NCBI GenBank assembly: GCA_012513515.1
Contig: JAAZCA010000013.1
Location: 1 to 37,259 of the forward strand
From: Myxococcales bacterium
GTDB lineage: Bacteria > UBA10199 > 2-02-FULL-44-16 > JAAZCA01
Direction of reading: 5' to 3'
DNA length: 37,259 bases
Shown here: positions 1 to 37,259 of the stretch, piece by piece
How positions within the stretch are numbered: position 1 is the first letter of the stretch
Layout: each line of letters begins with the position of its first letter
Made by a program: the position numbers and the translations under genes
The notes under the pieces: generated by a model
What the model saw: only the letters and a program-made list of their open reading frames with translations
What the model was told of the DNA's origin: nothing
Database searches by the model: none

Positions 1-106
1 ACTCACTTCTAGATTCTAGCTTCTTGATGTTTTGGTCGATGGTCAATTGTCCATGGTCGAAGTTATTGTTACAGCTAGTTTTTCAGAGGTTGCTTAGGTC
101 AGAGAA
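1..106. repeat. Dispersed intergenic repeat, copy A (truncated by window edge)
   Basis: Bases 1-70 are the reverse complement of 6437-6506 with one visible mismatch. They are followed at about 74-97 by a tail (TTTTTCAGAGGTTGCTTA) that occurs in forward orientation at about 6703-6725 and 31747-31767. The copy is therefore a mosaic: its first module is inverted relative to the other copies while its tail is not. It lies just downstream of the phoR stop and has no reading frame of note. The left boundary is outside the window. Confidence 0.8.
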
Positions 107-135
107 GATATGTCTCGATTCGATCAGGCGTTCCT

Positions 136-1530
136 TTAGGACTTTTGTGGCAGGTGTATGGTAAAGATGCTTCCGCGTCCTGTCTGGCTCGATGCCGTGA
201 CATAGCCGCGGTGGGCGGAGGCTATGTTTTTCACGATTGAAAGCCCTAGTCCAGTCCCTCCGAGACTGCGGCTTCTCGCCTTGTCGATTCTGTAGAATCT
301 TTCGAAGATCCTGGATAGATGTTCCTTGGGAATTCCGCACCCCTCATCTCTAACCCTTATGATAACCTCGTTAGCCTCACGGTGGGCATTTAGATATACG
401 GAGCTGTCCGGGTTGCTGTACTTGATGGCATTGTCGAGAAGATTGGCTATCGCATGCTCAATGAGAAGCGGATTCGTCCTTAGTTTGAGTTCGGATTGGC
501 AGAAGATGTCTATCTTTATCCCTTTTTGATCGGCCTTGATCGATGCGATCTCCACTGCTTCGGCGAGGAGCTCTTTTGCGCTGACCTCCTCCATAGGGAT
601 CTCGCTTTTTTCTATTTCCTGTTCGATCCTGGCAAGCATAAGCAGGTCGTCGATGATCGAGTTCAACCTCTCCGACTGTTTGTAGGCCGTGTGGAGAAAA
701 TTTGTTCTGTCATCATCGGAAAGATCTTTTCCCTCGATGACCATCTCCAAAAATCCTACTATAGATGTGACCGGTGTTCGCAGCTCATGCGAAACATTTG
801 ATACAAAATCCTTTCGGACGCGGTCGAGCTTTTCCAGGCGATCTCTCATCTTTTTCATGGATTCGCACAGGGAGGATATCTCCTGGCTGCCTGAGTCCGG
901 CAAATGTGCGTTGAAATTTCCTTCGGTAAATTTTTCGGCGGCCAGTTCAAGCTGTTTTACCGGCCTACCTATCATCCTTGCAAACCAGATGCTTATGAAA
1001 AGCGCCACCGTCAAGATCGCCAGTCCCGTCATGACTATCTTGTAGTAGAGGGATGTCAGGGATGCCTTTATAAGCGTCAGAGGAACAGCCCCTCTGAGAA
1101 CTCCGGTCTCTTTTTTTTCGTTCAAAACCGGGACGGCAGTGTATAGCATTTCTTCTCCAGTGGTGTCGCTTAACCTGACGCCGCTGGATATCTCTCCGCG
1201 CAGAGCTGCAGCAAACTCCGGCCTGGATGAGTGATTTTCCATCTGTCCGGCCTCGCCCGATGTGTCGCATGCGACTTTGCCATCGGCAAGAATAGCGGTT
1301 ATCCTCATCCCCTCTATTTCTCCAAGTTCGGAACAGATTCTGCTGAGTGCCATTCCGGAAGGCATGAGATCGACTGCTATCCTGAGTTTGTCGGACATCT
1401 TTTCAGAGAATCTGGCGATGTAAAAAGATTTTATCGAACGGGAAGAGAACCACGCGAAAGCTGCCATGCACATGAATATTATGAGAGCGAAAAGCGGAAT
1501 TATCTGCCAGATCAGCTTGGTACGCCTCAT
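136..1530 (-). CDS. phoR: PhoR-type membrane sensor histidine kinase
   Basis: 464-residue two-component sensor kinase predicted in the inner membrane. Visible order: TM1 at about residues 8-28, an extracytoplasmic sensor segment of about 125 residues, TM2 at about 165-185, a HAMP domain at about 185-235, a HisKA domain with the phospho-acceptor His248 in SNVSHELRTP, then a HATPase_c domain with N box NLLDNAIKYS, G1 box DEGCGIP and G2 region GGTGLGLSIVKN. The start overlaps the stop of the regulator gene by 4 bases (ATGA), so the two are translationally coupled. Together they look like PhoB/PhoR of the phosphate response or a close relative (WalK/ResE type). No PAS domain is evident and no pst or phoU genes are present, so the signal is not proven. 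The family assignment is firm; the phosphate role is inferred. Confidence 0.85.
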   Translation of the reverse strand: MRRTKLIWQIIPLFALIIFMCMAAFAWFSSRSIKSFYIARFSEKMSDKLRIAVDLMPSGMALSRICSELGEIEGMRITAILADGKVACDTSGEAGQMENHSSRPEFAAALRGEISSGVRLSDTTGEEMLYTAVPVLNEKKETGVLRGAVPLTLIKASLTSLYYKIVMTGLAILTVALFISIWFARMIGRPVKQLELAAEKFTEGNFNAHLPDSGSQEISSLCESMKKMRDRLEKLDRVRKDFVSNVSHELRTPVTSIVGFLEMVIEGKDLSDDDRTNFLHTAYKQSERLNSIIDDLLMLARIEQEIEKSEIPMEEVSAKELLAEAVEIASIKADQKGIKIDIFCQSELKLRTNPLLIEHAIANLLDNAIKYSNPDSSVYLNAHREANEVIIRVRDEGCGIPKEHLSRIFERFYRIDKARSRSLGGTGLGLSIVKNIASAHRGYVTASSQTGRGSIFTIHLPQKS

Positions 1531-2216
1531 TTGTCCTCTCTCATTCTATAGCCGACGCCGCGGACCGTCTCTATGAAACGCCCCGCCCGGTCCCCAAGTT
1601 TTTTTCTGAGCCCTACGACCTGAACATCTACCGAGCGATCGGTCGCGGGATAATCATCTCCGTGAACGCTGCTTACGATCTGGCTTCGCGTAAACACCCT
1701 TCCGGGATTTTTTGCCAGCAGGTACAGGAGGCGGAACTCGGTTGCTGTGAGATCGGTTTTTTTACCCTTTATTTCAACCTCAAATTTTTTGGGATCTATG
1801 GATATGGAGTGGATTTTTACCGGAAGCTCTGTTGGAGAAGGATCCGGGGAAGTTTTCCTCATTGCCGCTTTCATCCTCGCTGCGAGGATCTTTGGGCTAA
1901 AGGGCTTGGTTATATAGTCGCATGCACCGAGTTCCAACCCTGTTACTATGTCGGATTCTTCGCCTTTTGCCGTTAGCATCATGATCGGTACGTCGCGCAA
2001 TTTATCATCGAGTTTGCATTCTTTGCAAATTTCGAGTCCATCCCTGCCGGGAAGCATTATGTCGAGTATGACGAGGTCTGGTGAAAATTTTCGTATTTCC
2101 TCTACGGCGATCTCTCCGGATGCAATTCCCTTGGGTTCAAATCCTTCGCGCAATGAAACCTGGCTGACCAGTTCCCGTATTGCGTCGTCGTCCTCAACTA
2201 TCATTACTTTTTTCAT
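1527..2216 (-). CDS. phoB: PhoB-type (OmpR family) response regulator
   Basis: 229-residue response regulator. The N-terminal receiver domain has the acidic pair Asp9/Asp10, phospho-acceptor Asp52 in ILDIMLPG and the conserved Lys in YITKPF. The C-terminal half (about 130-229) is a winged-helix OmpR/PhoB DNA-binding domain with LTATEFRLLYLLAKNPG and the recognition region ending in RGVGYRM. I start it at the ATG at 2216, giving MKKVMIVEDDD, because a GGAGGG lies about 11 bases upstream. An in-frame extension to 2378 exists but reads as low-complexity sequence without homology. It is cotranscribed with the kinase gene downstream (4-base overlap) and is divergent from the gene at 2371. Targets are unknown; phosphate control is a family-based inference. 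Confidence 0.88.
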   Translation of the reverse strand: MKKVMIVEDDDAIRELVSQVSLREGFEPKGIASGEIAVEEIRKFSPDLVILDIMLPGRDGLEICKECKLDDKLRDVPIMMLTAKGEESDIVTGLELGACDYITKPFSPKILAARMKAAMRKTSPDPSPTELPVKIHSISIDPKKFEVEIKGKKTDLTATEFRLLYLLAKNPGRVFTRSQIVSSVHGDDYPATDRSVDVQVVGLRKKLGDRAGRFIETVRGVGYRMREDK

Positions 2217-2370
2217 ACTTCGGGCAGCCCTCCGATGGGGATGAGTATCAGTTTTGGAGCTATTGTCTAGGTGCTTTGATCGATTCGGATCAGTATGCCT
2301 TGGAAGTCGGGTCCAGAATCCGCTGGACTTAGGCCTCGCCGGACATATAATCCTGCGCCTCGGTGGATAT

Positions 2371-2889
2371 ATGCTCAAAATAATATTATTTCCGCTTCGA
2401 GTCCTAGCCTTTTTAATAGGTTATATCTCGTACAACTTCGAAATTGCATCGGACTGGCTGGTCGGGATTACCCGCAAAAGCGAGTATTTACGAAAGGGTT
2501 CCTGCAATAAATGTGGCAAATGCTGCATGCTGCTGGCCTTGCAGATTCCGCGATGCTTGGCGCGTTTTTCCGGCGCGCGCAGGATGATATCGATCTGGCA
2601 CAAGTTTTTGATGAACTTCAATTTTGAGGGATTCGAAGAGGGCTGGATGCTTTACAGCTGCGGCTATTTCAATCATGAGCGAGGGAGTTCTGGAGGATGT
2701 TCCATATATCCTTTCCGCCACAGAATATGCAGATTTTTCCCACGCCAAAAGCTCTATGGGCACCCATCGCTGGATCCTGAATGCGGATATCGGTTCGTCG
2801 GCAGAAAAATTTCATCTGCCAATTTCGCTTCTTCCGGCATGACGTTCAATGAACAATTACGCGTGGTGCGTGAAAAGATAAAGAAATGA
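2371..2889 (+). CDS. YkgJ-like Cys-cluster (CxxCxxCC) protein with N-terminal membrane segment
   Basis: 172 residues from the ATG at 2371, preceded by GGTGGA. A hydrophobic stretch covers residues 2-20. The signature is CNKCGKCC (Cys45, 48, 51, 52), followed by further cysteines at 62, 97, 110, 120 and 138, with CSIYPFRHRICRFFP resembling the second half of the YkgJ/UPF0153 family (annotated as Fe-S or zinc binding). An upstream extension to 2254 is open but lacks a ribosome site and similarity. It stands 130 bases ahead of the complex II-like genes on the same strand. I infer an Fe-S or metal-binding accessory role at the membrane; the family has no settled biochemical function. Substrate and partner are unknown. 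Confidence 0.7.
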   Translation: MLKIILFPLRVLAFLIGYISYNFEIASDWLVGITRKSEYLRKGSCNKCGKCCMLLALQIPRCLARFSGARRMISIWHKFLMNFNFEGFEEGWMLYSCGYFNHERGSSGGCSIYPFRHRICRFFPRQKLYGHPSLDPECGYRFVGRKISSANFASSGMTFNEQLRVVREKIKK

Positions 2890-2973
2890 AATGGGAGAAA
2901 ATTGGAAAAGTTTTCGTGGCGTGTGAGCAAGTCGGCTTTCGCCGCGGGCCGGTCATGTGACGTCATATATGCG

Positions 2974-3001
2974 TTGAGATTATTTCGATCTGGTGTAAAG
3001 T
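2974..3001 (+). promoter_or_regulatory. Possible sigma70-like promoter and TGACGTCA palindrome before complex II-like operon
   Basis: TTGAGA at 2974-2979 is followed after 16 bases by TAAAGT at 2996-3001, about 20 bases ahead of the cytochrome b start. Just upstream, 2958-2965 is the perfect palindrome TGACGTCA, a possible operator half-pair. The match is modest, and no second copy of the operator was noticed. Confidence 0.3.
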
Positions 3002-3019
3002 GTTCTGCCAGGGGGGGCG

Positions 3020-3643
3020 ATGAGCGTAGTTACCGACAATCTGGGCTTCTGGTCGAGCAGGGCAAGGCCGATTGTGGGGCTGTCGCTCTGTGCCGCATTT
3101 GTTATCTTGCACCTCCTTCCTCTCTCGGCGGTTTTCGGAGGGGATGCGGACTATAATTTAATTGCTGGGCTTTTCGCCTCTTTGCCTCTGTATAATGTCG
3201 CGGATGCTATTCTCGCCTTGCTGGTTGTGGCGCATGCCTTCCTGTCGGTCCTCTCGATATATTACTCCTCAGTTGCCCCTGCATCTTTTTTTTCATCCGG
3301 GAATCTCACCTACGTCATCGGAAGGGTTTCGGCGGTGGCGATTGTGCCATTTGTAGCGTATATGATGTACGTGACAAGGTTTTCTCCAGGTGCAGTTCCG
3401 AGCGGCGCCGCCGATTTCAGTTCAATCTCATCTGTGATCTCATCGCGTTCCGAGTTCGTTTTTTTTGTATGTGGTTTCATAGCCTTTGGAGCCTACATAG
3501 CCTGTGCGTTGAGGCTCGTATTATTTCAATGGGGATTGCTCGCAGGCGCACGATCGAAAAGGTTTTTCTGGATTTTTACGTCCGGTGCAGGTTTTGTCGT
3601 AGCGGTGTGGGGTTTGCTGGTTCTTTTTGCTTTTAGGGCTTGA
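3020..3643 (+). CDS. Divergent succinate dehydrogenase/fumarate reductase cytochrome b-like membrane subunit
   Basis: 207-residue, five-helix membrane protein with the length and hydrophobic pattern of the SdhC/FrdC (Bacillus/Wolinella type) anchor that carries two b hemes and the quinone site. Start is the ATG at 3020 behind a G-rich ribosome site (CAGGGGGGGCG). The family normally has four heme-ligand histidines, one in each of helices I, II, IV and V. Here only His31 (VILHLL) and His72 (VVAHAF) exist in the whole protein. The helix IV and V positions fall in hydrophobic stretches without His. So each heme would lose one axial ligand. Position directly before the flavoprotein and Fe-S genes supports the subunit call; heme content and quinone activity are doubtful. 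Confidence 0.65.
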   Translation: MSVVTDNLGFWSSRARPIVGLSLCAAFVILHLLPLSAVFGGDADYNLIAGLFASLPLYNVADAILALLVVAHAFLSVLSIYYSSVAPASFFSSGNLTYVIGRVSAVAIVPFVAYMMYVTRFSPGAVPSGAADFSSISSVISSRSEFVFFVCGFIAFGAYIACALRLVLFQWGLLAGARSKRFFWIFTSGAGFVVAVWGLLVLFAFRA

Positions 3644-3654
3644 TTGGAGATTAG

Positions 3655-5037
3655 ATGCCTTCGGAACGAAAGAGAAAGATTCTCATCATAGGCGCGGGGC
3701 TCGCGGGGCAGATGGCCGCGGTTGTTGCGGCAAGGGCCGGTGCCTCTGTCACTATTACCTCAGTGCTCGAGCCGATGAGGGAGTATTCCTGCGAATTTTT
3801 AAACTCTTTCAACGTCTCGTCCGGCCGAAGTGAAAAATTTTTAGAAAGCTTTTTTTCGAAGGCTCTGGAAACTTCCTGCGGCCTTGCAGATTCCAAGATG
3901 CTCCGGTCGATGTGCGAGGCTTCGCGCAGCATGGCTGTATGGCTGGAAGATATCGGTGTTAGGTTCGATCGGGATTCAAACGGGCTGGTGAAAGAATGCG
4001 CCGACATCAGATGTGGATTTTCAACTATTCGCTCCGGCGAATTTACATCCCGCAGAATATCGCTGGCTTTATTTGGCGAGCTGTTGAAGCTTTCCTCTTG
4101 CGGATCAGTTTTTATGATGAACGGGTGGGAGTTTCTTTCACCTGTCATCGGCGATGCCGGCAGGTGTTGCGGTGCGGTGTTTATAAATAAAAAGAGCATG
4201 GAGATAAGGGCGATAGAGGCGGATGCTACCATAATGTCCTTCGGAGGATATTCTTCGATATATTCACCTACGCTTAGGTCCTCTTTTCTGGATGGGTCGG
4301 CGCTAGTCTCATCAATGCGGGGTGGGGCCAGGGCTGTCAATCCGGAGTTCATGTCTTTTGCTGAGTGCCATCATGATGATCATAACGAAGATAGCACGCC
4401 GGCTGCCTATTTCAGCCTTGGCGGCCTGGAGGTTGACCATTTCCACAAGTGTTCCGTAGTAGGGATGTACGCGGCCGGAGAGGCTGCTTGCGCCTATCAC
4501 GGAGCCTCGTTGCTGAGTGGAAACGAAATTCTCTCTGAAGTTTACGGAGGATTTGTGGCGGGTAGTAGCGCTGCTGCAGGAGAGGAGGATGTCGGTCATG
4601 CCACTCCGCCCTCCCTTTTGGAATCAGCCGTTGCGGCGGAAGAGAAACTCAATGCCAAGATAGCATCTCACGAGGGGAGTGAGAACGCCTATGTCATAGC
4701 CCGGGAGCTTTCAGAGCTCCTTTCATCGGCGGGGCGCTTAGTCGGCGAGGCGGAACATTCTGCCGATTCATCTTTGAAGATAGCCGAACTGAAAGCACGT
4801 TTCAACTCGGCTCCGCTCGGTGATAAGATAGAATGGTGCAATCAAAACTTACTGTTCATGCGGAGGCTGGAAAAAAAGTTTGATATGGCCAAGATGTTAG
4901 TTGCAGCATGTAAACTGAGGCGCGAGAGCCGCGGAGTTTCTGGGAAGCCGGATCTTTCGGAAGGGTCTGGCGAAGTCGCTTCGAGGAGCGTTGCTATCAT
5001 TGCATCCGGTGAGGTCGAGGTTTCCAATACGGTTTAA
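3655..5037 (+). CDS. Divergent SdhA/FrdA-like flavoprotein lacking the capping domain
   Basis: 460 residues, against about 570-640 for the family. The FAD dinucleotide motif GAGLAG is at residues 13-18, and the second FAD-binding region (GMYAAGEAACAYHGASLLSGNEIL, given here as two runs: GMYAAGEAAC and HGASLLSGNEIL) is at about 270-293. The C-terminal helical domain ends with the family-like RRESRG at 422-427. Residue 230 (NPEF) passes almost directly to LGGLEVD near 255, so the capping domain of about 125 residues, with its catalytic Arg, is absent. The FAD-linking His is Tyr (REYSCEF, 42-48), the substrate His of HYxMGG is Ala (AAYFSLGG), and the substrate Arg of GANRLGxNSL is Leu. The frame is intact with a good GGAG site. 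It is unlikely to be a succinate or fumarate enzyme. Confidence 0.72.
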   Translation: MPSERKRKILIIGAGLAGQMAAVVAARAGASVTITSVLEPMREYSCEFLNSFNVSSGRSEKFLESFFSKALETSCGLADSKMLRSMCEASRSMAVWLEDIGVRFDRDSNGLVKECADIRCGFSTIRSGEFTSRRISLALFGELLKLSSCGSVFMMNGWEFLSPVIGDAGRCCGAVFINKKSMEIRAIEADATIMSFGGYSSIYSPTLRSSFLDGSALVSSMRGGARAVNPEFMSFAECHHDDHNEDSTPAAYFSLGGLEVDHFHKCSVVGMYAAGEAACAYHGASLLSGNEILSEVYGGFVAGSSAAAGEEDVGHATPPSLLESAVAAEEKLNAKIASHEGSENAYVIARELSELLSSAGRLVGEAEHSADSSLKIAELKARFNSAPLGDKIEWCNQNLLFMRRLEKKFDMAKMLVAACKLRRESRGVSGKPDLSEGSGEVASRSVAIIASGEVEVSNTV

Positions 5038-5062
5038 AATCCGCTTTATCAGGAGTCCCTGG

Positions 5063-5836
5063 ATGAAAAAAGGGGAATTGGAAATTTTTTTGAAGGTGAA
5101 AAGGCAGGATGGTCCGGATGGAATATCCTACTGGGAACGCTTTGAATTTTCGGTTCCAGCAGAGACTACGGTCCTCTCGTTGATTTCGAAAATATCCGAG
5201 GAGCCTGTCACGGACGAAGGGAAACCATCCACCCACGTATGCGTAGAATCTTCATGTGGAAGGGGGCTCTGCGGATCTTGCTCAATGCTTATCAACGGGC
5301 GCCCCATGCTCGCATGCAAAACCATGGTTTCGGATTTGGATTCCAGAATAACTGTAGAGCCCCTGGCGAAATTTCCCGTCATAAGGGACTTGGTCACCGA
5401 CAAGTCTTCGATGTGCGGGGATTTACTTTACCACGAGCTTTGGAGCGGTTGCGAATCTCTGCCCTCCGACGATGGCGGCTCTCCTGATTTTGCCAGATTT
5501 GAAGCGGGGCGGCAGCGCCTTTCAGCCTCCTTTATGGACTGTTTGATGTGTGGGGCCTGCGTCGAGGTCTGTCCCAGTGTCACTTCAAGGTCAAAATTTC
5601 CGGGCGCATGGCTTTTTAGCGTAATGCTAGGGATGAGCCTCAATTGTTCGGATTTATCCGCTATCAAAAAAATGAGGCGCTCAGCTGCAGGGCCGGAGGG
5701 GCTTTCCCAGTGCGAGGGGGTGGGAAACTGCTCCGAATTTTGCCCCATGGGGCTCAGGCTCTCCGATGCCATGGGAATCGCAGGTTTTGAGGCGGCGGTC
5801 CAGTCTTTGATTGATTTTATAAGGGAAGAGAGCTAA
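5063..5836 (+). CDS. Complex II-like iron-sulfur subunit (SdhB/FrdB family)
   Basis: 257 residues from the ATG at 5063, preceded by AGGAG at 5051-5055. The longer open frame from 4991 overlaps the flavoprotein gene and is not needed. All cluster ligands of the family are present: the [2Fe-2S] motif CGRGLCGSC with a fourth Cys eleven residues later, the [4Fe-4S] motif CLMCGACVEVCP, and CEGVGNCSEFCP for the third cluster. The protein is thus a competent electron wire. This contrasts with its flavoprotein and cytochrome partners, which have lost key residues. It lies 25 bases after the flavoprotein gene and is clearly the same operon. I infer that the complex still transfers electrons, but with an unknown donor or acceptor. 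Confidence 0.85.
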   Translation: MKKGELEIFLKVKRQDGPDGISYWERFEFSVPAETTVLSLISKISEEPVTDEGKPSTHVCVESSCGRGLCGSCSMLINGRPMLACKTMVSDLDSRITVEPLAKFPVIRDLVTDKSSMCGDLLYHELWSGCESLPSDDGGSPDFARFEAGRQRLSASFMDCLMCGACVEVCPSVTSRSKFPGAWLFSVMLGMSLNCSDLSAIKKMRRSAAGPEGLSQCEGVGNCSEFCPMGLRLSDAMGIAGFEAAVQSLIDFIREES

Positions 5837-5875
5837 TTCCCTAACCTATCTGAAACATAAAAGGAGGCTTTAATT

Positions 5876-6391
5876 ATGAAAAGATATCTTTTTCTGCTGT
5901 TGATGTTGCCGGTCATTTTTATTGCCTGTGAAAAGATGGATTCTGCCGTAGAAAGCGCGACCCCTCCGCCCGACGCCGTAAATGACCATGTCGCGACCCC
6001 TTTTCAAGGGACTATGAATCCGGGCGCCGTTGCTACCATCGTCATCGGCGAGGCTTCATTTTCTGTGGAGATAGCGGAGTCCGACGAGGAGAGAAGGTTA
6101 GGGCTCATGAATCGTGAATCGATCCCTCCGAATTATGGGATGTGGTTTGTGTTTCCAGAATTAGTTCGGGAACCTTTCTGGATGAAAGATACTCAGATTC
6201 CTTTGGACATAATATTCGTCGGCGACGATATGAGAGTGGTCGATATCATCAAGAACGCTACGCCTGGATCTGAGGATCTTCTCAAATCAAAGGATCCCTA
6301 CAGGTATGTTTTAGAGGTCAACTCCGGTTCTGCCGATCGATACGATATAGAAGTTGGCGATGCTGTCGAAAAGAGGGTTGGTCCTAAATAA
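5876..6391 (+). CDS. DUF192 lipoprotein
   Basis: 171 residues with a type II signal peptide: MKRYLFLLLMLPVIFIAC, lipobox FIAC with Cys18. The mature part contains a full DUF192 domain at about 60-165, recognisable by RRLGLMNR, GMWFVFPE, FWMKDTQIPLDIIFV and VLEVNSG. Start is the ATG at 5876 behind a strong AAAGGAGG. DUF192 proteins are widespread secreted proteins without an established activity. It follows the Fe-S subunit gene by 39 bases and probably shares its transcript. The stop codon lies inside a perfect 19-base palindrome. Confidence 0.85.
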   Translation: MKRYLFLLLMLPVIFIACEKMDSAVESATPPPDAVNDHVATPFQGTMNPGAVATIVIGEASFSVEIAESDEERRLGLMNRESIPPNYGMWFVFPELVREPFWMKDTQIPLDIIFVGDDMRVVDIIKNATPGSEDLLKSKDPYRYVLEVNSGSADRYDIEVGDAVEKRVGPK

Positions 6392-6400
6392 TATTTAGGA
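6382..6400 (+). other. 19-base perfect palindrome spanning the DUF192 stop codon
   Basis: TCCTAAATA (6382-6390) and TATTTAGGA (6392-6400) flank a single A. In RNA this would form an AT-rich hairpin at the end of the operon. No T run follows, so it is not a standard intrinsic terminator; it could protect the 3' end or act as a weak stop signal. Confidence 0.45.
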
Positions 6401-6422
6401 TTGAAGCCATTAAGATTAAGAT

Positions 6423-6727
6423 GACCTTACCGTTCCAACAATAACTTCGACCATGGACAATTGACCATCGACCAGAACATCAAGAAGCTAGAATCTAGAA
6501 GTGAGTTACCAGTCACGGTCGTTGCTGGATCTCCGATAAAGTCACTCGGGGATGACGACCTTCTCGTCACTCGGGGATGACGACCACACTGTCATTCCCG
6601 CGGTTTTAAGCTGCCGCTACCGCGGGGTTCCGACCGCTCACCAGTTACGAGTCACCAGGCAGGCGACTGACGCAGATAGCTTTTAGAGTCGCCCTGAATT
6701 TGCTGATTTTTCAGAGGTTACCTAAGG
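6423..6727 (+). repeat. Dispersed intergenic repeat, copy B (most complete)
   Basis: Composite non-coding element in the gap between two convergent genes; nothing else was seen in this gap. Modules in order: 6423-6467, identical over 45 bases to 36295-36339; 6437-6506, the inverse of 1-70; two direct copies of GTCACTCGGGGATGACGACC at 6541-6560 and 6566-6585; a GTCATTCCCGCGG ... CCGCGGGGTTCCGACCG hairpin at 6591-6634; a CACCAGTTACGAGTCAC segment at 6639-6655; and a tail at 6679-6725 shared with 31721-31767. The CCCGCGG/CCGCGGG arms with an inner GC-rich stretch would fold into a strong hairpin. Confidence 0.85.
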
Positions 6728-6762
6728 ATTCCGGGTTTTCTTTTTGTTTGTTATCCAATCCT

Positions 6763-7761
6763 CTATTCGACCTTTTTCTCCTCGGCAGGAGGAGTTTCGG
6801 CTTCTGCAGCCTTCGCGGCTTTTTGTTCTGCTGCTTTCATCTTAAATTTTTCCAGGACTTCCTTTTCGGGTTTCTCCTCTTCGTTTTTCTGCCCCTCTTC
6901 CTCGGCGTAAACTATCGTGGCGTCCTTTTTAAGCTTGGTGAGTAGATCGCTTTTGGAGTCGCCACGCATTTTGAAAAGTATGTTTTGCTCGGCATCGCCG
7001 AATGGCTCAACTTCGGCGGCCTTGGTCACCATTATCAGGTGATAGCCTTTTGCAGTCTTGATCGGACCGGAGACCTGATCGACGCTCATCTCAAAGGCCT
7101 TCTCCACGAGAGGGGCCATTCCACGACCAGCCAGCCTCTGGTCGTCCTTGGATACCATTCCCATATCCCCGCCTTTGGATCTCGTGGCTATATCTTCCGA
7201 ATTTTCCCTGGCGATTTTTGCAAAATCCTCTCCTGCCTCTACCTTTGTTTTTAATTCCTCTACGATCTTCAGGGCTTCCTGTTCTGTGCGAACCTTAGGG
7301 CCCTTTGCTGATTTTTTGGCTTTTTTGATCTCCTCAGGGGATTGGTATTTTATCATCACCTGGGACATCTTGAGCTTTTTGAATTCTTCAGGGTGCTCGT
7401 CGTAATATTTTTTCGCTACCTTTTTGAGGTCGCTTTCCACAAGCGACTGAGCGATGATCACCTTCCTGTATAGGTCTATCTTTGCCTTCACTTCCGAATC
7501 GCGATTGAGCCCCTGCTTTATCGCTTCCTGATAAAGGAGTTCCTGTTCGACGAGATTTTCGATGACTCCCTTTCTGCCGATCGGGCTGAGTAGCTGGGCC
7601 TTTATCCTCGGGTTTATATCGCCGAGTAGGTCAAGGTCACCTTGGGTGATCTTGTTTCCATTTATATCCACCACGACTTTGCCTGAGGATGATCCTCCGC
7701 CGCAGGCAGAAACAACGGAAACGACTAGCGCGAGTACGACAACGAGGCTTAATTTTTTCAT
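6763..7761 (-). CDS. PpiC-type peptidyl-prolyl isomerase lipoprotein (SurA/PrsA-like)
   Basis: 332 residues. The N-terminus MKKLSLVVVLALVVSVVSAC is a lipoprotein signal with lipobox VSAC. A SurA_N-like helical region covers about 30-125, and a parvulin (PpiC) rotamase domain about 130-250, with MSQVMIKY, ARENSEDIATRSKGGDMGMV and AFEMSVDQVSGPIKTAKGYHLIMV. The tail is Lys/Glu/Ala-rich and ends in PPAEEKKVE. The ribosome site AAGGGGGAG precedes the ATG at 7761. A near-consensus promoter lies at 7794-7823. The likely role is folding of exported or outer membrane proteins while anchored in the inner or outer membrane. Whether it corresponds to SurA, PrsA or PpiD functionally cannot be told from the sequence. 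Confidence 0.85.
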   Translation of the reverse strand: MKKLSLVVVLALVVSVVSACGGGSSSGKVVVDINGNKITQGDLDLLGDINPRIKAQLLSPIGRKGVIENLVEQELLYQEAIKQGLNRDSEVKAKIDLYRKVIIAQSLVESDLKKVAKKYYDEHPEEFKKLKMSQVMIKYQSPEEIKKAKKSAKGPKVRTEQEALKIVEELKTKVEAGEDFAKIARENSEDIATRSKGGDMGMVSKDDQRLAGRGMAPLVEKAFEMSVDQVSGPIKTAKGYHLIMVTKAAEVEPFGDAEQNILFKMRGDSKSDLLTKLKKDATIVYAEEEGQKNEEEKPEKEVLEKFKMKAAEQKAAKAAEAETPPAEEKKVE

Positions 7762-7793
7762 GACTCCCCCTTGAAAGGTTTATTCGAGCGCGG

Positions 7794-7823
7794 TTTATAC
7801 AACTTGCCGGTCTGACATGTCAA
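7794..7823 (-). promoter_or_regulatory. Sigma70-type promoter of the ppiC-like gene
   Basis: On the minus strand TTGACA (7818-7823) is followed after 18 bases by TATAAA (7794-7799), about 33 bases ahead of the start codon. The -35 box is part of the perfect palindrome TGACATGTCA at 7813-7822, which could also be an operator. Confidence 0.65.
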
Positions 7824-7849
7824 ATAAGATGAAGCCCGAGGGTTTCTGG

Positions 7850-8122
7850 TCAATACCTTATTTGAAAAGCGGAGAACTCTCCTGCAGGCTCTTCCCATGA
7901 AAGATCGAATTTATCGACTTTTGCCGCTGGTGGTCCTTTTTGACACCACCTGGCCAGCTTTTCGAGCGACTCCTTCTTCCCTTCAGCCGTGATTTCTACC
8001 CCTCCGTCGGGAAGGTTTCTTACAAAGCCGGTCAGCCCCAACGCTTTGGCCTCTTTTTCGGTGTTGGCCCTGTAAAATACCCCCTGAACCCTTCCTCCAA
8101 CCCTTATTTTTATTCTCTTCAT
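7850..8122 (-). CDS. acyP: Acylphosphatase
   Basis: 90 residues from the ATG at 8122, the usual length of the family. It hydrolyses the carboxyl-phosphate bond of acylphosphates in the cytoplasm. Motifs: GRVQGVFYRANT, with the catalytic Arg of the phosphate-binding loop, and GFVRNLPDGGVEI, with the catalytic Asn. A TTG twelve codons upstream (8158) also stays in frame, but neither start has a convincing ribosome site. It is divergent from ruvX with 58 bases between the two starts, and it lies upstream of the ppiC-like gene, which has its own promoter. Confidence 0.9.
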   Translation of the reverse strand: MKRIKIRVGGRVQGVFYRANTEKEAKALGLTGFVRNLPDGGVEITAEGKKESLEKLARWCQKGPPAAKVDKFDLSWEEPAGEFSAFQIRY

Positions 8123-8180
8123 GTTCGAATGGATGCCAGCATTATCTTGCAAAATCAAGCTGTTGTTGTAGCTATATCAG

Positions 8181-8615
8181 GTGCGAATAATCTGTCTGGA
8201 TGTAGGCGAAAAGAGGATAGGGGTAGCTGCCAGCGACCCGTTTGGCTGGACGGCACAGCCCGTAGAAGTTATCACCAGAAAAAAAATATTGAATGATTTC
8301 AAAAGGATAGAATTTTTATGCAGGGAACTTTCGGCCGAACTTCTGCTTATTGGGATACCCCTTGATGCCGAAGGGGGGGTTGGCTTGCAGGCTCGCAAGG
8401 TGCGAAAGTTTGCCGACAAGCTTCTATTGCACCTTGAAAAATCCGGGATTACGATTCCTATGGAGTACTGGGATGAGAGATACTCCACCGCCGAGGCGGA
8501 GCGAAGGCTCGTCGAAAGCGATCTCTCTCGCGCTAAGAGAAAACGCGTCATAGACAAGATGGCTGCGGTTGTAATCCTAGAGGGGTATCTCTTTGCAAAC
8601 GGGGATGGAAAATAG
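8181..8615 (+). CDS. ruvX: Putative Holliday junction resolvase / pre-16S rRNA nuclease (RuvX/YqgF)
   Basis: 144 residues with a GTG start at 8181 (MRIICLDVGEKRIGVA). This is the RNase H-fold YqgF family, implicated in pre-16S rRNA 5' processing and proposed as a Holliday junction resolvase. Motifs: the first catalytic Asp in LDVGEKRIGVAASD, LLIGIPLDAEG, the WDERYSTAEAERRL stretch and the last acidic motif DKMAAVVILEGYL. Length is typical. It is followed 17 bases later by mltG, a conserved pairing in many bacteria. It opens the long forward-strand run of genes that leads into the catabolic operon. Confidence 0.92.
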   Translation: MRIICLDVGEKRIGVAASDPFGWTAQPVEVITRKKILNDFKRIEFLCRELSAELLLIGIPLDAEGGVGLQARKVRKFADKLLLHLEKSGITIPMEYWDERYSTAEAERRLVESDLSRAKRKRVIDKMAAVVILEGYLFANGDGK

Positions 8616-8632
8616 TTTTGCAGGGGGACGGA

Positions 8633-9640
8633 ATGATAAAAAAATTTTTCAAATTTATTCTTCTGCTGACCTTCATCACCGTGGCCGTGGCGGCCCTCTC
8701 ATTTTATGTGGCGGCCACCAAGTGGAGGTCCCCTTCCGATGCCGAACTCGATGTGAGGCCAGGTTCTTCCCTCAGGAGTATCGCGGCGCAGATGCACGAT
8801 GTGGGAATCATAAGGGTCCCCAAACTTTTTGAACTTTACGTCAGGTCGAAGGGGGCGGGTGGAAAGATGAAAGCGGGGATGTACGATTTTCCGGCTGGTA
8901 TGAACATGATCGAGGCTGCAGGAAAGCTCATCAGCGGAGATGTCCGCGCATACGACTTCACAATCATAGAGGGTTGGAACATAGAGGATATAGCGAAGGC
9001 CCTAGTCGGCAAGCCGTTCATAGTAAATGATGATATGCCTGCGGAGTTTAGGAGGCTTGCGCGCGACGAATCGCTCATGGACGAGCTCGGCATTTTTGAG
9101 GTCCCCTCTTTCGAAGGGTTTTTATTTCCGGACACATATCGATTCGACTATCCTCTCTCCGCAAAGGATTTCATAAGGCGGCTAGTATCGAGGTTTGATG
9201 AGGTTTGGCGATCCGTGCCCTCCGGAGGGGATGGAAGAAGCAGGAACGAGATCATCACGCTTGCCTCTATCGTGGAAAAGGAGACCGGAATTCCATCGGA
9301 GAGAGCTTTAGTTGCGGGCGTGTTCATGAACAGGCTTTTGAAGGGGATAGCTCTCCAGAGCGATCCGACGATCATCTACGGTCTTTCGAATTTTGACGGC
9401 AACATCAGGAAGCCCGATATATCCAATCCTCATCCATATAACACCTATGTTCACCGCGGGCTGCCGCCTGGCCCAATATGCAATCCTGGCAGGGCTTCAA
9501 TCATAGCAGCTATGAACCCCGAAAAGACTGAATATTTCTATTTCGTATCGATGAATGACGGCTCACATCACTTTTCCAAGGACCTCGCAGAGCATCTCAA
9601 GGCGGTCAGGAGATATCAGACCTTTCGGAGCGATAAATGA
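8633..9640 (+). CDS. mltG: Endolytic murein transglycosylase (MltG/YceG)
   Basis: 335 residues from the ATG at 8633, with AGGGGGA four bases upstream. A TTG at 8618 is a poorer start. The N-terminal membrane anchor is at about 5-25, then a LysM-like subdomain (about 35-80) and the YceG catalytic domain with the family glutamate in ITLASIVEKETG and the motifs GVFMNRL, LQSDPTIIYGL, NPHPYNTYVHRGLPPGPICNPG. The enzyme cuts nascent glycan strands at the inner membrane and is thought to set chain length. Its stop overlaps the ssnA start by 4 bases (ATGA), so housekeeping and catabolic genes are joined in one transcript, which is unusual. Confidence 0.93.
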   Translation: MIKKFFKFILLLTFITVAVAALSFYVAATKWRSPSDAELDVRPGSSLRSIAAQMHDVGIIRVPKLFELYVRSKGAGGKMKAGMYDFPAGMNMIEAAGKLISGDVRAYDFTIIEGWNIEDIAKALVGKPFIVNDDMPAEFRRLARDESLMDELGIFEVPSFEGFLFPDTYRFDYPLSAKDFIRRLVSRFDEVWRSVPSGGDGRSRNEIITLASIVEKETGIPSERALVAGVFMNRLLKGIALQSDPTIIYGLSNFDGNIRKPDISNPHPYNTYVHRGLPPGPICNPGRASIIAAMNPEKTEYFYFVSMNDGSHHFSKDLAEHLKAVRRYQTFRSDK

Positions 9641-10977
9641 ACGAAAAGAAGATTCTTATTTCAAACGGGAGCGTCATCTGCGGGAATGGAAAGGTTTTCC
9701 CCAAGGGATGGATTCTGATCGACGGCGGAAAAATTTCCAGAATGGGTTCTTCGAAGCCCCCTTCTTGCGGAGAGAATACGATAGTTCTGGATGCTCAGGG
9801 GCACTATGTTATGCCCGGTTTTATAAATGCCCACACTCATCTGTACAGTCAGCTCGCGCGCGGTATCCCTGCGGGCAGGATGAAGAGTTTTGGACAAGTT
9901 CTCAAAGGGCTATGGTGGAAGCTCGATCGCGCTCTCACGCTCGAGGACGTGTACGTGAGCGCCACGCTTGGTGCGGTTGAGGCTATCAAGTCCGGAGTTA
10001 CCACGGTAGTGGATCATCACGCTAGCTATGGCGCTATCACCGGTTCACTTGGCGCGGTTTCAGAGGCCGTATCGAATCTTGGAGTGCGCGCCTCTATCTG
10101 TTTTGAAATATCCGACAGGTGCGGCAAAGGGGCGCGCGATGAGGCGGTGGCCGAGACCGGGCTTTATCTGGAGAGTTTGAAAAATCATCAGGCGAGCGAT
10201 CCGCGTTTTCTTCTCAGGGGGATGGTGGGATTGCATGCATCCATGACCCTCTCGGACGAAACCCTCGAGCAGGCTCTCGAACTCATGGAGATATTCGGCG
10301 TAGGGGCGCACGTTCATGTTGCAGAAGGAATTGAGGATGTAAATGCGACGCGAAAGATCTGCGGTCTTAGCCCGGCAGCTCGCTTGGTCAGGAAGGGAAT
10401 CTTGAATCCGAACTCCCTTGCTATTCACTGCGTCCACGTCGACGAGGAGGATATCAAACTCATAAAAAAGGCCGGATGTTATGCCGTGCACAACCCATCT
10501 TCCAATCTCAATAACGCGGTTGGAGTTGCTCCATTTCTAGCTCTCTGCAGGGGCGGCGTTCCGGTCGCTATAGGAACTGACGGAATGAGCTCGGGCGTGG
10601 CCTGTGATATAAAACTGGCGTCGGTTCTCCATAAGCCTGGAGCCTTGGATGCGCAGGCTGCTTGGAATGAAGTCGAAGGCGCCGTCCGTTTCGTTGCTCC
10701 GCATATGGTTTCCGGAATGTTTGGCTGCAGCGTGGGCGTTTTGGAAAAAGGTGCCGCTGCAGATGTAATAATAGTCGATGATGCGCCGCCAACTCTTCTT
10801 GACGGAAAAAATTCGTGGGGGCACACTATTTTTGGCGTGTTGAATGCGCGGGTGCGCACCACGATAATCGACGGAAAAATTCGGATGCATGATTTTCAAA
10901 TGGCTGATATAGACGAAATTTCTCTCTCCAATGCTGCGAGGAAGCTTTCGAAGCGGCTTTGGAAGAGGATCATTTGA
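9637..10977 (+). CDS. ssnA: SsnA-type amidohydrolase / putative aminohydrolase
   Basis: 446-residue metal-dependent hydrolase of the amidohydrolase superfamily. It has the metal HxH pair in NAHTHLYSQ (His66, His68), GLHASMTLSDE, HVHVAEG and HCVHVDEEDI for further metal and substrate His residues, and the catalytic Asp in GTDGMSSG. In enterics SsnA sits in the purine and selenium-linked gene cluster with ygeW, ygeY, hyuA and ygfK, and related enzymes deaminate guanine or other purines and pterins. The same partners follow here, which supports the SsnA call over a plain guanine deaminase. It overlaps mltG by 4 bases. The exact substrate is not proven. Confidence 0.8.
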   Translation: MNEKKILISNGSVICGNGKVFPKGWILIDGGKISRMGSSKPPSCGENTIVLDAQGHYVMPGFINAHTHLYSQLARGIPAGRMKSFGQVLKGLWWKLDRALTLEDVYVSATLGAVEAIKSGVTTVVDHHASYGAITGSLGAVSEAVSNLGVRASICFEISDRCGKGARDEAVAETGLYLESLKNHQASDPRFLLRGMVGLHASMTLSDETLEQALELMEIFGVGAHVHVAEGIEDVNATRKICGLSPAARLVRKGILNPNSLAIHCVHVDEEDIKLIKKAGCYAVHNPSSNLNNAVGVAPFLALCRGGVPVAIGTDGMSSGVACDIKLASVLHKPGALDAQAAWNEVEGAVRFVAPHMVSGMFGCSVGVLEKGAAADVIIVDDAPPTLLDGKNSWGHTIFGVLNARVRTTIIDGKIRMHDFQMADIDEISLSNAARKLSKRLWKRII

Positions 10978-11035
10978 AAATATATACTTTTACCGGCGTC
11001 TGTGCCGACTAATTTTTGATCGATGGAGGTTGTCA

Positions 11036-12418
11036 ATGGTTAAAGAACTTGTTTGGGGCCCCACCTACGATGAGATGCTCGATCCCTCAAAGATTCCACA
11101 CGCTGTTCGGAGCAAGGCGATAGAAGCGCTGGAGGGAGATCCGCTTTCGCCGCTCAATCTTTACAATATTTCCTGGAAGGATTCTTCCAACAGGATACGT
11201 CATATCGTTCTTCCCAAGGAGCTTACCGGGGTTGACGCTGAAATATGTGTGATAACCGGGCGGGGTTTTCCAACCGGCAGCCACAAGGTCGGTGCGACCT
11301 ATTCGTGCACGGTTGAAAAACAGATCGCTGGCGAAATAGAGCCTGGCAGACATCGCCTTATATGGCCTTCGACAGGGAACTTTGGAGTGGGTGGCGCCTA
11401 CGTCGGTGAACGAATGAACTACGAATCGCTCGTCATTCTTCCTGAAGAGGTAAGCAAGGAGCGCTTCGAAAAAATTGCCTGGTACGGAGCTAAGTACTTC
11501 AAGACGCCGGGGTGCGAATCAAACGTGAAAGAAATCTATGACAAGACGCACGAGCTGGAGCAAGAGCCAAACACCATCACGGTGAATCAGTTCACCGAGT
11601 TTGCGAACTATCGTTTTCATTACTACGTGACAGGCAATACCCTCGTCGAACTCTTCGAAGAGTTGAAACGCAGGGGCGTCGGCAGCAGGTTTGCCGCGAT
11701 AACTTCCGCTATGGGCTCGGCCGGCACCATCGCCTGCGGAGACAGGGTGAAGGAGAGCCATCCCAGTTGTCGCATAATCGGGCTTGAGCCTGTGCAGTGC
11801 CCGACGCTCTACTCAAACGGTTTTGGGGGGCACGACATACAGGGGATAGGGGGCAAGCACGTCACATGGATTCACAATACCGACAACACCGACGCGATGA
11901 TCTGCATAGACGAATGGGATTCAAAAAAGGGGATGCAGCTCATTCATGAAGAGGTCGGGACCGAACTCCTTGTCAGCCTCGGCGCGGATAGAAATGTGAT
12001 GGAGGAGATGAAGGACCTCTTCGGCATATCCGGTATATGCAATATACTAGGGGCGATAAAGGCCGCGAAATTTTATGGATTTGGAAAAGGCGATATACTC
12101 TTCACCATTGCAACTGACTCTATCGACAGGTATTACAGCATTCTGGATCAGATGAACAAATTGCTTGGGAAGATGGACAAGGCTGAGGCCGAACGGAGGC
12201 TTGTTTCCATATTTCACCGACAGGGGACGGACTATGTGCTTGAGGGAACGAAACACGCTCACGACTGCTGGGCCAACCTGAAGTATTACACATGGGTGGA
12301 GCAACAGGGCAAAAGCGAGGAGGAATTGCGCGCCCAGAGGTCTCAGGAATATTGGAAGAAGCATCTGGCCGGGATCGCCGATACAAACAGAGCTATAATT
12401 GAACGCAGAAGGTTTTAA
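11036..12418 (+). CDS. PLP-dependent beta-family (fold type II) enzyme of the purine/selenium-type cluster
   Basis: 460 residues from the ATG at 11036, with GGAGGT just upstream. A longer open frame to 10931 runs into ssnA and is not used. Fold type II features: the presumed PLP Lys84 in TGSHKVGATYS, the phosphate or substrate loop PSTGNFGVGG, and a glycine-rich GSAGTI. Its sequence is not that of the YgeX diaminopropionate ammonia-lyase that normally occupies this cluster in E. coli; it looks closer to cysteine synthase-like proteins with long N- and C-terminal extensions. I infer an ammonia-lyase or beta-elimination/replacement step on an amino acid intermediate. The family is clear, the reaction is not. 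Confidence 0.72.
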   Translation: MVKELVWGPTYDEMLDPSKIPHAVRSKAIEALEGDPLSPLNLYNISWKDSSNRIRHIVLPKELTGVDAEICVITGRGFPTGSHKVGATYSCTVEKQIAGEIEPGRHRLIWPSTGNFGVGGAYVGERMNYESLVILPEEVSKERFEKIAWYGAKYFKTPGCESNVKEIYDKTHELEQEPNTITVNQFTEFANYRFHYYVTGNTLVELFEELKRRGVGSRFAAITSAMGSAGTIACGDRVKESHPSCRIIGLEPVQCPTLYSNGFGGHDIQGIGGKHVTWIHNTDNTDAMICIDEWDSKKGMQLIHEEVGTELLVSLGADRNVMEEMKDLFGISGICNILGAIKAAKFYGFGKGDILFTIATDSIDRYYSILDQMNKLLGKMDKAEAERRLVSIFHRQGTDYVLEGTKHAHDCWANLKYYTWVEQQGKSEEELRAQRSQEYWKKHLAGIADTNRAIIERRRF

Positions 12419-12435
12419 TTTTTTGGAGTGTACAG

Positions 12436-13809
12436 ATGGAAGCTGTCAGAAACGCCAAGATATCTGCGCTGGATGGAAATTCAACGCGCTTGGTTGATAT
12501 CGCGATCAAAGATGGTATCGTCGCTGAAATTCTTCCCTCTGGTACTGTGCCGGCATCTGATGATGCGCTGGATGCCAAAGGGATGCTTCTCCTTCCTGGC
12601 GCTCTCGATCCCCATGTTCATTTCGATACCCCCGGTTATACCGACAGGGAGGATTTTTCCTGCGGTTCGATGGAGGCGGCTTCAGGTGGAGTTACGTGCG
12701 TTATAGATATGCCAGACACCTCCGTTCCTCCGGTTACCAATAGAAAAAATTTTCAGGCCAAGCTGAAAGTCATCTCCGAGATGTCGGTGATAGATTTTGC
12801 GCTCTGGGGCGGGATCTCCGGCAATTCGATCAGGCAGGCGAATTGGAAGAAGGATGTACAGTCCCTGATCGATCTTGGCGTGGTAGGATTCAAGACCTAT
12901 CTGCTCTCCGGCATGCGAGAATTCGAAAATCTCTATCCCCTCGAGCTCGTCGAGGCGATAAAGTGCGTGAAGGACTTGGGTTCCATAGTCGGACTTCATG
13001 CCGAGGACAGGGAGTTCGTGCAGAAGAAGATGGCCATGCTGCAGACCGCAGGGCGATTCGATCCTAAGGCATATTATGAATGCAGGATGGATCCTTCCGA
13101 ACTCAATGGCGTCATACAAGGTGTTTCCATCGCATCAGAGACGCGATGCCCTTTGCACATAGTCCATCTTGGGTCGGCCAAGGGGCTGAAGGAGATAGTC
13201 AAGGCCCGTTCATCAGGAGTTGATCTTACATGCGAGACATGCGCTCATTATCTGGCTTTTTCATTCGAGGATCTGATCTCCATGGGGTCCGTGCTAAAAA
13301 CTGCTCCGGTGGTCAAGACCTACGAAGATTCCGCCGCTCTCTGGAACGCTGTCTGCGATGGGACGATCGACTTCGTTGCCAGCGATCATGCTCCTTGCAG
13401 GGATGTTGAAAAAAATACGGGAAGCATCTGGACCGATTACGCCGGCACCCCCGGCACTGGCCTGATGTTCCCATATATCTTTTCGGAGGGGTATTTAAAA
13501 GGGAGGTTCGATCTATCCAGGCTCATCCAGCTGACATCTTCTTCCGCTGCCAAGCGGTTCGGGCTTTATCCTAAAAAAGGCGCTATTGCAGCAGGCAGCG
13601 ATGCGGATTTTATGATTGTGGATGAAACTAAAAAATGGACAGTGAAGGGCTCAAGTTTTTTTTCAAAGGGCCACCTCACTCCCTTCGAGGGAAGGGAATT
13701 CACGGGGAAGGTTGTAACTACAATCTGCCGGGGCAGCGTCGTCTATGATCATAGGTCTGGATTCAAAGTTTCTCCCGGGTACGGAAAGTTTGTGGATAGA
13801 AAACATTAG
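12436..13809 (+). CDS. hyuA: Dihydropyrimidinase/allantoinase-like cyclic amidohydrolase
   Basis: 457 residues. It hydrolyses a cyclic amide ring (hydantoin, dihydropyrimidine or allantoin type). Binuclear metal site: His60 and His62 in DPHVHFDTPG, the carboxylatable Lys153 in GFKTYLL, His188 in GLHAEDRE, His244 in HIVHLGSA and the catalytic Asp in ASDHAPC. Start is the ATG at 12436, preceded by TTGGAGTG. It corresponds to hyuA of the enteric ygeW-ygeX-ygeY-hyuA cluster, and several motifs look allantoinase-like. PreT/PreA in the same operon would deliver a reduced pyrimidine, so dihydropyrimidine is one possible substrate. Which ring it opens cannot be decided here. Confidence 0.8.
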   Translation: MEAVRNAKISALDGNSTRLVDIAIKDGIVAEILPSGTVPASDDALDAKGMLLLPGALDPHVHFDTPGYTDREDFSCGSMEAASGGVTCVIDMPDTSVPPVTNRKNFQAKLKVISEMSVIDFALWGGISGNSIRQANWKKDVQSLIDLGVVGFKTYLLSGMREFENLYPLELVEAIKCVKDLGSIVGLHAEDREFVQKKMAMLQTAGRFDPKAYYECRMDPSELNGVIQGVSIASETRCPLHIVHLGSAKGLKEIVKARSSGVDLTCETCAHYLAFSFEDLISMGSVLKTAPVVKTYEDSAALWNAVCDGTIDFVASDHAPCRDVEKNTGSIWTDYAGTPGTGLMFPYIFSEGYLKGRFDLSRLIQLTSSSAAKRFGLYPKKGAIAAGSDADFMIVDETKKWTVKGSSFFSKGHLTPFEGREFTGKVVTTICRGSVVYDHRSGFKVSPGYGKFVDRKH

Positions 13810-13818
13810 GAGGTCGTC

Positions 13819-15021
13819 ATGTCGAATATCTCAATGCAAATAGCCCGTCTTGCCGAGTCACTTTCCACCAGCATCGCGAATTTTTTGGCGGATATAGTTT
13901 CTATCCCTTCCCTCTCCGGAGATGAAAAGAGGGTGGTCGAGCGCATAGGTCATGAGATGAAGGCGGTAGGTTTCGACGAGGTCCGCGTCGACGGACTGGG
14001 GTCCGTCATCGGGAGGATAGGGAGCGGAAAAAAGATAATAGCGATGGATGCGCATATCGACACGGTGGATGTTGGGACGCGCGAACTTTGGGACTTCGAC
14101 CCTTTCGACGGGCACGTCAAAGGAGGCAAGGTGTGGGGACGTGGCGCCGCCGATCAAAAGGGTGGAATAGCTTCGCTGGTTTACGCCGGCAAGATCATTA
14201 AGGAGCTTGGGCTTGAGGATGATTACACGCTGCTGGTTACAGGCACCGTGATGGAAGAGGATTGCGATGGACTGTGCTGGGACTATCTTATCAGGGAAGA
14301 AAATGTGAGGCCGGATCTCTGTCTCATTACCGAACCCACGGGGCTCAGAATATATCGCGGCCACAGGGGCCGTATGGAGATGAAGGTGAACGTTAAGGGG
14401 CTGTCATCACACGGATCAGCGCCCGAGCGCGGCGACAATGCGATATACAAGATGGCCCCGCTTGTTCTGGATATAGAAAAACTCAATGCTGAACTTCAGC
14501 CTGACACAGAAAATTTTCTCGGCAAGGGCACCGTCGTCGTGAGCGATATATCGTCGGTCAGTCCTTCGCTTTGTGCCGTGGCCGATGGATGCTCCATACA
14601 TCTCGATAGAAGGCTTACTGCGGGCGAGACAAAGGATATAGCAGTTGGACAGATACTCAACATAGTCGGGCGCGCTGGCGGCAAGGTGAGTATCCCCGTT
14701 TATGACAAACCGGGATACACTGGCAAGTCTCACCCCATGGAGTCATACTTCCCGACTTGGGTTACTCCAAAGGATCACCCTGCGGTTCGCGCCGCAGTTT
14801 CGTCATATGAAGGGCTCTTCAATTCCAAACCCGTCGTGGATAAGTGGACCTTTTCTACCAACGGCGTGACGGTCATGGGGGTCCACGGAATTCCTTGCGT
14901 AGGTTTCGGCCCCGGATTCGAAGAACAGGCGCATGCTCCGAATGAATGGACTCCTGTCGAACATCTCTGGAAGGCCGCGGCATTTTATGCGCAGTATCCC
15001 AAATCATATCTTTCTTTATAG
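13819..15021 (+). CDS. ygeY: YgeY-like M20 family peptidase/amidohydrolase
   Basis: 400-residue zinc-dependent M20 hydrolase related to ArgE and DapE. Metal ligands: His79 and the following Asp81 in AMDAHIDTVD, Asp112 in GRGAADQKGG, the Glu pair in VMEEDCDG, and a late His in the EEQAHAPNEW region. A dimerisation domain lies between about 180 and 300 (RGRMEMKVNVKGLSSHGSAPE). Start is the ATG at 13819 behind AGGAGG. YgeY is the standard neighbour of YgeW and HyuA, and is expected to cleave an amide or carbamoyl intermediate made by the ring-opening enzyme. The 95 bases after it probably contain a second promoter. Confidence 0.85.
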   Translation: MSNISMQIARLAESLSTSIANFLADIVSIPSLSGDEKRVVERIGHEMKAVGFDEVRVDGLGSVIGRIGSGKKIIAMDAHIDTVDVGTRELWDFDPFDGHVKGGKVWGRGAADQKGGIASLVYAGKIIKELGLEDDYTLLVTGTVMEEDCDGLCWDYLIREENVRPDLCLITEPTGLRIYRGHRGRMEMKVNVKGLSSHGSAPERGDNAIYKMAPLVLDIEKLNAELQPDTENFLGKGTVVVSDISSVSPSLCAVADGCSIHLDRRLTAGETKDIAVGQILNIVGRAGGKVSIPVYDKPGYTGKSHPMESYFPTWVTPKDHPAVRAAVSSYEGLFNSKPVVDKWTFSTNGVTVMGVHGIPCVGFGPGFEEQAHAPNEWTPVEHLWKAAAFYAQYPKSYLSL

Positions 15022-15061
15022 CGTGACTCAAATGAGGGTTATTTGTAAGTTTTTGCTGCGC

Positions 15062-15088
15062 TTGTAATTTTGGATGTCCTGATATAGT
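15062..15088 (+). promoter_or_regulatory. Possible internal promoter before the carbamoyltransferase gene
   Basis: TTGTAA (15062-15067) and TATAGT (15083-15088) are separated by 15 bases, 29 bases ahead of the ATG at 15117. The gap of 95 bases is the longest inside the operon, which favours a secondary promoter. The spacer is short, so confidence is limited. Confidence 0.35.
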
Positions 15089-15116
15089 GCTGATACACAA
15101 ATAGAAGGGAGGCATC

Positions 15117-16127
15117 ATGTCATCTATGAAAGGAAGGCATTTCATTACAACGCAGGATTGGAGCAAGGCGGAGCTGGATCGTGCGCTCGAACTTTCCTTT
15201 GAGCTGAAGGAAAAAAAGAAAAGGGGAGAGATTACGGACTGGCTGAAGAATCAGACGGTTTTCATGATCTTCTACGAACAGTCGACGCGCACCAGAAATT
15301 CCATGGGCTGCGGGATAACCCAGTTGGGCGGGAGTTCACACGATCTGACTCCTGACAAGATGCAGCTCTCTCACGGTGAAACGGCGAAGGATACCGCGCA
15401 GGTTCTTTCGAGGATGGGGCACGCCATCGCATGCCGCAACTGTTTTTATGATATAGGCAACAAGTACCTTCGCGAGATGGCTAAGTGGTCCGACATCCCG
15501 ATTCTGAGCCTTCAGTGCGATGTTTATCATCCCATGCAGGTTATGGCCGATACGATGGTGATGCAGGAAAAGTTCGGGAAAAATCTCAAGGGGCTTAAAG
15601 TTACGATCAGCTGGGCATATGCAGAAAGTCATGCCAAACCCGTCTCGGTTCCGCAGTCCCAGCTTCTTATGTTCGCGCGCTACGGGGTGGATATCACTGT
15701 TGCCGCTCCGAAAGAGTTTCCGCTTCAAAAAAATATAGTTGAACAGGCCCGAAAGAATGCGGCGGAAGGCGGCGGTTCGATTCGTTTCGTCGACGATATG
15801 GACGCCGGGTTCGAGGGCGCCCAGGTTGTCATTCCCAAAAACTGGGGAGGCTTTGCGCACTTTGATAAATGGAACGACAGCGATGAGCAGAAGCACGAGA
15901 TGAAAGCAAATCTAGAAAAATATAAGAGCTGGATCTGCGATGAGCGCCGCATGAAGCTCGCATCCAAGGACGTGAAATACATGCATGCGCTGCCTGCCGA
16001 CCGCGGGAAGGAAGTCACTGATGCTGTTATAGACAATGAAAACTGGTCCATCGTAATAGACGAAGCCGAAAACAGGCTACATACCGCCAAGGCGGTCATG
16101 GCCCTTACAATGGGCGGGATCTCTTGA
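15117..16127 (+). CDS. ygeW: YgeW-like carbamoyltransferase
   Basis: 336 residues. This is an aspartate/ornithine carbamoyltransferase superfamily member of the YgeW type. The carbamoyl-phosphate loop is STRTR at 56-60, the second site is HPMQ at 138-141 (the family usually has HPTQ), and the C-terminal motif MHALPADRG corresponds to the HCLP or HALP loop. Start is the ATG at 15117 behind GGGAGG. YgeW proteins carry out carbamoyl transfer or, in the catabolic direction, phosphorolysis of a carbamoylated amine to carbamoyl phosphate. A carbamate kinase (YqeA) that would recover ATP is not in the window. It sits 4 bases ahead of the FHA gene. Confidence 0.85.
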   Translation: MSSMKGRHFITTQDWSKAELDRALELSFELKEKKKRGEITDWLKNQTVFMIFYEQSTRTRNSMGCGITQLGGSSHDLTPDKMQLSHGETAKDTAQVLSRMGHAIACRNCFYDIGNKYLREMAKWSDIPILSLQCDVYHPMQVMADTMVMQEKFGKNLKGLKVTISWAYAESHAKPVSVPQSQLLMFARYGVDITVAAPKEFPLQKNIVEQARKNAAEGGGSIRFVDDMDAGFEGAQVVIPKNWGGFAHFDKWNDSDEQKHEMKANLEKYKSWICDERRMKLASKDVKYMHALPADRGKEVTDAVIDNENWSIVIDEAENRLHTAKAVMALTMGGIS

Positions 16128-16131
16128 GACT

Positions 16132-16818
16132 ATGGCAGAAGAGAATAACAGCGAAGAGGCTTTGATCGAAGAGACGATAGGCGATCTCTCCGAGGCGGAA
16201 TGGGCTCCGGCGCTTACCGTGATATCGGGGCGCGGTGAAGGTAGCTGTATTCCAGTCGGCGATGGCGAATTTATAATAGGCAGGTTAAAGGATTGCGGCC
16301 TTAGGGTAGATGACAACTCCGTTTCGCGCAGGCACGCGAAGATAGACCAACGCCACGGGAGGTTCACAATAACGGATCTAGGGAGCAAGTGGGGGACCAA
16401 GATCAACGGTCAGGCCGTAGATCGCGCTGAAATAAAATTCGGCGACAAGATCGAAATCGCGGGCACTCTCATCAGTTTCGATCTCAAGAGGAGGGCCGAG
16501 TTCTGTCTGAAGAAGGGACGCGATAAACTGAAGATGTTTATCATCGCGTTGGCTGTTTTGGTATTTGTGGGAATCGCCGCGATTGCGTATTTCAGGTACA
16601 ACGTTCAACAAAACATGTCTATGCCCGGCGGCGATGTTCTGGCGCAGATCATGAGCAATTATGACAGTGGAATCTACTACTACAATAAAATTGACTCCGA
16701 TCCTGTCAAGAACAAGCAGCTGTGCCTTGAGCATATGAACGCGGTGGTCGATCTCGATCCCACCGGCAAGACGCGCTTTTCACGCAGCGCCAGAAGGATA
16801 ATCGAGGGGTTGGAATAG
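16132..16818 (+). CDS. FHA-domain protein with a central transmembrane helix
   Basis: 228 residues. A cytoplasmic N-terminal FHA domain at about 22-115 shows the phosphothreonine-binding pattern FIIGRLKDCGLRV, SVSRRHAKI and GSKWGTKING. One membrane helix follows at about 136-155 (FIIALAVLVFVGIAAIAYF), then a small outward-facing domain of about 70 residues with tyrosines and few known features (NYDSGIYYYNKIDSD). It starts 4 bases after the carbamoyltransferase stop, and its stop is adjacent to the TTG start of preT. FHA proteins read Ser/Thr phosphorylation, yet no kinase or phosphatase lies nearby. The reason for such a protein inside a nucleobase catabolic operon is unknown. Confidence 0.8.
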   Translation: MAEENNSEEALIEETIGDLSEAEWAPALTVISGRGEGSCIPVGDGEFIIGRLKDCGLRVDDNSVSRRHAKIDQRHGRFTITDLGSKWGTKINGQAVDRAEIKFGDKIEIAGTLISFDLKRRAEFCLKKGRDKLKMFIIALAVLVFVGIAAIAYFRYNVQQNMSMPGGDVLAQIMSNYDSGIYYYNKIDSDPVKNKQLCLEHMNAVVDLDPTGKTRFSRSARRIIEGLE

Positions 16819-18099
16819 TTGCATGTTCCGTACGAGGATTTGATGCGCAAAGATTTGTTTACCGAAATTCAGGCGAAATTTGAGGCTAATCGCTGCCTGA
16901 TGTGCGCTGATGCTCCGTGCAGTTGCAACTGCCCCGCAGGGGTCGATGCGCGCGCTTTCATCAGAAAGATACGATTCGATAATCTCGATGGTGCAGTCAG
17001 GCTTCTCAAGAACTGCAATGTGCTTTCCGCTTCCTGCGCCTACATATGTCCGACCGGTTCCTCGTGCGCGGGTAAGTGCACGTCGGCACAGCTTTCTACT
17101 CCGATAGATATAGCGGGGCTGCAGAAATTCGTGATGGAATACGAGCGCAAGAGGGGGATGATAGTTCCTATTTTGGTTCCCGCAGATAAGGGTCCCATCG
17201 CAATCGTAGGCTCCGGACCGGCAGGTCTCGGATGTGCGGCCAAGCTGGCTTCGCTAGGTTACAAGGTCAAGGTGTTTGAGAAAGACGGCAGAATAGGCGG
17301 GCTTCTCACTAGCACAATCCCTTCATTCAGGCTTCCGAAAGAGGTCGTTGAATTTGAAATCGAGTTTATAAAAAAGCTCGGTGTGGAATTTGTAACCGAT
17401 AAAAAAATAGATGATCCCAGGCTTCTTTTTAAGCAGGGTTTCAAGGCAATATTCATTGGAACCGGGCTTGTCAAATCGAGAGTCGCTGAATTCATAGGGG
17501 AAGATCGCCCGGGGGTTTTTCAGGCGCTGGATTTTTTGAGGAGCGCCAAGCTGGGAAAAATTCCAGATATGGGCCGCCGGGTTCTCGTCATCGGCGGCGG
17601 CGACACCGCGATAGATTCCGCCCGCGTCGCGAAGAGAGCGGGCACGGAATGTTTCATACTGTACAGGCGGATGCAGAACGAAATGCCTGCCTATGAAGAG
17701 GAGCTAGATGCGGCATGGCACGATGGCGTCGAGTTCTATTTTCGCGTCATTCCGAGATCTGTCGTTGGAAAGGACAGAATCGAGGGGCTAAAATGCGTGC
17801 GCGTGAAATGGCATGAGAAAATCGCTGGCATGAAGCAGGGCTATGATGTCGAAGGCCCCGAATTCACGATTTCATGCGACAGCGTGATCGTGGCTGCCGG
17901 GCAGGAGCCTGAAACGAATTTTGGATTGAGAAGCGGAAGCTCCGGCCTTATCGCGCTTGAAAAGGACTCGTTCAAAACATCAGAAAAATTCATCTACGCA
18001 GGAGGCGATATTACCTGCGGCGGAGGAACTGCTGCGCGCGCCGTTGGAATGGGAAAGCTTGCCGCTATCGAAATCGACAGCGATCTTTCATCTGCGTAA
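16819..18099 (+). CDS. preT: PreT: NAD-dependent dihydropyrimidine dehydrogenase, flavin/Fe-S subunit
   Basis: 426 residues from a TTG immediately after the FHA stop. An ATG at 16843 with GAGGA five bases upstream is an equally good start. The N-terminal Fe-S region carries CLMCADAPCSCNCPAG and CAYICPTGSSCAGKC. Then comes a GltD/PreT-type FAD- and NAD(P)-binding module with GSGPAGLGCAAKL, GGGDTAIDSARVA and YAGGDITCGGGT. Sequence pattern and order match E. coli PreT closely, for example APCS..CPA and RLPKEVVEFEI. PreT transfers electrons between NAD(H) and the PreA catalytic subunit. It could also serve as the small-subunit-like partner that YgfK supplies in other clusters. The next gene is preA, 11 bases away. 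Confidence 0.87.
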   Translation: MHVPYEDLMRKDLFTEIQAKFEANRCLMCADAPCSCNCPAGVDARAFIRKIRFDNLDGAVRLLKNCNVLSASCAYICPTGSSCAGKCTSAQLSTPIDIAGLQKFVMEYERKRGMIVPILVPADKGPIAIVGSGPAGLGCAAKLASLGYKVKVFEKDGRIGGLLTSTIPSFRLPKEVVEFEIEFIKKLGVEFVTDKKIDDPRLLFKQGFKAIFIGTGLVKSRVAEFIGEDRPGVFQALDFLRSAKLGKIPDMGRRVLVIGGGDTAIDSARVAKRAGTECFILYRRMQNEMPAYEEELDAAWHDGVEFYFRVIPRSVVGKDRIEGLKCVRVKWHEKIAGMKQGYDVEGPEFTISCDSVIVAAGQEPETNFGLRSGSSGLIALEKDSFKTSEKFIYAGGDITCGGGTAARAVGMGKLAAIEIDSDLSSA

Positions 18100-18110
18100 A
18101 TTGGGGAACT

Positions 18111-19316
18111 ATGTATCCTGATCCTAAAGCTGATCTGACGGTCAATTTCTGCGGGGTGAGTTTTGAAAATCCATTCATCCTCGCTGCGGCTCCACCCACT
18201 GACGATCTCGATATGGTGGCGGACGCATTCAAGGCAGGATGGGCCGGTGCGGTCTTAAAGACCACATCGGTTGAGGGGACTGAAGTTGATCTGGCATATC
18301 CCATGATGAGCGGCATCGACCTGGGCAACGACAGGCTGATGGGTATGGGAAACATAGACCTGATAAGCGAGCATCGCGTCGATGTGGTAGAAAAAAGAAT
18401 TTCCGAGTTGAAGAGGAACTTCCAGAGCAAAGTCGTCATCGCTTCGGTAAGTGGCAGTTCGAAGGAGAGCTGGCAGGAGGTAACGCAGCGGGTGATCGCT
18501 GCTGGGGCTGATCTCGTAGAATGCAGCTTCTCCTGTCCGCAGGGTTCACTCGGGCTTAAGGCTGGAATGATGCTTGGGCAGGACCCTGTCGCATCGGCAT
18601 TGGTAGTCGACTGGATCAAGAGTTCCGCCGGGGAAACGCCGGTGATAATAAAGCTGACTCCGCAGGTTGCCGATATCGCCGAGATAGCGATGGCTGTCAA
18701 AGATGCCGGGGCCGATGCTGTTTGCGTAGGCAACACGCTTCCGGCGCTCATGGGTGTTGATGTAGAAGACTTTGTTCCGATTCCGAACGTCTGCGGCAAA
18801 TCGACATATTCCGGGCTCTCCGGTCCTGCCGTGAAGCCCATATCGCTGAAGTGCATATCCGTTATATCCAAGGAGGTCGGCATCCCAATAGCCGGCAGCG
18901 GAGGTGCGGTGAGCTGGAGGGATGCCCTCGAGTTCATCCTCGTTGGCGCCGGCGTCGTCGAATTTTGCACCGCCGTGATGCATTACGGATATGACATCAT
19001 AGACGACTTGAAGGAGGGGCTCTCCTTTCACCTGGAAAGGCTGGGTATCTCTTCCGTGGCCGAACTCCGTGGTCGATCGCTCGAGTTTATAACTTCACAC
19101 GACGACCTGACTCGCGCCAAGTGGCGTCCTTCGATAGATCTTGAATGCTGTGTCAAATGCGATGCCTGCGTGATCGCATGCCGCGACGGGGGTCACCGCG
19201 CGATAAGGGCCGATGATGATAGAAAGCCGGAAGTGGACGACGACAAGTGTGTGGGTTGCGCGCTTTGTTCCACGATGTGCCCGGTCAGGTGTATAAAGAT
19301 GGTTAAGAGGGGCTGA
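18111..19316 (+). CDS. preA: PreA: dihydropyrimidine dehydrogenase catalytic subunit
   Basis: 401 residues. A dihydroorotate dehydrogenase-like FMN barrel covers about 8-310 (LTVNFCGVSFENPF, GWAGAVLKT, FSCPQGSLG, IIKLTPQVADI, YSGLSGPAVKPISL, IPIAGSGGA). It ends with two ferredoxin-type [4Fe-4S] motifs, CCVKCDACVIACRDGG and CVGCALCSTMCPVRC. This matches E. coli PreA across its length. With PreT it interconverts uracil or thymine and their 5,6-dihydro forms using NADH. In the operon it would pair with the HyuA-type ring hydrolase. PreT and PreA together cover the same domains as the single YgfK protein, so a purine-derived substrate is also possible. Confidence 0.88.
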   Translation: MYPDPKADLTVNFCGVSFENPFILAAAPPTDDLDMVADAFKAGWAGAVLKTTSVEGTEVDLAYPMMSGIDLGNDRLMGMGNIDLISEHRVDVVEKRISELKRNFQSKVVIASVSGSSKESWQEVTQRVIAAGADLVECSFSCPQGSLGLKAGMMLGQDPVASALVVDWIKSSAGETPVIIKLTPQVADIAEIAMAVKDAGADAVCVGNTLPALMGVDVEDFVPIPNVCGKSTYSGLSGPAVKPISLKCISVISKEVGIPIAGSGGAVSWRDALEFILVGAGVVEFCTAVMHYGYDIIDDLKEGLSFHLERLGISSVAELRGRSLEFITSHDDLTRAKWRPSIDLECCVKCDACVIACRDGGHRAIRADDDRKPEVDDDKCVGCALCSTMCPVRCIKMVKRG

Positions 19317-19337
19317 GGATAAAAGGGTGGTCGTCTG

Positions 19338-20597
19338 ATGAGCAAATTTATATTTGAGTGCATAGATTGCAAGAAGCATTACATTCCCAGCGATGTCGAG
19401 TACCTATGTGCCGAATGTGAAAAGTTGAATAAGCCGATGCAGCCTCTAAGAGGTATGCTACGCTGCATATACGATTACGGAAATATTTCAAAAAATTTTT
19501 CAAGGGTTGAAATAGTCACTAGCGAGAAGAAAAATTTTTCACGCTATCTAGATATATTGCCGATAGATTCTCCCGATTCAATCCCCCCTCTTGTTACGGG
19601 GCCGACTCCGCTTCGCCGCGCCATGAAGCTCGAACATGATTTTGGAGTGGATGAAATCTGGATCAAGGACGACACTGTTCTGCCGACCGGATCTTTCAAG
19701 GACCGCGCTTCTTCGATGGTCGTAGCAATTGCTGCTGAAAAGGGAATCGAGACCATAGCTACCGCATCTACGGGAAATGCGGCTACTGCCTTGGCAGGAA
19801 TGGCTGCTTCTGCAGAACTTTCTAGTGTCATCTTCGTTCCGGAATCAGCGCCGAAGGCCAAGCTGACGCAGATAGCGGTCTATGGAGGGCGTCTTGTTCC
19901 GATAAAGGGGAACTACGATCAGGCGTTTGAACTTTCCACAGAGGCCTGCCGCGAATATGGATGGTATAACAGAAATACCGCTTACAATCCTTTTACAATC
20001 GAAGGAAAAAAAACGGCAGCTCTTGAGATATGGGAGCAGATGGAGTTTTCCGCTCCCGACTGGGTCGTGGTTCCGACAGGCGACGGAGTTATCCTAGCCG
20101 GCATTGAAAAGGGATTTTCAGATCTTCATCGAATGGGGCTTGTCGAAAAGATGCCAAAGCTCGCCGTCATTCAGGCGGAGGGGTGCCAGCCGATAGTTAA
20201 GAGCTTTTTGTCAGGTAATCCTGAAATCGAGCCGGAGCTGACTCCCAGGACGATAGCCGATTCTATCTCCGTCGGAGTCCCGCGTGCGGGTAGATGGGTG
20301 ATGCAGGCGCTCTCTTCCTGCGGAGGAACCTGCCTCGCCGTTTCGGATGAGGAGATAATTTCGGCGATAGCATATCTTGGATCCTCCATGGGCGTTTTTG
20401 CCGAGCCGGCCGCCGCCACTGCTGTTGCGGGTCTGAAAAAGATGATCGAGTCGGGATCGATATCGGGGGGGGAACGAGTCGCAGTGCTTGTAACCGGGAA
20501 CGGTCTAAAGGATGTGCCAGCGGCTTCACAGTCTGTCGAGTTTCCTCATTCGATAAGCCCCGATCTAAAATTGCTCCGGAAAATCATATCCCGCTGA
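19338..20597 (+). CDS. thrC: Threonine synthase-like PLP enzyme
   Basis: 419 residues. It has an N-terminal zinc-ribbon-like Cys set (Cys8, 11, 24, 27: CIDC ... CAEC), then a fold type II PLP domain with Lys121 in TGSFKDRASS, ATASTGNAATALAG for phosphate binding, and a glycine-rich ending PTGDGVIL. The likely reaction is O-phosphohomoserine to threonine. Start is the ATG at 19338, weakly supported by GGTGG. It directly follows preA by 21 bases. In this context it may instead serve the catabolic operon as a PLP lyase, since the usual diaminopropionate lyase is missing. Threonine synthase remains the best family call. Confidence 0.75.
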   Translation: MSKFIFECIDCKKHYIPSDVEYLCAECEKLNKPMQPLRGMLRCIYDYGNISKNFSRVEIVTSEKKNFSRYLDILPIDSPDSIPPLVTGPTPLRRAMKLEHDFGVDEIWIKDDTVLPTGSFKDRASSMVVAIAAEKGIETIATASTGNAATALAGMAASAELSSVIFVPESAPKAKLTQIAVYGGRLVPIKGNYDQAFELSTEACREYGWYNRNTAYNPFTIEGKKTAALEIWEQMEFSAPDWVVVPTGDGVILAGIEKGFSDLHRMGLVEKMPKLAVIQAEGCQPIVKSFLSGNPEIEPELTPRTIADSISVGVPRAGRWVMQALSSCGGTCLAVSDEEIISAIAYLGSSMGVFAEPAAATAVAGLKKMIESGSISGGERVAVLVTGNGLKDVPAASQSVEFPHSISPDLKLLRKIISR

Positions 20598-20603
20598 TTC
20601 ATC

Positions 20604-20630
20604 CGATAGGCGAGTATCGTTTATTTCTTC
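20604..20630 (+). terminator. Weak candidate terminator between convergent genes
   Basis: CGATA (20604-20608) and TATCG (20615-20619) can pair around a six-base loop and are followed by TTTATTTCTT. The stem is only 5 bp. It overlaps the end of the converging E1-like gene on the other strand, so function is uncertain. Confidence 0.3.
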
Positions 20631-21322
20631 GGAAGGGAGAAGGTGGTGAGCTTCCATTCGCGCAGGTCGATGCGCAGCACCCTTCCGCGAAGAGGGGGCT
20701 GGGTTTCAGTGATCAGGGATATCGTTTCATGCGCCTGCATCGATGCGGTGACAAAGACGATCGGAGCGGGATTGTCCAAAGAGGATTCCTCTCCGGTTTT
20801 TGAAGCGAGTTCCTCTTCGCCGTATATTCCTTCGATGCCGGAATCTCCGGGAAAGATCGTCATGAGCTGACCCATGTGTCCGGCTACAGCTGCATGAACC
20901 ATCGGCATCTGTAGAATGCGCGCCGCTTTCTGAATTTCAAAGCGAAGGGATATGGAGTCGACGCAGTCGCATATCACATCCGTTTTATCTAGAAGTCTCT
21001 GTGCGTTTTCGGCGGTTAGTTTTTCATCGATAGCGATTATGTTGATGTCGGGATTTATATCGATGGCGCGTTTTTTCGCGATCTCCGTCTTTTTTGTTCC
21101 GATATTTTTTGCTGACGAAAGAAGCTGGCGGTTCAGGTTGGTTTGGTCGAAAACGTCGTAGTCGATTATCTTTATGTTGCCGACCCCGGCGCGGAGTAGA
21201 TTCTCGAATAGGACGCCGCCGAGACCGCCAGCGCCTACGATAGTCACATGCGAATTGAGAAGTTTTTTCTGTCCTTCTTCCCCAATTTCTCCGATATTTT
21301 TTTGGTATCTTTCCGGTATCAC
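20621..21322 (-). CDS. E1-like ThiF/MoeB/HesA family adenylyltransferase
   Basis: 233 residues from a GTG at 21322 with GGAGGT four bases upstream. An open frame upstream lies inside the methyltransferase gene. A Rossmann nucleotide site VGAGGLGG sits at the start, followed by IIDYDVFDQTNLNRQLL, the Lys in KKTEIAKKR and DVICDCVDS, all typical of ubiquitin-activating-like enzymes that adenylate a C-terminal Gly or a tRNA base. Only two Cys residues are visible (ICDC). The paired CxxC zinc ligands of MoeB/ThiF are absent. No ubiquitin-like carrier gene lies nearby. Its start overlaps the stop of the methyltransferase gene by 4 bases (GTGA), so the two are coupled. Confidence 0.8.
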   Translation of the reverse strand: MIPERYQKNIGEIGEEGQKKLLNSHVTIVGAGGLGGVLFENLLRAGVGNIKIIDYDVFDQTNLNRQLLSSAKNIGTKKTEIAKKRAIDINPDINIIAIDEKLTAENAQRLLDKTDVICDCVDSISLRFEIQKAARILQMPMVHAAVAGHMGQLMTIFPGDSGIEGIYGEEELASKTGEESSLDNPAPIVFVTASMQAHETISLITETQPPLRGRVLRIDLREWKLTTFSLPKK

Positions 21323-22131
21323 GCCCACCTCCAGAGGCGCTCGGTCATGAGCATGGGATTTTCCGGATGAGGGCCTATTATGAATTCGAGCGTAGCTTTT
21401 TCGTTCCGCACAAATCTGCGAGGCTCTATCCCTATGATTCCCTGCTCCCAGTGTGTTGGCGCGGAAAATGGTGATGCGTCGGTGATGTCGCTTTTTCCCC
21501 AGAATGCCTTCGGCCAAAGCGCGAAGCCTTTTATTTCACAATCGGAGATGCATTTTAAGGATTGCTTAACGTGAATCGAATCGGAGAAGCTCTCTTTGAA
21601 ATCCACCGCAGCGAGAAGAGTAGGTTCGGTCACGATGTGATTCGAGTCGGCTTTGCCGGTTTCCGAAATACGGTTTGTCGCCGGAATTTTGGAGAGCCCC
21701 GCCCCCCAGAGCTGCAGCTTCTGTGGAATGATGGTTCCGTCAGCGGAGAGAAAACGTTTTTTGGCATCAATCAGGGTAGAGAGTATGTTTTCATCAAAGG
21801 CAAAGCTGCCTACCGTTTCGCAGATTATTACATCCGCGCGGCATCCTATTTCGGAATTGAATGATAGCTGTTCGTGGAATATGATTTTTTCGTGAAGCCC
21901 TGCTGTGTGCGCGTTTTTCCTTGCCATTGCGATTGCTTCAGTATCGATCTCTATCGCATGAACCGTCTTGGCTCCGCATTTTGCAGCTTCGATGGCCAGT
22001 ATTCCGAGGCCGGTTCCTATATCGACTACGATGTCGCCTGCCTTTACCGTATTGCGGATAGCGGAAATCAGCGGCGCTGTGCGCAGCGAATCCCCGATCA
22101 TGCGGGCATGTCTTTCCTTTGAGGATGGCAT
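21319..22131 (-). CDS. PRMT-like SAM-dependent methyltransferase
   Basis: 270 residues. Class I methyltransferase fold with SAM motif I VVDIGTGLGILAIEAAKCGA, the acidic end of strand beta 2 in VHAIEIDTEAI, and CETVGSFAFDENIL, which resembles the double-E loop (SExMG...E) of protein arginine methyltransferases. A beta-rich C-terminal part ends near LWRWA. Start is the ATG at 22131. It is placed 18 bases after the ppx-like gene and overlaps the E1-like gene. The substrate could be protein arginine or another guanidine or amine group. True PRMTs are uncommon in bacteria, so this is a family-level call only. Confidence 0.7.
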   Translation of the reverse strand: MPSSKERHARMIGDSLRTAPLISAIRNTVKAGDIVVDIGTGLGILAIEAAKCGAKTVHAIEIDTEAIAMARKNAHTAGLHEKIIFHEQLSFNSEIGCRADVIICETVGSFAFDENILSTLIDAKKRFLSADGTIIPQKLQLWGAGLSKIPATNRISETGKADSNHIVTEPTLLAAVDFKESFSDSIHVKQSLKCISDCEIKGFALWPKAFWGKSDITDASPFSAPTHWEQGIIGIEPRRFVRNEKATLEFIIGPHPENPMLMTERLWRWA

Positions 22132-22149
22132 GAACTCTCTCCAACAGGA

Positions 22150-23055
22150 TCAGCCGGCGCAGAACTTCTCGTAGAAAAGTCCCCAGCGCAGCCCTCTGTC
22201 GCTTACGGTTATTTCCCTTAACCCAAGATGTTTCATCACTTCGTGAAACAAAACCGCTCCGGCGAATATCACCTCTGCCCGCTCCGGCTGCAAGCCCACA
22301 AGCTCTTTGCGCTCCTCCACGCTTCTTTCGCGAAGCTCGTCTATTATCTTGGCTACGGCATCGATGGAGAGCTTCTGCCCGTGGATAAGCTTGCTGTCAT
22401 ACTTTTCCACTTCAAAATGCATCGCCATGAGGGTGGTCGCTGTTCCTGCGGTGGCGATTACGTTCTGGGTTTCGGGAGAGGTCTCAATCGGCACGTCGTG
22501 CAAAAGGTGGTCGAAGATGGAGGTCCTGAGCTCGCTTTCGTCGTCATCGCTGACCGGATCCGAATGTATAAAATCTTCCGTCAGAGAAACGGAACCGATA
22601 GGCAAACTCGCTATTTCGAGAGGCTTCGGTCCCTTTATAAATTCTGTTGAGCCGCCTCCGATGTCTACCACTATTATATCTTTTCCGAAATCGATTGAGG
22701 AGGCTTCGTATGTCAGACGGGCTTCCTTTTCAGCGCCCATAATTTCGATGTCGATGCCGAGCTCGCTTTTTACTCTTTTTATGAAGGCGAGAGCATTGCT
22801 CGCCTTGCGAAGCACCTCAGTGCTGATTGCCGTTATCTCCGCTACATTGAAGGTTCCGCATGTTTGAAGGAATGATTTCAAGGCTGCGATCGTACGTTCT
22901 TCCCCTTCTTTGGAGATGCATCCGGTCTCAGTGAGTCCTTCGCCGAGCCTGGTTATCATCACTTTTTCCGTTCCGAGTTCAATCGCGCCGTTGGATTTTT
23001 TTTTAGCCACCAGCATCAGAACCGAGTTTGTGCCTATGTCGATCACGGCGCGCAT
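22150..23055 (-). CDS. ppx: Exopolyphosphatase / pppGpp phosphohydrolase family (Ppx/GppA)
   Basis: 301 residues from the ATG at 23055, two bases after the tolB stop. The sugar kinase/actin-like fold shows the phosphate-1 motif VIDIGTNSVLML and the phosphate-2 motif VVDIGGGSTEF, plus GTATTLMAM. Length fits the short two-domain Ppx/GppA forms found in many proteobacteria and spirochaetes, without the C-terminal HD domain. It hydrolyses polyphosphate or pppGpp; which one cannot be told. It is part of the tol operon by spacing. A longer start at 23079 would overlap tolB and is not needed. Confidence 0.87.
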   Translation of the reverse strand: MRAVIDIGTNSVLMLVAKKKSNGAIELGTEKVMITRLGEGLTETGCISKEGEERTIAALKSFLQTCGTFNVAEITAISTEVLRKASNALAFIKRVKSELGIDIEIMGAEKEARLTYEASSIDFGKDIIVVDIGGGSTEFIKGPKPLEIASLPIGSVSLTEDFIHSDPVSDDDESELRTSIFDHLLHDVPIETSPETQNVIATAGTATTLMAMHFEVEKYDSKLIHGQKLSIDAVAKIIDELRERSVEERKELVGLQPERAEVIFAGAVLFHEVMKHLGLREITVSDRGLRWGLFYEKFCAG

Positions 23056-23057
23056 GA

Positions 23058-24338
23058 TCAGTCCGCCTTGGGGCCCCAAGCCGGCAGCAGCCCGTTCCCC
23101 TTGGAGATTCGCGTCTGATTGGAGCCGTCGGATCTCATGATGTAGATGGCGGCGCCTCCGTCGCGCGTGGAGGAAAATGTGATCAACCTTCCGTCAGGTG
23201 AGAAGGTCGGGTGCTCGTTGCTGCCTGTACCTATGGTCAGACGCTGTATGTTGCTGCCGTCTGGATTCATTATGAAGATGTCGAACGTTCCCATGTCGCG
23301 TCCTGCGAAGACTATCTTGTCCCCTATCGGAGACCAGTCGGGCATATCGTTCTGATAGCCGACGAAAGTAAGCCTGGAAATATCCTCCCCGTTCGATGAC
23401 ATCTTAAACAAGTGGAGCCCTCCAGCGCGTTCCGAGGAGAAGACGATCTGATCTCCTCCCGGGGACCATGCGGGCGATATGTCGATGTTGTAGTTTGTCG
23501 TTACGCGGTTCATCTTTTTTCCGGAAGGGAGCATCGTGTAGATGTTGGATGAACCGCTTATCGAAGATGCGAAGGCAATCGTCCCGCCATCGGGAGACCA
23601 GGCCGGAGTGATATTCGAGCCCTGTCCGTTGGTGATCCTCTTTTGGTCTTTCTGGCCGAGTCTGGTTATGTAAATGTCTGGATTTCCGTGGTGATAGGAG
23701 GTGTATGCCAGGCTTCCTCCGTCGGGAGACCAGGCTGAGCTCAGCGTAATGGATTTATTGTGCGTTATCGCGTAGGGCTTATAGCCGTCCATGTCCATGA
23801 CGAATACATCCTTGGTCTTTTTTCCGGTTACCGCTGTGAAGGTTATCTTGCTGTTGAATACTCCGCGTATTCCGGTGAGCGCCTCCATGATCTCATCTGA
23901 GAACCTGTGCACTGCCCTGCGCATGTTTTCCTTGTCAACTTTGTACTGTTTTCCGACGAGCATCTCCCGGCTTTGGGTGTCGAAAAGGCGCAAGGTGATC
24001 GTCATCTTGCCGCTCTTTGATTCTACCTCACCCTTTACCATCGCCTGCGCGCCTATTGCCGACCAATATGCGAAACGGATACTTTCATCGGAGCTTCCCT
24101 CCTCCCTAGCGACGTCGCGGAACAGCTCGGTGGGAAGGACGTTGAAATATCCCGACAGGGTCAGGTCGTTGCGAATTATCGAGGAGATTTCCCGTCCGGT
24201 TCCGCCGCCGCGAAGGTCGGTGACGGCTATCGGAAATTTCTGATCCGATGGCTGATCTACGGGGATATAAATCCTCGCGTATGCAGCTTGGGATGCGAGC
24301 ATGCAGAAAATTGTCAGCAAAAATATTTTACGAAACAT
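23058..24338 (-). CDS. tolB: Tol-Pal system periplasmic beta-propeller TolB
   Basis: 426 residues with an N-terminal signal peptide (about 1-21, ending SQAAYA). The N-terminal alpha/beta domain (about 25-150) has the typical RGGGTGREISSIIRNDL segment. Six WD40-like PD40 repeats (SPDGG, AWSPDG..IAFAS) form the propeller at about 170-420. It binds Pal and TolA in the periplasm and helps maintain outer membrane integrity and constriction during division. An AGGAG stands about 10 bases ahead of the ATG at 24338. Pal itself is not in the window. Confidence 0.95.
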   Translation of the reverse strand: MFRKIFLLTIFCMLASQAAYARIYIPVDQPSDQKFPIAVTDLRGGGTGREISSIIRNDLTLSGYFNVLPTELFRDVAREEGSSDESIRFAYWSAIGAQAMVKGEVESKSGKMTITLRLFDTQSREMLVGKQYKVDKENMRRAVHRFSDEIMEALTGIRGVFNSKITFTAVTGKKTKDVFVMDMDGYKPYAITHNKSITLSSAWSPDGGSLAYTSYHHGNPDIYITRLGQKDQKRITNGQGSNITPAWSPDGGTIAFASSISGSSNIYTMLPSGKKMNRVTTNYNIDISPAWSPGGDQIVFSSERAGGLHLFKMSSNGEDISRLTFVGYQNDMPDWSPIGDKIVFAGRDMGTFDIFIMNPDGSNIQRLTIGTGSNEHPTFSPDGRLITFSSTRDGGAAIYIMRSDGSNQTRISKGNGLLPAWGPKAD

Positions 24339-24400
24339 ATTGGTGTTCTCCTAATGGCTGGAAACTATCGTATAATGGGGACGATGTTTCAATGGAATTT

Positions 24401-25297
24401 TTAATAGCTGGGTTTAAGACGTGGGTCAAACTCGATAAGGAACCCCTCGTTGTATGCTTCCCAGGCCAGCCTGTCGGGCGGCTTTGGGAAGGGGGAGGCT
24501 TGTTTTACGGCCCTTACCGCAGATTGGTCGAAGGTCTGATTGCCGGAGGGAGATTCCCACCTGATCGTAACGACGTCGCCGTCGGTGTTTATCATGACCT
24601 CGATTTTGGCATTTAAATGCTGGCTTCCCTCTTCGATGAATTTGCCGGGGACGATCCATTCCCTGATTATCTTCGCCCTCACCATCGCCTGATACTTCAG
24701 GTATTCGGGATCGCTCGGGAGCACTTTCAGCGGTTCGGTGCCGGTGCCGTATTTATAACCTTCGGCGCTATCCTTTATCTGCGAGGCCTCCGGAACTATG
24801 GTCCTGCCCTTTACCTGCTTGTCTATCTTGGCTAGGGCATCGCGAATTTTTCGGTCGGTAGTCGATAACTGAGGCGGTTTTTTTTCCTCCTTGCCGTCGT
24901 TTTTGCGCGTTGTCTTTGCATCTACCTTGGGCCTTTCGGCAACGGCCTCGCCCTTTTTCGTTTTGTCGTCGGGGGGAGGGGCGGTCATCTTGGGCTCCAT
25001 CGTCTCCTGCCGGATTTTTTCAGGCTGGAAGAGTTGTTTCTGTTCCTCGATGGTGCTGCGCGGAAGGTTTTCCGCTTTCTTGAGGCCTAGCCCGATTTCC
25101 TCGCTAGTTCCCTTCGGAAGGTCCACCCAGACCGCATCTATTCTCATCGGCCGTTCGCCGAACATAGATAATCCGAGATTGGGGGCCGTGATCAGGATGA
25201 TTATTGTAACGATATGCGCGATGGCGGATATCATGAGAGGCGTCTTGAGCGCCTTGGCGTTATGGCTGGTGAGTCCTATTTCGAGGTATCTCTTCAA
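24401..25297 (-). CDS. tolA: TolA-like protein (TonB-type C-terminal domain)
   Basis: 298 residues. One N-terminal membrane helix at about 20-40 (PLMISAIAHIVTIIILITAP), then a long charged linker rich in Lys, Glu, Pro and Thr (about 60-200), and a C-terminal TonB/TolA domain (about 205-298) with RAKIIREWIVP, LNAKIEVMINTDGDVV and the aromatic ending GFLIEFDPRLKPSY. It bridges the inner membrane TolQ/TolR motor to the outer membrane. The linker is shorter than in enteric TolA (about 420 residues). Placement between tolR and tolB supports TolA over TonB. Confidence 0.88.
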   Translation of the reverse strand: MKRYLEIGLTSHNAKALKTPLMISAIAHIVTIIILITAPNLGLSMFGERPMRIDAVWVDLPKGTSEEIGLGLKKAENLPRSTIEEQKQLFQPEKIRQETMEPKMTAPPPDDKTKKGEAVAERPKVDAKTTRKNDGKEEKKPPQLSTTDRKIRDALAKIDKQVKGRTIVPEASQIKDSAEGYKYGTGTEPLKVLPSDPEYLKYQAMVRAKIIREWIVPGKFIEEGSQHLNAKIEVMINTDGDVVTIRWESPSGNQTFDQSAVRAVKQASPFPKPPDRLAWEAYNEGFLIEFDPRLKPSY

Positions 25298-25370
25298 TTT
25301 AATTCTTCCAGGTTTGTTCCCGAGAAATGCAGCATCGGAAGATCATCTCAGTCAAGCCGTTCCTCGCATC

Positions 25371-25799
25371 TTAAAGGGAGTTTCCTTTTTCAGGTTGTGT
25401 GATCATGCCGATCCTGTCGACACCCGCCTTTTTTGCGATGGACATTATCCTTATCACATCTCCATATCTGAGGTCGGTGTCTGCCTTGATGAAGAGGTCC
25501 TTCTGTTGCCTTTGCGAGAAGATGGCGGAGAGCCTTCCCTCGATCTCATCCATCGGTATCATTATCTTGTCGTCACCGATGTAGATAGCGCCGTTGTTCT
25601 GTACGGTCAGTATGATGTCCTCTTTCGCTCTTTTCAGGGCCGGCGCCGAGGCTTCAGGAAGATTTACGGGCAACCCCTGCTGGAGAAGAGGGGCGGTTAT
25701 CATGAAGACGATAAGAAGCGTCAAGGCGACGTCAACGAGCGGAGTCACGTTGATCTCCGATAGAGATTTCATCTTTCCCCATTTTCTTTCCATTGCCAT
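25371..25799 (-). CDS. tolR: Tol-Pal biopolymer transport protein TolR (ExbD family)
   Basis: 142 residues. The short cytoplasmic N-terminus is followed by one membrane helix (about 18-38) bearing the essential Asp in NVTPLVDVALTLLIVFMITAP, quoted here only as NVTPLVDV and LTLLIVFMI. The periplasmic domain (about 45-135) contains ILTVQNNGAIYIG and DLFIKADTDLRYGDV. It is one half of the proton-driven TolQ/TolR motor. Start is the ATG at 25799 behind AGAGG. It lies 19 bases downstream of tolQ, and 73 bases separate it from tolA. Confidence 0.94.
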   Translation of the reverse strand: MAMERKWGKMKSLSEINVTPLVDVALTLLIVFMITAPLLQQGLPVNLPEASAPALKRAKEDIILTVQNNGAIYIGDDKIMIPMDEIEGRLSAIFSQRQQKDLFIKADTDLRYGDVIRIMSIAKKAGVDRIGMITQPEKGNSL

Positions 25800-25818
25800 T
25801 TGAGAACCTCTTTGCGGG

Positions 25819-26532
25819 TTAAACTGTCTGGTTGTACTCGATATCTATTCTGTCGCTAAAGTCGTCGGCGAAATCATACAGGTCTTTGGAGAAAAAACGA
25901 ATTTTTCTGACGTAGTGATTATAGAAAATGACGGCCGGTATGGCAGCCGCAAGGCCGGCCACTGTCGATATCAGCGCTTCTGCTATGTAGGGGCCGACTA
26001 TCGCTATGCTCGATGCTCCGGTTCGCCCGATCTTCCAGAATGCCTGGAGGATTCCCCATACGGTTCCGAAGAGACCGATGAAAGGACAAACGGTGCTCGT
26101 CGTTGCGAGAAAGGGTACGCCGTATTCCATCTGTGCTATTTCATCCTCCGCTGAACGCCTGATCTCCCTGGTTACAATCCTCATCTTGTTGTTGCCCAGA
26201 TTTTCACGGAGTGAATCGATGCCGGTTTTAAAGACGTTGAAGGCCGGACTCTTTCGGAAGGATCCTTTGGAGACGATCGCGTCTATCGACTTGGCCTGCC
26301 AAAAGAGCTGAAAGAATTTTTTTGATCTCTCGTTGGCCCTCTTCAGCTGTCTGTGTTTGCTCCCTATTATCGCCCAGGAGATCACCGAAAAAATAGCAAG
26401 CGATAACATTATCAGATGACCTACCATTCCCATGTTGAGGTACAGGTTGAAGAGGCTGCCATCTCCTGACGATACGCTAGATTCGATCAGCTGTGGTTCA
26501 ACCTGGGCCAAAAATCCTATTAAGCTCATCAT
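25819..26532 (-). CDS. tolQ: Tol-Pal proton channel protein TolQ (ExbB family)
   Basis: 237 residues from the ATG at 26532, with GAAGGAAG six bases upstream. A TTG two codons earlier (26538) is in frame but weaker. Three membrane helices are visible: about 25-45 (MGMVGHLIMLSLAIFSVISW region), about 135-160 (FLATTSTVCPFIGLFGTVWG) and about 180-205 (IAEALISTVAGLAAAIPAVI). The Thr and Pro residues conserved in ExbB/TolQ channels are in the last two. It is first in a seven-gene run ending with the E1-like gene. Confidence 0.94.
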   Translation of the reverse strand: MMSLIGFLAQVEPQLIESSVSSGDGSLFNLYLNMGMVGHLIMLSLAIFSVISWAIIGSKHRQLKRANERSKKFFQLFWQAKSIDAIVSKGSFRKSPAFNVFKTGIDSLRENLGNNKMRIVTREIRRSAEDEIAQMEYGVPFLATTSTVCPFIGLFGTVWGILQAFWKIGRTGASSIAIVGPYIAEALISTVAGLAAAIPAVIFYNHYVRKIRFFSKDLYDFADDFSDRIDIEYNQTV

Positions 26533-26583
26533 ATTCAACTTCCTTCTCTGTTTAAGGTGTTTAGGGTTAAAAAATCCGGCGCA

Positions 26584-26613
26584 TATTACTTTTCTTGCTC
26601 CTGCAATGTCAAT
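26584..26613 (-). promoter_or_regulatory. Sigma70-type promoter of the tol operon
   Basis: On the minus strand TTGACA (26608-26613) is followed after 18 bases by TAATAT (26584-26589), about 50 bases ahead of the tolQ start. The -35 box is consensus. It is the only strong promoter seen between tolQ and murI on that strand. Confidence 0.6.
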
Positions 26614-26839
26614 GACAGCGAGCGGAAAAGCCCGGCCTCCCTGTCATCCAATGCTTATTGCGCGCCTGCGGCATGGCATCAAAAAAAGTCGATATCGTCA
26701 ATGCGAGGGCGATTTTTCGTCGTTTATAACTAATTATCCATTGTTTTCATATGTTTACGCGGCAAGCGGATGTCATCTGTTTTGCGGAGAAAGGGTTTCG
26801 GAGTTCAAAAGGCTGAGGAGGATATGCTAATACTATTCT

Positions 26840-27060
26840 CAGCGAGTTCGACTAAGGAGGCGGCGAGTGGGGCAGGCGCACGATGAAGGTCCGGAAGTCT
26901 TCCACGAGGAAGTTGGATTTGAGGAGGTGAGTTTTGAGAGCAAGGTCCATCTGCATGCGATTGATCCGAATCCGGAGATTCAGAGGGATCGAGAGTCGGG
27001 CATTGCCAGCTCTTTAGAACGGTGGGGGAACCCTCCGCGCGGAGCGTGGAGTTTTGTTTT
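26840..27060 (+). ncRNA. Probable structured leader or small RNA upstream of murI, unknown family
   Basis: The 577 bases between tolQ and murI hold no convincing gene. From about 26840 to the terminator at 27033-27060 the plus strand can form several stems: CTTCC/GGAAG (26899-26903 with 26908-26912); GATCC-GAATC/GATTC-GGATC (26963-26972 with 26977-26990); and AGAGC (26937-26941) with GCTCT near 27009-27013. A weak open frame in line with murI crosses the terminator and reads as low-complexity sequence, so I treat it as non-coding. It does not show the conserved motifs of RNase P RNA, tmRNA or SRP RNA. It could be 6S-like, an independent sRNA, or a murI attenuator. The 5' end is a guess. Confidence 0.35.
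27033..27060 (+). terminator. Intrinsic terminator upstream of murI
   Basis: CTCCGCGC (27033-27040) pairs with GCGTGGAG (27044-27051), one G-U pair, around GGA, followed directly by TTTTGTTTT (27052-27060). It ends 49 bases before the murI start, with no coding gene upstream on this strand, so it implies a short transcript or attenuation. Confidence 0.65.
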
Positions 27061-27109
27061 GCCTGATTTTTCTGGACAATCTCAAGTTGTGGCTGTAGCC
27101 AAGCGGCAT

Positions 27110-27913
27110 ATGCAGAACGGCAAAGATGCTCCAATAGGGATTTTCGACTCGGGTATAGGCGGGCTTACCGTCCTTTCTGCGATCAGACGTCATCTGCCCT
27201 GCGAGCATCTCATATATCTGGGGGATACCGCCAGGGTTCCGTACGGAACCAAATCGGCCGAGACGGTCGTCAGGTATTCCAGTGAGTGTGCGGAGTTTCT
27301 GATGGAAAAAGGGGCGAAGGCTATCGTAGTCGCCTGCAATACCGCATCGGCTTTCGCTTTGTCAGCGATCTCCTCGAAATTCGACCTCCCCGTTATAGGG
27401 GTCATCGCTCCCGGAGCTGCTGCGGCCGCTGCCATATCCAGGAAAAAAGTCGTTGGTGTGATAGGAACCACCGGAACTATCGCCAGCAATGCCTATGGAA
27501 GGGAGCTCAAGTCGATAGATTCAAACATCCGCGTTGTCAGCCGCGCCTGTCCTTTATTCGTTTCGCTGGTTGAAGAGGGGTGGCTGGACAATGAGGTGGC
27601 GGAAGCCGCCGCAAGAATCTATCTGGATGGAATGAGAGGGGAGGGGATAGACGCCTTGGTTTTGGGATGCACTCACTATCCTCTCCTCAAAGGCGTGATA
27701 GGGCGGTATTTGGGAGATTCAGTCGTCCTGGTCGATTCCGCTGAGACGACCGCCACATTTCTTTCTGACACTCTTGAAGCAGCGGAACTGAAGTCCGACC
27801 GGCCCGCCGGAAATTACAAGATATACGTCACCGATCTTCCCGGTAGGTTCGAGAGGATAGCCGGGGCGTTTTTGGGCGAGGAACCCCCTTCGGTTACCAG
27901 GGTCGATCTGTGA
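27110..27913 (+). CDS. murI: Glutamate racemase
   Basis: 267 residues from the ATG at 27110 (MQNGKDAPIGIFDSGIGGLT). It converts L- to D-glutamate for peptidoglycan. The two catalytic cysteines are in VACNTASAFA and LGCTHYPLL, and the substrate loop is GDTARVPYG. The frame is open back to a GTG at 26867, but that stretch crosses an intrinsic terminator and has no family similarity, so the short start is preferred; it gives the normal length. The spacing AAGCGGCAT-ATG is a weak ribosome site. It heads a forward run with ctpA and pfp. Confidence 0.92.
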   Translation: MQNGKDAPIGIFDSGIGGLTVLSAIRRHLPCEHLIYLGDTARVPYGTKSAETVVRYSSECAEFLMEKGAKAIVVACNTASAFALSAISSKFDLPVIGVIAPGAAAAAAISRKKVVGVIGTTGTIASNAYGRELKSIDSNIRVVSRACPLFVSLVEEGWLDNEVAEAAARIYLDGMRGEGIDALVLGCTHYPLLKGVIGRYLGDSVVLVDSAETTATFLSDTLEAAELKSDRPAGNYKIYVTDLPGRFERIAGAFLGEEPPSVTRVDL

Positions 27914-28010
27914 TATCAACCGCTTGCAATTTTTTCTGTACTGTTAGAGCATGCGATCCCGGACGAACTCACGCCGGAATTTTCGTCATAAAAATCTGAG
28001 AGGTGATTTC

Positions 28011-29270
28011 TTGAAGTCTAGGGTGTGCCACGTTCTTACAGCTCTTCTCCTGATCCTCGTATCGACGCGCTCCTTTGCGATGAGCGACGACGGGTATGCC
28101 AACCTGCATATATTTTCGCGCGTGCTGCACTACATAGAGGAGAATTACGCTGGTAAGTTCGACGATTCCACTCTGATTCAGGGCGCGATACGCGGGATGC
28201 TCGACACCCTGGATCCTCACAGCGTGTATATGAGCCCCGATGCCTACAGGGAGCTCAAGGTCGATACGCGCGGGAGATTCGACGGAATAGGGATAGAGGT
28301 TTCCATCAAAGGTGGACACCTTACAGTGATATCCCCTATAAAGGGAACGCCGGCCGATTTCGCAGGCATCTATGCCGGAGACAGGATTGTCAAAATCAAC
28401 GGAAAGGTTACCCAGGGCTTGGGGCTTAGCGAGGCCGTCGGGTTGATGCGTGGCAAGCGCGGTTCGCGTGTGGTGCTCACGATAAATCGAGACGGCGTGA
28501 AAGATAATTTCGACATAGCGGTCGTAAGAAGGATAATCAAGGTTCCCAGCGTTGCCGAGAAGCTGATCGACGACAGGTTTGCGTATCTGAGCATGGTGAA
28601 TTTTCAGCAGGGGACTGCGCGCGCCGTCGAAAAGGCGATGAAACAACTTCGCAGGGAACTCGTCTTCAAGAGGGGTGAGTCCGCCGATTTCGACGGAATA
28701 ATCTTAGACCTCAGAAAAAATCCTGGCGGCCTTCTCGATCAAGCGGTCGCGGTTTCCGATCTCTTTCTCTCCGAGGGAACGATCGTCAGCACCGAGACGA
28801 GGGGCAAGGAGATCGATCGCAGCATCGCGCGCGAGGATGGCACCTTTCCGAATTATCCGGTCGTCGTTTTGATCGACCGGGGATCCGCCTCCGCCTCCGA
28901 GATAGTGGCTGGCGCTCTTCAGGATAACAAGCGCGCCGTCATAATGGGGACGCGTTCATTCGGGAAGGGATCCGTTCAGACTGTGATAGATCTCGACGAC
29001 GGTTCCGGCCTTAAGCTGACAATCGCGAGATATCTCACGCCCAGCGGCAAAAGCATACAGGATGAGGGGATCATTCCGGATGTCATCGTAGAGCAAAAGC
29101 CTCCGATGCCGAAAAAAGGCGGAGAGCCGGATTCTGGCGCTGTGCCGGTGGAAGAAAAGGATGAAAATGATAAACAAACTGAGAAGAGGGACTATCAGCT
29201 TGAGAAGGCGATTGAATACCTAAACGGTATTGTGCCCGCTCATGAAAATGATAAAGGATCTTCTCTATAA
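28011..29270 (+). CDS. ctpA: Carboxy-terminal processing protease (S41, CtpA/Prc-like)
   Basis: 419 residues from a TTG at 28011 that has GAGAGGTG six bases upstream and starts a clean signal peptide (about 1-23, ending TRSFA). An ATG at 27951 adds an Arg-rich 20 residues that would spoil the signal. A PDZ domain lies at about 80-160 (GIGIEVSIKGGHLTVISPI) and an S41 peptidase domain at about 170-360, with the catalytic Ser in DRGSASASEIVAGAL and the catalytic Lys in RSFGKGSVQT. The Lys/Glu-rich tail after about 365 is variable. Periplasmic processing of envelope proteins is expected. Confidence 0.9.
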   Translation: MKSRVCHVLTALLLILVSTRSFAMSDDGYANLHIFSRVLHYIEENYAGKFDDSTLIQGAIRGMLDTLDPHSVYMSPDAYRELKVDTRGRFDGIGIEVSIKGGHLTVISPIKGTPADFAGIYAGDRIVKINGKVTQGLGLSEAVGLMRGKRGSRVVLTINRDGVKDNFDIAVVRRIIKVPSVAEKLIDDRFAYLSMVNFQQGTARAVEKAMKQLRRELVFKRGESADFDGIILDLRKNPGGLLDQAVAVSDLFLSEGTIVSTETRGKEIDRSIAREDGTFPNYPVVVLIDRGSASASEIVAGALQDNKRAVIMGTRSFGKGSVQTVIDLDDGSGLKLTIARYLTPSGKSIQDEGIIPDVIVEQKPPMPKKGGEPDSGAVPVEEKDENDKQTEKRDYQLEKAIEYLNGIVPAHENDKGSSL

Positions 29271-29284
29271 GGAGGATGTAAAAG

Positions 29285-30322
29285 ATGGTGAAAAGAATTG
29301 GTATGTTGACAGGCGGTGGTGATTGTCCGGGGTTAAACGCTGTAATCAGAGCCGTTGTTCGCAGGGCGAGAGTTTTCGGCGGGTACGAGATGGTAGGGAT
29401 CAAACACGGATGGCGCGGCCTTCTGGAGATGGACAGCGTTCCGCTTACCAGGGAAGACGTTCAGGGCATACTGTATCGCGGAGGCACTATCCTCGGAACG
29501 AGCAGGACCAACATCTTCAAGAACGAAGCGACAAAAAAGCTCGCCTACGAAAATTTCAAGAAGATGAATCTGGACGGGCTCATCGCAATAGGAGGGGAGG
29601 ATACCCTCGGCGTTGCGAAGAAGATGAACGATGATGGCCTGCACGTAGTCGGCGTTCCGAAGACGATCGACAACGATCTGATGGGAACCGATTTTACCTT
29701 CGGTTTTGACACCGCGGTGGAGATAGCCACCGATGCGATCGACAGGCTTCATACGACCGCTGAATCCCACGACCGCGTTTTAGTGTGCGAAGTGATGGGA
29801 CGCCATGCCGGCTGGATAGCTATGTATTCCGGCATAGCGGGGGGTGCGGACTGCATTTTAGTTCCTGAAAAGCCGATCGATATCGACGAAGTCTGCAGGA
29901 TGGTCACTGAAAGGCGCGACGGCGGAATTGATTTCAGCATAGTCGTAGTTGCTGAGGGAGCCAAGTTCAAGAATCAGGACGAGATCCTTTCATCACAGCG
30001 CCTCGACGATTTCGGACACGTCCAGCTCGGCGGCATAGGGCATATACTGGCCAAGAAGATAGAGGAAAAGACCGGCTTTGATACAAGGGTTACGGTTCTT
30101 GGCCACATACAGCGCGGCGGAAAACCAACCGCACACGACAGGGTCCTTGCAACCCGCTACGGCGTTGCCGCCATGGATGCGGTTCATGCCGGCCGCTTCG
30201 GCATAATGGTAGCCCTGCAGGGGAAAGATGTCGTAGAAATTCCCTTGAGCACCGTCGTCGAAGGTATCAAAACGGTGGACGATGATCTCTATGAGATGTC
30301 CAAGACTTTCTGGGGGTATTGA
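29285..30322 (+). CDS. pfp: 6-phosphofructokinase, residues predict PPi-dependent type
   Basis: 345 residues behind AAGGAGGA. This is the PFKA family with GGDCPGLNAVIRA at the nucleotide end, fructose-6-phosphate site residues in MGRHAGWIA and the catalytic PKTIDNDL. Two positions discriminate the phosphoryl donor. At the site of E. coli Gly104 this protein has Asp (GGEDTLGVA), and at Gly124 it has Lys (PKTIDND). Both are typical of pyrophosphate-dependent enzymes, such as the Amycolatopsis type, while ATP enzymes of the same subgroup have GGEGT. I therefore name it pfp, but this is an inference from two residues. An intrinsic terminator follows at 30346. Confidence 0.85.
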   Translation: MVKRIGMLTGGGDCPGLNAVIRAVVRRARVFGGYEMVGIKHGWRGLLEMDSVPLTREDVQGILYRGGTILGTSRTNIFKNEATKKLAYENFKKMNLDGLIAIGGEDTLGVAKKMNDDGLHVVGVPKTIDNDLMGTDFTFGFDTAVEIATDAIDRLHTTAESHDRVLVCEVMGRHAGWIAMYSGIAGGADCILVPEKPIDIDEVCRMVTERRDGGIDFSIVVVAEGAKFKNQDEILSSQRLDDFGHVQLGGIGHILAKKIEEKTGFDTRVTVLGHIQRGGKPTAHDRVLATRYGVAAMDAVHAGRFGIMVALQGKDVVEIPLSTVVEGIKTVDDDLYEMSKTFWGY

Positions 30323-30345
30323 TCCAGCCCGTTTTTGACCTTTGT

Positions 30346-30385
30346 GGCCCGCTTTTCGGTTTTTGGAAAGCGGGCCTTTTCTTTG
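30346..30385 (+). terminator. Intrinsic terminator after the phosphofructokinase gene
   Basis: The stem GGCCCGCTTTTC (30346-30357) pairs with GAAAGCGGGCC (30366-30376) across an eight-base loop, followed by TTTTCTTT. It is a strong, textbook structure and ends the murI-ctpA-pfp run. Confidence 0.9.
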
Positions 30386-30397
30386 TAAGCTGACTGC

Positions 30398-30427
30398 TTG
30401 ACAGCCCGGCTCGCTCGCGGATAGAGT
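30398..30427 (+). promoter_or_regulatory. Sigma70-type promoter of tdh
   Basis: A consensus TTGACA (30398-30403) and TAGAGT (30422-30427) are separated by 18 bases, between the terminator and the tdh start at 30464. The GC-rich spacer is unusual but the placement is right. Confidence 0.55.
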
Positions 30428-30463
30428 GCGCAGCGCATAGACGCATACCCACGGGAGTTTCAA

Positions 30464-31522
30464 ATGGCAGAGACTATGAAAGCGGTGATTAAGCCGGCAG
30501 CCGGTCGCGGGGCGCTTGTTGCTGAGATGCCGATTCCGAAGATCACCTCGCATCAGGTTCTCGTCAAGGTCAGGGCGAGCTCGATCTGCGGAACCGACAT
30601 CCACATCTACAACTGGGACGAGTGGTCGCAGAATCGCATCAAGCCTCCGATGATATTCGGCCATGAATTTTCCGGGGAGGTAGTCGAAGTGGGCGACCAG
30701 GTTGATCACATAGCTGTCGGGGATCATGTTTCCGCAGAGACGCACATACCATGCGGCGGTTGCTTTCAGTGCAGGACTGGAAAGATGCACATCTGCCGCG
30801 ATCTCGAAATCCTCGGTGTCGATCGCGACGGCTGCTTCGCCGAATATATCGCCGTTCCTGAAATATGCTGTATCAAGAACGACAAATCACTTCCGTGGAA
30901 TGTCGCATCGGTACAGGAGCCCTTCGGAAACGCGATGTACTGCGTAAGCGAAAGCGCGGTTGCCGGAAAGAGCGTTGCGATATTCGGCGACGGACCTACC
31001 GGGATCTTCGCCACCGGCATCGCCAGAGTTTTTGGGGCGACGAAACTCATCACTTGCGGGATGCAGAAGTTCAGGCTCGGTCTCCTGGAGGGTTTCAGTC
31101 CTGACACGATAGTAGATGTGACCGCATGTGACGCTGCTGATGCCATCCTCGATGCCACGAAGGGTGAAGGCGTTGACGTCGTAATCGAGATGAGCGGCTC
31201 TGAAAAGGCGATGCACGACGGTTTCAAAGTCGTTAAAAAAGGCGGCGTCTTCACCGCCTTTGGCATTCCTGCGAAGCGCGTCACGATCGACCTTGCCGAG
31301 GAGATCATCTTCAAGGGAATCAAGATCAACGGCATCAATGGAAGGAAGATGTTCGACACATGGTTCGAGGTCGCAAATATCTTGAACTCTGGCAGGATAG
31401 ATATTACTCCTGTTCTGACGCACGAGTTTCCGCTGGAAAAATTCGACGATGCGATGGCGCTTTTAAATGCCAAAGAGGTTGTTGCAGGCAAGATAGTTCT
31501 TAAGGAGCCTCTGAAAAGCTAG
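30464..31522 (+). CDS. tdh: L-threonine 3-dehydrogenase
   Basis: 352-residue zinc-dependent medium-chain dehydrogenase. It oxidises threonine to 2-amino-3-ketobutyrate with NAD. The catalytic zinc site shows CGTDIHIYNWDEWSQ and GHEFSGEV, and the structural zinc Cys set is CGGCFQCRTGKMHIC. The NAD fold motif is GDGPTGIFATGIA. Start is the ATG at 30464 behind GGGAG. The Kbl gene, its usual partner that splits ketobutyrate to glycine and acetyl-CoA, lies two features downstream, interrupted by a repeat copy and a DUF155 gene. In E. coli kbl and tdh are adjacent. Confidence 0.92.
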   Translation: MAETMKAVIKPAAGRGALVAEMPIPKITSHQVLVKVRASSICGTDIHIYNWDEWSQNRIKPPMIFGHEFSGEVVEVGDQVDHIAVGDHVSAETHIPCGGCFQCRTGKMHICRDLEILGVDRDGCFAEYIAVPEICCIKNDKSLPWNVASVQEPFGNAMYCVSESAVAGKSVAIFGDGPTGIFATGIARVFGATKLITCGMQKFRLGLLEGFSPDTIVDVTACDAADAILDATKGEGVDVVIEMSGSEKAMHDGFKVVKKGGVFTAFGIPAKRVTIDLAEEIIFKGIKINGINGRKMFDTWFEVANILNSGRIDITPVLTHEFPLEKFDDAMALLNAKEVVAGKIVLKEPLKS

Positions 31523-31558
31523 CTGTAAGCGCCTCTAGAAACTATCTATGAAAGCCGT

Positions 31559-31767
31559 CTGCCATCAGTCACGAGTCACGGTTGTTGCTGGATCCCCGAT
31601 TAAAGCACTCGGAGATGACGACCATACTGTCATTCCCGCGGCACTAAGCCGCCGCTACCGCGGGGTTCCGACCGTTCACCAGTTACGAGTCACGGTTGTT
31701 TCGGGAATGGCAAACGCATAGTTTTTAGAGGTGCCCTGAGTTTGCTGATTTTTCAGAGGTTACTTAA
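31559..31767 (+). repeat. Dispersed intergenic repeat, copy C
   Basis: It lies between tdh and the DUF155 gene. It shares with copy B the modules CACGAGTCACGG, GCTGGATCCCCGAT, CACTCGGAGATGACGACC, the hairpin block from GTCATTCCCGCGG (31629) through CCGCGGGGTTCCGACCG, CACCAGTTACGAGTCACGG (31678-31695), and the tail at 31721-31767 (GCCCTGAGTTTGCTGATTTT and following). It lacks the CATGGACAATTGACC module of copies A, B and D. The 274-base gap holds nothing else that I recognise. Confidence 0.85.
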
Positions 31768-31796
31768 CTCTTGAAGTTCTGTTATGGGAGCTGTTC

Positions 31797-32612
31797 ATGC
31801 TTGGAATAAAAGATCATGCGCCTGTTCGCTACGTGATGCAGGGTTATAACGTTGCCGAAACTTTAAAGCTAAAAGAGATCGACAGGATGTTTCGCGGGGT
31901 GTCCTCTGAACAGTCCTCGACAAAACTGACATACAGGGAGGGTGAGAACGGTTTTTATTACATTTACAGGTTCGGGTCGGTGATATTTTTCAACATCGAT
32001 CCAGAGCGCCAGCGCGCTATCATAGAGAAGATTAAGATGATCATAGGGCATGCCCCTGAGATGATCACCAGCGAAGAGTTCTATATCGACATAAAGCCCG
32101 GCGAAAAAAGTTCCGTCGGGTTTGACGGCGCGGTTTTCGATATACTCTCCAGCGATCGCATCGAGATCATCTCTTTAGTGCTCGCTCAGTCGATGGCCCT
32201 CGAATTTTTCGAGACCCATGTCGATGAGATGCTCAAGTGGACTGGCAAGATAGCCGGCTCGCTCAAGGACAAGGGGCGCCTCATCCAGAGCAGCAGAAAA
32301 ATCAAAAAATATATAGGGCAGTGCATAACCGCCAAACAGCAGCTAGTCGCCTCTTTATACCTCTTGGATAAGCCGGACGAAACTTGGGAGGTGCAGGTCC
32401 TCGACAAGCTCTACTACGAAGCCGTGGATATGTTCGAGATAAAGGACCGTTACAAAACGCTGGATTACAAGTTGCGCATGATCCAGGAAAACCTGGAGCT
32501 TATCGCTAATCTGCTTCAGTACCGCCATGCGAATTATCTGGAATGGGCGATCATAATCCTCATCGCCATCGAAATATTTTTTTCCATCTATGAACATTTT
32601 TTGAAGCACTGA
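31797..32612 (+). CDS. DUF155 (RMD1/YagE, RMND1-like) membrane protein
   Basis: 271 residues. The N-terminal two thirds match the DUF155 layout: GFYYIYRFGSVIFFNI, ISLVLAQSMALEFFE and long amphipathic helices. The C-terminus has the typical Tyr/Leu-rich approach YRHANYLEW and a single hydrophobic helix (about 248-267, IIILIAIEIFFSIYEHFL). Relatives include fungal Rmd1 and human mitochondrial RMND1, linked to mitochondrial translation or membrane organisation; the bacterial role is not established. Start is the ATG at 31797 with GGGAG seven bases upstream. It sits between tdh and kbl on the same strand. Confidence 0.8.
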   Translation: MLGIKDHAPVRYVMQGYNVAETLKLKEIDRMFRGVSSEQSSTKLTYREGENGFYYIYRFGSVIFFNIDPERQRAIIEKIKMIIGHAPEMITSEEFYIDIKPGEKSSVGFDGAVFDILSSDRIEIISLVLAQSMALEFFETHVDEMLKWTGKIAGSLKDKGRLIQSSRKIKKYIGQCITAKQQLVASLYLLDKPDETWEVQVLDKLYYEAVDMFEIKDRYKTLDYKLRMIQENLELIANLLQYRHANYLEWAIIILIAIEIFFSIYEHFLKH

Positions 32613-32642
32613 CTTGAATCGTGATACATTGAAGGAGGTATT

Positions 32643-33833
32643 ATGTACGATGCTCTGCGGGCCGTTGTTGAAAATGAACTTTCTGAAATCAAATCGGCCG
32701 GGCTCTGGAAAGAGGAGTGGGAGATCCTCTCCCCACAGGGGTCGAAGATAAGGGTCGCCGAAGGGGAAGTTATAAACTTCTGCGCTAACAACTATCTCGG
32801 ACTTGCCAACGATCCGGACGTTATTGCTGCGGCGAAGAGAGGGTTGGACCTCTACGGTTTCGGAACCGCATCGGTGCGTTTCATATGCGGCACTTTCGAC
32901 ATCCATCGCCAGCTGGAAGCCGAGCTGACGAAATTTTTCGGAACCGAGGATACGATACTCTATTCCTCCTGCTATGAGGCCAACGAGGGACTATTCGAAA
33001 CACTGCTCTCGGAAAATGACGCCGTCATTTCCGATCAACTCAACCACGCCTCTATCATCGATGGCATCAGGCTCTGCAAGGCAAAGAGATATCGCTATTC
33101 GAATTCAGATATGAGCGATCTCGATGCGAAACTCGCTCAGGCGAAAGCCGACGGGGCGCGCCTCATTATGATCGCAACTGACGGCGTATTTTCGATGGAT
33201 GGCTATATCGCCAAGCTCGACCAGATCTGCGATATCGCCGAGCGATATGGTGCGATCGTCATGGTGGACGACAGCCATGCCACGGGTTTTGTCGGCAAAA
33301 GCGGAAGGGGAACGCCGGAGCACTGCGGGGTGATGAAGCGTGTCGATATTATCACGAGCACCATGGGGAAGGCTATGGGGGGCGCCGCTGGCGGTTTCAC
33401 GACTGGCAAAAAATCGATGGTGGATCTGTTGAGACAGCGTTCCAGGCCTTATCTGTTTTCAAATGCGCTTCCACCGCTTGTATGCTCCGCGACTCTCGAG
33501 GTTCTCAAAAAGCTCAGCAAGAGCATGGAGCTTCGCGACAGGCTCGAGAATAACACGAAATATTTCAGATCGGAGCTTGCGAAGGTTGGTCTCAAGGTTC
33601 TCGAAGGAACTCATCCGATAACTCCGATCATGTTCGGCGAGGCGAAGCTCGCGGCCGATGTTGCAAGGGATATGCTGAAGGAAGGGGTTTACGTAAAGGG
33701 ATTTTCATTTCCGGTTGTGCCCAAGGGGCTTGCGCGGATACGCTGTCAGGTTTCGGCGGTTCATACCAAACAGGAGCTAGACCATACGGTTTCGGCATTT
33801 GCAAAGGTGTGCAAAAGACGCGGTGTAATCTAA
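32643..33833 (+). CDS. kbl: Glycine C-acetyltransferase (2-amino-3-ketobutyrate CoA ligase)
   Basis: 396 residues, the usual size of the family. It is an alpha-oxoamine synthase that cleaves 2-amino-3-ketobutyrate with CoA to glycine and acetyl-CoA. The PLP lysine is in [14 protein letters not shown], and further landmarks are [45 protein letters not shown] and [11 protein letters not shown]. Start is the ATG at 32643 behind AAGGAGG. It acts with Tdh upstream. The next gene downstream is on the opposite strand. Confidence 0.93.
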
Positions 33834-33862
33834 AGACGTATATTCATCAAAATAGATGTTAT

Positions 33863-33900
33863 TCAGGGCGACCGTGATCGATGACGATTGACAATGGACC
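33863..33900. repeat. Possible remnant of the dispersed repeat
   Basis: TTCAGGGCGAC near 33863-33874 is the reverse complement of GTCGCCCTGAA in copy B (about 6689-6699). A little further on, GATGACGATTGACAATGGACC is similar to the CATGGACAATTGACC module. The matches are short and may be chance. Confidence 0.3.
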
Positions 33901-33912
33901 TGCTGCTACACG

Positions 33913-34047
33913 TTATTTCATCCAGATTATAATCTGCCGCACGGCTGCGAGATATATCGCTGCTGTACCTATTCCCAACAGTATGGTCTTCGCCACGGCC
34001 TTGGCGAAGGATTTGTCCGTGAAATATGAGATGATCTTTTCGAGCAT
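33913..34047 (-). CDS. 44-residue membrane microprotein coupled to the ABC-GGDEF gene
   Basis: A short frame starts at the ATG at 34045-34047, sharing one base with the TGA of the upstream gene (TGATG), and ends at TAA 33913-33915. It encodes MLEKIISYFTDKSFAKAV at the N-terminus and a hydrophobic helix (about 20-36, TILLGIGTAAIYLAAV) ending in IIIWMK. The stop-start overlap and a GGGGAGAG seven bases upstream argue that it is translated. The sequence suggests a single-pass or peripheral membrane peptide. I know of no family for it. Its function is likely tied to the partner protein. Confidence 0.6.
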   Translation of the reverse strand: MLEKIISYFTDKSFAKAVAKTILLGIGTAAIYLAAVRQIIIWMK

Positions 34048-36236
34048 CAGCTCTCCCCGGTTTCAGCTTTCGACTGTGGAAATATCATAGTTGTATCTTC
34101 ATTTTGACTTTCAGAAATTATTTTTGTCAGCATGCCTATCAATTCTTCCGGAGAGAGATTCGTCTTTTCGACAACACATGTCCCCGCCAATTTTATAGAT
34201 AGGGATTCCGGACAGACTGATTTGCAGAACTCCTTCATCTTCTCCGGGAGAGAGCACCTTATCCGTTTCGAAAATTGTTTTAAATGATCGAGGTCTATTT
34301 CAGGGAGGAGGATGGCTAGCGAGTTTTTGCCGGTTTTTGCGCTGCTATCCACTATCCGTATAATGTATGACAGGGCTGCCGCCGCCGCGTCGATGATTCT
34401 ATCGCCCTCATTGGGTGTCGCCTCCGGCGGGTGGATAGATTTTGGCGTTATCACAATGACCGCTACGGAAAATTTAGAACCATATCTGGCATTTCTTTCC
34501 ATTTCCACCAACAGTTCGTGCTCAAAAGATTTGGAGCTCCCGAAATTTTCCGAGACATAGTTCCTGAACTCATCTGAATTTTTCAGGAGCGATTCAAAGG
34601 AACCGCGCTCGGATATTTTCCCGCCGCTGAAAAAAGCTATCTCATCGGCCATCTTCAGCGACTGCAGCTTGGAGGCAAGAATTATCACCTTCTTGGTTTT
34701 GGAAATTGCGACTATAGTTTCGCCGAATTTGTATTCGTTTCTCAGTTCTTCCAGCCGATCCTGTTCCTGAAAAATTATGATGGACGGGTCTTTGAGCAGA
34801 ACCCTCGCCATCGCCACGAGGTTTCTTTCCATCGCCGAAAGATACGCTCCGCCGGGGCCTGCCTCGGTGTCGTACCCTCCCGGCAATTTTTCTATGAATT
34901 CATCCGCGCCTACCGTTTGAGCCGCGCGTATCGCGTCGCCGCGCTCTTTCTGCTGGCTTCCGTACAGGATGTTTTCCATGATGGAGCCGTCGAAGATTAC
35001 CGCTTTTTGCGACAGAAAGCCTATTTTCTCTCCAACCTTTCCGAAGCTGATTTCAGAAATCTCGTTTTCGCTGACCATCGCTGCCGTTTCATCTTCGGCG
35101 AGGTTCCTGATCATCGATCCCGTAAATTTTTTTGCCTCGTCCTCAGATGCGCCGACTATTGCAAGTATTCCCCTTGTTGAGACGGGCAGCACGCCCATCT
35201 CAGCGGAGGAAGGATAATTGAAATCTTCGAAGGATATCCCGCCATCGCCGGAAGGAATTTTTTCCTGGCTTGACAGAATCTCGGAAGAAGTTCTTGCCGC
35301 CTCCCTGTATGCGCGAAACGAGAGCATGAAGTCCTTCGCATGAAGCAGGTGAGTTAAAAGAAGGGCCGTATAGATGGCAGCAGCCAGTGCCATTCCTGCA
35401 GTAATCGCGCCGGATGCCAGCCGGTAGGCCGTGTACCATGCCACGGTCAATCCCCATATCTTCAAGGCCGGAGATGATGATAGCCTGCAGAGCGCTTCCA
35501 GCACCTCGGATTTTATCGCAGCCATATCCCGTCGCCGAAGGAGCGTAGCGACGGCCGAGCTTTCGCTTTCCGCCTGCGCAAAGGCCCTTACCGATTCAGC
35601 CGCCTCCATCCGTTCGCAGATTCTTTTTTCGAGCGCTCTCTGTGAGCGCACGCCTTCGAAAAAGGAGGATATCTTCAGCTTCTGGCAGATGTTTTCCTCC
35701 ATCCCGCGGATGAATATCGCGGAAAATCCCATCAACGATATGACGGGATCGATTCTCCAGAGCATGGCTGAGATGATAAAAAAGCCGAGCCCTCTTGCAA
35801 AAGCTCTGGGCAGCGAACCCGCGAGAAAAGAGGCTATCCGGTCCGGCATATGCGATATGAGATCTATCGTCCTCTCCTTTTCTTCGCACGAGGATACGCT
35901 TTCGGGATTTGCTATAGCGCATTCAAAGAATTTCTTGGAAAGGGTTGATGACAGCTGCCTCGAGGATATTGTGCCAAGGTGCAGCGCGAAGAAATTGAGC
36001 GCGGAGGATGCTAGGATGGAGAGCGCCGATACCGCTATGCACGCATTCATCATCCTTATATTTTTTTCCGATGCCGCAAAGTCGATCAAGAGCCTCGCCA
36101 TCTCAGGGGCTGGGACCCAGAGAAGGAAGGCCAGTGCGGAGAATATGGCGGAAAACGCGATAGCGACCACAGTCGCCGGCGTGAAAAGGCCGTAGGATTT
36201 CATCGTCTTTATGAAGCGCATCTGGGAATGTGGCAT
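34047..36236 (-). CDS. Degenerate ABC exporter-like protein fused to a degenerate GGDEF domain
   Basis: 729 residues from the ATG at 36236; a TTG at 36263 and later ATGs are also possible, and none has a clear ribosome site. An ABC exporter-type membrane domain covers about 20-320. The nucleotide-binding domain follows at about 340-560. Walker A reads GASEDEAKKF with no GK[ST], the signature is LSAME instead of LSGGQ, Walker B is IIIFQE with Gln for Asp, and the H-loop His is Ser (ILASKL). The Q-loop (GFLSQ) remains. Residues about 571-720 look like a GGDEF fold (ERNARYGSKFSVAVIVI, RIVDS, AILLPEID) with GGDEF replaced by GKNSL. The frame is intact over the whole length. I infer a membrane sensor or scaffold rather than a transporter or cyclase. 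Confidence 0.7.
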   Translation of the reverse strand: MPHSQMRFIKTMKSYGLFTPATVVAIAFSAIFSALAFLLWVPAPEMARLLIDFAASEKNIRMMNACIAVSALSILASSALNFFALHLGTISSRQLSSTLSKKFFECAIANPESVSSCEEKERTIDLISHMPDRIASFLAGSLPRAFARGLGFFIISAMLWRIDPVISLMGFSAIFIRGMEENICQKLKISSFFEGVRSQRALEKRICERMEAAESVRAFAQAESESSAVATLLRRRDMAAIKSEVLEALCRLSSSPALKIWGLTVAWYTAYRLASGAITAGMALAAAIYTALLLTHLLHAKDFMLSFRAYREAARTSSEILSSQEKIPSGDGGISFEDFNYPSSAEMGVLPVSTRGILAIVGASEDEAKKFTGSMIRNLAEDETAAMVSENEISEISFGKVGEKIGFLSQKAVIFDGSIMENILYGSQQKERGDAIRAAQTVGADEFIEKLPGGYDTEAGPGGAYLSAMERNLVAMARVLLKDPSIIIFQEQDRLEELRNEYKFGETIVAISKTKKVIILASKLQSLKMADEIAFFSGGKISERGSFESLLKNSDEFRNYVSENFGSSKSFEHELLVEMERNARYGSKFSVAVIVITPKSIHPPEATPNEGDRIIDAAAAALSYIIRIVDSSAKTGKNSLAILLPEIDLDHLKQFSKRIRCSLPEKMKEFCKSVCPESLSIKLAGTCVVEKTNLSPEELIGMLTKIISESQNEDTTMIFPQSKAETGES

Positions 36237-36294
36237 GATTGCAAGTTTATACCAACTGATCAAGCTGAATATGGAGAATCAAGATGAAGATGAA

Positions 36295-36456
36295 GACCTT
36301 ACCGTTCCAACAATAACTTCGACCATGGACAATTGACCACTCGGGAATGACAATCACGCCGTCATTCCCGCGGCACTAAGCCGCCGCTAACGCGGGGCAA
36401 ACGGGAATCCTGTTCCAACCGTTCACCAGTCACGAGTCACGGCTGTTACGGGATCC
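36295..36456 (+). repeat. Dispersed intergenic repeat, copy D
   Basis: Bases 36295-36339 are identical to 6423-6467. They are followed by CACTCGGGAATGACAATCAC, GTCATTCCCGCGG (36361-36373), an altered hairpin block with CGCGGGGCAAACGGGAATCC, and CACCAGTCACGAGTCACGG. Its end overlaps the stop codon of the DUF4143 gene. The sequence differs more from copies B and C than those do from each other. Confidence 0.8.
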
Positions 36457-37259
36457 CAGCCTGCCCAATTAGCCATTCACTTGCCGGCACGACTTTAATT
36501 TTAAAGCCCTCCAAATCGATCATTTCAGATTGACTCAGCGTAATTATCGCGCCCTCTTTTATTGAAAGTGCTTTCATAGCGCAAATAAGCCCTAGCGTCT
36601 CGCGCTTCATGTTGCTCTCGTCCAAATTCGAGCAAACTTGATATGCCTTCACAATCTTTCTCCCCTGCTTAATTATAAAATCACACTCATTTTTATAATC
36701 GTCCCAATAAAACAGCTCATAATTATTTACATAAGAGAGCCGTTTTAACTCCACAGCAACTGCATTCTCTAAATATCTGCCTGTATCATCACTGAAAGCA
36801 AAACGTATCGAACTCGCCATGCCATTATCGATGCAATAGACTTTTTTAAATGAGGATTGCTGTTCTGTTAGCTTGTATGAAAACTTATTTAAAGTGAAAA
36901 TAAGAAAGCTTTTTTCCAGATAATTTATATATTCTCTGATTGTGTTTGAACTCTTTATCCCCAGACGTTTTGCAATCTTACTTGCTGAAATTTTCGATGT
37001 AATATTGTTAATAAGCAGGACCGATAACTCTTCGAGCTCTTTTGCGAATTGCAAACTATAACGAACGACTATGTCTTTTGTGATTATAGATGTGATCAAA
37101 TTACGGACAAACTCTTGACCAAATTTATAACGGTCAAAAATTCCACCATCAATCAAATACTCGTTAAGATGCTTCGACAATTCTCCAGAATATCTTGTCG
37201 TCTTCTTTGAATCTTTATAATCAAACTTTTGATAATCGAGATATTCAGCAAAATTCATA
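36446..37259 (-). CDS. DUF4143 (AAA_14-type) ATPase, C-terminal part only
   Basis: The window ends inside this gene; about 270 residues are visible. The region matches the C-terminal DUF4143 part of AAA ATPases often found in accessory DNA: YLIDGGIFDRYKF, KIAKRLGIKSSNTIREYINYLEKSFLIF, KVYCIDNGMASS, YLENAVAVELKR and a nuclease-like EHD/ECDF stretch (YKNECDFIIKQGRK). The N-terminal P-loop domain is outside the window. Base use is clearly more AT-rich than the other genes, which suggests horizontal acquisition. The final residues (GQAGIP) and the stop codon are encoded in repeat copy D. Confidence 0.75.
   Translation of the reverse strand, partial: MNFAEYLDYQKFDYKDSKKTTRYSGELSKHLNEYLIDGGIFDRYKFGQEFVRNLITSIITKDIVVRYSLQFAKELEELSVLLINNITSKISASKIAKRLGIKSSNTIREYINYLEKSFLIFTLNKFSYKLTEQQSSFKKVYCIDNGMASSIRFAFSDDTGRYLENAVAVELKRLSYVNNYELFYWDDYKNECDFIIKQGRKIVKAYQVCSNLDESNMKRETLGLICAMKALSIKEGAIITLSQSEMIDLEGFKIKVVPASEWLIGQAGIP

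Follow-up and report, generated by a model that had tools for sequence, protein, structure and literature searches.

The gene at positions 34047-36236 (minus strand) of the window, the 37,259-nucleotide stretch of DNA that we analysed, encodes an ABC exporter whose ATPase motifs are almost entirely lost, fused to a degenerate GGDEF domain. The explanation that we favor, with a probability of roughly one half, is that it belongs to a family of ABC exporters with built-in c-di-GMP receptors and that in this lineage an ATP-dead receptor or scaffold arose from the exporter. In this explanation, c-di-GMP binding, the absence of ATPase activity and transport, and the role of the protein are predictions.

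A degenerate exporter gene and its small partner

The features of the locus are:

34047-36236, minus strand: ATPase-dead ABC exporter with a degenerate GGDEF domain; single open frame, 729 amino acids from the ATG
35274-36236, minus strand: type IV ABC exporter transmembrane domain (residues 1-321; Pfam ABC_membrane at 50-295, alignment, domain identities, and model helices)
34572-35273, minus strand: degenerate nucleotide-binding domain or NBD (residues 322-555; alignment with an intact orthologue)
34047-34571, minus strand: C-terminal GGDEF-fold domain (residues 556-729; AlphaFold2 model with GGDEF structures as best matches, and alignment)
33913-34047, minus strand: small partner gene, 44 amino acids with one predicted membrane helix; counterpart of the orthologues' small downstream genes

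The preliminary description had treated 33913-36236 as one long uninterrupted frame. This is correct for 34047-36236, but the whole span comprises two genes in two frames: its final 134 bases belong to a second open reading frame (33913-34047, minus strand, 44 amino acids). The longest frame for the exporter gene runs from a TTG start (34047-36263, minus strand, 738 amino acids). The alternative starts are TTG at 36263, ATG at 36236, and ATG at 36221, and the family profile begins at 36221. Antisense to the membrane domain there is a 254-codon open frame (35431-36195, plus strand), which has no Pfam match and is probably due to chance.

The protein is recognizably an exporter. Using phmmer against PDB, it matched ABCB-type exporters at E = 5e-50. 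The full-length structural model matched exporter folds at E = 1e-21, with PCAT1, TM287/288, and HlyB as the best PDB entries and TmrAB also among the matches. Both comparisons identify the six-helix transmembrane domain of a type IV exporter. This model, whose confidence is low to moderate (pLDDT 69), retains the exporter topology. In Pfam, the GGDEF domain passes its cut-off (26.0 bits, cut-off 23.8), whereas ABC_membrane (21.8, cut-off 28) and ABC_tran (21.6, cut-off 25) both fall short of their curated thresholds. Conservation is lowest in the membrane domain, with about 16-20% identity to intact orthologues.

Aligning the NBD with that of an intact orthologue shows how far it has degenerated. 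Walker A (residues 362-370) is GASEDEAKK instead of GSSGSGKTT, the signature (466-473) is LSAMERNL instead of LSGGQRQR, Walker B (486-491) is IIIFQE instead of IIIFDE (the Asp is lost and the Glu is kept), and the D-loop (494-497) is RLEE instead of SALD. The H-loop His is replaced by Ser522 and the A-loop Tyr by Ser. Among the nucleotide-contacting motifs, only the Q-loop Gln (Q410) and the Walker B Glu are unchanged. This agrees with the preliminary description, which had reported that Walker A, the signature, the Walker B Asp, and the H-loop His were replaced and that the Q-loop was kept. The features of an active type IV exporter (Walker A, signature, Walker B Asp-Glu, and H-loop His) are thus not present together, and because nearly every ATP-contacting motif is lost, this NBD can hardly run an ATP cycle. 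The further statement that all catalytic residues were lost in both modules holds for the motifs but goes too far for individual residues: the Walker B Glu persists, as do R627, D630, and R658 of the GGDEF inhibitory site (I-site).

A predicted c-di-GMP site in the GGDEF domain

The C-terminus had been proposed to be a GGDEF fold, with structure prediction as the check. The AlphaFold2 model of this domain (pLDDT 82) has GGDEF structures, c-di-GMP complexes included, as its best Foldseek matches (E = 1e-7, TM about 0.6-0.7), which bears out the proposal. The alignment also agrees that GKNSL (residues 636-640) stands in place of the active-site (A-site) motif. The GG[DE]EF motif that characterizes diguanylate cyclases is absent from all 10 members of the family, which implies that the active site was lost in the family's ancestor.

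The I-site has a different history. The triad R627-x-x-D630 plus R658 is invariant across the alignment of the 10 members. In its GGDEF fold and its R-x-x-D plus distal Arg, the domain is like a PopA/SgmT-type receptor. The spacing matches that of SgmT, with the first Arg at position -9 relative to the A-site and the distal Arg at +28 relative to the Asp. In SgmT, the I-site is R763, D766, and R794, with G772 in the A-site; the R763A substitution abolishes c-di-GMP binding by SgmT (PMC3509222). In the PDB alignment, the family's I-site R and D align with an R and a D in 6zxm, and both of these positions are Ala in 6zxb and 6zxc. Among 12 ordinary GGDEF domains of the class, the R is kept in 12 and the D in 11, so the retention of these two residues may be partly structural. 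The distal Arg is found in just 3 of these 12 domains, versus 10 of 10 family members. The invariant triad points to a ligand receptor, and we predict that the ligand is c-di-GMP. Elsewhere, the genome encodes two genuine GGDEF domains, which could be the source of c-di-GMP.

Loss of the ATPase motifs is secondary

Of 46 genomes of the class, 10 (the window's own among them) gave a full-length relative in whole-genome and profile searches, with one per genome. Outside the class, we saw no fusion of an exporter with a GGDEF domain in about 340 genomes of a wide sample of 385, among the matches listed and with two candidates scored per genome, so that rarer cases could be missed; the outside-class matches listed extend to about position 575-605 and so miss most of the GGDEF part. 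Within this sample, the fusion looks restricted to the class. Scanning genome contigs with the window protein by itself gave no match. A scan of genome contigs with a profile of the membrane domain found just four family members, and the rest were ordinary exporters. A plasmid search found ordinary ABC exporters only, and a scan of the protein for defense systems found no match.

Even the closest relative that we found is only about 27% identical to the window protein. Walker A, the signature, Walker B, and the H-loop are intact in eight of the 10 members and are lost in the window and in genome G012. The preliminary description had proposed a search for homologues with altered motifs and had listed homologues with intact Walker and GGDEF motifs among the outcomes that would speak against it; the intact ATPase motifs of the orthologues are one part of that outcome. 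Nor is its joint treatment of the losses in the two modules supported: the loss of the ATPase motifs is limited to the window's lineage and, apparently separately, G012, whereas the GGDEF active site was lost ancestrally.

Gene order identifies the window gene with one of the intact exporters. It is convergent to kbl, which is followed by tdh, pfk, and a gene for an S41 peptidase, and genome G006 has an intact family member in the same arrangement, which makes the window gene its positional orthologue. (In G004, kbl, tdh, pfk, and S41 genes are also near the family member. A divergent pair of genes, which we take to be a thiolase and a hydroxyacyl-CoA dehydrogenase, is near the family gene in G004, G045, and G012.) Given that eight of the 10 orthologues, including the positional one, have intact motifs, the loss of the ATPase is secondary. 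Most neighbors in the block share 50-72% identity with their counterparts in G006 (one shares 40%), as compared to 27% for the exporter, so the acceleration is specific to the exporter gene.

In a joint tree, the two degenerate members pair with each other, but this join was flagged as a meeting of long branches. Without G012, the window protein joins its own order (support 98/99). This placement, and the different residues that were lost in the two proteins, make two separate losses of the ATPase the most economical reading of the alignment and trees. The G012 member (L040, 8582-10687, minus strand) is a second ATPase-dead copy, apparently independent, and part of its membrane domain is deleted. 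It keeps the I-site and the small gene downstream.

In most members of the family, the exporter is followed, usually with an overlap, by a small gene whose product begins with an amphipathic segment and has one hydrophobic helix. In the window, the partner is translationally coupled to the exporter, as its ATG overlaps the exporter's stop codon (TGATG; the stretch upstream is GGGGAGAG). The window's partner is reduced to 44 amino acids and lacks the C-terminal motif, but it resembles the orthologues' partners beyond shuffled controls (summed score, 12/2000; 0.002 against the partner in G002). The longer partners of the family carry a periplasmic part whose kinship is uncertain. A single weak Pfam match, to HlyD_3 (E = 0.018, below the cut-off), hints that the partner might be a reduced HlyD; comparison to PDB gave no convincing match.

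Two other parts of the window are of separate interest. At 36446-37258 (minus strand) is the C-terminal part of a DUF4143 protein, which is cut by the end of the contig and matches the PADLOC candidate PDC-S01. Its GC content at third codon positions is 0.38, versus about 0.63 in neighboring genes, so it was probably acquired horizontally. On the plus strand, a block at 9637-20597 encodes an SsnA-like aminohydrolase, PALP enzymes, an allantoinase-like hydrolase, an M20 peptidase, a carbamoyltransferase, an FHA protein, a Fer4_20/pyridine-nucleotide oxidoreductase, and PreA, and looks like a pathway for purine or pyrimidine catabolism.

Maintained receptor or decaying relic?

The main rival to a maintained receptor or scaffold is a slowly decaying relic: the exporter became dispensable, selection was relaxed, and the frame has stayed open since the protein does no harm or has some residual use. 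We consider this possible but doubtful. The branch leading to the window protein is very long (6.57 changes per column, versus 0.2-2.2), and because of this, relaxed constraint has to be taken seriously. The low identity of the membrane domain, the raised content of Ala and Ser, and the shortened partner also fit with relaxed constraint and count against a maintained receptor or scaffold. The contrast in GC content between codon positions (0.50/0.43/0.59) is milder than in neighboring genes (about 0.56/0.40/0.63). Such exporters seem to be dispensable in much of the class, as 24 of its 46 genomes have no ABC_membrane match. (A role like that of MsbA is unlikely: LpxC had no match in any of the 46 genomes, and about half of them lack ABC_membrane altogether; judging from these absences, the usual lipid A pathway seems to be missing from the class.)

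Other observations count against a relic. There is no stop in 729 codons, while the mean in neutral simulations was 11-17 at identities of 50-60% (and about three at 90%), so at least 11 would be expected at such divergence. The gaps in the family alignment preserve the frame. Also, positions are retained selectively. Among the columns without variation in the eight intact members, the window protein keeps 11 of 12 in the GGDEF domain, 23 of 36 in the NBD outside of the motifs, 15 of 40 in the membrane domain, and just 6 of 21 in the NBD motifs (p = 0.0008 for GGDEF versus NBD motifs and p = 0.014 for non-motif NBD versus NBD motifs). The G012 member, from a second lineage, has the same pattern (10/12, 19/36, 17/40, and 2/21, respectively). 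The partner and its coupled start (TGATG) were kept as well. We counted the lack of stops, the selective retention of positions in the window protein, and the kept partner in favor of a maintained receptor or scaffold. The preliminary description had argued for selection on a non-catalytic signaling or scaffolding role. The frame has been kept against the neutral expectation, which supports that argument, but on such a long branch we consider this selection plausible rather than established.

Other explanations are less attractive. After losing its ATPase, the membrane domain might have been recoupled to the proton gradient, giving an ATP-independent transporter as in SbmA and other SLiPTs. 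The model does keep the exporter topology, and glutamates E180, E208, and E225 are retained in the membrane domain, but these are family-wide rather than new, and the membrane domain is the part of the protein that has diverged most. SLiPTs also lack NBDs and coupling helices, while the window protein retains an NBD scaffold at residues 322-555. We consider this explanation improbable. It is more improbable still that the protein is the degenerate half of a heterodimeric exporter like TM287/288 or TmrAB, paired with an intact second subunit, even though degenerate nucleotide sites are common in such exporters and both of these are among the fold matches. The known degenerate sites keep Walker A, which is lost here. 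We rejected this candidate because the window gene has the only ABC_membrane match in a genome that is 99% complete, and there is no second full-length family member. Finally, an assembly or sequencing artifact might be suspected in a draft genome of 42 contigs, but the frame is intact for 729 codons, the neighborhood is conserved, the partner is coupled, and the independent genome of G012 has the same kind of loss, so we give this hardly any credence.

A model for the family

The receptor or scaffold explanation would run as follows. The family is a single-copy, class-restricted type IV ABC exporter that is expected to form homodimers and to be co-translated with its small single-pass partner. 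Its ancestor lost the synthetic active site of the GGDEF domain and kept the predicted inhibitory site for c-di-GMP. In most species, the exporter would be ATP-driven and gated by the binding of c-di-GMP to its GGDEF domain. The window's lineage has lost nearly all ATP-contacting motifs of the NBD but has retained the NBD scaffold and the predicted c-di-GMP site, along with the partner gene and the open frame. Most likely, the window protein would then be a pseudo-exporter: a c-di-GMP receptor or scaffold that is anchored in the membrane and does not transport. More tentatively, a phylum-level lineage may have evolved exporters with built-in c-di-GMP receptors and converted them, at least twice, to ATP-independent membrane signaling proteins that respond to c-di-GMP, with the ATPase erased and the rest retained (pseudo-ABC transporters that act as second-messenger receptors).

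Should the I-site prediction be correct, the intact members would be exporters gated directly by c-di-GMP via a fused GGDEF-like receptor, a combination of which our searches returned no description. The proteins of the window and of G012 would then be natural separation-of-function cases: the exporter protein minus its ATP engine. Such variants let one ask what exporters do besides pumping, and the set of orthologues makes this question testable.

Comparison to known systems

A literature search, with thin coverage of subscription journals, found no description of an ABC exporter paired with a GGDEF domain, in line with the preliminary description. The window protein does resemble several known systems in part. 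It shares with type IV exporters (ABCB, MsbA, HlyB, and PCAT1) the order of transmembrane domain and NBD in a single chain, the length, the Q-loop, and the overall fold. It differs from them in lacking Walker A, the signature, the Walker B Asp, the D-loop, and the H-loop, in its added C-terminal GGDEF-fold domain, and in having ABC domains that fall short of Pfam's cut-offs. Like the SLiPTs, it would be a descendant of ABC exporters that works without ATP; those proteins have no NBD, while the window protein keeps a degenerate one. An ammonium transporter with a C-terminal GGDEF-like part (PDB 8qj3 and 8qpf) is also a transporter chain whose C-terminal part matches our C-terminal profile, but it has another transporter fold and is only a precedent for joining a transporter to a GGDEF domain. 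The GGDEF domain itself is most like the c-di-GMP receptors with a dead A-site and an intact I-site, namely PopA and SgmT, and also PelD: these have a GGDEF-type fold that has lost the A-site motif, and the window protein shares the I-site spacing of SgmT (R-x-x-D nine residues before the A-site and Arg 28 past the Asp; PMC3509222). Those receptors are fused to a receiver domain, a kinase, or a Pel subunit, whereas the window protein, in which binding is only predicted, is fused to an ABC exporter.
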